This document shows, piece by piece, positions 1-64,000 of a DNA stretch of 64,000 nt (the stretch's first letter is position 1; each line of letters opens with the position of its first letter). The translations under genes and the position numbers were made by a program. The notes under the pieces were generated by a model. The model saw only the letters and a program-made list of their open reading frames with translations. It was not told the origin of the DNA and made no database searches. Source of the DNA: Candidatus Roseilinea mizusawaensis (lineage in GTDB: Bacteria > Chloroflexota > Anaerolineae > J036 > Brachytrichaceae); NCBI GenBank assembly GCA_016841965.1, contig JAEANN010000047.1, forward strand, positions 1-64,000, given 5' to 3'.

Positions 1-43
1 TGTGCGATGTCGGGGCAACCATGAATCCAGGCAAGCCGGCCGG

Positions 44-778
44 CTACCACTCGAAGCTCTGCACGACGATGACGCCCTGCTCGGCAGCGCGCTGCACAAA
101 CGATGGCCGAGCAAAGTGCGTGATGAGCAGCGGGACGATCTCCAGGCCGGGATGGGACTGGCGCACCACCTGTACTTTGCGGGCAAGTTGCGCCAGCGTC
201 TCGCTCTCTTCCTGGCGATTCGAGCGCCGTTCGTCCAGTTGCAGTTTGGTTTCGCCCACGATTAAAAGCTCCTGGCCGTTGCGACGCGCTTTGCCGAAGA
301 TGTTGATCTCTTCGCCGGCTATCTCGGTGCGCACCAGCCGATCGGTCACTTGCAAGTTGTGTTGTCGCAGCAGAAAGGCCGGCAGCATGCGATACGCCTC
401 GTTCTCCAGCGCATACCCGACACTGCGAGACAACCCGCCCAGATCAGCCCGCACTTGAGTCAGCCCCCGCGCAAACAGTTTCATCTCCTGGGCAAGCTCA
501 TCCATGCGCATGGCCAACATATTCATGTGCTGCTCGGTGCGCTGCTGCGCCTGCGCCAGCTCCTCCATGCGCATGGCTAACGTGTCCACGCGCTGCTCGG
601 TGCGCTGCTGCGCTTGCGCGAGTTGAGCGACAATGGCCTTCAGCTCATTGAAGTCACCGGTCTTGACCAAGCTGTTATAGGCGTCCGTAATCACCTCCGC
701 CAGCACTTCGGCTTGCTGGGGAGGGAAATAGCGCTTTAGTTTTTGCTCAGCCCGCTCCTGCTGCGATTCGACCTGCAT
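44..778 (-). CDS. Coiled-coil DUF3782-like protein with putative PD-(D/E)XK nuclease-like C-terminus
   Basis: ORF 244 aa; heptad repeats LAQAQQRTEQRVDTLAMRMEE; C-terminal INIFGKARRNGQELLIVGETKLQ; paralogous in layout to the ORF at 21275-22051. Confidence 0.7.
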   Translation of the reverse strand: MQVESQQERAEQKLKRYFPPQQAEVLAEVITDAYNSLVKTGDFNELKAIVAQLAQAQQRTEQRVDTLAMRMEELAQAQQRTEQHMNMLAMRMDELAQEMKLFARGLTQVRADLGGLSRSVGYALENEAYRMLPAFLLRQHNLQVTDRLVRTEIAGEEINIFGKARRNGQELLIVGETKLQLDERRSNRQEESETLAQLARKVQVVRQSHPGLEIVPLLITHFARPSFVQRAAEQGVIVVQSFEW

Positions 779-885
779 GATCTCATTCTACAGCATTGAT
801 AACTGCGCGGTATACTGCTGGCCGGCCTGAATCTGGCCGCACGATCTGAAAATGCCTATTGCACATCCCAGGAGACTGAGCCAGC

Positions 886-2061
886 TTGATTTCTAACACT
901 TACGCCACGTCCACCCCTCATGGCGGGGCGCTGGTCGATCGCGTGTTGCAGGGGAACGCCCGGCGCGACGCGCAGCAGCGCGCGCAAACACTGGCGCGCA
1001 TACCTCTGTCGCCGGTGAATCTGTCCGACCTGGAACTGATTGCCATTGGCGCATACTCACCGCTCAGCGGCTTCATGAACCAGGGCGATTACGTGTCCGT
1101 CGTGCGAGAGATGCGCCTGACCAATGGTCTGGTCTGGTCGATTCCGATCACGCTGGCCGTCACGGCCGAGGTGGCCAACGGCATCCGCGAGGGCCAGGAA
1201 GTGGCCTTGTGCGAAGGCGAGCGACCGCTCGCTGTGATGACCGTCACCGAGAAATACGGCTACGACAAGGAGGAAGAGGCCGGCCAGGTCTATCGCACCA
1301 CCGACGCGGCGCATCCCGGCGTCGCCCGGCTGTATCGTCAAGGCGATGTGTTGCTGGGTGGCAACATCTGGCTGTGCGATCGCCCCTCTGCCATGGACAC
1401 CGAGTTTCCCGACCTGCGTCTGACGCCTGCGCAGGCCCGCCAGGCATTTGCAGAGCGTGGTTGGCGGCGCGTCGTCGGCTTTCAGACCCGCAACCCTATC
1501 CATCGCGCCCACGAGTACATCCAGAAAGTGGCGATGGAAATCACAGACGGGCTGTTGCTGCATCCGCTGGTGGGCGAGACGAAAAGCGACGATATCCCAG
1601 CCGACGTGCGCATGGAGAGCTATCAGGCGCTGCTGCGCGAATACTACCCGGCCAATCGCGTCGTGCTCAGCGTGTTCCCGGCTGCCATGCGCTACGCCGG
1701 CCCGCGTGAAGCCATTTTCCACGCCATCTGCCGCAAAAACTACGGGTGCACGCACTTCATCGTCGGGCGCGACCATGCCGGCGTCGGCAACTACTACGGC
1801 ACCTATGACGCACAGCGCATCTTCGACGAATTCAAGCCCGAAGACATCGGCCTGACGCCGCTGTTCTTCGAGCACACGTTCTACTGCCGCAAGTGCGGCG
1901 CCATCGTCAGCGCCAAGACCTGCCCCCACGGCAAGGAAGACTGGCTGATCTTGAGCGGCACACAAGTACGCCAGATGCTCGAGCGGGGCGAACCACTTCC
2001 CGAAGAGTTCACGCGCCCCGTCGTCGCACAAGTTTTGATAGACGGCCTGCGCCGCAAATGA
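886..2061 (+). CDS. sat: Sulfate adenylyltransferase
   Basis: 391 aa ORF, TTG start after AGGAGA; motifs [44 protein letters not shown]. Confidence 0.97.
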
Positions 2062-2099
2062 CCAACCCTGTTTTGTCGACTGTGTACTGACTACTCCCC

Positions 2100-2630
2100 A
2101 TGGAACACAAAGGCTTTACCATTTGGTTCACCGGGCTATCCGGCGCCGGCAAATCCACGCTGGCCAATCTCATCGCCGAGGACTTGCGCGCGCGCGGCAT
2201 GAAAGTTGAGGTGCTGGACGGCGACGTGGTGCGCACCAACCTGAGCAAAGGACTGGGATTCTCGAAAGAAGATCGCGACACCAATATCCGGCGTATTGGC
2301 TGGGTGTGCGAAGTGCTCAGCCGCAACGGCGTTGTCGCCATCGCAGCAGCCATCTCCCCCTACCGCGAAGTCCGCGACGAAGTGCGCAGCAAGATCGGCG
2401 ACTTTGTCGAAATCTATGTCGAAGCGCCAATTGATGTCTTGGCCGCGCGCGACGTGAAGGGCCTGTACAAGAAGGCGCTGGCCGGCGAGATCAAGAACTT
2501 CACCGGCGTGTCCGACCCTTACGAACCGCCACTCAACCCCGAGATCGTGTGCAACTCGGCCACGGAAACAGTTGAGCAAAGCCGGGCGAAGATCATGTCC
2601 CGGCTGGCCGAACTGGGCTACTTGGTCTGA
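2100..2630 (+). CDS. cysC: Adenylylsulfate kinase
   Basis: 176 aa; Walker [38 protein letters not shown]; directly after sat. Confidence 0.97.
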
Positions 2631-2716
2631 AACCCGCCACAAAGCAACAATGCGCCCCAAGGCGGCCGGCTTCACAGCCCGTCTTTGTGCGCTTCGATCG
2701 TTTGTGGTTCACCCCT

Positions 2717-3043
2717 TTATCTCTGACCGCCAAACAACTGGCTGGCCAGCGCATCGCCTTCTTGTGGCACGTAGATCACGCCAAACTGCGCCTCGTATTT
2801 CTCGATGTTCTCCTGCAAAGCGCGCAACAACAGCTTGGTGTGCATGGGCGTCATGACGATGCGCGCGCCGACTTTTGCTGTCGGCATATTCGGCAGCACG
2901 CGCGCAAAGTCAAAGATGAACTCTGACGGCGAATGCTGGATCACCACCAGGTTGGAGTAGATGGCGTCTAGCGTGGGTGGAAGCTCGATCTGCAACTGCG
3001 CGGGCTGGGGCGGCGGTTGAGGTTGTTTCGGTAGTTGGGTCAT
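2717..3043 (-). CDS. DUF3467 domain protein
   Basis: 108 aa; YSNLVVIQHSPSEFIFDFARVLPNMPTAKVGARIVMTPMHTKLLLRALQENI. Confidence 0.8.
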   Translation of the reverse strand: MTQLPKQPQPPPQPAQLQIELPPTLDAIYSNLVVIQHSPSEFIFDFARVLPNMPTAKVGARIVMTPMHTKLLLRALQENIEKYEAQFGVIYVPQEGDALASQLFGGQR

Positions 3044-3080
3044 GGCGCCATTCTATCAGGCAAAGCTATCAGGCAAAGCA

Positions 3081-3118
3081 ATGAAAAACATGTCGGCGGC
3101 AGATTGAGTCTGCCGCCG
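3081..3118 (-). terminator. Rho-independent terminator downstream of ssb
   Basis: Perfect 10-bp stem CGGCGGCAGA-TTGAG-TCTGCCGCCG (3094-3118), followed on the minus strand by ACATGTTTTTCATT. Confidence 0.75.
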
Positions 3119-3159
3119 AGTGGCATTGTTTTGCTGCGCAGGCTGGCCAGACAGGCCGG

Positions 3160-3582
3160 CTAGAAGGGGATATTCTCCTCATGCCCGCCGGCGCCTTCGA
3201 CGCTTACCTCGCCTTCGGTTGCGCCGGTGCCCTCACTCTTCGGACTGAGGAATCGAATGGTGTTTGCGATAACCTCGAAGCTGGCGCCGACCGTGCCGTC
3301 CTGGCGGGTATAGGTCTGTGGGCCGCCGGTCTTCGGGTCTGCGCGCAGCCGGCCCTCAACCAACACCATCTTGCCTTTGCTCAGATATTGGTTGACCGTT
3401 TCCGCTTGCTTGCCGAACACCGAGACACGCCACCAGGTCGTCTCACGCACCGGCTGCCCGTCTTTGCCCGTATAGGCCCGATCGGTTGCCATGCTGAAGG
3501 ATGTCACCGGATCACCATTTGGCATATAGCGCATTTCCGGGTCGCGCCCCAATCGTCCTACGAGAATCAGGTTTTGATACAT
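3160..3582 (-). CDS. ssb: Single-stranded DNA-binding protein
   Basis: 140 aa; MYQNLILVGRLGRDPEMRYMPNGDPVTSFSMATDR. Confidence 0.95.
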   Translation of the reverse strand: MYQNLILVGRLGRDPEMRYMPNGDPVTSFSMATDRAYTGKDGQPVRETTWWRVSVFGKQAETVNQYLSKGKMVLVEGRLRADPKTGGPQTYTRQDGTVGASFEVIANTIRFLSPKSEGTGATEGEVSVEGAGGHEENIPF

Positions 3583-3646
3583 GATGCCCTCCTAAAGTGT
3601 GATAGTGAGATTGAATCTTACACCCTAATTAGTCGCCGCGCTTTGA

Positions 3647-4252
3647 CTACGGCTGCACAACTCTGCGCAGATAGATGCCGGCGCCCCAGCCGGTGACGCC
3701 ATCTGAGGGATCACGCAACTGCCACCACGTGTAGCCGTCGGCCTCAGTCGGCCCGCCAACCACTTCGTACACGGATCCTTCTGGAAGACTTCGAATGCGC
3801 TCAGCCGAGCGAGTCGGCTCGCGGCGGAAATTCAGCCCATTTGGGCCGGTGTCCACAACCTTGACCTGCGCACCGACGAAGATGGGGTCATCGGATACCG
3901 CCGGCACAGTAGGTGTGGGCGGCGGCGGCGTCTCTGTCGGTGGGACGTAAGGGGTTGCCGTGGGAGGCACGAAATCGGTCGCCGTCGGCGTGACGATCTG
4001 TAGCGTAGCTGTGGGCGCCAGCGCCAAGGTGTTCAAGGCGGGACGATTGTTGTTGACAAAGGTGACCACCAGCAGACAGGCAAACCCGACCAGCACCAAG
4101 CTGGTCAGAGCAGGTATCCAGGCCGGCACATTCTGGCGGGGAGCGGGGCGTGGCTGGCGAGGCAGGCGAGTAAACGGCCGCAAGTCCTCTTCCCAATGGA
4201 TAGCATCATGATCGACACCGCCGCGCCGGCCGGGTGTTTTTTGAACTGACAT
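3647..4252 (-). CDS. Membrane-anchored SH3-like domain protein
   Basis: In-frame ATG at 4252 (MSVQKTPGRR); TM segment, Thr/Pro linker, SH3b-like GLNFRREPTRSAERIRSLPEGSVYEVV...YTWWQLRD. Confidence 0.8.
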   Translation of the reverse strand: MSVQKTPGRRGGVDHDAIHWEEDLRPFTRLPRQPRPAPRQNVPAWIPALTSLVLVGFACLLVVTFVNNNRPALNTLALAPTATLQIVTPTATDFVPPTATPYVPPTETPPPPTPTVPAVSDDPIFVGAQVKVVDTGPNGLNFRREPTRSAERIRSLPEGSVYEVVGGPTEADGYTWWQLRDPSDGVTGWGAGIYLRRVVQP

Positions 4253-4310
4253 GCGCTCTAGTGTAGCAGGTTGATCGGACAGCGACGCCTTGCCGTACGG
4301 CGACACTTGC

Positions 4311-4856
4311 TCAGGGAGCAGGGGTGACGGTCGAGACCAGGCGTGTGCTCTCGAAACGCACGTAGTAGAGGTATGTCGCTGCGCCGGCATCCTCATAGCC
4401 GGCCACGATGAACAGCGCCGTATGCCGGTCGCCATTACTCCTGGCGAATGTGCACAACAGGCCGCCCAGGCTGGCCGTCTGCGTGCACCCCGGCTGCTGC
4501 TTGGCATTCCAGCCGGCATCGGCCATGCGCTCGACTGTGTAAAACGATTGCACCGCCTCTGGCATGACAGCAACACGATGAATGACGAAATCAAAACTAT
4601 TGAGCTTGAGATTGCTGTCACGTGCCATATCACTGGCAGACGAATACAGCGCCAGCCTGAGCAACAGCGGCAGATCCAACTCGACCGCGTCGGCGCCGGC
4701 AAGCGGCGGCACATCCGGCCACAAGCGAGGCGTGCCAGCCTGTCCCTGACCGCGATGGACCGGCCGAGCCACACTTTCGACGGCGCGGCACGCGCCGGTT
4801 AGCGCCATCGAAACAACACACACGCCAATCAGCGCTTTGCGCAGAATTAAGTTCAC
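4311..4856 (-). CDS. Putative lipoprotein, paralog of the CDS at 28532-29035
   Basis: Lipobox-like ALTGAC; LWPDVPPL...VQSFYTVERMADAGWN shared with the 28532 ORF. Confidence 0.8.
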   Translation of the reverse strand: MNLILRKALIGVCVVSMALTGACRAVESVARPVHRGQGQAGTPRLWPDVPPLAGADAVELDLPLLLRLALYSSASDMARDSNLKLNSFDFVIHRVAVMPEAVQSFYTVERMADAGWNAKQQPGCTQTASLGGLLCTFARSNGDRHTALFIVAGYEDAGAATYLYYVRFESTRLVSTVTPAP

Positions 4857-5071
4857 GTCACGCCTCCCGTACGCCCATTATCGCCGCAGAAAGACAGCCG
4901 GCTTACCTGACGAATGCCCTACGATTTGTGTTTCGGCGCTCAACCGGCATAACGCCCGGTTGCGCAAAGAGCACATTCTGCTCATAATTCAGCCTGTCCG
5001 AGGGTAATCGCCCGATGCGCAATCAAAGGGCTTCGGCCCATGACTCATGACTTGAGGAGGTAAACACAACA

Positions 5072-6055
5072 ATGGCATCTGTCAAACGTATCGTTTCGCT
5101 GATCCCGCTGTTCGCCCTTCTGCTCGCCGGCTGTGCCACTGGCCCCACAGATATTGGCGAAGCCAATCGAGAGTTCATGATCGCCTTGCCTAGAATCGTG
5201 GTTGAGATCGACGCAGACGGCAACCCCTCGATTTCAGGCATTTCACCGCAGCTACTGGCGCTGGCCAACATGGACCCCAGCATGTTCGCGCTGCCAAAAG
5301 ACCTGGTGGACGCCATGATGGCCGGCGACATCCAGCACATCGAGATATTGCACAAGAATGATGGGCTGTTCCTCTTCGTCAATGCCAAGCCCCTACCCCA
5401 TATCGCCTGGACCAGCCAATCGATGAACACGCTCGGCAACACGATTGAATTGTTTGGGGTTTTGCCGACCGATCAGGCTCGTGTGGTGAAACTGATTCTG
5501 CCGCGCGTCCAAAATGTCGGGTTGAACATCGCTGTCAAATTCCCGCTGAAGAGTGGCGCCGCAGAGATCCCGCTGCGCGATGCAACAGCCAAGACCCAGT
5601 TGCCGCCGCCCAGCGCAGCTTCAGACGTGATCGCCCGGACACGCTTCATTTTGCGCTTCAACCAGGCCGGCGTAGGCTCCATCGCCGGCGTCTCCACCCG
5701 CGACCTCGAAGCCTTGTTTGGCAGTATAGGGTTCGATTTCCGCAGTCTTGAACTCGGCCCCGACACAATTGCTGCCTTACAAAGCCAAAATGTCCAGCAC
5801 ATTACGCTGCGCATCACGCTCGACGGCATTATCGTGTATGTAAACGGCGAGGCGCTGCCCAACATCGTGTGGAGCGAAGAGTATCTCAAGAACACAGCCG
5901 ATCTGGCCAATGCGTTCTTGACCGACCCGGCGCTCGCCAACGTGCGCGAAGTGGTCAGCACCATCGTGCCGAACATTCGCCGCGTGGATTCTGAACTCGT
6001 GATCCAATTCCCGGTCACGCAAGGCCAGCAAGCGATCCCGCTGCCGGGCAACTAA
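5072..6055 (+). CDS. Lipoprotein with internally duplicated ~135-aa domain
   Basis: 327 aa; lipobox LLAGC; two copies of IQHIEIL...LFVNAKPLPHIAW / VQHITLR...VYVNGEALPNIVW; RBS GAGGAGGT. Confidence 0.85.
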   Translation: MASVKRIVSLIPLFALLLAGCATGPTDIGEANREFMIALPRIVVEIDADGNPSISGISPQLLALANMDPSMFALPKDLVDAMMAGDIQHIEILHKNDGLFLFVNAKPLPHIAWTSQSMNTLGNTIELFGVLPTDQARVVKLILPRVQNVGLNIAVKFPLKSGAAEIPLRDATAKTQLPPPSAASDVIARTRFILRFNQAGVGSIAGVSTRDLEALFGSIGFDFRSLELGPDTIAALQSQNVQHITLRITLDGIIVYVNGEALPNIVWSEEYLKNTADLANAFLTDPALANVREVVSTIVPNIRRVDSELVIQFPVTQGQQAIPLPGN

Positions 6056-6185
6056 TCAGAACTTGTGGGGCGGATGGCGCCACTGTCCCCAATTCGGGGC
6101 AAGACGCTATAATCCGCGACGGTGGAGGGCCAGTCCCTTCAGCGTCGTGTGCCGACCCAACCTTTTTAGGAGGAGTTACGACGAC

Positions 6186-6602
6186 ATGAACGTTCCACAG
6201 AAAAACAGCATCCTGCGGATCGTGGCGACCGTTTACAAGGTGCTGGCCTGGGTGGTGCTGGCAGTTGGCGTAGTCTTCGGCCTGATCATGCTGGTGGCAG
6301 CCCAGCAAATGTTCGCCGGCATCTGGTTCGGCGGCATGAATCTGATCGGCTTGGTCATCATCGTGATCGGTCTGGTGAACTTTGCCTCGCTGTATATTAC
6401 CGGCGCCACTGCCGAAGCCGCCTCAGAAGCAGAATACGCTGCGCGCGTCAACCAAGATATGATCGAGCAACTGACGCGCATGCTGAAGGCGGCTGACAGC
6501 AAGCCGGCAGCAACGCCCGCGGCGCAGCCGGTGAACCTGCCCACCACGGCCCCGGCGCGCCCGGCGGAAGCACCCCCGTTGCCGCCCCCGCCCGCCAACT
6601 AA
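6186..6602 (+). CDS. Small membrane protein (two TM segments, Pro/Ala tail)
   Basis: ATG at 6186 with AGGAGG upstream; MNVPQKNSILRIVATVYKVLAWVVLAVG. Confidence 0.75.
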   Translation: MNVPQKNSILRIVATVYKVLAWVVLAVGVVFGLIMLVAAQQMFAGIWFGGMNLIGLVIIVIGLVNFASLYITGATAEAASEAEYAARVNQDMIEQLTRMLKAADSKPAATPAAQPVNLPTTAPARPAEAPPLPPPPAN

Positions 6603-6633
6603 GCCGGGTCGGCCACGTTTGCGCGCGCGCGCT

Positions 6634-6665
6634 TTCATTCAAGCGCGCTTTCATTCAAGCGCGTT
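6634..6665. repeat. 16-nt direct repeat GCGCGCTTTCATTCAA (x2 plus a degenerate third copy)
   Basis: gcgcgctttcattcaagcgcgctttcattcaagcgcgttgtcattcg visible. Confidence 0.7.
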
Positions 6666-6683
6666 GTCATTCGCACGAGTCTC

Positions 6684-6720
6684 AAGCCTCCTGCCAGATG
6701 CTGGCAGGAGGCTTTGTTGT
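6684..6720 (+). terminator. Intrinsic terminator between convergent genes
   Basis: Perfect 14-bp stem AAGCCTCCTGCCAG-ATG-CTGGCAGGAGGCTT followed by TGTTGT. Confidence 0.8.
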
Positions 6721-6733
6721 CAGCGCCCACCCA

Positions 6734-8578
6734 TCATGTGCGCCCGCTATGTGCGCCCGCCACTTGCGCCCGCACCAGCCGCGCATAGTATCCATCGGCT
6801 TTGGAGACCAGCGTCTGATGATTGCCGATCTCGACGATCTGGCCTTCACGCAGCACGATGATCTGATCCGCCTTGCGAATTGTGGATAGCCGGTGGGCAA
6901 TCACGATAGCGGTGCGCCCCGCCATCAGCCGTTCCAGCGCTTGCTGGATGAGCTGCTCCGTTTCAGTATCCACAGCCGAGGTCGCCTCGTCGAGGATCAG
7001 AATGGGCGTGTCGGCCAGGATGGCGCGCGCGATGGAGATGAGCTGGCGCTGACCGACGGAGAATTGCGCGCCGCGCTCGTGGGCCAGCGTGTTGTAGCCC
7101 TCGGGCAGTTTGTCAATGAACTCGTGGCAGTTAGCCAGTTTGGCAGCAGCGATGATTTCATCCATGCTTGCCGCCGGCCGGCCATAGCGGATGTTGTTTG
7201 CGATGGTGTCGGTGAAGATGAACGGCTCCTGAAGCACCACAGCAATCTGCTGTCGGCGCAACGATTCCTGCGTGACAGAGCGGATGTCCAGCCCATCGAT
7301 AAGAATGCGCCCCTGTGTCACATCGTAGAACCGGCTGATCAGGCTGGCGATGGTAGTCTTGCCGGAGCCGGTCTGGCCGACCAGCGCCGCCAGTTGGCCG
7401 GGCGCAATACGCAAGTTGATATCCTTCAGCGCCACGCGCGACCCGTCGTAGCTGAACCATACATGGTCGAATACGATCTCACCTTTCACCCGCGGCATGG
7501 CGATGGCATCGGGCGCGTCTGTGACGGCCGGTTGCGTGTCCAGCAACTCGAACACCTTCTCCGCAGAAGCCAGCGTCGCCTGAAGCACGATATAGGAATT
7601 CGTAAATGTGCTGATCGGCCCCCACAGCGCGTTGATATAGGCGGCAAAGGCCACCAGCGTGCCCACCGTTAGCGTCGATGTTGCACCGATCTGATGAGCC
7701 GCCACGTACAACACCGCCGCCAGCCCGAACGCGCGCGTCATTTCCACAATCGGCCCCAGCCACGCGCTGAGAGAAATCACCCTCATCCAGCGTTCGACCA
7801 CCTTGTGATTGGCGTCGATGAACTGTTGAAAGTTGACCTGTTGGCGCACAAAGGCCTGAATTACCCGCATGCCGGCGATATTCTCGGCCAGGAAGATATT
7901 GAACCGCGTGGCGTACTCGCGCACCGCCTCCCACCCGGCATGCATGCGCGGTCGCAGGTACATGGCTGCGCCAACCAGCGCCGGCAGCGTGAACAACGCC
8001 ACCACGGCCAGCCCAGCGTCGATCACCAGCATGAAAGCAATCACCACCACAGCCGACACGGCGTCGTGAAAGATAGAGGCCACCTGGTTGGTCAGAAAGT
8101 CGTTGAGCGTGGTCACGTCGCTCTGGAAGCGCGCCATGATCTTGCCGACCGGCCACGACTCGAAGAAATTGAACGATAGGCGCTGGATGTGATGAAACAA
8201 CTGACGGCGGAGGTCGAAAAGCACGCGCTGACTGATGCGCACGATAGACAAGGTGCGGATACCGAAGGCCGCGTAGTTGATCACATGCAGAATCACCGCG
8301 CTCAGCACGACCAGATAGAACTCCCCGTCAATGCGCTTTGCCGCAATGTACTGGTCGATCAACAGGCGGTCGATGAACGGGTATATTTGAGCGATGGCCA
8401 CGCACAGCATGTACAGACCAATCGTGCCGGCCATGCGCCACTTGTACGGGCCAAGATAGCGAAACAGTCGGCGCAATGTTTTCAGCACCGGCTGCGGCGG
8501 CGGCGCATCTGCTTCGGCTGTTCGACGCACCCGCCGAGTCATCCCTCGCAACATCGCTCCTCCCACAGACAGGGACAA
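6734..8578 (-). CDS. ABC exporter, permease-ATPase subunit 1
   Basis: 614 aa; ABC TM domain; Walker A GQTGSGKTT; signature FSVGQRQ; Walker B ILILDEATSAVD. Confidence 0.95.
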   Translation of the reverse strand: MSLSVGGAMLRGMTRRVRRTAEADAPPPQPVLKTLRRLFRYLGPYKWRMAGTIGLYMLCVAIAQIYPFIDRLLIDQYIAAKRIDGEFYLVVLSAVILHVINYAAFGIRTLSIVRISQRVLFDLRRQLFHHIQRLSFNFFESWPVGKIMARFQSDVTTLNDFLTNQVASIFHDAVSAVVVIAFMLVIDAGLAVVALFTLPALVGAAMYLRPRMHAGWEAVREYATRFNIFLAENIAGMRVIQAFVRQQVNFQQFIDANHKVVERWMRVISLSAWLGPIVEMTRAFGLAAVLYVAAHQIGATSTLTVGTLVAFAAYINALWGPISTFTNSYIVLQATLASAEKVFELLDTQPAVTDAPDAIAMPRVKGEIVFDHVWFSYDGSRVALKDINLRIAPGQLAALVGQTGSGKTTIASLISRFYDVTQGRILIDGLDIRSVTQESLRRQQIAVVLQEPFIFTDTIANNIRYGRPAASMDEIIAAAKLANCHEFIDKLPEGYNTLAHERGAQFSVGQRQLISIARAILADTPILILDEATSAVDTETEQLIQQALERLMAGRTAIVIAHRLSTIRKADQIIVLREGQIVEIGNHQTLVSKADGYYARLVRAQVAGAHSGRT

Positions 8579-8587
8579 GCCCTGCCG

Positions 8588-10363
8588 CTAAACGTCCGGC
8601 ACCACCAGCGCCGGCGCCTGGCTCAACACCGCGTTCATCGACTCTGACGACGTCATGCGTTGCAACTCAAGCACGCGCCGATAATAGCCACCGCTGCGCG
8701 TCAGCGTCTCGGATGTGCCCTGTTCCACAATTTCGCCCTCCTGCAACACAACAATGTGATCCGCCTTTTCCACTGTGGACAGGCGATGCGCAATTAAAAT
8801 AGTGGTGCGCCCCCGCATCACCTCGCTGATGGCCGCCTGCAACAGGCGCTCCGTTTCCGCATCGACGGCAGACATCGAGTCGTCAAGAATCAGAATTTTC
8901 GGGTCGAGCAGGATGGCGCGCGCAATGGCGATGCGCTGGCGCTGCCCGCCCGACAATCCGACACCCCGTTCGCCAATGAGAGTGTCGTACCCTTCGGGCA
9001 ACTGGGCGATGAACTCATGCGCCTGAGCCAGGTGTGCGGCGCGCTCGACGTCTTGGCGGGTAGCATTCGGCCGGCCAAACGCAATGTTCTCTGCAATAGT
9101 GGCCGAGAACAACAGGCTGTCCTGCGCCACGATGCCGATCTGCCGACGCAGCTCGTCCAGATCGACCGTGCGCACATCATGACCATCAATCAGCACCCGG
9201 CCCGATGTCGGGTCGTAAAACCGGCCGACCAGGTGCGCCAGCGTGGTTTTGCCTGCGCCGGTGGCGCCCACCAGCGCCAGTGATGTGCCGGCCGGCACAT
9301 GCAACGTGATGTTCTTCAGCGTATTGGCTTTGGCCGTTGCATACTTGAAGTTGACGTTCTCGAAGCGAATGTCGCCCTTGATCTGACCCAGGCGAACCGG
9401 AGTGTCGGGCGTTCTGATCTTCACCGGCTCGTCGAGCATTTCGAAAATGCGCACGGCTGCCGTAGCCGTCTGTCCCAGGGACGTCAGTTGGGTGCCCAGC
9501 GCGTTGACAGCAGCCAACATCAGGCCGGTGAAACTGATGCTGGCGACCAGCGTGCCCAGTGACATGACGCCATCGACCACCTGGATGCCCCCCACCACAA
9601 TTAGCGCCAATTGCATTAGACGGGGGATCGCCCCAATGAACGGGTAGCGCGTGTACCAGCCGTCGTTGGCTTCAATGTGCAACTTCTGAAGCGCCTGCAC
9701 CGATCTCAGGTACTTGTCTTCCTCTTGCTGCTCCTGGGCAAACGACTTGACAACTTTGATACCGGCCAGGCTATCTTGCAACACGCCCGACACGACGGCG
9801 TTCTGTTCATGAATACGCCGGTTGATGCTGTGCCAGCGCTGATAGAGCAGATAGAGCGTCACGCCAGACACAATGGTGGGAATGATGGCAACCACCGCCA
9901 GCAACAGGTTCAGCCGCACCAGTGCGACCAGCATCACCACCACCGTCGTCACATGGTTGATGGAGTCGATCAAGATGAAAGCAAGAAAAATGCGGGTGCT
10001 CTCCACATCACTGCTGATGCGCGACATCAGCCGGCCAGTCTGCTCGTTGTCGTAGAAGCTATAAGGCAATGCCAAGAGCTTGCGATAGAGCGCGGTGCGA
10101 ATGTCCGTCACCACATGCTGGCCCAGCCGCTCGCGATCGCGGCTGTAAAAAAATTGAAACAGCGCGCGCAAGGCCGCTACTGCCAGCAACAGCGCCAGAT
10201 ACGGCAGCAGCAAGTCGAACCGTTGGGGCGCGATAACCTCGTCCACGATTGCCCCGGTCACAATAGGGCCGATGGTCAGTAACGCAGCGAGGCCGAGCGT
10301 GAGGAAGGCAAGCCAGATAACCAGCCAGCGGTGCGGCTTCAGGAAGCCGATTAATCGTTTCAT
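8588..10363 (-). CDS. ABC exporter, permease-ATPase subunit 2
   Basis: 591 aa; Walker A GATGAGKTT; LSGGQRQ; Walker B ILILDDSMSAVD. Confidence 0.95.
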   Translation of the reverse strand: MKRLIGFLKPHRWLVIWLAFLTLGLAALLTIGPIVTGAIVDEVIAPQRFDLLLPYLALLLAVAALRALFQFFYSRDRERLGQHVVTDIRTALYRKLLALPYSFYDNEQTGRLMSRISSDVESTRIFLAFILIDSINHVTTVVVMLVALVRLNLLLAVVAIIPTIVSGVTLYLLYQRWHSINRRIHEQNAVVSGVLQDSLAGIKVVKSFAQEQQEEDKYLRSVQALQKLHIEANDGWYTRYPFIGAIPRLMQLALIVVGGIQVVDGVMSLGTLVASISFTGLMLAAVNALGTQLTSLGQTATAAVRIFEMLDEPVKIRTPDTPVRLGQIKGDIRFENVNFKYATAKANTLKNITLHVPAGTSLALVGATGAGKTTLAHLVGRFYDPTSGRVLIDGHDVRTVDLDELRRQIGIVAQDSLLFSATIAENIAFGRPNATRQDVERAAHLAQAHEFIAQLPEGYDTLIGERGVGLSGGQRQRIAIARAILLDPKILILDDSMSAVDAETERLLQAAISEVMRGRTTILIAHRLSTVEKADHIVVLQEGEIVEQGTSETLTRSGGYYRRVLELQRMTSSESMNAVLSQAPALVVPDV

Positions 10364-10399
10364 GGGGGATCGCGATTGAAGTTGAGATCAGGCCGAAGT

Positions 10400-11032
10400 C
10401 TATACGGCCTTCTGCTTGTCAGAAAGCGACACGCGCTTTTCGGTGCCGGCCAGCAGACGCGCGATATTCGGTCTCAATGCAATCACTTGCAGAATCACCA
10501 CCGCCCAGCCAAACGCGCCGTAGGCCAATGGAACGCTATTGCCGGCCAGAGCCGCGATGGAGAAGGTCAGGGCGATGGATACGCCGGACAAAATCGTAGC
10601 CAGCGAGGCGTAACCGATGACAAACAAGACAAACACACCAATTACCAACCCGGGCAGACCGCCTAATGTCCACAGCGCCAGCGCGGTGCCGGTTGCCGTT
10701 GCGCCGCCGGCCCCGCCACGAAACCCCAAGAAACACGATGCATTGTGGCCCAGCACTACACCAACGCCGGCCAGCGCCTCGGCCCAGCCCAGCGCCTGCG
10801 GCAACAACGCCCGCACAATCAACACGGTAACCGCACCTTTGCCAATGTCCAGCATTGCCGTGGCCAGGCCGGCCGGGAAGCCCGCCACTCGAAAAACATT
10901 CGTGCCCCCTGTACGCCCGCTCCCGTACTGGCGGATGTCCACGCCTTTCACCAGCTTGACAATGATGTAGCCGAACGGGATCGAGCCGATCAGATAGCCC
11001 ATCACACCGCAGCCGAGCGATACGAGTACCAT
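10400..11032 (-). CDS. plsY: Glycerol-3-phosphate acyltransferase
   Basis: Start ATG at 11032; GYLIGSIPFGYIIVKLVKGVDIRQYGSGRTGGTNVFR, LGHNASCFLGFRGG. Confidence 0.9.
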   Translation of the reverse strand: MVLVSLGCGVMGYLIGSIPFGYIIVKLVKGVDIRQYGSGRTGGTNVFRVAGFPAGLATAMLDIGKGAVTVLIVRALLPQALGWAEALAGVGVVLGHNASCFLGFRGGAGGATATGTALALWTLGGLPGLVIGVFVLFVIGYASLATILSGVSIALTFSIAALAGNSVPLAYGAFGWAVVILQVIALRPNIARLLAGTEKRVSLSDKQKAV

Positions 11033-11235
11033 GACCACAGCGATAATACTAACACCACTTGCGAGCCGGCGGTTGCGGCTGGCCTTGCCACATTTTGCCG
11101 CCCGCGCGGACAAGCGGTTCGCGCCGGTGCGACAAACGCCGCACGAATGTGCGATGGAACTTGTGACGTTCGGCCGCGTCATTGGTGCAACCACATCAAG
11201 CAGAAATGAAGCAGAAATGCCAAGGAGGAAATGCC

Positions 11236-12165
11236 ATGACATCTCGAATGATTCGCGCGACCGCGAGCATGTTCGCCGGCCTGATTGTGCTGGCCGGCTG
11301 CGCGCCCGCCGCCGCCCCGGCTCCGATGTACGAAGCGCGCGACAGCCTCGCTCCGCGGCCGGCCGCCGAGGCGCCCCAGCAACCGGCTTCAGGTGGCTCG
11401 GTCGGCGTTCAATCCCCCGACAGCCAGGCCGTCGCCAACCGCATGGTGATCCGCACAGCCAGCCTCACACTGGTGGTGGATGATCCCGCCAACCGCATGC
11501 AAGAGGCGACGCGGCTGGCAGGTGAATTGCAGGGCTACGTAGCCTCATCCAGCACCAGCAAGTATGAGCAAGGCGTGCGCGTGGCCATGACGCTGCGTGT
11601 GCCGGCCGAGCAATTCGAAGAAGCCGTGCGCCGACTGCGCGCCCTCGCCAGCGAAGTGCGCGAAGAGCAGGTCTCCGGCCAGGATGTGACCGCCGAATAC
11701 ACCGACTTCGCTTCGCGCCTGAAAAATCTGGAAGCCGCCGAAGCGCAACTGCGCGAGATCATGGACAACGCCACCAACACCGAGGATGTGCTGTCGGTAT
11801 TCAACCAGTTGACCCAGATTCGCAGCGAGATCGAAGTGATCAAAGGCCGAATGCAGTTCCTGTCACAATCGGCGGCGCTGGCGACGATCAACCTCATCCT
11901 GCTGCCGGATGCACTGGCGCAGCCGGTTCAGGTCGCCGGCTGGCGGCCCGAAGGTGTAGCCAAAGACGCCGTCGAGGCGCTCGTGTCAATCTTGCAGGGG
12001 CTGGTGAGCCTGTTGATCTGGCTGGTCATCGTGGCAATGCCGGTAGGGCTGGTGCTGGTCGCTCCGTTCATCGTGCTGATCATGATCCTGCGGCGGCGCA
12101 GCCGGCGCAGAGCTGCGCAGAACCAGCTCGCGTCCCCTCTGCCTCCAACGCAGCCAGCGCCCTGA
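11236..12165 (+). CDS. DUF4349 lipoprotein
   Basis: AAGGAGG RBS; lipobox VLAGC; MVIRTASLTLVVDDP...YVASSSTSKYEQGVRVAMTLRVPAEQFEEAV; C-terminal TM. Confidence 0.88.
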   Translation: MTSRMIRATASMFAGLIVLAGCAPAAAPAPMYEARDSLAPRPAAEAPQQPASGGSVGVQSPDSQAVANRMVIRTASLTLVVDDPANRMQEATRLAGELQGYVASSSTSKYEQGVRVAMTLRVPAEQFEEAVRRLRALASEVREEQVSGQDVTAEYTDFASRLKNLEAAEAQLREIMDNATNTEDVLSVFNQLTQIRSEIEVIKGRMQFLSQSAALATINLILLPDALAQPVQVAGWRPEGVAKDAVEALVSILQGLVSLLIWLVIVAMPVGLVLVAPFIVLIMILRRRSRRRAAQNQLASPLPPTQPAP

Positions 12166-12178
12166 GACAATAGGCACC

Positions 12179-13408
12179 ATGCATTCTGCTCCGCAACTCA
12201 CCCGCCATGCACCGCTGAACGCGATCCTCGCAGCCGCGCTCCGCGCCGCCGATCCGGCCCAGGCCGTTCAACGTTACGTCCGGCGCCAGGGCAATATGTT
12301 GCGCGTGGATGATCAAACATATGATCTGGCGCAGTGCGATGAAGTGCGGCTGATCGCGGTTGGCAAAGCAGCCGCACCGATGGCCGGCGCTGCGCTTGCG
12401 CTGTTTGGTGATCGCGTGTCACGCGCTGTCGTTGTCACCAAATACGGCCATCTGGCCGGCCATACCTGGCCGGCCAACATACCACGCGATCTGACACTGA
12501 TCGAGGCAGCTCACCCAGTGCCAGATGAAAACAGCGTGCGCGCCGGAGAAGCCGTGTGCGACGCGCTGGGGGGCTGCACCGCGCACACCCTGGTTGTGGC
12601 CTGTATCTCCGGCGGCGCGTCGGCGCTGCTGATCGCGCCGCAGCCGGGCATCTCACTGAACACGATGCGCGCTATCAACGACGCCCTATTGCGCAGCGGC
12701 GCAGATATCCGCGAGATGAACGCAGTGCGTTCGCGGCTGGATCGGCTGAAAGCCGGCGGCCTGGCGCGCCTGGCTGCGCCGGCCCAAGTGGTGGCGTTGA
12801 TTCTGTCCGATGTGATCGGCGACCCACTGGATGTCATCGCTTCCGGTCTGACCAACGACCCGCGCGCGCACAACGTGCTGGTGGCCAACAACACGCAGGC
12901 CTGCCAAGCAGCAGCAACAGTGGCCCGCGAAATGGGATTCGACACCGCCATCGTGACGACCGAACTGCGCGGCGAGGCGCGCCAGCGCGGGCAAGAGATC
13001 GCTCAGGAGTTGCTCACTTTGCATACGCAGCATCCCAATACACCGATCTGCCGCATCTACGGCGGCGAGCCGACCGTCACCGTGCGCGGCGATGGCAAAG
13101 GCGGGCGCAATCAAGAGTTGGCGCTGGCTGCTGCCTTGACATTGGCCCGGGCCGGCGCGAACAGCAAGCTGCTGGTCGCCGCCTTGGGCACCGACGGCAC
13201 AGATGGGCCAACGGATGCCGCCGGCGCATATGCCGCACCGGACACACTCGCGCGCGCCGGCGCATTGGGGCTGAACGCGCAGGACTACCTGGCGCGCAAC
13301 GACAGCTATCGCTTCTTCCAGCAACTGGGTGATCTCATCATCACCGGCCCAACGGGCACCAACGTGGCCGACATCGTCATCGCCCTTTCCCATCCTGCCT
13401 GCTCCTGA
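12179..13408 (+). CDS. Glycerate 2-kinase (DUF4147/MOFRL family)
   Basis: 409 aa; VGKAAAPMAGAAL, CISGGASALL, GTDGTDGPTDAAGAY. Confidence 0.92.
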   Translation: MHSAPQLTRHAPLNAILAAALRAADPAQAVQRYVRRQGNMLRVDDQTYDLAQCDEVRLIAVGKAAAPMAGAALALFGDRVSRAVVVTKYGHLAGHTWPANIPRDLTLIEAAHPVPDENSVRAGEAVCDALGGCTAHTLVVACISGGASALLIAPQPGISLNTMRAINDALLRSGADIREMNAVRSRLDRLKAGGLARLAAPAQVVALILSDVIGDPLDVIASGLTNDPRAHNVLVANNTQACQAAATVAREMGFDTAIVTTELRGEARQRGQEIAQELLTLHTQHPNTPICRIYGGEPTVTVRGDGKGGRNQELALAAALTLARAGANSKLLVAALGTDGTDGPTDAAGAYAAPDTLARAGALGLNAQDYLARNDSYRFFQQLGDLIITGPTGTNVADIVIALSHPACS

Positions 13409-13448
13409 ATCCCAAATCCAAAACCCGAAATCTAAAATCTAAAATCCT
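13409..13448. repeat. AT-rich ~7-9-nt period repeat AATCCCAAATCCAAAACCCGAAATCTAAAATCTAAAATCC
   Basis: Occupies exactly the gap between glycerate kinase stop (TGA 13406-13408) and MOSC start (ATG 13449). Confidence 0.8.
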
Positions 13449-13916
13449 ATGTCCCAGAGTCACATCTTCCAAATCAACCTTTCGAGCGGCGGCGCACCTA
13501 AGCTGGCCGTGCGCGAAGCCGAGGTGCATGAACTAGGTCTGGCCGGCGACAAACAGCGCAACCTGAAAAACCATGGCGGGCCAGAACGGGCTGTGTGTTT
13601 GTATTCTCTGGAACGCATTCTGATGTTGCAGGCCGAGGGCCATCCGATTTACCCCGGCGCAGTCGGCGAGAATGTGACCCTGGCCGGCGTGGACTGGGAG
13701 CAGGTCAGGCCGGGCGTCCGCGTCCGATTGGGCGAGCAAGTGGTGCTGAAAGTCACGCGCTACACCGAGCCGTGCAGCAACATCCGCGAGTCGTTCAAGG
13801 ATGACTATTTCAACCGCATCCATCAAGAGCGTTTCCCCGGCTGGTCGCGCGTCTACACGCGCGTGCTGCAGGGCGGGCGCATCCGCGTAGGCGACCGAGT
13901 CACCATTGAAAGTTGA
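13449..13916 (+). CDS. MOSC domain protein
   Basis: 155 aa; GDKQRNLKNHGGPERAVCLYSLE, GENVTLAGVDW, YTEPCSNI. Confidence 0.9.
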   Translation: MSQSHIFQINLSSGGAPKLAVREAEVHELGLAGDKQRNLKNHGGPERAVCLYSLERILMLQAEGHPIYPGAVGENVTLAGVDWEQVRPGVRVRLGEQVVLKVTRYTEPCSNIRESFKDDYFNRIHQERFPGWSRVYTRVLQGGRIRVGDRVTIES

Positions 13917-13919
13917 CGA

Positions 13920-14261
13920 TCAGAGCGCTTGTCCTGTAAAGCACTCGCCAGTTGCTTGTTCCAACCAAGCCAGATAATCAGGGCTGCCATGCGCGACTGG
14001 CGTTGCCAGAATTTCGGGCGTCTCGTATGGATGTCGGTCGCGAATCGCCTGTTGCACGGCTTCATACAAGGCGGCGCGCGTCTTGATGACACACTGCCAT
14101 TCCTGCGCCGTTTCAACCCGCCCCTGCCAGCGATAGATGCTGGTGATCGGCCCACTGATCTGCGCGCACGCGGCCAGGCCCTGTTCAACCAGATGCGCCG
14201 CAATGGCCTGCGCATCTTCCAGCCTGGCAGTGGTGGTGACAATCTGAATCGCGTTTGTCAT
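13920..14261 (-). CDS. cutA: Divalent-cation tolerance protein CutA
   Basis: In-frame ATG at 14261; IQIVTTTARLEDAQAIAAHLVEQGLAACAQI...RDRHPYETPEI. Confidence 0.93.
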   Translation of the reverse strand: MTNAIQIVTTTARLEDAQAIAAHLVEQGLAACAQISGPITSIYRWQGRVETAQEWQCVIKTRAALYEAVQQAIRDRHPYETPEILATPVAHGSPDYLAWLEQATGECFTGQAL

Positions 14262-14283
14262 AGGCGGTATGATAGCCGGCGCC

Positions 14284-15339
14284 ATGTTAGAACAGCCGTT
14301 AGTTCGAGCACCCGAATTTCCAGAACGCGCGCGCTGGCTGAACAGCGCCCCCCTGTCATTGCACGCCCAACGTGGGCGCAAAGCTGTGCTGATCGACTTC
14401 TGGGACTATACATGCGTCAACTGCCTGCGCACCCTGCCCTATGTGATGGAATGGGACACCAAATACCGCGATCACGGCCTGTTAACCATTGGCGTCCATG
14501 CGCCCGAGTTCAGCTTTGCCCGCGAAGCACGCCAGATCGAGCGCGCCATCGCCGAACTGGGTATCTCTTACCCGGTCGTGCTGGATAACGACTATGACAT
14601 CTGGCAAGCGTTTAGCAACAAAGGCTGGCCGTCGAAATTTCTGATCGACGCACAAGGCTACATCCGCTACCAGCACCTGGGCGAGGGGGAGTACCTGGCA
14701 ACCGAGCTGGCCATTCAGGCCGTGCTACGCGAAAGCAGCCCGGCTTTCCGCCCGCAACCCCTCACCATCCCCAAGCGCGCCGAAGACGCGCCCGGCGCGC
14801 TATGCTACCGGCCCACCCCCGAACTGTACTGTGGCTATGAGCGCAGCAGCCTCGGCAACAAGGAGGGGGTAGAGCCGGAGACGGTGATGTTCTACACCGA
14901 CCCCGCCATCCGCGAGCCAGAGCGGTTCTATTTGCACGGTGCATGGCGGTCGATGCCCGAATACTGCGCGCTGGCCGGTTCGACCGGCCATATCGCCCTG
15001 CGCTACAAAGCCAAAGAGGTCAATGTCGTCATGGCGCCCACCGGCGACCCGGTAGAGTTGATGCTTGGGTTGCAGGGCGGCCAGTTGATCGGCGAGGCAG
15101 CCCGTGAACAGCCGCGCGTGACAGTGTACCAGGACGCTCAGCCATTGCCAGAGACAAACGCCGGCGCAGATGTGACGTATGTCGAAGGCCGGGCAGTCTT
15201 GAGGCCGGACCGGCCACGCATGATGCGCGTGGTTAGCAATCCCGACTTCGAGGAGCACGAGTTACGCCTGGAAGTGCAAGGCAAGGGCTGCGCGTTCTTC
15301 TCCTTCACCTTCACCACGTGCGTGGCTGCCCGTCGATAG
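14284..15339 (+). CDS. Thioredoxin-like protein, DipZ C-terminal type
   Basis: FWDYTCVNCLRTLPYV (CxxC), HAPEFSFAREARQIERAIAELGISYPVVLDND; start could be 14269. Confidence 0.85.
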   Translation: MLEQPLVRAPEFPERARWLNSAPLSLHAQRGRKAVLIDFWDYTCVNCLRTLPYVMEWDTKYRDHGLLTIGVHAPEFSFAREARQIERAIAELGISYPVVLDNDYDIWQAFSNKGWPSKFLIDAQGYIRYQHLGEGEYLATELAIQAVLRESSPAFRPQPLTIPKRAEDAPGALCYRPTPELYCGYERSSLGNKEGVEPETVMFYTDPAIREPERFYLHGAWRSMPEYCALAGSTGHIALRYKAKEVNVVMAPTGDPVELMLGLQGGQLIGEAAREQPRVTVYQDAQPLPETNAGADVTYVEGRAVLRPDRPRMMRVVSNPDFEEHELRLEVQGKGCAFFSFTFTTCVAARR

Positions 15340-15452
15340 TCGGGACAAGTTGGGACGCTGCCGAGGACGGCGCAAAGGACATCCGGCGGGGCACCGGCCC
15401 GTATCCTCTCCTTCAGACTGGTAATACTAACATTTGTGAAGGAGATAAACAC

Positions 15453-15752
15453 ATGGCCTGGACTCTGGATACTTCCCACTCGTCTGTGGAGTTTGCCGTC
15501 AAGCATATGATGATCACTACGGTGCGCGGGCAGTTCACGCGCTTTGCCGCGCAGCTCAACGTGGACAAGCAGCATCTTGAAAACTCTACGCTGGAGGCAA
15601 CCGTAGAGGTGGCCGGCATTGACGCGCACGACGCCAACCGCTACAACCCTCTGCGCTCGCCAGACTTCTTCGACGCCGCCACCTGGCCGGTGATGACGTT
15701 GCGCAGCAAGCGCATCGAAAAGGCCGGCGAGAAGCAGTACCGCAGGCGGTGA
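15453..15752 (+). pseudogene. C-terminally truncated YceI family protein (99 aa)
   Basis: MAWTLDTSHSSVEFAVKHMMITTVRGQF...SPDFFDAATWPVMTLRSKRIEKAGEKQYRRR*; the usual GDLTIRGVT... half is absent. Confidence 0.75.
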
Positions 15753-15787
15753 GGTCGAGCGACAGGCTCACCCACCGCCGGCTTTTT
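15745..15787 (+). terminator. Hairpin with T-run overlapping the end of the truncated yceI ORF
   Basis: GGCGGTG (15745-15751) pairs with CACCGCC (15773-15779), followed by GGCTTTTTGCG. Confidence 0.55.
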
Positions 15788-15830
15788 GCGTTACCATTCA
15801 TCTCATTCTATCCGCAGGACATGCCGCGTG

Positions 15831-17321
15831 ATGCAACAACCCAGTGTGGATTACAGCCGCAAATGGCGCGTGATGGCCGCCGTCGCCATGAGCATTTTCC
15901 TGGCGACCATCGACGGCAGCATTGTCAATGTCGCCCTCCCAACCCTGGTGCGCCGGCTCGACACCGACTTTGCCGCCGTGCAATGGGTCGTGCTGGCCTA
16001 TCTGCTGACCATGGCCACATTGATGCTGGGCGTGGGCCGTCTGGCCGATATGCGCGGCAAGAAGCCGATCTTTGTGGCCGGCTTCGTGGTGTTCACCCTC
16101 GGTTCTGTGCTGTGCGGCCTGTCTGCGTCGGTGTACTGGCTGATTGCGTTTCGCGTGTTGCAGGCCATCGGCGCGGCGATGACACTCGCCATCGGCCCGG
16201 CCATTACCACCGAAGCTTTTCCACCTGATGAACGCGGCAAGGCGCTCGGCATCAGCGGCACCATTGTGTCGCTCGGCTCCATCACCGGCCCCACGCTGGG
16301 CGGCCTGATCCTGAATGTCCTGGACTGGCACTGGATCTTTTTTGTCAATCTGCCAATCGGTATCCTGGGCACATGGATGGCGATTCGCTTTGTGCCGAAC
16401 CTCAAGCCGGCTGGCCGGCAACGCTTCGACTTCGGCGGGGCAGCCGCCCTGTTCCTGGGCATGTTGTCGTTTTTGCTGGCGCTGACCTTTGGCCAGCAAG
16501 CGGGATTTGGCGATCCGCTTGTGCTGGGTTTGTTCGCCGGCTTCGGGGTGTTTCTGGTGTTGTTCATCATCATCGAGCGCCGCGCGCCGCAGCCGATGGT
16601 GGATCTGCGTCTGTTCGACAACGCCCTGTTCAGCATCAGCCTGATCACCGGCTTCCTCACCTTCGTCACCGCGGCCGGGTCATTTCTACTGATGCCGTTC
16701 TTTCTGCAGAATGTGCTGGGGTATACCCCCAGCCAGACCGGTCTGCTGATGTCGATTGTCCCGGTCATGCTCGGCATCGCCGCGCCCATCTCCGGCTCAT
16801 TGTCAGACCGGCTGGGCAGCCGGACCATCACGGCGATTGGCATGGCCGTGCTTGTGGTGGCTCACTTCAGCATCAGCACGCTCAGCGTAAACACAAGCGG
16901 ATTGGGTGTCGTGTTGCGCCTGTTGCCACTGGGGCTGGGGATGGGCATCTTCCAATCGCCCAACAACAGCGCCATCATGGGGTCAGTTCCGCGCGAGCGG
17001 CTGGGGATCGCCTCTGGCTTCATGGCGCTGACGCGCACGCTGGGCCAGACGACAGGCAATGCCTTGCTCGGCGCGTTGTGGGCGCTGAGTGTGCTCGGCT
17101 ATGCGGGCGCCTCCTTGCCGCAAGGCGCTACAGCAGCCCCGTCGGCGCTTCAAGTGGCCGGCATCCACGACACCTTCCTGATCGCCATGAGCCTGGCGCT
17201 GGCCGGCCTCGCGCTCACCGTGTGGGGATTCCGGGAAGAGCGCCGGCGGCGGCGCCGGCGGTGCATTCAGCAAGTCGCGCCGGGTGCCGGTGAGGCAACA
17301 AGTGCACCGGCAGCAAAATGA
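15831..17321 (+). CDS. MFS drug/proton antiporter, DHA2 (EmrB/QacA) type
   Basis: 496 aa from ATG 15831; SIFLATIDGSIVNVALPTL, GRLADMRGKKPIFVAGF; ~14 hydrophobic segments. Confidence 0.93.
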   Translation: MQQPSVDYSRKWRVMAAVAMSIFLATIDGSIVNVALPTLVRRLDTDFAAVQWVVLAYLLTMATLMLGVGRLADMRGKKPIFVAGFVVFTLGSVLCGLSASVYWLIAFRVLQAIGAAMTLAIGPAITTEAFPPDERGKALGISGTIVSLGSITGPTLGGLILNVLDWHWIFFVNLPIGILGTWMAIRFVPNLKPAGRQRFDFGGAAALFLGMLSFLLALTFGQQAGFGDPLVLGLFAGFGVFLVLFIIIERRAPQPMVDLRLFDNALFSISLITGFLTFVTAAGSFLLMPFFLQNVLGYTPSQTGLLMSIVPVMLGIAAPISGSLSDRLGSRTITAIGMAVLVVAHFSISTLSVNTSGLGVVLRLLPLGLGMGIFQSPNNSAIMGSVPRERLGIASGFMALTRTLGQTTGNALLGALWALSVLGYAGASLPQGATAAPSALQVAGIHDTFLIAMSLALAGLALTVWGFREERRRRRRRCIQQVAPGAGEATSAPAAK

Positions 17322-17410
17322 TACCTGCTGCTCGGCAGACGATGAAGCCGGCCCGGCGGATCCGGGCTAAGTTTACGGGCAGCACTTGCAGTTAAGGGCA
17401 GGAGCGTGCG

Positions 17411-18004
17411 TCAACCTGTCAGGCGGGGAACATAGAAAAACGCACCTGGAAATTCCGGCTCTACCTGCTTACACTTGCCGCTCCACGATTCGATGTCGAT
17501 GCGATAGACCGTGGTCAGCGCCAGTTCGTCGCTCGTGATGACACGATAGTCCTCGCCCGGTTTTAGATGGGCAAAGTACTTGTCGAGCAACAACTGCAAG
17601 CCGTGCTGACACTCGGCAGGGTCGCTCACAATGATGACACGGCCAAACACCACGACACTGGCGTATTCCGCGCTCATGTTCAGCGCGGTTTTGGCAGGCA
17701 ATAAGCGGCCCATCTCGCCGACACAAAAGCAAACCCGCCCACTGGCCGCCACGTACTCTCTCGCGCGCCCTTCGCGCGCCGTGTGCCAGTAGATGGCGTT
17801 GCCCGGTTCATCGTATGCAAACAGATTCAGATGGGCATAGGGTTCACCGCCGGCAACGATGGCCAACGTTCCATACGCTGCACGATGCAGCATCGATTTG
17901 ATCCAGCTTTCGTCTGGCACAGCCCGGTCTTTGCGCCGGGGTTGGTTGATCGGGATACTATCCATGCTCATTCGCGTCTCCAGGATGCGCACCAAGGCGC
18001 TCAT
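17411..18004 (-). CDS. Pyridoxamine 5'-phosphate oxidase family / flavin-nucleotide-binding protein
   Basis: YGTLAIVAGGEPYAHLNLFAYDEPGNAIYWHTAREGRAREY; ATGA overlap with dut. Confidence 0.85.
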   Translation of the reverse strand: MSALVRILETRMSMDSIPINQPRRKDRAVPDESWIKSMLHRAAYGTLAIVAGGEPYAHLNLFAYDEPGNAIYWHTAREGRAREYVAASGRVCFCVGEMGRLLPAKTALNMSAEYASVVVFGRVIIVSDPAECQHGLQLLLDKYFAHLKPGEDYRVITSDELALTTVYRIDIESWSGKCKQVEPEFPGAFFYVPRLTG

Positions 18005-18438
18005 GCCCGGCCAGTGGACCCAAACCCGCTCTGATCGCGCGCGGTCGCGCCGAGGCCGGCCAGCTCATCGACCGGCTCGGCCTCGGCGACATGACAGGGG
18101 ACTACGACCAATTGCGCGATACGGTCGTTGATCTGGATCAGAAATGGCTGCGCGCCGGCGTTGCGCAAGATGACTTTTATCTCGCCCCGATATGAGGCGT
18201 CGATCACGCCGCCCAGCGTGTGCACGCCGGCTGCCGCCACCGAACTACGATCTTTGATCAGCCCCACCCAGCCCATGGGGATGGCGACATGCAGACCGGT
18301 GGACACTACAGCCTGCTCACCGGGCAAGATGGCAAGCGCCTCGCAACTGCGAATGTCGTAGCCGGCATCACCGGGCTTCGGCGCGCGCAGCGGTTGCACA
18401 CCCCGCGCCCGCGCCGTCTCGGTCAGATAAAACCGCAT
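18001..18438 (-). CDS. dut: dUTP diphosphatase
   Basis: Start ATG 18438; DAGYDIRS, RSSVAAAGVHTLGGVIDASYRGEIKV, INDRIAQLVVVP, GFGSTG. Confidence 0.95.
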   Translation of the reverse strand: MRFYLTETARARGVQPLRAPKPGDAGYDIRSCEALAILPGEQAVVSTGLHVAIPMGWVGLIKDRSSVAAAGVHTLGGVIDASYRGEIKVILRNAGAQPFLIQINDRIAQLVVVPCHVAEAEPVDELAGLGATARDQSGFGSTGRA

Positions 18439-18484
18439 CGCAAAAGTACAAGCACTGCTTGCAAATTCAGGGCTTCCAGTAGAC

Positions 18485-19591
18485 CTATCCAAGCAGGCCG
18501 GCGATTTTCTGTTCCATCTGCGCCGCCTGCGCGGCATCGAGCGCGCCCACCACAAAGTCGGCCCGCCATTGCGCCAGCGCGTCGAGCGTCTTGATGTTGC
18601 CCTTGGCCTTCTCTGCGCTGTAGCCCTCTGGCTCGGCTGTGGCCGGCATGGCAAAGCCACAGGCGTCCTGGTCGCCGGTGCGTGAGATCCAGCGCACGCA
18701 CTTGTCAAGCTGATCGGGCCGGTGCGCCACATAGTCGGCCGTGCCGTCGGGGTGAACCTGCATGCTGTGCGCCCACCCCTGCGCGTCAGCATTCATGGTC
18801 AGGGTGAACACAAGTTCGGGATCGAAGGGCAGGTCGGGCTTGAGCACGTTGTGCTTTTCGGGATGCGCGCCGAGGTCTTCGATGAACTCACGGTAACCGG
18901 GCTTGGGCCGCACATGCGAGGGAATGCTGCGCCGCACTCGCACACGCTCTGGCGTGCAGGGGGCGCTGTACACCAGCCGGCCGTTGTCCACCGGCCGGAA
19001 ATTGATGTGCGCCAGATACATGCACTCCATCGGCGAATGTCGCTTCAGGTTGGTGATCACCATCGCCACGCGAAACAGCGATGCCCCGGCATACAACTTG
19101 ACAATCGGCTCGGCCACATAGTTGTAGCTGAAGGCAACCGTGTGCTGGTACGCGCCGGTCAACCCGATGTAGTCGCCGTGCTCATCGCTGCCCACGATCA
19201 CGCGCGCCGACTGATAGGGCGCATTGGGCAGCTCGCCGTGCAGGGTATGCGTGTCCTCTTTGGACGGCACGCCCATGGCCGTGAAGCCGCAGTGCAAAAA
19301 GAAACCGCCATAGGTTTCGAGATAGGCGCGCGTTGGGCGGGGTTGATCGAACATCGACCTCATGGTGAGTTCGCGCCCGCCAAAGTGAGCCGACCAGATT
19401 TGCTGGCCCTGCCAGGGCAGCAGTGTCAGAGAGCCAAGTTCGTTCTTCAACGTCAGGCCGCACACGCCGCTGGCAAAGCGAAACGCAGATGCGGTGAGCG
19501 AGCCGGCTTCGACCAGCGTCTTCTCTTTTTCTGTGAAGAGTTCCGGCGACAAATGTATGGTGGTTTCAGTTGCCATCATGGATTCCCTCAA
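18485..19591 (-). CDS. DUF4432 (aldose epimerase-like) protein
   Basis: 368 aa; LTLKNELGSLTLLPWQGQQIWSAHFGGRELTMRSMF, GGFFLHCGFTAMG, HGELPN. Confidence 0.8.
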   Translation of the reverse strand: MRESMMATETTIHLSPELFTEKEKTLVEAGSLTASAFRFASGVCGLTLKNELGSLTLLPWQGQQIWSAHFGGRELTMRSMFDQPRPTRAYLETYGGFFLHCGFTAMGVPSKEDTHTLHGELPNAPYQSARVIVGSDEHGDYIGLTGAYQHTVAFSYNYVAEPIVKLYAGASLFRVAMVITNLKRHSPMECMYLAHINFRPVDNGRLVYSAPCTPERVRVRRSIPSHVRPKPGYREFIEDLGAHPEKHNVLKPDLPFDPELVFTLTMNADAQGWAHSMQVHPDGTADYVAHRPDQLDKCVRWISRTGDQDACGFAMPATAEPEGYSAEKAKGNIKTLDALAQWRADFVVGALDAAQAAQMEQKIAGLLG

Positions 19592-19682
19592 TTAGAAGAT
19601 GGTACAGGTGCATTGGTTAATCTGCTCCGCCATGATATGCCATACGCCGCGGCTGGCAATCACAAACGGCACAGTCATCGAA

Positions 19683-21278
19683 TCACCATCCGACGCCATT
19701 AACAGCTAGCTGCTTGCATTCACAGGCTTCGCGCGTCAGGCTGCCTTTGGTCAGTGTGCCGTCGTATTCAGCCCCCCCTTCTGCCGCCACCCAGCCCCCC
19801 AGGTCAAATGGGACCTGCCCGACCGCGTTCAGCCACTCGCCGTTGTAGCGCCGTGTGATGTGCACATGCGCCCCGCTCGAGATGCCGCCCTCGCAGGACG
19901 GATGGCCGATGCGATCGCCCTGCTTCACTCGCGTGCCCGGCGCCACACGGTTGTCCTCACGAATGTGCAAATATAGGATGCTCCAGCCGATGCGATCGTC
20001 GCCGCTGGGGTCGAGCGACAACATGACCTCGCCCCATCGACTGCGTGTGATGACACCATCTGCCACTGCGGTAACCCACTCTTTCAGGTTGGCACAGCCC
20101 TGCACGGTTTGCGGTGTGAAGTCGAGCGCGCCCCAAGGTGTGCCTTTGCCCCACGCGCTGTGCGGGCCGCCGGTAAACAGCCAGGTTTCGCCTTTTGGCC
20201 ACGGCAGGCTCAATTTAGGCTGCGCCAGGCCGGCCGGCACAAGCGGGCCGATGTCGTATTGCCAGGGGTTGCCAAACAGCCGGCGGTAAGTCTGGATAAA
20301 ACTGTGCGGCCCTTCCCCTAGGGCCTCCAGCCATGTTGGTCGGGTGTGGATGGCCGCCAGATAATTTTGCAGACCGGCAGTGCCGGCGTTGATGCCATTG
20401 CCCATGAAGGCGCGTGTGTCATCGTCGAGCCGCACCCACAGGCGGTTATTCAACCGCCAGCCGTAATAGCCTTCGTTCAACCGGGCTGCCGCCCACACCA
20501 ATTGAATGTACAACCCCTTGATGTCTGTGCGCTTGTACCCGAGTGGCCAGGTCATCTGATCGGGAGATGGGTTGGGATTGTCCACCCATCCTGCCACATA
20601 CTCGAGCAGCGCCACGAGCAGGCGAGGGTTGACGCTTTGCTGCTCGGCCACGCGCGCTACCAGTTGCGCGCCGGTCAGCATTTCGTTGTTCACCTTCTCC
20701 ACATGCCGCGCCAGATAGCCGGGCCGGGATGCAATAAATCCTTCTAGATCAAAGCCGGCTGCCGCCGGACTGTTCACCAGCTCACTGTCGGGAATCAATT
20801 TGATCGACGGCGCCTGGCCGGTGATGGGCAAGGCCACGATCAGTTGCTGGCCTTCCACCAGCCGGTCCGGGTTGCGCAGGTTGTTCAACGCGAGCAATTG
20901 TTCGACCGTGGACCCAACGGCAACAGCGATGCCGCTGAGTGTGTCTCCGCGGCGGACGGTGTAGGTTGCGTTGACCGTCGCCTCGGCCGGCATGTCACGG
21001 GGTGGATCAGGCGTTGGCGTAGCGTTTATCGGAGCCGGCCATGTCGGTGTAGGTGAAGGAACACGTGTTGGAATAACCAGCAGGTCAACAAGCTGTGATG
21101 CGGGCGTCTGAGCCGGTTGTGGGACAGAGACAGGCGAGGGGAGCGCCGTCATCTCAGGCAAAGCAGGATGTGAGCCGGTGCACGCCAGCAACAGTGATGC
21201 AGTTGCGCCGGCGCCGGCAGCGCGCCGGGCAAACTTGAGGGCGCGCCAAAAGCTAAATCGCAAGCGCGAGCGTTTCAA
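19683..21278 (-). CDS. LysM + M23 metallopeptidase lipoprotein
   Basis: Lipobox LLLAC; LysM YTVRRGDTLSGIAVAVGSTVEQLLALNNL; M23-like region ending SSGAHVHITRRYNGEW. Confidence 0.88.
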   Translation of the reverse strand: MKRSRLRFSFWRALKFARRAAGAGATASLLLACTGSHPALPEMTALPSPVSVPQPAQTPASQLVDLLVIPTRVPSPTPTWPAPINATPTPDPPRDMPAEATVNATYTVRRGDTLSGIAVAVGSTVEQLLALNNLRNPDRLVEGQQLIVALPITGQAPSIKLIPDSELVNSPAAAGFDLEGFIASRPGYLARHVEKVNNEMLTGAQLVARVAEQQSVNPRLLVALLEYVAGWVDNPNPSPDQMTWPLGYKRTDIKGLYIQLVWAAARLNEGYYGWRLNNRLWVRLDDDTRAFMGNGINAGTAGLQNYLAAIHTRPTWLEALGEGPHSFIQTYRRLFGNPWQYDIGPLVPAGLAQPKLSLPWPKGETWLFTGGPHSAWGKGTPWGALDFTPQTVQGCANLKEWVTAVADGVITRSRWGEVMLSLDPSGDDRIGWSILYLHIREDNRVAPGTRVKQGDRIGHPSCEGGISSGAHVHITRRYNGEWLNAVGQVPFDLGGWVAAEGGAEYDGTLTKGSLTREACECKQLAVNGVGW

Positions 21279-22051
21279 CGGGGGTCAGTCGGCAGCGCAC
21301 GCTGCAGGGCCTCTTCCCAGCCGGCGGTGCTCCCGTTCACCAACAAGGCTACGTGGTTGTTGGCGATCATCTCAGCGATCTCAGTGTTGAGCGGGCTATG
21401 GCCGGCCACAACGGGGACGGCTTTCAAGCCGGCTTTGCGCAGCAGCTCAGCGCGCTCCAGAGCGCGCTCGATGTCGTGTTTGTTGATCACACCAGACACT
21501 TCGATCGCCAGCCACACTTCCCCGCCGCCCTTTTCTCGAGGCAGCTGCCCACGCACCAACAAGTCCACGTTGGACAATTCACGCACTTCATCTGGGCTTA
21601 ACTTCTGCTCCATGTCATCCCAGATATCGCTGAAGTTAACCACACGGGGCTTGCGCATCCAGCGTCCAAAGTAAGAAGCTGCCTTTTCGCGATAGCGAAG
21701 CTCGAGCACTATGCCGCGCACTTCAGCCATATCGATTTCCAGCCTGTGCACTATCTGGGCAAGAAGATTGAGATTTTCCTCGGTGCGACGCTGCGCTTCG
21801 GCCAGTTGCTCGACGCGCACAGTCAACTGATCCAGACGCTCCTCTGTGCGACGCTGCGCCTCGGCCAGTTGCTCGACGCGCTCTTCGGTGCGACGCTGCG
21901 CCTCGGCCAGAGAGCGCACAATATCGGGCAAAGAGAGCAGTTCGTTAGTCAGGACAATACGCCGCACCTCGCTCAACCACTCGGGCCGATCGAGAAGCAG
22001 TCGTGTCAAATCATGCAGGTCATTGACTGTGAACGCCATTGTCAACCGCAT
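21275..22051 (-). CDS. Coiled-coil DUF3782-like protein with PD-(D/E)XK-like domain
   Basis: 258 aa; 14-aa repeat LAEAQRRTEERVEQ; VDLLVRGQLPREKGGGEVWLAIEVSG; ATGA overlap with the 19683-21278 CDS. Confidence 0.75.
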   Translation of the reverse strand: MRLTMAFTVNDLHDLTRLLLDRPEWLSEVRRIVLTNELLSLPDIVRSLAEAQRRTEERVEQLAEAQRRTEERLDQLTVRVEQLAEAQRRTEENLNLLAQIVHRLEIDMAEVRGIVLELRYREKAASYFGRWMRKPRVVNFSDIWDDMEQKLSPDEVRELSNVDLLVRGQLPREKGGGEVWLAIEVSGVINKHDIERALERAELLRKAGLKAVPVVAGHSPLNTEIAEMIANNHVALLVNGSTAGWEEALQRALPTDPR

Positions 22052-22253
22052 TATAGCCTGTCAGGGGTTCGTTTTGAGGAACAAGATCGTCTGAGAGTGG
22101 ACTTGAAGCGCGCATATTACCGCTGAGCTGAAACGCCCCACTCCTGGCGGCCCACGAGTATGCACAACCCGACCCGTGCATGCAACAGACATCAATACAC
22201 AGCGACTAACAGTGCAGACAACACGCCAAGACAAGCAAAACAGGAGAAGAAGC

Positions 22254-25200
22254 ATGAACACAACAAATAAACCCATCGCAACAACGATTTCGATCTGCTT
22301 GCTCTTATTATTTCAACCACACGACACCCTGGGTCTTATCACGCCACACAGCGCGCGGCGCTTGCCGGCCGGCTCCTCGTTCCTATCCACGCGGCCGGCG
22401 GGCGTTGATCAACCCAGTACCGATTTTCGCATTTATCTGCCTACGATCGAGACACCGCCCCCGCCTCCCCCTATCCAGGTACTGATCTCTGCACTGCACT
22501 ACTATGGCCTGAGTGGCAATCTGGATGAGGCCATTCAACTGACCAATCTGACGCCATATCCGGTGACGCTGGATGGTCAATGGTCGATCTGGGCCGGCAA
22601 CAGCGTATTCACACTACCGGCGCTGACCATGACCGCCGGCGCGCGCATCTGGCTGGCGCACGATCCCACGGCGTTCCGCCAGTCCTTTGGTTTTGCGCCC
22701 GATGTCGTCTTCGGCAGCGCGCTCAGCTTTGCCAACACCGGCGGCGAAGTGCGCCTGATTACTCAAACCAGCACACTGATCGACACAGCCAACGGCGACG
22801 GCGGCCCCTGGCCGGCAGGCAGTGGCGGCTCTGGCACGAATTGTTGTTACCGTTCGATGGAACGCATCGATGCCGGCCTGCCAGACACAGACTCGAACTG
22901 GGCCACTGCCCTCATCACCATTCCAATTGCCTGGGACAGCGCCGGCAACCCCATTACCGGCACCCCCGGCGCGCCTAACTCAGTGGCCATCCCCCTCACC
23001 ACATCCGACCTGCGCGTCGTCATCAACGAAGTGGCCTGGGGCGGCACGCGCGCCAATTCCAACGCTGAATGGATCGAGCTGCGCAACAACACATCCCTCA
23101 CTGTTTCCCTGGCCGGCTGGCAAATCCGCGCGATCGGGGCCAGCACGCGCACCATTGCGCTGGATGGACAGATTGCGCCGCAGGGCTACTTCGTCATCCA
23201 GCGCGCTGCCGGCACGTTCAGCGCCGGCGCATCTGCCAATCTGACCGCAACGTGGAGTGTGTTAAACAACGGCGGAGAACGCCTCGAATTGATCGACGTC
23301 GACAGCCGCATCCTCGATGCCGTGGTCTATGGCAATGGCGTAGCATGGGGTGGCTGGAGCGGCCCGGCGCTCCAGCCGTACACCGTGTCGGGCATTGTGC
23401 CGGCCACAGCCCAGGTGCTGATGCGCAAGCTCGACCCGCACACCGGCCTGCCTGTCCCCGACACCGACACCGCCCAGGACTGGTTGAGCGAACCCGGCGA
23501 TCCGGTCAGCGGACGCCGGCCGGCATATCCCGGCTGGGATTTTGAATCATTCGTTGTGCCGGCCCGCGCGCAGACTCCCATCACACTCGCCGTCACGCCC
23601 GACGCCGGCTTCGATGTCCTCTCGCGCACCCTGGCATCGGCCACTCGGTCGATCGACATCGAGGTGTACACCCTCGACCAAGCCGGCCTGGCCGATCTGC
23701 TGGCGCTCAAGGTCAGTCAAGGCGTCACCGTGCGCGTGCTGTTGGAAGGCGGGCCGGTGGGTCCGTTTCCGGCCCAGGAACTGTGGATGTGTCAGCGCAT
23801 TCATGCGGACAACAGCGGCTGCTGGTTCATGACCCCCGATGCCACGCTAGGCTATGCGCGTTATCGCTATCTGCATGCCAAGTTTGCCATCGTTGACGGC
23901 AGGCAGTTGATAGTCAGTTCAGAGAACTTTGGCGCGAATGGTTTTCCCGACGATGATAAAGTCGATGGAACCGTAGGCGAGCGCGGCGTGTTGGCAGTCA
24001 TCAGCGCGCCGGCGCTGATCGCGCGGGCGCAGGCCATCTTCGATGCTGATCTAGACACCGCCCATGCCGACATCACACGCTGGTGCCCCACATGCAGCCC
24101 ATTCGGCCCACCTGCGCCGGGTTTCACGCCGGTCTACACCACCGGCGGCATCAGCTACACAGCCCGCTTCAACGCGCCGCTCAAGCTGAACACACCCGTC
24201 TCGGTTGAGCTGGCCACCTCGCCAGAGAATAACCTGCGCGACGGCGGCATCATCGCAGTATTGAACAGCGCCGGCCCTGGCGACGAAGTGCTGGTTGAGC
24301 AAATGGATGAGCCGTATTACTGGGGCGTCAGCAGCAGCACCCCGCTCAACGACCCCAATCCACGCCTGCAAGCCATCCTCGGCGCAGCCCAGCGCGGCGC
24401 ATCTGTGCGCGTGCTGCTCGACCGTTACTACGACACACCTTCTGACCCGCGCAGCAACGACGCCACCATACGCTATCTGCTCAACCTGGCCCGCACCAAT
24501 GGCTGGGATGTGCAGGCTATTCGCGGCGACCCCACCTTTCACGGCATACACAACAAGATGATTCTGGCGCGCGTGGGCAACCGCAAGCTGGTTCACATCG
24601 GCTCGTGGAACGGCACCGAGACCAGCGCCAAGATGAACCGCGAGATGACCCTGCTGATCGAGTCGGCGCAAGTCTATGACTATCTGCGGGCCGTGTTCTG
24701 GTATGACTTTTACATCTCGCGGCCGGTGTTTGCGCCGATTGTCATGCGCGACTATAGGCCGCCGGTCCCAATCACTTATCCCCTGATTAGCGAAGTGCTG
24801 TTCAACCCGTCTGGGGGCGACGAGGCCGGCCGGGAATGGATCGAACTCTACAATCCCACCCACACGCCGATCAGCTTGAACGGTTACAAAATTGGCGACG
24901 CCGAAGCGCCAGGCCGCAGCTACAACGAGAGCATGTACCAGTTCCCGGTCAGCGCCATGCTGCCGGCGCGCGGCGTCATCGTGATAGCCGGCCGGGCCGA
25001 CTTATATTTCAGTCGCTGGGGCAGCAAACCCACCTACGAACTTGCCGACTATGACCCGACCGTGCCTGAACTGCTGCCCTACACCGCATGGAGCACCGGC
25101 ACGCTCAGCCTGGGTAACACCAACGACCAGGTGTTGCTGTTGGGTCCGACAGATGTGATCGTCGATGCTGTGGTGTGGGCTGATCCAACCCTGACTAACC

Positions 25201-25346
25201 CTGTAACGATCAGCGGGGTCGTGCCGTTCACCGGCACGCTGAGCGCCGACCACACCTTGCAGCGTTGGCCGGCAGATAAAGACACCGACAACTGCAGCCT
25301 GGACTTCCGCGATCAGGGTTTGCCCAGCCCCGGCGGCGTACCATAG
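22254..25346 (+). CDS. Secreted lamin-tail-domain / phospholipase D-like protein
   Basis: LTD-like VVINEVAWGGTRANSNAEWIELRNNT and LISEVLFNPSGGDEAGREWIELYNPT; PLD HAKFAIVDGRQLIVSSENFG and HNKMILARVGNRKLVHIGSWNG. Confidence 0.88.
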   Translation: MNTTNKPIATTISICLLLLFQPHDTLGLITPHSARRLPAGSSFLSTRPAGVDQPSTDFRIYLPTIETPPPPPPIQVLISALHYYGLSGNLDEAIQLTNLTPYPVTLDGQWSIWAGNSVFTLPALTMTAGARIWLAHDPTAFRQSFGFAPDVVFGSALSFANTGGEVRLITQTSTLIDTANGDGGPWPAGSGGSGTNCCYRSMERIDAGLPDTDSNWATALITIPIAWDSAGNPITGTPGAPNSVAIPLTTSDLRVVINEVAWGGTRANSNAEWIELRNNTSLTVSLAGWQIRAIGASTRTIALDGQIAPQGYFVIQRAAGTFSAGASANLTATWSVLNNGGERLELIDVDSRILDAVVYGNGVAWGGWSGPALQPYTVSGIVPATAQVLMRKLDPHTGLPVPDTDTAQDWLSEPGDPVSGRRPAYPGWDFESFVVPARAQTPITLAVTPDAGFDVLSRTLASATRSIDIEVYTLDQAGLADLLALKVSQGVTVRVLLEGGPVGPFPAQELWMCQRIHADNSGCWFMTPDATLGYARYRYLHAKFAIVDGRQLIVSSENFGANGFPDDDKVDGTVGERGVLAVISAPALIARAQAIFDADLDTAHADITRWCPTCSPFGPPAPGFTPVYTTGGISYTARFNAPLKLNTPVSVELATSPENNLRDGGIIAVLNSAGPGDEVLVEQMDEPYYWGVSSSTPLNDPNPRLQAILGAAQRGASVRVLLDRYYDTPSDPRSNDATIRYLLNLARTNGWDVQAIRGDPTFHGIHNKMILARVGNRKLVHIGSWNGTETSAKMNREMTLLIESAQVYDYLRAVFWYDFYISRPVFAPIVMRDYRPPVPITYPLISEVLFNPSGGDEAGREWIELYNPTHTPISLNGYKIGDAEAPGRSYNESMYQFPVSAMLPARGVIVIAGRADLYFSRWGSKPTYELADYDPTVPELLPYTAWSTGTLSLGNTNDQVLLLGPTDVIVDAVVWADPTLTNPVTISGVVPFTGTLSADHTLQRWPADKDTDNCSLDFRDQGLPSPGGVP

Positions 25347-25357
25347 ACACGCCTGGC

Positions 25358-26248
25358 TTACACAGCCTCTTTAAAGTCGTAGAAGTTACCCTGCGCGCGC
25401 CAGCGTGTGCCGTCGGCATCACACACCAGCAGGTTGCCCTCGCGGCGCAAGGGCTGGCCGGAGCGCGGGCTGCGAAAAATAGCATCGCCGGACAGCGCCA
25501 ACCCGTCCTCTGTCGCCGGCCGGCCGGTCGCCGGCACATTCTGCGTGAACACGCTGGGCGACCACAGGCCCAGCCAGGCCGTGCGCTGCAACAGCGCATC
25601 GGCGTACACCATCCACTGCGTCGGCACGCGCCGCTTGATGAAGCCGGCCCGCAGATACGACACGCTCAGTTTGCGCTGTGTCACAAAGCCGGCCTGCCGC
25701 AGTTGATCCAGCATCCAGGCCGGGTGAAAATCGAAGTTCAGCTTGACGAACTCGACCGGGTGCCGGTCGAATGGGTTCCATTGCTGGCGCCGCAGCAGGT
25801 ATCGCGCCACCGCCTTAATGTGGCGCTTGTTGGCGAACTCTAGCACGAACACGCCGGCAGGCGCCATGACACGCCGGATTTGCGCCAGCGCTTCAGGCAC
25901 TTTGGCAATGTGATGAATCACGCGGATCATAGTGGCCGCGTCGAACACGCCGTCGGCAAAGGGCAGATGATAGACATCGGCGGCCACGAAGATAAAGCGC
26001 GCATCGTTCCCCCAGCGCTGCATGGCCTGTTCGAGCATCGTGCGCGAATAGTCCACCAGCACGATCTGATCACGGCCGGTGTACAGATCGGCCAGCCTGC
26101 CAAAGCCGGCCCCGAACTCAACGATGCGTCGTCCCCGGGCAGGCAACAGCCGGCGCAGCGCCACACGCTCGGCGGCGTCTTCATAGAAACGGTCTGCGTT
26201 TTGCCAGAAGCGCGTCTTGTAGTCTGAACCTTCATAATCACAAATCAT
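25358..26248 (-). CDS. Class I SAM methyltransferase with Trm112-like C-terminus
   Basis: IVEFGAGFGRLADLY, IRVIHHIAKVPEALAQIRRVMAPAGVFVLEFANK; C-terminal AIFRSPRSGQPLRREGNLLVCDADGTRW. Confidence 0.85.
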   Translation of the reverse strand: MICDYEGSDYKTRFWQNADRFYEDAAERVALRRLLPARGRRIVEFGAGFGRLADLYTGRDQIVLVDYSRTMLEQAMQRWGNDARFIFVAADVYHLPFADGVFDAATMIRVIHHIAKVPEALAQIRRVMAPAGVFVLEFANKRHIKAVARYLLRRQQWNPFDRHPVEFVKLNFDFHPAWMLDQLRQAGFVTQRKLSVSYLRAGFIKRRVPTQWMVYADALLQRTAWLGLWSPSVFTQNVPATGRPATEDGLALSGDAIFRSPRSGQPLRREGNLLVCDADGTRWRAQGNFYDFKEAV

Positions 26249-26327
26249 GGCAATTGTCGTATTGAGCAATCAGGCAAATCAGGCAATTGAACGATTGCGT
26301 GAGCGTGCGATAGGTCAATCAAACCAC

Positions 26328-27728
26328 TCAATCGCTCAATCGAGCGATGGCAGCCTGTATGGCCGGGTCATTCTCAGCAGTGAATTCATCCCAGTTGCGC
26401 TCGATCTTGACATCTGGCTCAATACCCTTGCCCTCCCAGGCCGTGCCATCCGGCAACTGGAACGTTTCCTCGGCCAACCAGACCATCGAGCCGTCTTCAA
26501 AGAAATGGGCGTTCAGGGTTTCGACGTTGCCGCCTGATCGTTGGCCGATCAACGCAGCCCGGCCCTTGTGCCGCAGGCTGCCGGCAAACACCTCGGCATA
26601 CGACTGGGTAGACGGGCCGATCAAAATTGCCAACGGCACAGTCTGCGAATTGCCGATGCGCTCGGCGCGCGCGCGGATCGGCACGCGCATACCTTGCCGA
26701 TCCACCAAGTAACCCAACACACCGCCGGTGAAGAAACCGAGGTGTGACATCAAGATTGAATACGTGCCGCCGCCATTGATGCGCAGGTCGATCACCAGGC
26801 CATCGAGTCGCTGGATGCGCCCGCTGCTCCGCATCAAAGCGCGCAACGCATCGCGCACCTGCGCGTCGATGCCATCTTGGAAGAATGTTGGGATGAGGAT
26901 ATAACCGACGCGGGGGGTCTCTTGCAGCAAGCGATATTCCACCGGCTCGGCGGATAGCAATAGCCGGCGCTCGACCACCAGATCCCGCGTGGGTTGTCCT
27001 GGGGTGCGGACAGTCAGCGTTACCGTCGTGCCCTCCGGCCCGCGCAGCGCAGCCAGATCCGGCTCGCCGGCTTCATTCACCAGCGGCGCGCCATTCGCTT
27101 TCAAGATATGGTCATGAGGCCGAATACCGGCTGCTTCCGCCGGGCTGCCCGGCAAGACTTGCAACACATAGAAGCGTTCCGCTTGTGGGTTGTAGTCGGT
27201 CACAATGCCGATGCCTACAAAATCAGCCGCGCCGGCATATAGCTGCTCCTCTTCGGCCACTTCATCAGGCGAAAGGAATCGGGAGTGCTGATCGCCCAGC
27301 CCCTCGACCAGATCGCGCATCAGGGCGTGGAATGCGTCATCGGCGAGGCCGGCGCGGATGCGGGCCTCGGTCTCAGTGCGCACGGCGGCCCAATCGACGC
27401 CGTTGAAGTTACTGTAAATGTATCGCGCGTTGACCACATTCCACAGATCTCGAAAGACGCGCAACTGGCGCTCGGTTTGCTCGACAGTCGGAGGTGTGCG
27501 AGACGGCGTTGTGGCGGTGGGCCGGGCCAGATTACGAGGCAGCGCAGTTGGCGTGCCGGCCGGCGGGGCAACGGTCAAGCGTTGCACAGGCACAACGCTG
27601 GCGCGCGTCGAGATGGATACGGGAAAGTGACATCCACTGAGAACGACGCCGACCAGCCCGATCATCAGTGCAATCTGCGCAACAGAGACAGACGGGCTGC
27701 GGCTTCGCGCCGTAGATGACCTGTTCAT
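26328..27728 (-). CDS. S41 family C-terminal processing peptidase-like lipoprotein
   Basis: Lipobox VLSGC; PDZ GIGIVTDYNPQ...VLQVLPGSPAEAAGIRPHDHIL; catalytic region LIGPSTQSYAEVFAGSLRHKGRAALIGQRSGGN. Confidence 0.9.
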   Translation of the reverse strand: MNRSSTARSRSPSVSVAQIALMIGLVGVVLSGCHFPVSISTRASVVPVQRLTVAPPAGTPTALPRNLARPTATTPSRTPPTVEQTERQLRVFRDLWNVVNARYIYSNFNGVDWAAVRTETEARIRAGLADDAFHALMRDLVEGLGDQHSRFLSPDEVAEEEQLYAGAADFVGIGIVTDYNPQAERFYVLQVLPGSPAEAAGIRPHDHILKANGAPLVNEAGEPDLAALRGPEGTTVTLTVRTPGQPTRDLVVERRLLLSAEPVEYRLLQETPRVGYILIPTFFQDGIDAQVRDALRALMRSSGRIQRLDGLVIDLRINGGGTYSILMSHLGFFTGGVLGYLVDRQGMRVPIRARAERIGNSQTVPLAILIGPSTQSYAEVFAGSLRHKGRAALIGQRSGGNVETLNAHFFEDGSMVWLAEETFQLPDGTAWEGKGIEPDVKIERNWDEFTAENDPAIQAAIARLSD

Positions 27729-28486
27729 GACGCTGTTCGAATGAAATCCACAACCTGATCCAATCGCTTGATGCGCTTATCGTAAAGCCCCACAAATACA
27801 TCACGGGGGTCGATCAACAGCGCCTCCATGCCGGCGGCAGTAGCGCCAAGCACATCGGCGTAGTAGTTGTCTCCGATGTAGAGCGCGCGGCTGGCCGGAA
27901 CATCGCCCGCCATTTGCAGAGCCTGACGAAAGATGCGCTCATCCGGCTTGAAACTGCCGGCCTGCCCTCCCGACAAAGTAAAGGTGAAGTACTCCCCAAT
28001 GCCGTATTGCACTGCCAGCGGCGCAAGATCGCCCTCGCGATTAGAAACCAGCCCCAGTACATAGCCCTCTTCCTTCAGGGTGCGCAGCACGCGCGGAGCT
28101 TCTGGGAACAGCATATCGACGGGGTGGTAATCGTCGAAGTAATCCTGAATACGCTGGGCGCAATCAGCGCAATCATCGATTCCCATCGCCTCCAGAAGGA
28201 TGCGGTTGTAGTTGATCCAGAAACTGCGCTCGTCGAAGCGGGCCAGATGATCGGCAACCTGGGCGCCATCGGCCCAGTAGCGATGTGTGGCGCGCTCGCA
28301 CAGCGTGACCTGCGCGGCTGTCAGGTTGAGGCCAGCACGCCGCGCGTAATCGATAAATGCCTCAAATCCCTCGGGCACATTTGTGCGCAGTGTGCCGTCA
28401 AGATCAAAGAAGATAGCCTGAAAGCGCCGCTCAGAAGCCGGCAGGACTTTGCGCGACGCGCTGGGATTCTCCGAGTTCATGGCCAT
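27725..28486 (-). CDS. HAD family hydrolase
   Basis: 253 aa; FFDLDGTLRTNVPEGF, LGLVSNREGDL, KPDERIFRQAL, YIGDNYYADVLGA. Confidence 0.9.
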   Translation of the reverse strand: MAMNSENPSASRKVLPASERRFQAIFFDLDGTLRTNVPEGFEAFIDYARRAGLNLTAAQVTLCERATHRYWADGAQVADHLARFDERSFWINYNRILLEAMGIDDCADCAQRIQDYFDDYHPVDMLFPEAPRVLRTLKEEGYVLGLVSNREGDLAPLAVQYGIGEYFTFTLSGGQAGSFKPDERIFRQALQMAGDVPASRALYIGDNYYADVLGATAAGMEALLIDPRDVFVGLYDKRIKRLDQVVDFIRTAS

Positions 28487-28531
28487 GACAGGTCATAGGG
28501 GATGTTATCATAGGGGCGGAGGCAACTTTAC

Positions 28532-29035
28532 ATGAAACGTGTGTCCAAACCGCTTCTTGTCAGCACGATCGTGATTGCCAGCTTGTTAATCACGCCGGGC
28601 TGTGGCGCAGTCGATTCGCTGCTTGGCGGCAGCAGCGCCGGCACCGTATCCAATCTGTGGTCTGATGTGCCCGCGCTGGATGGCGCGACAAAGGCAGATT
28701 TGCAACTGCCGCCCGCGACGCGCATCTTCATCCAGGCTGCCTTTGAAGGCAAGCTGGAGTTCATCTCCTATACCACTGCCAAATCCCCACAGGAAGTACA
28801 AAACTTCTACACACGGGAGCGCATGCGGGCAGCGGGATGGAACTCGGATGCGGGTGGCTGCGCCGACGCTGGCAGCTCGGGTGTCGCTAACGCCGCTTTC
28901 TGTTTGTTCGGCAAGCGACAGGGCAACCGCGATGAAGGGCTGGTCATCGTGCTGACACAGAACGAACAGAAAACCCAGACCCAGATCTTTTACGTGCGGA
29001 TCGACATCACCGCCACGCCCACGCCCCAGCCGTAG
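28532..29035 (+). CDS. Lipoprotein paralogous to the CDS at 4311-4856
   Basis: LWSDVPALDGATKADLQLPP...VQNFYTRERMRAAGWNSDAGGC. Confidence 0.8.
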   Translation: MKRVSKPLLVSTIVIASLLITPGCGAVDSLLGGSSAGTVSNLWSDVPALDGATKADLQLPPATRIFIQAAFEGKLEFISYTTAKSPQEVQNFYTRERMRAAGWNSDAGGCADAGSSGVANAAFCLFGKRQGNRDEGLVIVLTQNEQKTQTQIFYVRIDITATPTPQP

Positions 29036-29049
29036 CGCAAGGGCTTTGC

Positions 29050-30318
29050 TCATCTCTCGTGGGGCACAGTGAAATAAAACGTGGTGCCGACGCCTTCCCG
29101 GCTTTCAACCCACAGCCGGCCGCCGTGCGCCTCGACGATATGTTTTGCGATGGACAGCCCTAGGCCGGTACCCCCCTGTCCGCGCACGCGATCAACCTTG
29201 TAGAAGCGTTCGAAGATGCGGGGCAGGGCATCGGCTGGGATGCCGACACCGGTATCCTGCACAGCTAATGTGATGTGATCGGCTTCGCTCGCGGCGTCGT
29301 CCAGCTCGCCGTTGGGCTGGGTCGGCTGCGGAGGCGTCGCGTCCGACAGCCAGACGGTGACGCTGCCACGCGGGGTGAATTTGATGGCGTTGTGCAGCAG
29401 ATTGGACAGCACGCGCCGGATTTGGTCTGGATCGACAAGTCCAACCACACCGCGCTGCACATGACTGGTCAGTGTCAGGCCGGCTCGCTCTGCCTGAGGC
29501 GCAAGGCGAAGGATAACGCTATCTACCAACTCTGCCATATCCGTTGGCACCATCCGCATGGGCACACGGCCGGATTCGATCAGAGAGAGATCGTACATCT
29601 CCTGAGCCAACTGGGTGAGTGAATCAAGCTGATCGCTGATCTGGTTCAGCAGCCGACCGTGCTGTGTTTCATCTGCCTGAGGGGGCATCTGTCGCAGCGT
29701 ATCGACCAGCAAGCGGATGGTTGCCAGTGGCGTGCGCAACTCGTGCGAGATATTGGCGACGAAATCGCGCCGGGCGCGTCCAAGTCGCTGAAGCTCGCCA
29801 ACATCGTACAGCAGCAAGACAGCTTCCCGGCTCAATTGGCCCCCGCCATTTTCTGAGCGAAAAGCGCCGGCACGCACGCGAAACTGCCGCCCACCCAGCC
29901 TCAACTCGCGCGGCAGCTCATAGGCGTCTTTCAGCACCTCATCTACAATTACGTCGAGTTCATAGCAGCGGGTGACTTCAATCAGGCTGCGACCCGGCGC
30001 GCAGGCGCCGCCGAATAACCGCTGGGCGGCGTTATTGTGATAGGTGACGATGTGGCCGGCGTCCACAAACAAGATCGGATCGATGGTAGTGTTGGTAATG
30101 GCATCGCGGCTGGCCAGCGCATGAGCGGCCTGCCGGCGTAACTGTGCTTGCGCGACGCGCATCTCGCGCTCCACCATACCGGCAGCGAGCATTTGCGCGT
30201 TCAACGCCCGGACACGTAACGCCAGAATCACGCACAGGCCGGCCAGTGCTGCAATCACAATCCATGTCAGTTCCATACGCCATTTCCACATCCACACGCC
30301 ATTTGCATACGCCGTCAC
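29050..30318 (-). CDS. PAS-containing sensor histidine kinase (PhoR-like)
   Basis: [81 protein letters not shown] start overlapping the upstream stop. Confidence 0.93.
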
Positions 30319-30794
30319 ACTTCATCGGTGGCCTGCACCACTTTCGCGCCCGTCACCTGAATCAGGTCGGCCACTTTGACCCGCAGGTTGATGCCGCGCT
30401 GCCCGGCGCTCACGTAAATTGACTCAAGCTGTTGCGCGCTGGCGTCGATATAGATGACGAAGCCTTTGTTCAACAGGGCCAGCGCAGAGATGCCGCCGAC
30501 TTTCAAGCCGGTCAGGCTCTCGGCCTCTTTGTGAGTCGCCATGCGCAGACTCTTCTCGCCGATCTCTTTGGCCAGCAATCGCAAATTCAACTCACGTGGG
30601 CCGGGTGTGATGACCAGCATAGGCTTGCGGCCGGGAGCTTCGGACAGCACCACCAGCGTCTTGTAGACCTGGGCCTCTGGCACGCCAATAGCCGTCGCAA
30701 CGCCATCTGTTCCGTGAATCTCTTCTGAATACTCGTGTGCCGTGTAGGCGATCTTGCGCCCATCCAGCACGCGCATCGCATTCGTCTTTTGCAT
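30315..30794 (-). CDS. ybaK: YbaK/EbsC-type Cys-tRNA(Pro) deacylase
   Basis: Start ATG 30794; MQKTNAMRVLDGRKIAYTAHEY...VYKTLVVLSE...KVGGISALALL. Confidence 0.92.
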   Translation of the reverse strand: MQKTNAMRVLDGRKIAYTAHEYSEEIHGTDGVATAIGVPEAQVYKTLVVLSEAPGRKPMLVITPGPRELNLRLLAKEIGEKSLRMATHKEAESLTGLKVGGISALALLNKGFVIYIDASAQQLESIYVSAGQRGINLRVKVADLIQVTGAKVVQATDEV

Positions 30795-30993
30795 GGACCG
30801 ATTCTCCACGCGCAATTCTAGAGCGTGTTTCGACGCGCTGGAATCGACTGTGGATGTGCGCCGTTTTGCGCGCCGTGTCGATGTGCGCGATGTGGTGGTC
30901 GCGCAGGTGTGGTCGTGCAATTGGCCAGCGCATTGGCGCGCAGATGCGATCCAGAAGCCGGCTGAGCGCACTCAATCCTGCGGCCGGCCCGCG

Positions 30994-31845
30994 TCAACGC
31001 GATGGGCTGACCAATGTTAGATTAATTCCTTGCAGGTTGCTATCGCGCCCATCAGCGCGCACCTCGCTTTTGGCCAGCTCGAATTCGAAGATCAGGTTGC
31101 GGCTGGGCAGTTCAGCCGGGTCGACCATGGGTGGCAGCCACGAGTCATGAAAGAACGCGCTGCCATATGGCGAATCGGGCTGGCGCGGATCGAGGCGCCA
31201 CAACTCCGGACCGATTGTTTTCATGAAGCGCAGGAAGCCGTAGCCCTTGTCGACGTGGCTATAGCACACCCCACGCACGCGCGACCCCACCTCGCCCCAG
31301 GCCGGCCCGCCCCGGCCGGTAGTCAGCGGCAACAGATTGGGCACCAGATAGCCGGACACAAACAAATCTGCCTCGCGGCGCAGGTCGTTCGACACGTTCT
31401 CGAACGCCACCACTTCCACTCGACACCCCCGGTTCTGCAATGCGCGCACGACCTGAACAAAATCACCATCGCCGGTTGCCAGCAATACCCGGTCGATGCT
31501 TTCTGATTGCAGCAGGGCATCCACCGCCAGATCGAGATCGGCATTTGCCTTGCCGAAGCGATTGCCTTGCTCGTCGGTATACCAGCGCACAGTCTTTTCG
31601 ATCACCTTGTAACCAAAATCGCGCAGCAACGAATAGAAGCCCTGCTGGCCAGCTCTGTAGCTTTCGTCATTGGTGGCGCGCTCGGCATCGTAACTGACAT
31701 AGGCGTTCAGCCGCACCGGCTCGGCGCCGCCCCGGCAGGCAAAATCGCGCAGCACGTCGTAGCGCATGCCGTACCCACCGTTGCGCGCCATATTAGCGAC
31801 ATCCACATACACGCCTACTCGCAATCCTTGTTTTGTGTTGGGCAT
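30994..31845 (-). CDS. NYN domain (LabA/DUF88) putative nuclease with cold-shock-like C-terminus
   Basis: RVGVYVDVANMA, KANADLDLAVDALLQSESIDRVLLATGDGDFVQVVRAL; C-term RGVCYSHVDKGYGFLRF...SAFFHDSWL. Confidence 0.85.
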   Translation of the reverse strand: MPNTKQGLRVGVYVDVANMARNGGYGMRYDVLRDFACRGGAEPVRLNAYVSYDAERATNDESYRAGQQGFYSLLRDFGYKVIEKTVRWYTDEQGNRFGKANADLDLAVDALLQSESIDRVLLATGDGDFVQVVRALQNRGCRVEVVAFENVSNDLRREADLFVSGYLVPNLLPLTTGRGGPAWGEVGSRVRGVCYSHVDKGYGFLRFMKTIGPELWRLDPRQPDSPYGSAFFHDSWLPPMVDPAELPSRNLIFEFELAKSEVRADGRDSNLQGINLTLVSPSR

Positions 31846-31870
31846 AGCAGGAGGTTAGAAGTCGGATCGG

Positions 31871-31905
31871 AGATGACAGATGACAGATGACAGATGACAG
31901 ATGAC
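31871..31905. repeat. Heptanucleotide tandem repeat (AGATGAC)x5
   Basis: agatgac repeated five times, directly readable, between the NYN gene and the PspA-like gene. Confidence 0.95.
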
Positions 31906-31910
31906 AAGAG

Positions 31911-32510
31911 TCAACCTTCTTTTTTGGCGCGCTGGGTCAACAAGTCGGCGATGCGCGTTTGATCGAGCGCGTCTTTGGCGTCCGTCGTGTCGGTGTGGGC
32001 ATCCAAGCCACCCTGCGTCGTGACATGATGTTGCTGGCTCTGCCGGTGCTGCGCCGCCCGAGTCCCAGGAGCAGGCGCGGGGTCGCCTACTCGCTGCCCA
32101 GACTGCTTGCGCGCCGCGTTGAGTTGGGCTTGGGTGTCCTGGATTTGGATGCGTAACTTTTCAGTTGCGGCTGCGTAATCACGATAAGCGCGCTCCGCCG
32201 CAAGCGCTTTGGCCTGCGCGCGCGCGGTTTCGTCCTGCCGGCCGGCCACAGTTGCATCCACTTCGATGGCGAGCGCGCCGGCCCTCGCCACAGCATCCCG
32301 CCAATCCAACTCGGCGCGCTGTTCGCGGGCGACAGCTTCGGCCAGCAACGCATTGAGGCGTTTCAACCGTTGCTCAGCTTGCTCCAGCAGATCTTCGACC
32401 CGCTCTTCTGGCTTGGCCGGGGACAAGCCGGCACGGGCTATGGTGTGCGCAGTCTGGCCGGCCACTGCGCGCAGGACGAGGGAAACGCGCTCGAACAGAT
32501 TCACAAACAT
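31911..32510 (-). CDS. PspA/IM30-like coiled-coil protein
   Basis: 199 aa; MFVNLFERVSLVLRAVAGQ then long coiled coil. Confidence 0.5.
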   Translation of the reverse strand: MFVNLFERVSLVLRAVAGQTAHTIARAGLSPAKPEERVEDLLEQAEQRLKRLNALLAEAVAREQRAELDWRDAVARAGALAIEVDATVAGRQDETARAQAKALAAERAYRDYAAATEKLRIQIQDTQAQLNAARKQSGQRVGDPAPAPGTRAAQHRQSQQHHVTTQGGLDAHTDTTDAKDALDQTRIADLLTQRAKKEG

Positions 32511-32746
32511 ATTCTACCCAGCAGATGCGCTGCAATCATCGGCCGAGATGCTTATCCACAAACCCATGCCCTTATCGGGCAAGGCAGCCGGGGCCTTAAA
32601 ATCTGCGCCGGGCTGGAAAATCTGTGCTATGTTTGACAACACGTACAAGTAGCCAGTCGTCAGCAGCCCGCCCGACGCCTGGCTACTGTCTTCTGTAGCA
32701 CGTATTGCGCATCTGCAATCTGCATTCTATCGCCTGTCATCCGACC

Positions 32747-35700
32747 ATGTCGTTCGTACACCTGCACGTTCACTCGGAATACTCGATGCTCGACGGCCTG
32801 GGGCACGTCAAGAAGCTGGCCCGACGCGCCAAGGAGCTGGGCATGCCAGCCCTGGCGCTCACCGACCACGGCGTGATGTACGGCGCGATCGAGTTCTACG
32901 ACGCCTGCCATGACAACGGCATCAAGCCGATTATCGGCATGGAAGCGTATCTGACCCGGCGCGGCCGGCGCATGCACGACCGCGATAACGCGCATGATCG
33001 CAGCCCCTATCACCTGTTGTTGCTGGCGATGAACAACACCGGCTATCGCAATCTGATGCGCATGGCCAGCCTGTCACAACTGGAGGGCTTCTACTACAAA
33101 CCGCGCATCGACCACACGCTGCTGAAAGAGTGCGCCGAAGGCATCATCTGCACCTCCGGCTGCCCCTCCAGCGAAATCCCGCGCTTGATCCAACAAGGCC
33201 AGTTCGAAGCAGCGCGCCAGGCCGCATTGTGGTATCGCGACTTGTTCAAAGACCGCTTCTACTTCGAGTTGCAAAAGCATGACCTTGCCGATCTAGAGCA
33301 GGTCAACGACGTGCTAGTGCAATGGGCGCACGAAATGAGCGTGCCGCTCATCTGCACCAACGACGTGCACTATGTCCGAAAGGAAGACGCGCCGGCCCAG
33401 GACTTGATGTTGTGCGTGCAAACCAACGCGCTCTACAAAGACCCCAAACGCATGCGGATGAACAATGACTCGTATTACCTGAAAAGCGCTGAGGAAATGC
33501 GCGCCATGTTCGAAGAGCTGGCGCCCGAGTCACTGGCCACAACCATCGAGATCGCCGAACGCTGCGATGTGACGCTCAAAACCAAGCAGTTCCACCTGCC
33601 AAAGTTCCCGATTCCGCCCAAATTCGCTTCTGACCCCGACTACCTGCGTTATCTGTGCGAGCGCGGTTTTGAGCAGCGATATGGCATCTCGGCACAAGAG
33701 CAGGGATCTACACCGACGGACGAAAAGCCGATCGACATGAGCCTGCGCTCGTCATTGGCGCTTTCGACCGCCGACAACCCGAACATGACACCATCGGCGC
33801 TGCGCAAGCGCCTGAACTATGAGCTGAGCGTCATCATCGAGATGGGGTTCGCCACCTACTTCCTGATCGTGTGGGACCTGATCCGCTTCTGCCGCGAAGC
33901 CGGCATCTGGTGGAACGTGCGCGGCAGCGCCGCTGGCTCGATGGTGTCATACGTGCTTGGGCTAACGCAGATCGAGCCAGTCAGCAACGAACTACTGTTC
34001 GAGCGCTTTTTGAACCCCGGCCGCGTGTCGATGCCCGATATCGACATGGATTTTCCCGACGACCAGCGCCACATGCTGGTGGACTACACCATCGAGAAGT
34101 ACGGCAAGGATCAGGTAGCACAGATCATCACGTTTGGCACAATGCAGGCCCGCGCGGCGATCAAGGACGTGGCGCGCGTGCTCGATCTGCCGCCCAGTGA
34201 AGCAACCCGCCTGACATCGCTGGTGCCGGCTATCCCCGGCAAGCCGGTCTCGTTGACCGAGGCGCTCGAACAAATACCGGAACTGAGGCAGTTATACGAA
34301 AGCGAGCCGCACCTGAAAGAGCTGTACGACAAGGCAATTACCGTAGAAGGCACAGTGCGCAACGCCGGCACACACGCCGCCGGCGTTGTCATCGCCGACA
34401 AGCCGCTCATCGAGTACGTGCCCCTGCACCGGCTGACCGGCACCCCGCTGACCGAACAACTCAAGTGTGTCACCCAGTTCGAGATGGGCCACCTCGAATC
34501 CATCGGCCTGCTTAAGATGGACTATCTGGGTCTGTCGATGCTGACCATCATGCGCAAGGCGTGCGAGTTGATTCAGAGGCGGCACGGCCGAGCATACGAC
34601 CTGACCAATATCCCCATTCACGAGCCGGTGATCTACGAGACCCTGTCGAAGGGCGACGTTGTCGGCATATTCCAGGTGGAAGGGCAGGGCATGCGCAATC
34701 TGATGATGCAGATGAAGCCCAACCGCTTCGAGAACGTCGTCGCCGCGCTGGCGCTCTACCGCCCCGGCCCGCTGGAGCAGATCCCCACCTACATCAAGCG
34801 CATGCACGGCGAGGAAAAGGTCGAATATCGCCACCCCGATCTGGAGCACGCGCTCAAAGAGACATACGCCATCATCGTGTATCAGGAGCAGATCATGCGC
34901 GTGGCGCGCGACATCGCCGGCTATTCGGTCGGCGAGGCCGACACCATCCGCAAGGCCGTCGCCAAGAAGAACGCCGAAGCGCTGCTGAAGCACAAGACCA
35001 AGTTCCGCGAAGGGGCTGTGGCCAAAGGCTACAGCGCGGAACTGGCGGACGCCATCTTCGGCGACATCGAGTTCTTCGCTCGCTACGGCTTCCCCAAGGC
35101 GCACGCCGCCGACTACGCGCAGATCACCTGCCAGACGGCCTGGCTCAAATCCATGTATCGCCTGGAATACATGACAGCGCTGATGACATGCGAAGCCGGC
35201 AACACAGAAAAGATCGGCCTGCTCATCACCGACGCCAAAGCGCACGGCATCGAGGTGCTGCCCCCCAGCATCAACAAGAGCTTTGGCGAGTTCAGCATCG
35301 AATCCTCTCCGCCGGCAACTAACCCGGCCGGGGGTGCAAAAGCCAAGCAGGGCAAAATCCGTTTTGGTCTGAACGCGATCAAAAATGTGGGCGAAGGGCC
35401 GGTGCAGGCCATCCTCGCAGCGCGCGAGCGCGGCGGGCCATTCAAGTCGCTGAGCGACTTTTGCAACCGCGTCGATTCGACTGCCATCAACAAGCGCGTG
35501 ATCGAAGCGCTCATCAAGGTGGGCGCATTCGACGAGTTCGGGCCACGCCATCAGTTGCTGGCCGTCATGGATCAGGTGGTTGCAGCGGCAGCGCACACGC
35601 GCAAGGCCGCCGAGCGCGGGCAGTTCATGCTGTTTGGCGGCGACGCGCTGGCCGATGAAGACATGATCGCGCTGCCCAAAGACGCCCGCGAAATCCCACG

Positions 35701-36718
35701 CAAACAATTGTTGGCGTGGGAGAAGGAACTATGCGGCACATACGTTTCGGAACATCCGTTGGCCGCGTCGATGGCGGCGCTGCGCGACTTCATCACGCGC
35801 ACCAGCGTAGAGCTGAGCGAGGCCGACCACGGCCACAACGTCGTGGTAGCTGGCGTCATCACCAGTGTGCGCCCGCATGTCACCAAAGCGGGCAAGAGCA
35901 TGGCCTTCGCCGAGATGGAGGACTTGTTTGGCCGTATCGAGCTGACCATCTTCCCCCGCACGTGGGCCGAGCAGCGCGACAAGATCGTGGCGGACAAAGT
36001 GCTGGTGATCTGGGGCAAGGCCGAGGTGCGCGAGGGCAGCGCGCCCAAGCTGCTGGTGGACAAAGTGAGCGACGAGCTGACGCGCGCGACGGCCGCCAAC
36101 CCATCGCCGGCGAACCCATCCCCAGCATCAGACGCGCTCTATCCAGCTTACGACCACTCTGCCGGCAGCGTCTCTGTCGGCGAACCTGCCGAGCCATACG
36201 ATATCTCGAACGATTACTATCCGCCCCCGCCGGAATGGGACGACATCCCTTACGAAGCGCCTACGCCACCCGATAATGAGTCGGAAGTGATGGCGACACA
36301 ACCGCAAGCACAACCGGCCAGTGATGAGCGTGCGGCGCGCGCACCCAATCCGGCCAGGCCCAACCCAGCCGCGACGCCAAACACAAACGGCAAGCATGAT
36401 GGGCCAGGGTCGAATGGCGGCAGTGCCCCGGCGGGTGCCCCGGCGGGCGCCCCGGTAGCCGGAGTAGCGCCGTTCACCCCCCAAGAACATCTGATCGTCA
36501 CGATCCGCCGCAGCGGCGACTTCCGCCAGGACATCGACCGACTGGAGGCTGTGCATCAAACGCTGCTGGAGTATCCGGGTCCGCACACATTTGCCATTCA
36601 CCTGCGCCAGGCCGGCGGCAAAGATGTGGTGCTGGACTTCCCCAATGACCGCACCCGCGACTGCCCGGAGTTGCGCGCGCGGCTGGCAGCATTGTTGGGG
36701 CCGGGCTGCGTATCCTAG
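32747..36718 (+). CDS. dnaE: DNA polymerase III alpha subunit
   Basis: MSFVHLHVHSEYSMLDGLGHVKKL (PHP), PDIDMDFPDDQR, YQEQIMRVARDIAGYSVGEAD; ATG at 32747. Confidence 0.97.
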   Translation: MSFVHLHVHSEYSMLDGLGHVKKLARRAKELGMPALALTDHGVMYGAIEFYDACHDNGIKPIIGMEAYLTRRGRRMHDRDNAHDRSPYHLLLLAMNNTGYRNLMRMASLSQLEGFYYKPRIDHTLLKECAEGIICTSGCPSSEIPRLIQQGQFEAARQAALWYRDLFKDRFYFELQKHDLADLEQVNDVLVQWAHEMSVPLICTNDVHYVRKEDAPAQDLMLCVQTNALYKDPKRMRMNNDSYYLKSAEEMRAMFEELAPESLATTIEIAERCDVTLKTKQFHLPKFPIPPKFASDPDYLRYLCERGFEQRYGISAQEQGSTPTDEKPIDMSLRSSLALSTADNPNMTPSALRKRLNYELSVIIEMGFATYFLIVWDLIRFCREAGIWWNVRGSAAGSMVSYVLGLTQIEPVSNELLFERFLNPGRVSMPDIDMDFPDDQRHMLVDYTIEKYGKDQVAQIITFGTMQARAAIKDVARVLDLPPSEATRLTSLVPAIPGKPVSLTEALEQIPELRQLYESEPHLKELYDKAITVEGTVRNAGTHAAGVVIADKPLIEYVPLHRLTGTPLTEQLKCVTQFEMGHLESIGLLKMDYLGLSMLTIMRKACELIQRRHGRAYDLTNIPIHEPVIYETLSKGDVVGIFQVEGQGMRNLMMQMKPNRFENVVAALALYRPGPLEQIPTYIKRMHGEEKVEYRHPDLEHALKETYAIIVYQEQIMRVARDIAGYSVGEADTIRKAVAKKNAEALLKHKTKFREGAVAKGYSAELADAIFGDIEFFARYGFPKAHAADYAQITCQTAWLKSMYRLEYMTALMTCEAGNTEKIGLLITDAKAHGIEVLPPSINKSFGEFSIESSPPATNPAGGAKAKQGKIRFGLNAIKNVGEGPVQAILAARERGGPFKSLSDFCNRVDSTAINKRVIEALIKVGAFDEFGPRHQLLAVMDQVVAAAAHTRKAAERGQFMLFGGDALADEDMIALPKDAREIPRKQLLAWEKELCGTYVSEHPLAASMAALRDFITRTSVELSEADHGHNVVVAGVITSVRPHVTKAGKSMAFAEMEDLFGRIELTIFPRTWAEQRDKIVADKVLVIWGKAEVREGSAPKLLVDKVSDELTRATAANPSPANPSPASDALYPAYDHSAGSVSVGEPAEPYDISNDYYPPPPEWDDIPYEAPTPPDNESEVMATQPQAQPASDERAARAPNPARPNPAATPNTNGKHDGPGSNGGSAPAGAPAGAPVAGVAPFTPQEHLIVTIRRSGDFRQDIDRLEAVHQTLLEYPGPHTFAIHLRQAGGKDVVLDFPNDRTRDCPELRARLAALLGPGCVS

Positions 36719-36719
36719 A

Positions 36720-36861
36720 TGTGTTGCTGATGGCACCGGGCCAGCCGCCGATCTTTGGGCCGGCGGCAGATGTGCTGACCGAAGCAGCCTTGAGCCGGGT
36801 GTATGACCTGCTGGTGCAAGTGGTCGAAATCGAAGGGCGCAAGCGCGTGTTGTGGACATGA
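36720..36861 (+). pseudogene. C-terminal remnant of a siderophore/cobalamin-type ABC transporter ATPase
   Basis: Frame from GTG 36720: MLLMAPGQPPIFGPAADVLTEAALSRVYDLLVQVVEIEGRKRVLWT*; only the C-terminal tail of the family. Confidence 0.6.
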
Positions 36862-37331
36862 GTGATTCGATGCACGCCCGGCCGGCCACAGGACTGTACG
36901 GGCTGTCCGACGGACGCGGGGCCGGCAAGAGCAGCCTGTGTCAACAAGGCGAGCGCCGCTTGTTAGCAACGGCCGGCCCACAGGCCGGCTTTGATTTGCG
37001 CGTGGGGCGCTGGTGGTTCAATCCACACACATCCCGCTGGGTCGGCCAGGCGCCGGCCGAAAGCTGCACCTGCGATCTGCTGATAGCGGACGAGATCGGC
37101 CCGCTGGAGCTTACGCGCCATGCAGGATGTCAAGAGGGGGGACAGCGTTGCAAAGCGGGCAATACCAACTGCAATCACACCGTCGTAAGCGTAGCGTTGA
37201 GTCGGAACCTCCCGCGAACGGGCAGCGAGCAATGTTCAAGGGAGCAAGTGCGCATACGAGATGAGCGCAGGAGATCAGAGCGCCTTGCCTTCGTCTATAA
37301 TTGCCCCCGGCCAAAGACAAGAAGCAAGTAA
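36858..37331 (+). pseudogene. Decayed P-loop NTPase (THEP1/DUF2478-like)
   Basis: LYGLSDGRGAGKSSLCQQ...FDLRVGRWWFNP...CDLLIADEIGPLELTR then unrelated tail; degenerate Walker A. Confidence 0.6.
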
Positions 37332-37352
37332 GGAGAAGAGACACCGAGCGCG

Positions 37353-37922
37353 TTGACATTTCCAGCCACACCGCCCAGCTTGCGCCGTGTGCTGGTGCTA
37401 AATGCAACTTACGAGCCGCTCAGCGTGGTATCACAACCGAGGGCGGTGCACCTGATTCTGGCCGACAAGGCCGAGGTCATCGAAACCGACGACGCGCTTA
37501 TTCGAAGCGCGAGCCTGAGCTTTCCGGCGCCGCTGGTGATCCGGCTGCGCTATTACGTCCGCATCCCGTACAACTTGCCCATGCCTCTGTCTCGGCGCGC
37601 CATCTTTCTGCGCGACAACTACACATGTCAGTACTGCGGGGCGCAGCCCGGCAAAGACCAGCTCACCATAGACCATATCCTGCCCCGCTCGCGCGGCGGC
37701 CGCACCGAGTGGGAAAATGTAGTTACCGCGTGCGGCGCCTGCAATCGCCGCAAAGGCAGCCGCACCCCCGAAGAAGCCCACATGAAACTGGCCCGCCCTG
37801 TCTCGCGCCCGCGCTTCTGGGCGATGGCTTTGATGATGGGGCCGGGCAATGACGTTTGGCGCAAGTACCTGTACAGCGAAAATGGAGACGGGTCTGGGTC
37901 CAACCATGAGAGCCACTCTTGA
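37353..37922 (+). CDS. HNH endonuclease family protein
   Basis: CQYCGAQPGKDQLTIDHILPRSRGGRTEWENVVTACGACNRRKGSRTPEEA; TTG start. Confidence 0.92.
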   Translation: MTFPATPPSLRRVLVLNATYEPLSVVSQPRAVHLILADKAEVIETDDALIRSASLSFPAPLVIRLRYYVRIPYNLPMPLSRRAIFLRDNYTCQYCGAQPGKDQLTIDHILPRSRGGRTEWENVVTACGACNRRKGSRTPEEAHMKLARPVSRPRFWAMALMMGPGNDVWRKYLYSENGDGSGSNHESHS

Positions 37923-38586
37923 CATGCTCACGCGCGCGTTGACCAGGGTGTCGCTGCAGCGCTGGATCATGCTGCTGGCCGGCCTGACCTGTTTCGGCTT
38001 TGGCGTGGCACTGATGGTCAAAGCCGGCCTCGGCCTCAGCCCGTGGGAATCTTTGCATCAGGGTATCTCCTTCCACACCGGCATCCCCATCGGCACAGTG
38101 AGCATTCTGCTCGGCGCGCCGATCCTGCTGCTGTGGCTTCCGCTCGGTGAGCGCCCCGGCATTGGCACCGTTCTCAACGTCGTGTTGATCGGCCTGGTCA
38201 CCAACGTCAGCCTGAGCATGCTGCCTGGCTTCACGCACTTCGTGGGGCAACTGGTCGAGATGGCGCTGGGCATCGCCGTCATCGGCCTGGGAAGCGCCTT
38301 GTATCTGGGCAGTCGGTTGGGGGCCGGCCCGCGCGACGGGCTGATGATGGGACTATCACGCAAGACCGGCCGGAGCATCCGCCTGACCCGCACCGCCATC
38401 GAGATTACCGTGCTGCTGATTGCCTGGCTGCTGGGCGGCACGATCGGCCTCGGCACGCTGGCATTTGCGCTGGGCATTGGGCCGGCCGTGCAACTGGCCT
38501 TCAAGCTGCTGCGCCTCGATGCGGCAGTGCGACCGGTCGCCAGGGCCACACCGGCCATCGAGCCGGCCCGCCTTCCTGCAGAATGA
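37906..38586 (+). CDS. YczE/YitT family membrane protein
   Basis: GFGVALMVKAGLGLSPWESLHQGIS, LGSRLGAGPRDGLMMGLSRKTG; overlaps the preceding gene by 17 nt. Confidence 0.85.
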   Translation: MRATLDMLTRALTRVSLQRWIMLLAGLTCFGFGVALMVKAGLGLSPWESLHQGISFHTGIPIGTVSILLGAPILLLWLPLGERPGIGTVLNVVLIGLVTNVSLSMLPGFTHFVGQLVEMALGIAVIGLGSALYLGSRLGAGPRDGLMMGLSRKTGRSIRLTRTAIEITVLLIAWLLGGTIGLGTLAFALGIGPAVQLAFKLLRLDAAVRPVARATPAIEPARLPAE

Positions 38587-39863
38587 TGAAACGCGCACCC
38601 TCCCGATTCGCATTTGCCGTGCTATGCGCCGGCGCGCTTGCATGTGGCGTCTGGTTTGCCCTGCCCGACACCCGCCAGCGCCTGGTCGAGGTCACCGGCG
38701 AGGAAACGGCGCTAGCGCAACTGCGCGCCTTGTGGAATCTGGCTTTAGAGCAGACGCGCCCACCGTTGAACCTTGCGCCCGACGCGCCCATCGCGCACAT
38801 TCAGGGTCTCAGCCCATTTGGCGTCAACACTTTTCTGGAGCAGGAAGTGGAGGAGGTGAAGCGCGCGCGGACGCTGCAGATGATCCGCGAAGCCGGCTTT
38901 GCCTGGGTGCGCCAGGAATTTCCTTGGGCCGACATCGAGATCCACGCCAAGGGAGACTTTGAAGATCGCCGCCACGAGCCGGCGCGCAGCGCATGGGACA
39001 AGTATGACAACATCGTTGACCTGGTCGAACAGCACGGTTTGCAACTGATCGTGCGCCTCAGCTCGCCGCCGGAATGGGCACATGCCGGCTACGCCGACTT
39101 GGGCCGGTTTGGGCCGCCGGCTGATTTTAATGACTTCGCCGACTATGTGGCCGCTGTCGTATCGCGCTACAAAGGCCGCATCCGCTATTACCAGATCTGG
39201 AACGAACCAAACATCTACCCCGAATGGGGTGAGCAGGCCGTCAACCCAGAAGACTATGCGCGACTACTGTGCCTGGCGCACGAGCGCGCCAAACAGATCG
39301 ACCCCGATGTGGTGATTTTGGCCGCCGCGCTTGCGCCAACCGTCGCCCAGGATGGCCGCGACCTGAGCGACCTGATCTACTTCCAGCGCATGTACAACGC
39401 CGGGGCCGGCCGCTGCTTCGACATCGCCTCGGCGCAGGGATACGGCCTCTTCTCCGGGCCATATGACCGCCGGCTTAGCCCATTGACAACCAATATTGCC
39501 CGGCACACACTCATGCGCGACATCATGGTAAACAACGGCGACGCCGGCAAACCGATCTGGCTGGCCGAAGTCAACTGGAACGCCGTGCCCAATAGGCCGG
39601 GCGAGATCGAGGGCGTGGGACGTTTCGGCATAGTGACCGAAGAGGCGCAAGCGCGCTATGTGCCAATGGCCTACGCGCGCGCCCAGCAGGAATGGCCGTG
39701 GGTGGGCGTGATGTCGGTATGGTTCTTCAAGCGGCCCTCGGACACCGAGCGTAACCAGTCGTGGTATTACTTCCGCATGGTCGAGCCGGACTTCACGCCT
39801 ACGCCGCTGTACGAAGCGATGAAGTCGTATATCCACGCGCGCATCTACAGGCAGTCGCCCTGA
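38583..39863 (+). CDS. Glycoside hydrolase clan A-like secreted protein
   Basis: FAWVRQEFPWADIE, YYQIWNEPNIYPEWGE, IWLAEVNWN; N-terminal signal/anchor. Confidence 0.82.
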   Translation: MMKRAPSRFAFAVLCAGALACGVWFALPDTRQRLVEVTGEETALAQLRALWNLALEQTRPPLNLAPDAPIAHIQGLSPFGVNTFLEQEVEEVKRARTLQMIREAGFAWVRQEFPWADIEIHAKGDFEDRRHEPARSAWDKYDNIVDLVEQHGLQLIVRLSSPPEWAHAGYADLGRFGPPADFNDFADYVAAVVSRYKGRIRYYQIWNEPNIYPEWGEQAVNPEDYARLLCLAHERAKQIDPDVVILAAALAPTVAQDGRDLSDLIYFQRMYNAGAGRCFDIASAQGYGLFSGPYDRRLSPLTTNIARHTLMRDIMVNNGDAGKPIWLAEVNWNAVPNRPGEIEGVGRFGIVTEEAQARYVPMAYARAQQEWPWVGVMSVWFFKRPSDTERNQSWYYFRMVEPDFTPTPLYEAMKSYIHARIYRQSP

Positions 39864-39882
39864 CGCGACCTGACACACTGCG

Positions 39883-40554
39883 ATGAAACCAAGGACCTTA
39901 CCTCTGCTCATCCGTGTGGCCATCCTGGCTGCGTTGGCTCTAGCCTGCGCCGGCGCTCCCCGCGCGCCATCGCTGGGCGGCCTGGCATACGATCCATTTT
40001 ACGAAGGGCGCAGCCAGTGGGAGATTGCAGCCACACCCGAAGGGAGTGCTGCCCCACCGGCGCCCACACAAACGCGCGCGCCGATTGCTCCTGCCACGCC
40101 ACAACCAACCGCCAACATCGAACCGCCGGCCGGGCCAACCTCCTCCCCCACGAGCAATCAGGCGCCGATCAACGGTGACACGCCCGAACCGGCCGCGCAA
40201 CCCTCTAACGTTGGCTATGCCGATCTCGTCGCGCAGGCGCTGTCCCTCGGCGAAGAGCAACGTGCCACATTCTTTGCCTCGCTGGCCGGCCTGAGCGCCA
40301 ATAACTGGCAAGGCCAGTTGCAAGCGACCCGGTTCGACGCAGAACGCGCCGTGCTGATGATCAACATAGCGCCAACAACCGATGGCACACAAGACGGGCC
40401 AGATGTGCTGGTGAACGTGACCAGCGATGCAGCGCAACAATTCAACATAGGGGACAACGTGCAAATCTCCGGGGTGATCGTCAGCGCGCGCAGCGAACCG
40501 GGCACAGACTTGCTGGTGGAGATCGCCAACGCCGTGGTGGAGAGAGCACCATAA
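39883..40554 (+). CDS. Secreted/lipoprotein with Pro/Thr linker and OB-like C-terminus
   Basis: LALACAG lipobox-like; C-term QLQATRFDAERAVLMINIAPTTDG...FNIGDNVQISGVIVSA. Confidence 0.65.
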   Translation: MKPRTLPLLIRVAILAALALACAGAPRAPSLGGLAYDPFYEGRSQWEIAATPEGSAAPPAPTQTRAPIAPATPQPTANIEPPAGPTSSPTSNQAPINGDTPEPAAQPSNVGYADLVAQALSLGEEQRATFFASLAGLSANNWQGQLQATRFDAERAVLMINIAPTTDGTQDGPDVLVNVTSDAAQQFNIGDNVQISGVIVSARSEPGTDLLVEIANAVVERAP

Positions 40555-40620
40555 GGCCGGCAACTATCAACTTCTCAGTGATCTCCTGTTATACCCCATG
40601 CTCAGGTATGTCGGGGCAAG

Positions 40621-40947
40621 TCACGGCTGGGAAGTTGAGTCGGGGTTGCGCGGATCGTCGGTGTAAAAATAACGAATGCGCCCGGTCAGCGTTTCCAGCT
40701 TCAGCGGCAATGTCAGACCGTTGCGGGCTTCATTCGGCACAAAAACCCAGCGCCCCGGTAGCACAGCAATCGCGTGTTGGATATCTGCCGGCACATTGGG
40801 ATCGAGCGTGGGGGCCGGCCCTTTCAGCCGGATCAGCCAGCGATCTTTGTCAGCTTGATACGCCACCACCTCAGCCTCGAAGGTCACCTTTAGCCGGACG
40901 TTGCCGGGCAGGCGCCATCCAAAAGAGACAGACATGCTATCGCTCAT
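40621..40947 (-). CDS. Conserved hypothetical protein
   Basis: 108 aa ORF; MSDSMSVSFGWRLPGNVRLKVTFEAEVVAYQADKDRWLIRLKG. Confidence 0.6.
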   Translation of the reverse strand: MSDSMSVSFGWRLPGNVRLKVTFEAEVVAYQADKDRWLIRLKGPAPTLDPNVPADIQHAIAVLPGRWVFVPNEARNGLTLPLKLETLTGRIRYFYTDDPRNPDSTSQP

Positions 40948-42154
40948 AAGGTCACACCATACCCCTCTTTATAATCTTGGCGTGTTGGAGGGACAAGGTC
41001 AGGCGCAAACGCACATTCGCTTGTGGGTTGTTGCAGCGTCTCTGACGACAACACTGCTGGCAACATCTTGCAGCCCAGCCAAACCAGACGCAACGCTGGA
41101 TGCTGCCGCCATGCGGGCGCTGGCAGCTACAACGATTGCGTCGATTCCCACCGCAGCGCCGCTCACACCACGCGCCCCAACGCGCACACCTGCCGGCGAT
41201 CAAGCGCCGACGCCACCTATACCGTCACCCACGCCGACGCAAGTGAGCGTGTGGCAGAGCGTGTCGCAGAGCGCGCCGCAACCGGCACAGTCAGCCGCCG
41301 TCCAGTACACTGTGCAGGCTGGCGATACGCTGCTGGCTATTGCCTACCGGCACAACGTCTCGATGGCAGCAATCCAACTGGCAAACGGTATGGGTGCGTC
41401 GCAGATCGTCCGACTGGGCGAGACGCTCACCATCCCAGCCGAAAAGATCGCCCCTGATGAAAGCCCGTTTTGGATTGTGCATATCACGCAAGCCGGCCAG
41501 ACTCTGTCCGGCATCGCGCAGATGTACGGCGTGAGCACCGCGGCACTGGTGCGCATTAACCAGATCGCCGATATGGATGCCCTCCACGTGGACCAAAAGT
41601 TGATCGTGCCGCTGACATCGCTCTTTGTGGGCGCAGAACCGACGTCCAGACCCGTTGCAGCCACAGCAGCAGCTACGGCAGGTCAGCCAGCGGCGCAACC
41701 CACTGCCAGAGCAACTGCGCCGCCACCACCCCAGCTTGCCTACTCGGATGTCGGCGGAGCCGATGCATTCCGGGCGCGTTTGCTAGAGCTACACAACGCC
41801 GAACGCGCAGCAGTCGGTGTGCCCCCCCTCGTCATGTCGCCACTGCTCCAACAAGCAGCCCAACTGCACGCCCAAGACTGCGCAGCGCGCGGGTTTGGCA
41901 GCCATACCGGCTCAGACGGTTCGACCTCGCGCATTCGCATTGCGCGAGCCGGTTTCACCGGCCGCATCACCGGTGAGAACTGGGCATTCGGGCGCTCGCC
42001 AGATCGCGTCTTCGACATGTGGTTTCACCAGGAGTACCCCGACGGCCCACACCGGCTGAACATCCTGTCGGCCCGCTACACCGAAGTCGGGTTTGGCATT
42101 GCCGATGCGGGAAATGGCGGGTTCTACTTCATCGCCAATTTTGGCGCGCCCTAG
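40934..42154 (+). CDS. LysM (x2) + CAP/SCP domain lipoprotein
   Basis: YTVQAGDTLLAIAYRHNVSMAAIQLANGM; second LysM VHITQAGQTLSGIAQMYGV; CAP FRARLLELHNAERAAVGVPPL...WFHQEYPDGPHRLNIL; exact start uncertain. Confidence 0.88.
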   Translation: MLSLIRSHHTPLYNLGVLEGQGQAQTHIRLWVVAASLTTTLLATSCSPAKPDATLDAAAMRALAATTIASIPTAAPLTPRAPTRTPAGDQAPTPPIPSPTPTQVSVWQSVSQSAPQPAQSAAVQYTVQAGDTLLAIAYRHNVSMAAIQLANGMGASQIVRLGETLTIPAEKIAPDESPFWIVHITQAGQTLSGIAQMYGVSTAALVRINQIADMDALHVDQKLIVPLTSLFVGAEPTSRPVAATAAATAGQPAAQPTARATAPPPPQLAYSDVGGADAFRARLLELHNAERAAVGVPPLVMSPLLQQAAQLHAQDCAARGFGSHTGSDGSTSRIRIARAGFTGRITGENWAFGRSPDRVFDMWFHQEYPDGPHRLNILSARYTEVGFGIADAGNGGFYFIANFGAP

Positions 42155-42447
42155 GCGCGCCCTAATCATGCTTGACTGGTTGGTGGCCAAGTGTTACACT
42201 CGGCCCGTCACCGCGTTGTGAAGAGATATCGCAGTGGTTTGGCGTGTGACTACCTGCTCACACAGGCGCCCCGGTTGCGCCTCGCCCACGTGAGACCGTA
42301 AAGGAGGTGATCTCCAGCCGCACAAGTTGTGTAAATCCAAGCAACTCGAGCCTTGCATTTCATGTGAATCTCAGCTAATAGTCGTTATCTAGCTCTATTG
42401 AGTCCGCTATCTTCAGATTCTGTTCAATTTTGGAGGAGATCAAAAGC

Positions 42448-43938
42448 ATGTTTGGAACACGAGGAGCCAGCAATCAAAGGCTGGCGTTGATCAGCGGGGC
42501 GATCGTTGCGATGGTGCTCACAGCGTGCGCCGGCGCGCCGGCGCCCACGCAGGCGCCAGCAGCTCAGGCGCCCACAGAGGCGCCAGCAGCTCAGGCGCCC
42601 ACAGAGGCGCCAGCAGCTCAGGCGCCCACAGAGGCGCCAGCAGCCCAAGCACCAGCGGGGAGCGGCGAGTCGACATTCATTAGTTGGTACCAGTACGACG
42701 AAACCAACACCGACGAAAAGTCCGACGAGCGCGTAGGCAATGCTTACTTGCGCAGAACCATTCCGCTGTTCAACGAAGAATTCAAGGGCAAGTACAAGTG
42801 GGTTAACCAGCCTCAGGCCTGGGACAAAATGGTGCTGAATCTGGTGGCAGCCGTGCAGGGCGGCGGTGAAGTACCGGATGTCATGCAGGTTGACGCATCG
42901 GCTGTAGCGACGACTCTGTACCAGAATGGCGCGATGGAAGATCTGACCGACTGGATCAAGGCACAGCCTTGGTTCAGCGACATTGACCCTGGCGCAATCA
43001 GTGCTTGCACCGGTCTGGACGGCAAAATCTACTGCGTGCCGATTGCCGAGTCGCCGCAACTGGTTTTCTACTGGTCAGACCACTTCCCGAACGGCTATCC
43101 CAAGACCCCTGAGGAGTTCATGACTCAGGCCGAGGCGCTAAAGCAAAAAGGGATATACGCAATTACCTTCTTTGGGTCAACCGATTTCGATGGCTCTGCA
43201 GCAACCCGCTTCTTCTTCACCGCGCTGGCATCGTTCGGCGGCGGATACGATGATGGCAAGGGCAACATGCTGCTGAACAGGCCGGAGAATGTCAAAGCTG
43301 TAGAGTTCATCCGCGAGATCGTGGCCAAGGGCTACGCACCGGAGATCGTGTTCGCCGGCAAGTTCCAGGAAGAGGAGCCGATGAAGACAGCCGAAGCCGC
43401 CTCGTTCCCCACCGGCATTTTCGGCTATCGCTACGTGAACCCGCTGCGCGCGCCCAGCGGCAAAGAGTACAACACCAAGACCGAAAAGGACATGATCGAT
43501 GCCATCGAAGCGGGCGATGTGAAGATTTCGTCTTTCCTCGCGCCAGCGGGCAGCAAGCCGAGCTGCGGTCTGGGTGTGGCCGGTTTGATCATTCCCAAGG
43601 GCGCAAAGAATCCCGAGGGCGCAAAGGCCTACATCAACTGGATCATGGATCAGCGCAATAATGCCGACTGGGTCATTGGTCCGGGCGGCGGTGTGCCATC
43701 GGTGAACACAACCCGCCAGGCAGATGCTTTCCAAAGCACGTTCTACAAGCAGGCGATCGAGGCAACTGCCGGCCTGTGCCGACCCTGGCAGGGCACGCTG
43801 ACCAATCCGCCGGAAGCCCAGAAGATCATTGCCACAGTGATCTACAAGCTCATCAAGGAAGACCCAACCGCAGACATCGCCACCGAACTGCAGAAGGCCC
43901 AGGACGAATACAACCGCCAGTACGCGCCAGGTTCATAG
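42448..43938 (+). CDS. ABC sugar-transporter substrate-binding lipoprotein
   Basis: VLTACAG lipobox; ISWYQYDETN...PLFNEEFKGKYKWVNQPQAWDKMVLNLVAAVQGGGEVPDVMQVDA; GGAGGAG RBS. Confidence 0.92.
   Translation: MFGTRGASNQRLALISGAIVAMVLTACAGAPAPTQAPAAQAPTEAPAAQAPTEAPAAQAPTEAPAAQAPAGSGESTFISWYQYDETNTDEKSDERVGNAYLRRTIPLFNEEFKGKYKWVNQPQAWDKMVLNLVAAVQGGGEVPDVMQVDASAVATTLYQNGAMEDLTDWIKAQPWFSDIDPGAISACTGLDGKIYCVPIAESPQLVFYWSDHFPNGYPKTPEEFMTQAEALKQKGIYAITFFGSTDFDGSAATRFFFTALASFGGGYDDGKGNMLLNRPENVKAVEFIREIVAKGYAPEIVFAGKFQEEEPMKTAEAASFPTGIFGYRYVNPLRAPSGKEYNTKTEKDMIDAIEAGDVKISSFLAPAGSKPSCGLGVAGLIIPKGAKNPEGAKAYINWIMDQRNNADWVIGPGGGVPSVNTTRQADAFQSTFYKQAIEATAGLCRPWQGTLTNPPEAQKIIATVIYKLIKEDPTADIATELQKAQDEYNRQYAPGS
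42540..42651 (+). repeat. 27-nt tandem repeat encoding (APTEAPAAQ)n linker
   Basis: GCGCCCACAGAGGCGCCAGCAGCTCAG repeated ~4 times. Confidence 0.92.
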
Positions 43939-43974
43939 ACGCTCTGAGATAACTTGCGCATTCAGCGCGCGTTA

Positions 43975-44014
43975 AACATGTGCCACGTGTACTGTCTTAC
44001 ACGTGGCACATGTT
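43975..44014. promoter_or_regulatory. Perfect 16-bp inverted repeat between substrate-binding and permease genes
   Basis: AACATGTGCCACGTGT-ACTGTCTT-ACACGTGGCACATGTT. Confidence 0.85.
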
Positions 44015-44032
44015 CCATATCGAGGCATTCAC

Positions 44033-45019
44033 ATGGCCACACCCGCCGGCACAGCGTCCGGCCATACTTCTGTATCCTCCTACTCGCACAGACGCCACCA
44101 TATCCAGCAAGGTTTCTTCTCGCGCACATTGCCATTCTGGCTGCTTCTGCCTGCGCTGCTCGTGATTGTGGTCATCCAGGTCATCCCCGCTCTGTTCTCT
44201 TTCTTTCTCAGCACGCAGACCTTCGAACGCGGGGACCAGATCTATGTTGGGCTGCGCAACTTCGAGCGTGTGTTTTCCAGCAGCGCATTCAGCCTCAGCC
44301 TGTTCCACACACTATTCTTTCTGATCGGCTATGTCGCGCTCACACTCATCGCCGGCTTTGTGATCGCGCAGATTCTGAATCGCAAACTGCGCCTATCTCC
44401 GTTCTACATCACAGTCATCTTCGTGCCCTGGGTTTTGTCCGATGTCGTGGTCGGTCTCATTTTCCGGCTGTTCATCGTGCCGGACTACGGCCTGTTCTCC
44501 GCCTTTTTCGCCGATCCGAGGATTTTCCCACCCAAAGGCATCTCGATCCTGACCACGCCGGCGGCGCCGGCGCTGATTGCCGGGGTGCCGTTTCCGCCGG
44601 CGCCGGCCCTGATCTACCTCATTTTCGCCTCGGCGTGGAAAGCCCTGCCATTCATCACCCTGCTCATCCTGGCTGCGCTGCAAACCGTGTCGCATGAACT
44701 CATCGAGAGCGCCGCGATCGATGGCGCCGACAGATGGCGCACAGTGCGCTACATCACGTTTCCACTCATTCTGCCCACCTTAATTGTGGCGCTGTTTAAC
44801 CTGACCCTCACCGGCGTCAACGGCGTGGGCATGGTGTTCAGTTTGACAGGAGGCGGGCCGGGCACCGCCACCGAGGTGCTTAGCTACCTGCTCTACACGA
44901 TTGGCTTTGGCCGGCTGGATTTCGGACGTGCCGCAGCACTGTCAGTCTTCATGGCCATCATTAATCTAACGCTGATTCTGCTCACGTTACGCATCTCGCG
45001 CTCCGAAAAGGAGGCGTGA
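44033..45019 (+). CDS. ABC sugar-transporter permease (MalF-like)
   Basis: TM segments; ESAAIDGADRWRTVRYITFPLILPTL EAA loop. Confidence 0.93.
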   Translation: MATPAGTASGHTSVSSYSHRRHHIQQGFFSRTLPFWLLLPALLVIVVIQVIPALFSFFLSTQTFERGDQIYVGLRNFERVFSSSAFSLSLFHTLFFLIGYVALTLIAGFVIAQILNRKLRLSPFYITVIFVPWVLSDVVVGLIFRLFIVPDYGLFSAFFADPRIFPPKGISILTTPAAPALIAGVPFPPAPALIYLIFASAWKALPFITLLILAALQTVSHELIESAAIDGADRWRTVRYITFPLILPTLIVALFNLTLTGVNGVGMVFSLTGGGPGTATEVLSYLLYTIGFGRLDFGRAAALSVFMAIINLTLILLTLRISRSEKEA

Positions 45020-45031
45020 CCCTACATCGCC

Positions 45032-45988
45032 ATGAACTCAACCTTGTTTGCGTCCTCGCAAGTCTATCGCGCCCGTCGGCGTCTGGCGCCATGGTTGTTC
45101 AACGGCGCCATGATCGTGATTTGTTTCTTTGTGCTGATCCCGGTGCTGGTCACCATTCTCACCTCGCTGAAGGACCAGACCGACGTACAGCGCAACCCGC
45201 CGGTGCTCTTTCCGTGCGACACCTCTGACGGTCAATTCAACCTGAGCGCCTGCCGCTGGTCGGTGGAAGGCTACACGCGCATCCTAGAGCCTCGCCCAAA
45301 TCCCAACGCGCTGCTGGGCTTTGAATACATCGGGCGGATGATCAGCGTCTATCTGCCGAACACACTGATCTATGCAGTTAGCGGGTCAGTGTTGGTGACT
45401 GTGCTGGCCGGCATGGCGGGCTATGTTTTCTCGCGCTATCGCTTTCGCGGCCGGCGCGCGCTGATGCTGGCCATTCTGGCCATCACCGGCATTCCACTGC
45501 TTACCAACCTGATCGCCCTGTATCGCATGGGTGTGGCCCTGCGCCAGGCATTCCCCGGCTACGAAGAACGGCTGTACGTCATTGTTGTCTATGTCGGCTT
45601 CTTTCTGCCGTTCAGCATCTGGGTGGTCAAGAGTTTCTTCGACACCATCCCGCGCGAGCTGGAGGAGGCCTCCTTCATCGACGGCTGCACACCGGTCAGC
45701 TCGCTGATCCGCATTGTTGCGCCGCTGGCGGCGCCCGGCCTGACTTCAGCGTTCCTGATGTCATTTGTCGGCATCTGGAACGAGTTCATCGCCGGCTATC
45801 TGCTGGTCGGCAAAGCCACGCTGCGCACGGCCATGTTCGGCCTGTACGACTTCATCGGCCAGTTCGTCATCGGCTATCAGGTGCTGGCCGCCGGCTGCAT
45901 CATGGTGGCTGCGCCGGTCGTCATCATATTCCTGTTCTTCCGCAAGACATTCTTCCGCGCGATGGTCGAAGGGGCGCTGAAAGGTTAA
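45032..45988 (+). CDS. ABC sugar-transporter permease (MalG-like)
   Basis: TM segments; EEASFIDGCTPVSSLIRIVAPLAAPGL EAA loop. Confidence 0.93.
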   Translation: MNSTLFASSQVYRARRRLAPWLFNGAMIVICFFVLIPVLVTILTSLKDQTDVQRNPPVLFPCDTSDGQFNLSACRWSVEGYTRILEPRPNPNALLGFEYIGRMISVYLPNTLIYAVSGSVLVTVLAGMAGYVFSRYRFRGRRALMLAILAITGIPLLTNLIALYRMGVALRQAFPGYEERLYVIVVYVGFFLPFSIWVVKSFFDTIPRELEEASFIDGCTPVSSLIRIVAPLAAPGLTSAFLMSFVGIWNEFIAGYLLVGKATLRTAMFGLYDFIGQFVIGYQVLAAGCIMVAAPVVIIFLFFRKTFFRAMVEGALKG

Positions 45989-46007
45989 GCGAGTGCAACG
46001 CTGACCT

Positions 46008-46436
46008 CTACTTCAATAGCGTGCGCAACAGCGTCAGGAGCGCGCCGGCCAGACAGATGGTCCCGGCGAGTTGCAGGCCGTTGATCAGCAGCAGCGTGGC
46101 GCAGATCAGCAACGCGACAAACACCAACGCCCATGTCAGCCGCGCCAGGCTATTTTCGATCCGGCGCAAGTCGCCGGTTGAGGACTCGCTCAACTGGGCG
46201 CGGATCTCCAACTGGCCGGCCAGCGCGCGCGAGAGAAACGTGTCGGCCTGCACCGGCAGTTGCACCGTCAGGCGCAACAGCCTGATCGCCTCGGCAAGCA
46301 CATCTTGGGCCGATCGCTGCCCCTGTTTGCTGAAGATGCCCTCGGCAAACGGCTGGATTTCCTTCCAGGCGTTGAACGCGGGGTCGAGCGCCGTGCTCAT
46401 GCCACTCAAGATATTGACTGCTCGGCCCAGATACAA
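46008..46436 (-). pseudogene. Detached C-terminal part of UbiB/ABC1 kinase-like gene
   Basis: LYLGRAVNILSGMSTALDPAFNAWKEIQPFAEGIF continues the UbiB fold; same frame as 46473-47867. Confidence 0.75.
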
Positions 46437-46530
46437 AATATTCTGCGGAATCTGAAACTCCTTTAGGCCCCCCTACAGCTCCCAGCGTGTATCCCGGCCC
46501 AGATACAAAATATTCTGCGGAATCTGAAAC
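46423..46530. repeat. 36-bp perfect direct repeat (46423-46458 and 46495-46530) flanking a 36-bp unique segment
   Basis: cggcccagatacaaaatattctgcggaatctgaaac present twice with 72-nt offset. Confidence 0.95.
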
Positions 46531-47867
46531 GGCAGAGACGACAACAGGTCACGGAACTCGACGGCAAACGTGTACATCTCGTCGAACTCCACGTCCTTCA
46601 GATCAGTTGCCGTCATGCCCCAGAAGCGGTCGAACAACAGGGCGATGGCCTGCTCGATGCGGGTCGTGTCTGCGCCGGGTAGGAAGAAGCCCATGCGTTT
46701 GGCAGCCGCCGTCAGCCGGCGCGCGTCCTTCAGACTGACAGCAATGATGAACTCCTTCAGCTCCTGCATGTATTCCGGCGTGACGCGCCCCACCATGCCG
46801 AAATCCACATAGGTCAGGCGAAAGGGTGTCGGCGCGCGCCCGTCTGCTGTTTCTGGCGCATCCTCAACCGGTACATTCAGACGACGCGCCGTCTCCACAT
46901 CCAGCGGTTGCACAAACAGGTTGCCGGGATGTGGGTCGGCGTGAAAGAAGCCATCCACAAAGATCTGCTGCAGGTAGGTGCTGAACAACTTGCGGGCCAC
47001 AGCTTGCCGCGAGACGCCGGCGCTTTCCAGCCCGGCGTAGTCGGTGATCTTGATGTCTTCGACGTTTTCGAGCACCAGCACGCGCCGCGTGGTGTATTCA
47101 TGATACGGTTTCGGCACGCGCACCTGCGGGTCGCCGGCGAAATTGCGGGCAAACAGATCCGCGTTGCGCGCCTCCTGCTCGTAGTCCAGCTCTTCCAGCA
47201 CGCCGTCGGCAAATTCCTGGATCAAGGCGTCCAGATTCGCCCGCCGGCGGATCGGCCCATACAGCTTGAGCCAGCGTGCAATCGTCTTGAGCGAACGCAG
47301 GTCAACCGCGACGATCTCATCGAGAAAGGGGCGCTGCACCTTGAGCACCACACGAATGGCGCGGGGGACGCTATTTGCGCTGGGCAGTGGATGTAGTTGC
47401 GCCCGATGCGCCTGGCCGAACGAAGCCGCCGCAACCGGCTCGCGCTCGAAGTCGTCGAAGATGTTATCAACCGGCCGGCCCAGCTCGGCCGCGATGATAC
47501 CGGCGATCGTGTCGTATGGTTCAGCCGGCACAGCATCCTGCAAGCCGCTCAGTTCGGCAATCACCTGCTGCGGCATGATGTCCACGCGGCTGCTCAGGAA
47601 CTGGCCCAGCTTGATCCACACGCCGCCCAGGTCCACCGCCAGCATGCGAAAAGCGCGCGCCAGCTTGACGAAGCGCGCCATGCGCGTGCGCTCCACACGC
47701 GCGCGCCCAACCACGCGCACCAGAATCAACTCCCACCAGACGAAGCCGGCAATCATCTTGAAGCCGAACCACAATGCGCGCCGCGCGCGCCGCTGCAACA
47801 GGCGCGGATCGGCGTGGGCCGAAACCACCGAAGAGGGCTGGTCGTTGGACGCGCGTGGAGTGGTCAT
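46473..47867 (-). CDS. UbiB/ABC1 (AarF) kinase-like protein, prematurely terminated
   Basis: KLGQFLSSRVDIMPQQVIAELSGLQDAVPAE, VVLKVQRPFLDEIVAVDLRSL, FHADPHPGN, YVDFGMVG; ends ...ILYLGRDTRWEL*. Confidence 0.9.
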   Translation of the reverse strand: MTTPRASNDQPSSVVSAHADPRLLQRRARRALWFGFKMIAGFVWWELILVRVVGRARVERTRMARFVKLARAFRMLAVDLGGVWIKLGQFLSSRVDIMPQQVIAELSGLQDAVPAEPYDTIAGIIAAELGRPVDNIFDDFEREPVAAASFGQAHRAQLHPLPSANSVPRAIRVVLKVQRPFLDEIVAVDLRSLKTIARWLKLYGPIRRRANLDALIQEFADGVLEELDYEQEARNADLFARNFAGDPQVRVPKPYHEYTTRRVLVLENVEDIKITDYAGLESAGVSRQAVARKLFSTYLQQIFVDGFFHADPHPGNLFVQPLDVETARRLNVPVEDAPETADGRAPTPFRLTYVDFGMVGRVTPEYMQELKEFIIAVSLKDARRLTAAAKRMGFFLPGADTTRIEQAIALLFDRFWGMTATDLKDVEFDEMYTFAVEFRDLLSSLPFQIPQNILYLGRDTRWEL

Positions 47868-47973
47868 GACCGGGAGGGCAATCTACCGACGCAGTATACT
47901 GGCTGAGGCCTTACTGAACATGCACTGAGGCTCTGTAACTGGTTCGTCGTTATTTCGTGAAGAGGTGAATCCA

Positions 47974-48333
47974 ATGGCAGAGAACAAGCCCGCAATACAG
48001 GCGCCTGGCGTGATGGGCGAATTTCAGCGCTTCCTCACCAAGTCGAATGCTATCGCACTGGCCATCGGCGTCATCATTGGCGCTGCGACGACCCAGGTGG
48101 TCAATTCGGTCGTCAACGACCTGATCAACCCAATCATCGGGGCGCTGCTGGCTAATCTCGACCTATCGCAGGTCAAGATCGTGCTAGGAACCCTTAAACA
48201 GCCGGATGGGTCGACGGTCGAGAACGCCATTCGCATCGGCAATTTCATCTCGATCCTCATCAACTTCACGATCACGATGTTTGTGGTGTTCTTCATCGCG
48301 CGGCTGGTGGCCAGACAGGTGATCGAGAAGTAG
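47974..48333 (+). CDS. mscL: Large-conductance mechanosensitive channel
   Basis: GEFQRFLTKSNAIALAIGVIIGAATTQVVNSVVNDLINPIIG; possible GTG start at 47965. Confidence 0.93.
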   Translation: MAENKPAIQAPGVMGEFQRFLTKSNAIALAIGVIIGAATTQVVNSVVNDLINPIIGALLANLDLSQVKIVLGTLKQPDGSTVENAIRIGNFISILINFTITMFVVFFIARLVARQVIEK

Positions 48334-48343
48334 CGCCGCGAGA

Positions 48344-49891
48344 TCAAGCGCCGGCGCGGGTGGCAGAGATATGGTCGGTCGGGTCGAAACGGCCATACGT
48401 CAGGGCCATCTCGCGCAGCCGGCCGGCCAAGTCCTCTGTGAGTTGGCCGGGCAGCAGGCGCCATTGCCAGTTCCCATGCGGCCGGCCCGGCAGATTCATG
48501 CGCGCCGCTTCGTCCAGTCCCAGAACGTCTTGCGCGGTCAGCACGATGGTGTCGGCCACCGACATCATTAACAGGCGGGCCATATCCCAGTGGATCTGCC
48601 GGCCATCCGTGCCGGTGTAGCTCAACACCTGTTTGCGCGTCGGCGCATCCAGGCTGTTGAACCAACCCACGGTGGTGTTGTTATCGTGCGTGCCGCTGTA
48701 GGCCACGCAGTTGCGGACGTAGTTGTGCGGGAGGTAGCTCGAACGGGTGTCGGCCACAAACGCGAACTGCAACACGCGCATGCCGGGGAAATGGAAGGCG
48801 TCGCGCAGCGCCTCAACCTCCGGCGTAATGACACCCAGATCCTCGGCGATGATGGGCAGGCGATAGTCCGCCGGCGCGTCGGCCGGGCGCAAGGCTTGTT
48901 CGATGGCGCGGAACAACTCAAAACCGGGGGCCTGCACCCAGCGGCCTTTGATGGCGGTCGGCTCGTCGGCCGGCACTTCCCAGTACGCCTGGAAACCGCG
49001 AAAATGATCGATGCGCACGCGATCATACAGGCTGAACGCGCTGCGGCACCGCGCAATCCACCAATCGAAGCCGCGCGCTTGCATCACCTCCCAGCGATAG
49101 AGCGGGTTGCCCCAGCGCTGGCCGGTGGGGCTGAAATAATCCGGCGGCACGCCGGCAATCACGGTTGAATTGCCGGTCTCGTCAAAGTGGAACAGGTCGC
49201 GGTTGGCCCAGGCGTCTGCGCTGTCGTAAGCGACGAAGATGGGGATATCGCCGATGATCTCGATCCCACGCGCATTGGCGCGCTGCTTGACAGCCTGCCA
49301 CTGCTTGAAAAATTGATACTGCAAGTATTGCCAGGCGCGCTGTTCGTGGCTCAGTTTGGCGCGCCATGCGGCCAGCGCCGCCGGCTCGCGCCGCGCGATG
49401 TCGCGCTCCCAGGTGTTCCACACCCGTCCGCCGTGCGCATCCTTCAGCGCCATGAACAGGGCATAGTCGTCGAGCCAGGCCGCATTCGCCGTGCAAAAGG
49501 CTTCGAACGCAGCCCGGTCTTCCGCCGCCGCATGGCGCTGGAAATAGTCAAACGAACGGCGCAAGCGATCGAACTTGAATTGAATCACCGGCCCGTAGTC
49601 CACCCGTTCGGGCGGAAAAGACGGTGCATCTGCCAGGTCCGCCGGGGCGAGCGCGTTCTCCTCGACCAGCGTTTGCAGGCTGATCAGCAACGGATTACCG
49701 GCAAAAGCCGAGAAGCACTGATAGGGCGAGTCGCCGTAGCCGGTAGGGCCGAGCGGCAAGACTTGCCACAAGCGCTGGCCGGCGTCTGCCAGAAAATCAA
49801 CAAACCGGTGGGCGTGCTCGCCCAGTTCGCCAATGCCGAACCGGCCCGGCAAAGAAGTGGGGTGCAACAACAGGCCGCTTGCTCTTTCCAT
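48344..49891 (-). CDS. malQ: 4-alpha-glucanotransferase
   Basis: MERASGLLLHPTSLPGRFGIGELG, WQVLPLGPTGYGDSPYQ, IDHFRGFQAYWEVPA, GTHDNNTTVGWF. Confidence 0.96.
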   Translation of the reverse strand: MERASGLLLHPTSLPGRFGIGELGEHAHRFVDFLADAGQRLWQVLPLGPTGYGDSPYQCFSAFAGNPLLISLQTLVEENALAPADLADAPSFPPERVDYGPVIQFKFDRLRRSFDYFQRHAAAEDRAAFEAFCTANAAWLDDYALFMALKDAHGGRVWNTWERDIARREPAALAAWRAKLSHEQRAWQYLQYQFFKQWQAVKQRANARGIEIIGDIPIFVAYDSADAWANRDLFHFDETGNSTVIAGVPPDYFSPTGQRWGNPLYRWEVMQARGFDWWIARCRSAFSLYDRVRIDHFRGFQAYWEVPADEPTAIKGRWVQAPGFELFRAIEQALRPADAPADYRLPIIAEDLGVITPEVEALRDAFHFPGMRVLQFAFVADTRSSYLPHNYVRNCVAYSGTHDNNTTVGWFNSLDAPTRKQVLSYTGTDGRQIHWDMARLLMMSVADTIVLTAQDVLGLDEAARMNLPGRPHGNWQWRLLPGQLTEDLAGRLREMALTYGRFDPTDHISATRAGA

Positions 49892-49927
49892 GTTGTGGAT
49901 GATAAACCAGATCGCGGCGTGGCTATA

Positions 49928-50619
49928 ATGCCTCTTCCCGCGATGACACAAACCACACGCGATGCAATAGGCCGACGAGCGGCCCTGCAACGAACGGGCG
50001 AGATGCCCACCCAAGCCGGCCCAGACGTCAGCTCGGTCGAAACACTCGACGAAATCTGGGAGCGCCCCGGTACGCCCGGCGCGATCTGGCGCGCACTGGC
50101 CGAGGTGGCCGTGATGCTGGCAATCCTGTACGGCATCTACACGTTCTTCCTCACCGGCGCGACAATCGTGGGCGCAGTGATGGAGCCAACACTGCTCAAC
50201 GGCCAGCATCTGCTGGTGAGCAAGGCAACCTACCTGCTCTCCCCGCCGCAGCGCGGCGATGTGGTGGTGTTGCGCGATCCGCTGGGATCGGGCCGCATCG
50301 TCGCCCGGCGCGTGATCGGACTGCCAGGCGAAAAGATCGAAATGCGCGGCCGGCAGGTGATTGTCAACAATCGCCCGCTCAACGAGACCTATGTCAGCAC
50401 GCCACTGCTGGCCACCGAAAGCATGACTGCTGTTGTCGCGCTTCAGCTTGGCAACGACGAGGTGTACGTGCTGGCAGACAACCGCCTGTCTCTCAACGAC
50501 AGCCGCACCTGGGGGCCGGTCAAGCTCGATGCAGTGGTGGGCCGCGCCTGGCTGATCTATTGGCCACCCGACAGCATCAGTGTTGTCAAACACGAACGAT
50601 ATGAGCAGGAGACACTTCC

Positions 50620-50623
<4 letters not shown>
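49928..50623 (+). CDS. Signal peptidase I homolog with non-canonical catalytic dyad
   Basis: [31 protein letters not shown]...[49 protein letters not shown]. Confidence 0.88.
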
Positions 50624-51309
<686 letters not shown>

Positions 51310-51357
51310 GCACTGATCCTCACACGCGCTGAACACGCGGAAGCAGAAGATTTCAGA

Positions 51358-51401
51358 TTGACACGGCAAACACACTGTGTCAAAATGGTTCCAGATTGGA
51401 A
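51358..51401 (+). promoter_or_regulatory. Putative autoregulated toxin-antitoxin promoter/operator
   Basis: TTGACA -35, 17-nt spacer, CAAAAT -10; inverted repeat TTGACAC-N12-GTGTCAA; second short IR TTCCA-GAT-TGGAA. Confidence 0.6.
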
Positions 51402-51421
51402 TCAGCGAGAGGAGGCTGTTC

Positions 51422-51664
51422 ATGCCAACGATTACCGTCAAGAACATCCCCACAGACGTTTACGAACTGCTCAAGCGATCTGCTGCCGCCAATCGGCGCA
51501 GCATCAACAGCGAAATCATCATACACATTGAGCGCGGGGTTCGCGGACGCAGAGTGGATGCCGAAGCCCTGCTCCTGCGCGCGCGCCTGTTGCGCCAGAA
51601 GACCAGACGGCATCGCGTCACAGACGTCGAATTTCAAGCCGCCAAAACGACAGGCCGGCCATGA
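51422..51664 (+). CDS. FitA/VapB-like ribbon-helix-helix antitoxin
   Basis: MPTITVKNIPTDVYELLKRSAAANRRSINSEIIIHIER; ATGA overlap with PIN gene. Confidence 0.9.
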   Translation: MPTITVKNIPTDVYELLKRSAAANRRSINSEIIIHIERGVRGRRVDAEALLLRARLLRQKTRRHRVTDVEFQAAKTTGRP

Positions 51665-52071
51665 TTGTGGTTGACACAAACCTGATCGGTTATTTGTTTC
51701 TGGAAAGCAGCCACTCTGCGCTGGCCGAGCAGGCCTGGCGCAAAGACAACGAGTGGGTTGCGCCCCTTCTCTGGCGCAGCGAATTCCGCAACGTCCTTGC
51801 CCACTACATCCGCAAGCGATGGCTGACAGTGGAAGAATGCAGGCAGATCATGGCGAGCGCGCTTGAACTCATGGAAGCACAGGAGTATGAAGCGGACTCG
51901 GATCAGGTGTTACGGCTTGTGGCCGAGAGCAACTGTTCAGCCTATGACTGTGAATTCATCGCAGTGGCGCAGGAGCTGAGGATTCCACTGGTCACGGTAG
52001 ACAAGCAAATCCTCAGAGAGTTCCCCACCGTGGCAGTATCGCTGTCAGACTTTGCCGAACGGCAGGAATGA
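51661..52071 (+). CDS. PIN domain toxin (VapC/FitB-like)
   Basis: MIVVDTNLIGYLFLESSHSALAEQ...AYDCEFIAVAQELRIPLVTVDKQIL. Confidence 0.92.
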   Translation: MIVVDTNLIGYLFLESSHSALAEQAWRKDNEWVAPLLWRSEFRNVLAHYIRKRWLTVEECRQIMASALELMEAQEYEADSDQVLRLVAESNCSAYDCEFIAVAQELRIPLVTVDKQILREFPTVAVSLSDFAERQE

Positions 52072-52180
52072 GGCGACTCAGAACCTATCCCAGCAGATTT
52101 AAGACGTCGGATTTCCGGAAGAAGTCCGATGCCTTATAGATAGAGTCTAAAGCAAATGCCAAATATCCTTTTTGTCCCGC

Positions 52181-54161
<1,981 letters not shown>

Positions 54162-54172
54162 TCATGCGCGCC

Positions 54173-54628
54173 ATGCAACCACGCATCCGACCCGCCACAG
54201 TCAACGACCAGCGCGCCATTTGGGCCTGGGTCTGGCGAAGCGGCCTCAACCCCTTGAATCTGAACTGGCGCAACTTCGTGGTGGCAGAGGTCGAAGGACA
54301 ACTGGCCGGCTTCGGTCAGTTGCGCCCGCATCGCGACGGCAGTCTTGAACTGGCGTCGCTGGTGGTGAGGCCGGGTTATCGCAGACAGGGCATCGGCAGC
54401 CGGATCGTGCGCGCCTTGCTGGCCGGCCAGCAAGGGAGCATCTATCTGTTCTGCGAAAGCAAGTTGCAGCCATACTACGCCCGGCTTGGCTTTCAACCCA
54501 TCCCCCCGGCCATGTTGCCCCCTGCGCTGGCGCGCATGCACCGAATGGCGATCTGGCTCATGCGACTCGCCTCAGCCATCAGCCGGCGGGAGATAGGAAT
54601 CGTTCCTATGCGCTGGGTATCACAGTGA
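54173..54628 (+). CDS. GNAT family N-acetyltransferase
   Basis: IRPATVNDQRAIWAWV, LASLVVRPGYRRQGIGSRIVRALL, YYARLGFQP. Confidence 0.88.
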   Translation: MQPRIRPATVNDQRAIWAWVWRSGLNPLNLNWRNFVVAEVEGQLAGFGQLRPHRDGSLELASLVVRPGYRRQGIGSRIVRALLAGQQGSIYLFCESKLQPYYARLGFQPIPPAMLPPALARMHRMAIWLMRLASAISRREIGIVPMRWVSQ

Positions 54629-54708
54629 CCGCGGCGGCCGGCGGCGCAACATGACACCGGCCGGCGTTACAATCCGGCCTGTGCCAGTGCGTGTTGCCGA
54701 GGCGGGTC

Positions 54709-57700
54709 ATGGCTATTCCCACATCCACTCAGGATCAGAGCGACACTCGGCCGGCGTTGCCGGCGCCTGGCCCGCTCTTTGGCCAGCAGGCCGAACTGCG
54801 CGCGCTCGCCGGCGTGTTGAGCCGGCCGGGACTGGTCACGCTGACCGGCCTGGGCGGCAGCGGCAAGACCACGCTGGCGTTGCACCTCGCGCGCGAGCTA
54901 TCCGCCTCGTTCACAGGCCGCGTGTGGTGGTGCGACCTCGGCCCGCTGACCGATCCCGCGCTCGTGTCATACGCCGTGGCCGCTGCGCTGGGGCTATCGG
55001 ACACGCTGGCGCCCGTCGAGGCCGCCCGGCGGGTCATCGGCGCAGCGCCGGCCTTGCTAGTGCTCGACAATTGCGAACACGTTGCGGCGGCGGCGGCCGA
55101 CCTGATTCATGCGCTGATGACCGATTGCCCCGGCTTGCGTGCGCTGGCCACCAGCCTGCAACCATTGGGCGCGCCGGGCGAGCAGGTCTGGCCGCTGAGG
55201 CCACTGCCCGTTCCTGCGCTCGACGCGCCGCTGGATCAACAAGCCGAACAGCCGGCCATCGCGCTCTTTGTGTCGCGCGCCAAAGCCAGCGCGCCACGCT
55301 TCGAGCTGAACGAGCGCACCGCGCCGTTGATTGCAGCCATCTGTCGCCGGCTGGATGGCCTGCCGCTGGCGATCGAACTCGCGGCTGCGCGCGCCGGGAT
55401 GCTCAGCCTGGAACAAATACTGTCTCACCTGGCCGGCAGCCTGACCCTCCTCACCGGCGCGCAGTGTTCCGCCGGCAGCGCAGCCCGCCACCACGCGCTG
55501 CGCGCCACGCTGGAATGGGGCTATCGGCTGTTGAGCGCCGAGGAGCAACAATTCTTTCGCAGTCTGTCGGTCTTTCCCGCTTCGTTCGCGCTGGAGACGG
55601 TTGCCGGCGTCGAAGGCACGCCGGAAAGTGAGTTGGTGAAGACACTGGATATGTTGTCCAGCCTGGTGAACAAGTCCCTGCTTGTCGTCGGCGAAATTCC
55701 CGCGCGTGGCACAGCGCGTTACCGCATGTTGGAGCCGGTGCGCATCTACGCCCGCGAATTGCTGGAAGCGGCGGGAGAAGGGCCGGCAACGCGAGATCGC
55801 CAGTTGCGTTGGGCCGTCTCACTGGCCGAGGGCCTGGCGTCCCAGCTCATCACGCCAGAGGCCGGCCTGGCCATCGCGCGCATCGAGGCCGAGTACGACA
55901 CGCTGCGCGCGGCGCTGCGCTGGGCCATCACCTCTCGGCAGATCGAAATGGGGATGCGACTGGCAGCAGCCCTGTTTCGTTTCTGGTTCAACCGTGGCCC
56001 GTTGCGCGAAGGGCGCTCCTGGTGCGAAGAACTGCTCAACGTCCCTGCCGACACGTCTCTCGTGTCGCCGGCCATCCGCGCGCGGGTTGCCTTCACCTCC
56101 GGGCGGCTGGCCTGCCGGCAGGGCGATAATCTCACCGCTGCCAGGCGCGGCGCCGAAAGCCTGCGTCTGGCGCGCGAGGCCGGCGTGCGGGAAGACGAGG
56201 CGCGCGCCCTCGATTTGCTGGGCCTGGCCGCCCACGACGGGCACGACTTCATGCAGGCCATCGCCCATTATCGCGAGGCAATCGACCTGCGCCGCGCGCT
56301 GGGAAATAGTTGGGCCGTGGCCGTCTCGCTCAACAATCTGGGGCTGGTGCATTTCGAGTGCGGCGATTACGACGAAGCGGCCGCCTGTTTCACCGCCGCG
56401 TTAGACTCGGCAGCCCAGGCCGGCGCGGACCTTATCCCCGCCCATGAAAATCTGGCCGAGGTCGAGGCAGCGCGCGGCGACATCCTGAGAGCGGCCAGTC
56501 ATGCCCGGCGCGGCCTGGCGCTGGCGCAGGCCGCCGGCGATCAACATTCGCTGGCCGGCGCGCGCCGCATGTTGGGCGTGATTGCCCGGCTGCAAGGCCA
56601 TCTGGATGAAGCCGCATCGTTGGCGCAGGCAGCTCTGGATGCCTTTCTTACGCTCGACTCGCCAACCAACGTGGGCGACGCCCAGCGGGACGTGGGTGAT
56701 GTGCGCATGCAGCGCGGCGAGATGAGGCCGGCGCAGGAGGCGTACTCGGCGGCGTTGGAGGCGCACCAAAAGGTCGGCTACCTGCGCGGCATGGTCGAAG
56801 CGCAAAGCCGGCTGGCACTGCTCAGCGCCGCGCGCGACGCAACCACCCTCGCTCTGAGTCAGGCGCGCGAAGTGATTGCGCCGCTGCTCGACCTGCTCGA
56901 ACAGCGCAGAGCCACCTTCCGCCGCAGTTTGATCGAAGCAGTGGAGGCTGCCGGCCTGGCGCTGGCAGCGTCCGCGCCGGATCAGGCCGGGCAGTGGCTG
57001 GCGACGGCGACGACGGAGCGCGCCCGACTGAAGCTGCCTCGAATGCCGCCCTGGCGCGAGATCATCGAAGCAGCGTGCAGCAAAGCCATTGCCCCAGCGA
57101 CTCCCCTCACGCTGGAAGCGGCTGCCCGGCAAATTCTGGCAATACCCGCCGTCACGTCGCAAAGGAACGCCCAGCCGATCGTCTCCACAACCGGCGAACC
57201 GCGCATCCGCGTTCGCGCGCTGGGTCGGGCAGAGGTGCTGGTGGCCGGCCAGCCGGTCAAAGCGTCGGCCTGGGTCTATCACAAAGCGCGCGAGTTATGC
57301 TTTTACCTGCTCGACCGGCCGCCGACGAGCAAAGCGCAGATCGGCCTCGACCTGTGGCCGGAGGCGTCGTCGGCCCAACTGCGCAACTATTTGCACCGCA
57401 GCCTGCACTTCATCCGCAAAGTGCTGGGCGACCCCGACGCGGTACAGTTCGAGCGCGGACAGTACAGTATCAGGCCGGGGCCAGACCTGTGGTACGACGT
57501 GGCTGAGTTCGAGGCCGGCCTGCGACGCGCTGCGGCGCTGGGGTCGGTCACCACGGCAAGCGCCGAGCGCCGCGCCGAGATGGGCGAGCTGCTGCAAGCG
57601 GCAATTGCACTGTGGGACGGCGAGTTTCTGGCCGATCTGGACGCCGGAGAGTGGGCTGTTTTGCGGCGTGAAGAATTGTGCCAGTCTTATCTGCGCGCCC

Positions 57701-57963
57701 TGATCGATCTGGGACAACTGCACGGGCTTGAAGCGCGCTATGCCGAAGCCATCGCCATCTGGCAGCGCGCGCTGACGGTTGACCCCTACCTCGAGCTGGC
57801 CCAGCGCGAGTTGATGCGCTGCCTGGCCCGACAGGGCGAGATAGCCGCCGCGCTGAGCAAATACGAGCGCCTGCGCGAACTCCTGGCCGCCGAACTGGAT
57901 GCCTCTCCCTCCCATGAAACCACCGCGCTCTACGAACGCATCCGGCGCGGTGACGACGTGTAA
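54709..57963 (+). CDS. NB-ARC ATPase / TPR / C-terminal BTAD (SARP-like) regulator
   Basis: GLGGSGKTTLALHLA, LLVLDNCEHV, LPLAIELAAARAGMLS; TPR repeats; C-term IRVRALGRAEVLVAGQPVKASAWVYHKARELCFYLLDRPP + BTAD YAEAIAIWQRALTVDPYLELAQRELMRCLARQGEIAAALSKYERLRELL. Confidence 0.9.
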   Translation: MAIPTSTQDQSDTRPALPAPGPLFGQQAELRALAGVLSRPGLVTLTGLGGSGKTTLALHLARELSASFTGRVWWCDLGPLTDPALVSYAVAAALGLSDTLAPVEAARRVIGAAPALLVLDNCEHVAAAAADLIHALMTDCPGLRALATSLQPLGAPGEQVWPLRPLPVPALDAPLDQQAEQPAIALFVSRAKASAPRFELNERTAPLIAAICRRLDGLPLAIELAAARAGMLSLEQILSHLAGSLTLLTGAQCSAGSAARHHALRATLEWGYRLLSAEEQQFFRSLSVFPASFALETVAGVEGTPESELVKTLDMLSSLVNKSLLVVGEIPARGTARYRMLEPVRIYARELLEAAGEGPATRDRQLRWAVSLAEGLASQLITPEAGLAIARIEAEYDTLRAALRWAITSRQIEMGMRLAAALFRFWFNRGPLREGRSWCEELLNVPADTSLVSPAIRARVAFTSGRLACRQGDNLTAARRGAESLRLAREAGVREDEARALDLLGLAAHDGHDFMQAIAHYREAIDLRRALGNSWAVAVSLNNLGLVHFECGDYDEAAACFTAALDSAAQAGADLIPAHENLAEVEAARGDILRAASHARRGLALAQAAGDQHSLAGARRMLGVIARLQGHLDEAASLAQAALDAFLTLDSPTNVGDAQRDVGDVRMQRGEMRPAQEAYSAALEAHQKVGYLRGMVEAQSRLALLSAARDATTLALSQAREVIAPLLDLLEQRRATFRRSLIEAVEAAGLALAASAPDQAGQWLATATTERARLKLPRMPPWREIIEAACSKAIAPATPLTLEAAARQILAIPAVTSQRNAQPIVSTTGEPRIRVRALGRAEVLVAGQPVKASAWVYHKARELCFYLLDRPPTSKAQIGLDLWPEASSAQLRNYLHRSLHFIRKVLGDPDAVQFERGQYSIRPGPDLWYDVAEFEAGLRRAAALGSVTTASAERRAEMGELLQAAIALWDGEFLADLDAGEWAVLRREELCQSYLRALIDLGQLHGLEARYAEAIAIWQRALTVDPYLELAQRELMRCLARQGEIAAALSKYERLRELLAAELDASPSHETTALYERIRRGDDV

Positions 57964-58059
57964 GCGTTTGTGTAAGCGCCCCCCCTGTACCCTGCCACCT
58001 GATCAGTCGAGACAGGGCTTTGACGCTGTGAGTTTTGGGTTGGCTTTCTGGAGGTATGG

Positions 58060-58614
58060 ATGGGTTGGGTGGATTGGATCCCGCGAGGGCGCATGGCGGC
58101 ATTGGCAGCCACCTTTACGCTTCTGACTGCATGTGGGGGCGGCTCGCCAACAACGCTGGCGCCGGTCACGCTGGCGCCGGTCACGCTGGCGCCGTTGACG
58201 CTTCCCCCTGAGCTGGCCGGCCTCGACCTGTGCGCCGCAATCCCCCCGGCTGCGTTGGAAGCCGTGTTGGGGCGCAAGCTGGTCAGCGCGCCGGCCGGGT
58301 TTGAATATCCCGACGCGCCCGGCAGCGCCGGCTGTCAATACGACGCCGGGCAGGATTCGCAAGGCAACGCGCTATTTGCCTACGTCGCCCTCGCTGCACC
58401 CGATACGTATGACCGACAACCACGCTACCAGGATCAATCGGTTAGCGGGATTGGGGATGCCGCCTACTTCAACAACGGCGCCGACGCGCGTCAACTGTGG
58501 GTCAGGCTGGACAAAGTGGCGCTGGTGGTCGCTATTGGCGATGTGCCCAACGAGACCGGCCTGAAACAACTCGCCGTCTTACTGGTGGATGCCATCCGCG
58601 CCGGCGAGCACTGA
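58060..58614 (+). CDS. Small lipoprotein with LAPVT repeats
   Basis: LLTACGGG lipobox; three near-identical 15-nt CTGGCGCCGGTCACG repeats. Confidence 0.75.
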   Translation: MGWVDWIPRGRMAALAATFTLLTACGGGSPTTLAPVTLAPVTLAPLTLPPELAGLDLCAAIPPAALEAVLGRKLVSAPAGFEYPDAPGSAGCQYDAGQDSQGNALFAYVALAAPDTYDRQPRYQDQSVSGIGDAAYFNNGADARQLWVRLDKVALVVAIGDVPNETGLKQLAVLLVDAIRAGEH

Positions 58615-58615
58615 C

Positions 58616-58888
58616 ATGCCATTTCGTCATCAACCCGTTCAACTGGAGACGTTCATCGTGCGCATCTGGCGCGAGGCCAGTGGATCCGCATGGCGCGGCA
58701 AGATCATTCATTTACCCGACCGCGCCACGCGGGACTTTGGGACGCTGGCGCAGGCCGGCGCATTCATCGCGCTCTATGCGCCGGGTGTCGATCAGTCAGT
58801 CGAGGCATTCACAGACAGCGAGGGCACAGCGGACTCCGTCCACGCGGACTGCGTCCGCGATGATGCTTCTGGCGACCCGACTGAATGA
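58616..58888 (+). CDS. Small hypothetical protein
   Basis: MPFRHQPVQLETFIVRIWREASGSAWRGKIIHLPDRATRDFG; start overlaps/abuts the preceding stop. Confidence 0.55.
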   Translation: MPFRHQPVQLETFIVRIWREASGSAWRGKIIHLPDRATRDFGTLAQAGAFIALYAPGVDQSVEAFTDSEGTADSVHADCVRDDASGDPTE

Positions 58889-59052
58889 GAACCTGTAAAT
58901 GAGACTCTGTATCTGTTTTATCCGAAACAATTCCCTGGTCACGCAGGGGGGAAGCATTCAGGTTCTCTTTGTGTGCTTCGTTTCTTTGTGGTTCGGTCAA
59001 AACCGACAGCGCCGGGCCATGCGTCTGGATGATTGCACAAGAGGGATGTGAT

Positions 59053-62000
59053 ATGGAACGACCGAGGCAAACACACAACGGCAGCACAGGACACCTTGTC
59101 ACACGTGGGGTCATCGCGCTGGCGATGCTGATCAGCGCGATGGCGAGTCCTTCGCTCAACCATCGGGCGACTGCCGCCAGCAACGGGCCGGTGACGCCGC
59201 GCGCGTTCTTCCCGATCGTGATGAACCACTACCCGCTGATCAATCGCTACGGGGTGGGCTACGCCACGGCGACCGACCGCACGCTGATCCGCTGGTTCTG
59301 GTCGCCGGCCAGCGAGCCGGCCTTCCGCGTGTATCGTCGCGCCGGCAGCGCGCCTGAAGTGTTGGTGGCCACCGTCGTCTCGGTGACCAATTCATCGCAG
59401 GCAATCAACATCCTGAATACGACGGAGCCGCGCTATCCCAACCTGTACACGCGCATCATCTCCGACTATGCCGCGCTGGGCATCACCAATATCCCTTCGC
59501 TGTTGAGCGTGCTGCGGGCGAACAAGCTGGGCGCGCAACAACTGGGCAACGACTACTACCCGGTGGCGTTGGTGATCGGCTGGGGGTATCTGGACACGGC
59601 CATTACCCCCGGCACGGTGTACACCTATCGCGTGGAAGCGGCGCTGGGCAGCGAGATCACCCCGCTGGGCAGTGTGTCGCTGCGAGCCGGCCAATTGACG
59701 CCGCTCGATGCGCCAACCAATCTGACCGCCCTGGATCTGGGCGACACCAGCGCGCACGTGCGCCCCAAAGACGGCGACTGGGGCACGGCGCAACAGAACC
59801 GGCGCTTCCACCAGACAACCTACCTGCGCTGGAACATCGCGCCGCCCACCAGTACCGCCTCGATCAACGGCATGTGGGTCGCCGGCTACGACATCTACCG
59901 CGCGCCGGTCACCGCGCCGACTGCGCTGGCACAGGTCAACGGCGTCAAGCCGGTGCAGCCGCTCACGGTCACGATCCCGCTCTCCGACACGCCGCCGATC
60001 ACGACCACGTTGGCCTACGAAAAGGTGAGTTACTACTACGCCGACACCGCGCCGGCTGTGGGGGAATGGGTATATCGCGTCGCGCCACGCGACTTGCTGG
60101 GGCAGGTGCGGCAATGGCCGGCCGACGCGGCCCAGTTCAGCGCGCCGCTCACCGCCCGCGCGCGCGACTTTTACCCGCCGGAGCCGCCGCGCAACGTCAC
60201 CGCCACCCTCACGGCCACCCTCCCGCTTTCGACTGTGGTGGTGTCGTGGGACATCACGCCCACTGCCGATCTGAGCGGCTTTGTGGTGTATCGCTCGTTC
60301 AGCATCTCGGTCACGCAGCAGGCCGGCTGCGCCGACGAAAACGTGTGCTGGCGCGCCGTGTTCACCGGCACCGCCTCGGTGCGCGCGTGGAACGACCCCG
60401 ACACCACGCTGGAGCGCGTGCGCTGGTATCGCGTGCAGGCGTTCGATCAGGACGGCAACCGCAGCGGTTTCAGCGCGCCGGCCCAGGCCGTGATCCATGA
60501 CTTGACGCCACCCGGCCCGCCTACTGTGATCGTGCACTCGTGCGACGCCTTTGGCGGGCCGCAGGACGGCTACTGCATCAACGCAACATCGCCCAGCACC
60601 GACACGACACGCTACCGCATCGCCTGCCGCTTTGCCCCCGGCGGCGAGTTGTTGCCAATGGCCGAGATCACCAGCGTGAACAACTTCAAGCTGGAAAGCG
60701 TGTACCGCCCGCCGCTGCCCTTGCAGAGCGTCAGTTGCGAAATGCGCGCCGCCGACGCGCACGGCAACCTAAGCGACCCTGCGCCGTTCAGCGTGCCGTG
60801 GATGATCCCCATCCGCCCGCCCGTTGCGCCAACGCCGATCATCACCAGCATCGACACGGCGCTGGGCGGCGTGAAGGGCTACAGCGCCCGGCTGCTGTGG
60901 GATGCGAGCGAGGCCGGCGGGGTCACCGGCTTTCGCATCAGCCGCGAGGCCATTCTGCGGCCCAATGGCACAGCCGGCGGCGTGGACGTGTTCGATGTCT
61001 CCAATCCCGCCGCGCGCATTTACACCGACACCACCATTGATCCGCAAACCGTGTATGTGTACACCGTCACTGCGCTGACGCCGCCTGGCTTCCCCTTCAA
61101 CGGCGTCACGGCGTCGTCATCGCCGCGCACGTTCAAGGCAGTGGTCAACGGGCAACGCCCGATCACCGAAGTGGGTTGGGTGGGCCTGACGTGGCAGGCC
61201 GGCCAGGGCGCATCTCTGCATTGGGACCCGGTGGATGACCGCCCGCGCGCGTGGGCGGTCTTCCGCAGCGTGCATCGCGACAGCGACTACATCCAGCTTA
61301 CGCCGATTGTGATGAGCGGGCCGGCGTATGAGGACGCCGCCGCGCAGCACGATCGCTACTGGTATGTGGCAGTTGAATTCAACCCACGCACCGGCGAGCC
61401 GATCCGCTACACACGCCCGCGCAGCGCCGCATACGGCGAATCGCCGACGCTTGTCCAGACAACAGACGACGATAGCCAATCGTCAATTGCCAGTCCGCTA
61501 TCGTCACTCCTCAGACAATCCCAAATCCAAAATCCCAAATCCCAAACCCAAAATGTCGCCACATGTTCCCCCGTTTCATTCAGCCCCGGCGAGCCGTTGC
61601 GCTTTGGCGAGGGGTTCGAGGTGGTCTCGGTCACGCTGACCGTCAGCAACCCGGCCGGCCTGATCGGCTTTGGGTATCTGCGCCTGACGCCGCCGGGTAA
61701 TGTGATCTACTGGCCGGTCAATTTCGGCAGCTCCGCCCACCCTGTGACGGTGGGCGACGCGCAGAACCACGTCTGCACGGGCCAGCTCGACGTGATGCTC
61801 ATGCCCACGCCGGTGCAGTATCCGGGTGGTCTGAACTACCGAGTGCACCAGATCAGCGCCAAACCCTGGTTCAGCCAGCCGAATGCCGACACCGGCGAGG
61901 TATGGATTGAGCTGCCAGACACACTGCGGCTGGCCGGCAACAGCGGCACAGAGAGCGACTGGTGGCCGTATCTCAGCGTGCAACTGCGCGGCGATTTGTC

Positions 62001-64000
62001 CTTCAGCATGACCTCGCCGCTGCCGCCCTCGATACAGAACTGCGCCGCGCCGTTCTTCTCGTTCAATCTGGAGACGCTGCCGGCCTCGGTCGTGCCGCTG
62101 GGCACGCTGACGATGGATCAATACGGCATCACGGCCACCGAGAGCTGCCTGCGTTATCTGGATCGCTACACCGGCATCCCCACACCGCGCGCATCCGCGC
62201 TGGCCGACAGCAACGAGGGCTACCTGCGCGGGGGGTACACCGGCGGGAGTGTGAGCGTCGAAGCCGACGGCCTGCGCGGGTACTTCACCACCACCGGCCT
62301 GCTGGGGTGGACGGCCAGCTACCCATTCGGGTTCCAGCTCAGCGCCACCGGCGGAGCGATTGGCATCAGCGGCACGCGCATCGTGTCAGGCCAACTGGGC
62401 GGCGGCAGCGCCACAATCGGCTATCACACCGGCATCACCACAGCGTCGCCGGTCGTGTTGAACGGCAACTTCATCAGCCTGACGCTCGACCCCGGCGGGG
62501 CGGCCTACGGCGTGTGGAACACCGGGCAGGATGTGGCGTGGTTGCAGAACGGCTTTCGCCTGTTCGCCGGCGAATGGGAGTTGTACCTGGGACGCCTGAC
62601 CAGCGCCGGCTGGCCGCATCTGGAGATGTGGGCCACGCGACCCGGCGATACGCGCGATGTAGGGCTGGCGCAGCCGGCTGAGATCGAGGCCGGGCTGAAC
62701 CGCCGGCTCGCCAATACCCAGCTCTTCTACAGCAATTGCAGCGGCCCCTCGGCCACTTTCAACGCGGCAGTGAACACCTACGCGCGCCGGGGCGGGCTGA
62801 GCCAGCGCCAGAAGGCCAAACTCCTCGCGCCTGTGCCGATGCCCATTCACGGCTACGACGCCAGCCTCGACAACATGGAACTGGAATGGCTGGATAACTT
62901 CGTGTTCGACCGCAACGCCACCGCCGATCTGCGCCTGCCGTTCCCGCCCAGCGTGACATTGCGGCTGGTCAACCTGTGGTTCAACCAGAACACCGGCTGC
63001 ATCGACGGCGGCACGGTTCCGCCCGGCCAGGCCGGCAAAACGCTGCGCTACTGGGAATTAGGCGCGCGCTTCCGCAGCGCCGAGTTTCGCGCCCAACCCT
63101 CCGGCTGGACGCAGCAAGGCCCGTATCACGACGCCATGTTGTGGGCGCAGACGGCCATCAGCCTGCCGCACGTCAGCCCGCCGGGCGCAACGCAGCCGGC
63201 AGCGGTCAACGTGGACATCTCGTTCTACCCGAACGGCGATTTCTACTCGGCCACCCTGCTGTACGACCGGGCCGACTTCACCTTCGACGGCTTTCCGTTC
63301 CTGATCGAGGGCTTCCAGTTGAACAACACGGCGCGCTGGGATCCGTGGGTATTCCCCGTCTTTTATCCGGGTGGCGCAGGGCCAATCTGGGAGCCGGCGG
63401 CGAACACAACCGCGCCGCCCACGAACAACTGGAACCAGCGCGGCTTCGTGGAGTTGAAGGGCGCATTGATCGCGCCGTACTTCGGGCCGCTGAAGGGGCC
63501 GGCCGGCCGGCCACGCCCCAACCTGTTCGTGCTGGGTTGGAATAACTACGTCGGCTTCAGCGACACGGTGCGCGCCGAGAAGGTGTGGGTAGACCTGAAC
63601 GTGGTCAAGCTGGTGTGGGACTACGACCGGCTGGTGTACGCGCAGCATCCCTCCAGCGGGCGCGGCATGTTCGCCGGCTTCGAGAATTACAAGCTGGTGC
63701 CGGATGGGGTGATCCCGCCGCTGCCGGGCGAGGCGCAAGTGCTGAACCTCGATACCGGCGTGGTGATCGAGCCGGACCGGCTGGGGGTGTATCTGGGACA
63801 GGCAGCCGGCATCGCGCTGTATCGCGCACTGGCCGAGCAGACCGCCCTGCCTTTGGGGTCGCCGCCCTCCGCCCCCACGCTGACGGCCTGGGGCGGCAAG
63901 CTGGCGCTGCTGAACGTGACCAGCTACACCCAGTTACTCAACAACGTGTGGAGCCTGTACGGCGCGCGCACGTACCTCGACACGATGGCCGTGCTGAACG
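59053..64000 (+). CDS. Giant secreted fibronectin type III-like repeat protein (incomplete, runs off window)
   Basis: Read by eye: MERPRQTHNGSTGHLVTRGVIALAMLISAMASPSL..., no stop noticed to 64000; Fn3-like PPEPPRNVTATLTATLPLSTVVVSWDITPTADLSGFVVYRS; absent from the track because it is open at the edge. Confidence 0.85.
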   Translation, partial: MERPRQTHNGSTGHLVTRGVIALAMLISAMASPSLNHRATAASNGPVTPRAFFPIVMNHYPLINRYGVGYATATDRTLIRWFWSPASEPAFRVYRRAGSAPEVLVATVVSVTNSSQAINILNTTEPRYPNLYTRIISDYAALGITNIPSLLSVLRANKLGAQQLGNDYYPVALVIGWGYLDTAITPGTVYTYRVEAALGSEITPLGSVSLRAGQLTPLDAPTNLTALDLGDTSAHVRPKDGDWGTAQQNRRFHQTTYLRWNIAPPTSTASINGMWVAGYDIYRAPVTAPTALAQVNGVKPVQPLTVTIPLSDTPPITTTLAYEKVSYYYADTAPAVGEWVYRVAPRDLLGQVRQWPADAAQFSAPLTARARDFYPPEPPRNVTATLTATLPLSTVVVSWDITPTADLSGFVVYRSFSISVTQQAGCADENVCWRAVFTGTASVRAWNDPDTTLERVRWYRVQAFDQDGNRSGFSAPAQAVIHDLTPPGPPTVIVHSCDAFGGPQDGYCINATSPSTDTTRYRIACRFAPGGELLPMAEITSVNNFKLESVYRPPLPLQSVSCEMRAADAHGNLSDPAPFSVPWMIPIRPPVAPTPIITSIDTALGGVKGYSARLLWDASEAGGVTGFRISREAILRPNGTAGGVDVFDVSNPAARIYTDTTIDPQTVYVYTVTALTPPGFPFNGVTASSSPRTFKAVVNGQRPITEVGWVGLTWQAGQGASLHWDPVDDRPRAWAVFRSVHRDSDYIQLTPIVMSGPAYEDAAAQHDRYWYVAVEFNPRTGEPIRYTRPRSAAYGESPTLVQTTDDDSQSSIASPLSSLLRQSQIQNPKSQTQNVATCSPVSFSPGEPLRFGEGFEVVSVTLTVSNPAGLIGFGYLRLTPPGNVIYWPVNFGSSAHPVTVGDAQNHVCTGQLDVMLMPTPVQYPGGLNYRVHQISAKPWFSQPNADTGEVWIELPDTLRLAGNSGTESDWWPYLSVQLRGDLSFSMTSPLPPSIQNCAAPFFSFNLETLPASVVPLGTLTMDQYGITATESCLRYLDRYTGIPTPRASALADSNEGYLRGGYTGGSVSVEADGLRGYFTTTGLLGWTASYPFGFQLSATGGAIGISGTRIVSGQLGGGSATIGYHTGITTASPVVLNGNFISLTLDPGGAAYGVWNTGQDVAWLQNGFRLFAGEWELYLGRLTSAGWPHLEMWATRPGDTRDVGLAQPAEIEAGLNRRLANTQLFYSNCSGPSATFNAAVNTYARRGGLSQRQKAKLLAPVPMPIHGYDASLDNMELEWLDNFVFDRNATADLRLPFPPSVTLRLVNLWFNQNTGCIDGGTVPPGQAGKTLRYWELGARFRSAEFRAQPSGWTQQGPYHDAMLWAQTAISLPHVSPPGATQPAAVNVDISFYPNGDFYSATLLYDRADFTFDGFPFLIEGFQLNNTARWDPWVFPVFYPGGAGPIWEPAANTTAPPTNNWNQRGFVELKGALIAPYFGPLKGPAGRPRPNLFVLGWNNYVGFSDTVRAEKVWVDLNVVKLVWDYDRLVYAQHPSSGRGMFAGFENYKLVPDGVIPPLPGEAQVLNLDTGVVIEPDRLGVYLGQAAGIALYRALAEQTALPLGSPPSAPTLTAWGGKLALLNVTSYTQLLNNVWSLYGARTYLDTMAVLN
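61517..61554 (+). repeat. AT-rich AATCCCAAATCCAAAATCCC... repeat inside the giant ORF
   Basis: First 16 nt identical to the intergenic repeat at 13409; translated in frame as QSQIQNPKSQTQN. Confidence 0.8.

What the first reader, a model, noticed from the sequence alone, without database searches (positions are those of the whole stretch)
46423..46530. UbiB gene split in frame by a 36-bp direct repeat flanking a 36-bp segment with a TAG stop
Seen directly: CGGCCCAGATACAAAATATTCTGCGGAATCTGAAAC occurs at 46423-46458 and again at 46495-46530, a 72-nt (24-codon) offset. The minus strand reads ...PFQIPQNILYLGR-DTRWEL*-GGLKE-FQIPQNILYLGRAVNILSGM..., so both halves of the UbiB/ABC1 kinase are in the same frame, interrupted by one TAG. 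The 36-nt insert carries AAAGGAG just before the second copy, so the C-terminal half (46008-46436, TTG start) could be independently translated. Removing 72 nt would restore a normal UbiB. Explanations include a revertible duplication (phase-variation-like), amber readthrough, a two-ORF protein, or an assembly error.
Basis: partly seen in the sequence, partly recalled or inferred. Interest (0 to 1): 0.72.

Follow-up and report, generated by a model that had tools for sequence, protein, structure and literature searches.

The report
CRISPR spacer misinserted into ubiB gene
The duplicated stretch that breaks this gene has the exact footprint of the cell's CRISPR machinery pasting a 36-letter spacer into the wrong place, which duplicated the 36-letter target site and left a stop codon in the ubiB gene; a second such scar occurs elsewhere in the same genome.

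Summary
In detail: an exact 36-bp direct repeat (46423-46458, 46495-46530) flanks a 36-nt insert with an in-frame TAG in the genome's only close UbiB homologue. The genome encodes Cas1, Cas2 and Cas4 with type I-B and III-B effectors. Its arrays have 36-nt repeats, 35-40-nt spacers starting with G or C, and a 71-76-nt period. The ubiB unit is 36 + 36 nt. On the minus strand the duplicated unit starts GTTTCA, as do two of the three native repeats, and the insert starts with G. All ~28 relatives that could be aligned across the site have a single copy. In 2.24 Mb (58%) of the genome only one other clean repeat-insert-repeat unit was found, with the same geometry (36 + 35 nt, upstream of a GH4-family gene). 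Both sites resemble native leader-repeat junctions (9 of 14 positions). No source was found for the insert; ten genuine array spacers also had no significant phage match. Phase variation, readthrough and a two-ORF design are unsupported. Assembly error cannot be excluded without reads. Off-target integration is known (Nivala 2018); this is a natural, gene-breaking example.

The parts
46495..46530 (-). Upstream (leader-side) copy of the 36-bp target site: GTTTCAGATTCCGCAGAATATTTTGTATCTGGGCCG on the minus strand
   Evidence: exact repeat; starts GTTTCA like the native repeats of C32 and C48; single copy in all aligned relatives
46459..46494 (-). 36-nt inserted segment (spacer) GGATACACGCTGGGAGCTGTAGGGGGGCCTAAAGGA, carrying the in-frame TAG
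   Evidence: absent from the rest of the genome and from ~400 class-level genomes; length and first base within the native spacer range; unrelated to its flanks
46423..46458 (-). Second copy of the 36-bp target site (duplicated on integration)
   Evidence: 100% identical to the first copy
46531..46536 (-). Leader-like flank TCTGCC in front of GTTTCAGA; 9 of 14 positions match a native leader-repeat junction
46473..47867 (-). Truncated UbiB/ABC1 ORF (464 aa): keeps the ABC1 domain, loses the C-terminal region
   Evidence: Pfam PF03109 E=1.5e-67
46473..46475 (-). TAG stop supplied by the inserted spacer
46008..46436 (-). Orphaned C-terminal part of UbiB with a hydrophobic stretch; probably not translated independently
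   Evidence: TTG about 21 nt after GGAG

Best explanation
A CRISPR adaptation complex (Cas1-Cas2, probably with Cas4) of this Thermoflexales-like Chloroflexota bacterium integrated a 36-bp prespacer into ubiB instead of a CRISPR array. On the minus strand, joining at TCTGCC|GTTTCA (which mimics the leader-repeat junction) and 36 bp downstream, followed by gap filling, duplicated the 36-bp target on both sides of the new spacer. The gain is 72 nt, so frame is kept, but the spacer carries TAG and truncates UbiB. Shown: anatomy, empty sites in relatives, matching dimensions and border in the host's own arrays, adaptation genes present, a second scar of the same kind in the genome. Inferred: that this Cas1-Cas2 did it, that the spacer is foreign, and that the scar makes no working crRNA.
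For: (1) Duplicated unit is 36 nt; native repeats are 36 nt, because the next base varies between G and C. (2) Insert is 36 nt; native spacers are 35-40 (36 in 7 of 31), all starting G or C; insert starts with G. (3) Unit starts GTTTCA, as do the native C32 and C48 repeats; GTTTCA occurs at 1.7e-4 per position; the 14-nt junction matches 9/14, reached by 0.6% of positions. (4) Cas1 with conserved catalytic segments, Cas2, Cas4, I-B and III-B effector genes. (5) Empty site in all aligned relatives. (6) A second clean unit, 36+35 nt, period 71, junction 9/14, single copy in congener G001; no other clean unit in 2.24 Mb. (7) In vitro off-target Cas1-Cas2 sites resemble leader-repeat junctions over about 5+5 bp (PMC6895254).
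Against: No protospacer found in phages, plasmids, IMG/VR or genomes, though ten genuine array spacers also had no significant phage match. Beyond GTTTCA the unit does not resemble the native repeat (7 of 36 identities). At the second site the match is in the flank and at TCAA, and its boundary is ambiguous by one base. No reads were available.
Confidence: 0.86

Rival explanations
1. Non-CRISPR duplication with filler: a replication or end-joining accident (microhomology-mediated template switching) duplicated 36 bp and trapped 36 nt of filler.
For: Duplications with filler occur in bacteria (general knowledge); the copies are perfect, so the event is recent.
Against: Needs coincidence of repeat length, spacer length, GTTTCA border and first base. 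The only two clean units in 2.24 Mb both have the array period. The filler has no local or genomic template.
Confidence: 0.07
2. Assembly or consensus artefact (chimeric join or strain mixture).
For: Draft of 59 contigs; a contig end (C48) falls at a CRISPR repeat, so short-read assembly trouble exists. No reads available.
Against: The 108-bp unit would fit within one ordinary short read; the insert is absent elsewhere in the assembly; an artefact would not be expected to reproduce CRISPR dimensions and junction at two places.
Confidence: 0.05
3. Functional device: phase-variable switch, amber readthrough or two-ORF UbiB.
For: 72 nt keeps frame; 36-bp direct repeats could recombine or slip back to the intact gene.
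Against: Absent in every relative aligned; no conserved recoding context; TTG about 21 nt from GGAG.
Confidence: 0.02

Closest known systems
Non-canonical (off-target) spacer integration / neo-CRISPR loci (Nivala, Shipman, Church 2018, Nat Microbiol 3:310; cited in PMC11788318; the paper itself is not held, content from memory)
   Same: Spacer flanked by a duplicated, repeat-length, non-CRISPR target that resembles the leader-repeat junction; natural cases were proposed there for Yersinia pestis and Sulfolobus islandicus (from memory)
   Different: Chloroflexota lineage with a I-B/III-B locus and 36-nt repeats; inside a coding gene, which it truncates; two scars in one genome; empty sites shown in relatives
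Canonical CRISPR array (host repeats on C3, C32, C48)
   Same: 36-nt repeat, 35-40-nt spacer, GTTTCA start, about 72-nt period
   Different: Repeat sequence unrelated after position 6; no leader; one spacer; 3' end lacks the native ACTGAAA
Casposon or transposon target-site duplication
   Same: Direct repeats flanking an insertion
   Different: Insert is 36 nt with no coding capacity or inverted ends; a 36-bp duplication is far longer than usual transposon duplications (general knowledge)

Membership tests
Off-target Cas1-Cas2 integration (neo-CRISPR scar) | Target duplication of the host's CRISPR repeat length | tested here: met
   36 vs 36 nt
Off-target Cas1-Cas2 integration (neo-CRISPR scar) | Insert within the host's spacer length range | tested here: met
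   36 nt; host 35-40 nt
Off-target Cas1-Cas2 integration (neo-CRISPR scar) | Integration point resembles the native leader-repeat junction | tested here: met
   GTTTCA 6/6; 9/14 over the junction, reached by 0.6% of positions
Off-target Cas1-Cas2 integration (neo-CRISPR scar) | Host encodes an adaptation module | tested here: met
   Cas1, Cas2, Cas4 on C32
Off-target Cas1-Cas2 integration (neo-CRISPR scar) | Ancestral empty site with a single copy | tested here: met
   About 28 relatives
Off-target Cas1-Cas2 integration (neo-CRISPR scar) | Insert derived from a prespacer (phage, plasmid or self DNA) | tested here: inconclusive
   No source found; ten control array spacers also without a significant phage match
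Off-target Cas1-Cas2 integration (neo-CRISPR scar) | Cas1-Cas2 catalyses the event | not testable with these tools
   Needs biochemistry
Functional CRISPR array | Repeat shares the native repeat sequence (needed for processing by host Cas6) | tested here: not met
   7 of 36 identities; 3' end CTGGGCCG vs TACTGAAA
Phase-variable repeat switch | Both states observed, or the repeat conserved in relatives | tested here: not met
   Only the empty state in relatives; population reads unavailable

The most novel reading that the evidence does not exclude
Off-target spacer integration is a recurrent natural insertional mutagen in this Chloroflexota lineage: a relaxed I-B/III-B adaptation complex writes spacers into genes and promoter regions using little more than a few bases of the leader-repeat junction, leaving possibly revertible scars (two in 58% of one genome).
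Probability: 0.45. Interest if true: 0.78.

Novelty: new member of a known kind. Interest (0 to 1): 0.62.

Why it matters
Off-target spacer integration is known mainly from overexpression and in vitro work, so a clean natural case that breaks a gene, with the empty site in sister species and a second scar in the same genome, shows that CRISPR adaptation can carry a mutational cost in nature. It gives a simple signature (clean duplication of repeat length, insert of spacer length, border like the leader-repeat junction) that can be scanned for in any genome with CRISPR. It bears on how new CRISPR arrays arise and on how specific Cas1-Cas2 is in hosts other than E. coli.

Tried and rejected
Rfam scan of the window: nothing. 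Source of the insert: own genome with 3 mismatches, phages, IMG/VR full length and 19-20-mers, ~400 class-level genomes, GTDB genome contigs 22-mer, plasmids: nothing significant. Array spacers against the genome in hand: only two partial low-complexity matches, so no PAM could be derived. A symmetric GAAAC...GTTTC pattern search was uninformative. Other repeat pairs that first looked similar (L177:17177, L151:19231, L141:10480, L125:13110, L177:15424, L174:12887) are tandem or low-complexity repeats. Independent translation of the C-terminal half: judged unlikely (RBS-start distance about 21 nt). Nivala 2018 is not held.

Full report
Observation. The 36-bp repeat, the 36-nt insert, the shared frame and the TAG are all present at the stated coordinates. 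The 5' ORF (46473-47867, minus, 464 aa) carries a full ABC1/UbiB domain (PF03109, E=1.5e-67). The 3' ORF (46008-46436) is the rest of the protein. The genome has no second close UbiB; the only other match is a weak 30% fragment with a stop.

Ancestral state. A 60-genome relatives search gave open, uninterrupted UbiB frames in the family. Aligning a construct of the flanks plus one copy to about 28 relative loci gave matches across the site with a single copy and no insertion there, e.g. 91% identity in G001 and 82% in G002 (alignment). The 72 nt are therefore a recent gain in this genome; the two copies are still identical. Nearest named relatives are MAGs of Thermoflexales / Anaerolineae, Chloroflexota.

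Why CRISPR adaptation. The anatomy repeat36-insert36-repeat36 is that of one CRISPR unit, so I looked for the host's CRISPR. There is one Cas1 (C32). Its locus encodes type I-B (Cas8b-like, Cas7, Cas5, Cas3) and type III-B (Cmr1, Cas10, Cmr3, Cmr5, Cmr6 and another RAMP) effectors, a Card1-like CARF protein, then Cas1, Cas2, Cas4 and an array. The Cas1 alignment to PDB 4n06 keeps the conserved E (SIEGRA), H (GFIHAD) and acidic (LDLIEEF) segments; calling these the catalytic residues rests on general knowledge of Cas1. Arrays lie on C3 (29 repeats), C32 (4) and the end of C48 (1). After 36 conserved nucleotides the next base is G or C, so the repeat is 36 nt; spacers are 35-40 nt (36 in 7 of 31) and always start with G or C. 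Read on the minus strand, the ubiB unit is 36 nt, starts GTTTCA exactly like the C32 and C48 repeats (C3 has GCTTCA), and its 36-nt insert starts with G. Beyond the first six bases the unit does not resemble the native repeat. That is what one expects of a site chosen by its resemblance to the leader-repeat junction: Kim et al. 2019 (PMC6895254) report that off-target Cas1-Cas2 integrations in vitro mimic that junction over about 5 bp on each side, and that the second cut is set by a ruler.

Statistics. GTTTCA occurs at 1.7e-4 per position in this genome. The 14-nt junction score of 9 seen at the ubiB site is reached by 0.6% of positions. I scanned 2.235 Mb (58%) of the genome for exact or near-exact direct repeat pairs and asked whether each insert is related to its flanks, as in a tandem duplication. 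Besides CRISPR arrays, contig-edge pairs and tandem or low-complexity repeats, two clean units remained: ubiB (36 + 36) and C45:332012 (36 + 35; exact match 37 nt, so the boundary is ambiguous by one base). Both have the array period (71-76). The second lies directly upstream of, and touches the start of, a GH4-family gene; its left border GATAGGCA|TGGTCAAC resembles the C48 leader-repeat junction CAATAGGCG|GTTTCAAG, again 9 of 14, in one of the two possible registers. Congener G001 has a single copy there; G002 is too divergent upstream to judge. These tests were chosen after seeing the anatomy, so no combined p-value is claimed, but the coincidences are largely independent of one another.

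Mechanism. Most likely a captured prespacer was joined first at TCTGCC|GTTTCA on the minus strand and then 36 bp downstream on the other strand; gap repair duplicated the target. Shown: structure, polarity, host machinery, empty sites, second instance. Inferred: enzyme identity and foreign origin. The insert has no match in the genome, phages, plasmids, IMG/VR or other genomes. Ten genuine array spacers from the same host also lacked significant phage matches, so this does not count against it.

Consequences. UbiB is truncated after the ABC1 domain and loses its C-terminal region, which includes a hydrophobic segment. AAAGGAG lies about 21 nt from the TTG, so independent translation is unlikely. 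The scar should not make crRNA, since it lacks the native repeat's 3' end (inference). Slippage between the 36-bp copies could delete exactly 72 nt and restore the gene (inference).

Comparison with the known. Non-canonical spacer integration in vivo was described in E. coli by Nivala et al. 2018 (cited in PMC11788318, and PMC9456107; paper not held), with, from memory, putative natural cases in Yersinia pestis and Sulfolobus islandicus. The present case belongs to that kind. What it adds is a different phylum and system type, disruption of a coding gene, direct empty-site evidence from sister genomes, and two scars in one genome.

Limits. 42% of the genome was not scanned. No reads were available, so assembly error is unlikely but not excluded. 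Cas1-Cas2 causation is inferred from footprint and context.

Noticed in passing
L155:12012-12119 (= G000 contig C45:332012-332119, + strand): Second clean repeat-insert-repeat unit: 36-nt duplication (37 nt exact) with a 35-nt insert CGCCTGTATTCCGTGTCTTCAGGCGTGGCATCTTT, abutting the start of a GH4-family gene; single copy in congener G001; insert found nowhere else in 60 relatives.
   Followed up: yes
L036 (C3:106652-108735) spacers 16 and 28: Two array spacers partly match (93% over 29-31 nt) the host's own intergenic heptamer repeats (TGAGTGA-type), suggesting some self-derived spacers.
   Followed up: partly
L005:1120-1372, L036, L037 leaders: All three native leaders keep GGTCATTTGACC ending 27 nt before the first repeat; ubiB has TGACC ending 16 nt before its integration point (11 bp, about one helical turn, closer). 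Possibly chance.
   Followed up: no
G000 contig C48 end (L037:9936-9971): Contig ends one base after the first repeat of a CRISPR array with an intact leader, so a third array is cut off by the assembly.
   Followed up: no
window 42540-42644: About four 27-bp tandem copies encoding the APTEAPAAQ linker of a sugar-binding-like lipoprotein (ORF 42430-43938 +).
   Followed up: no
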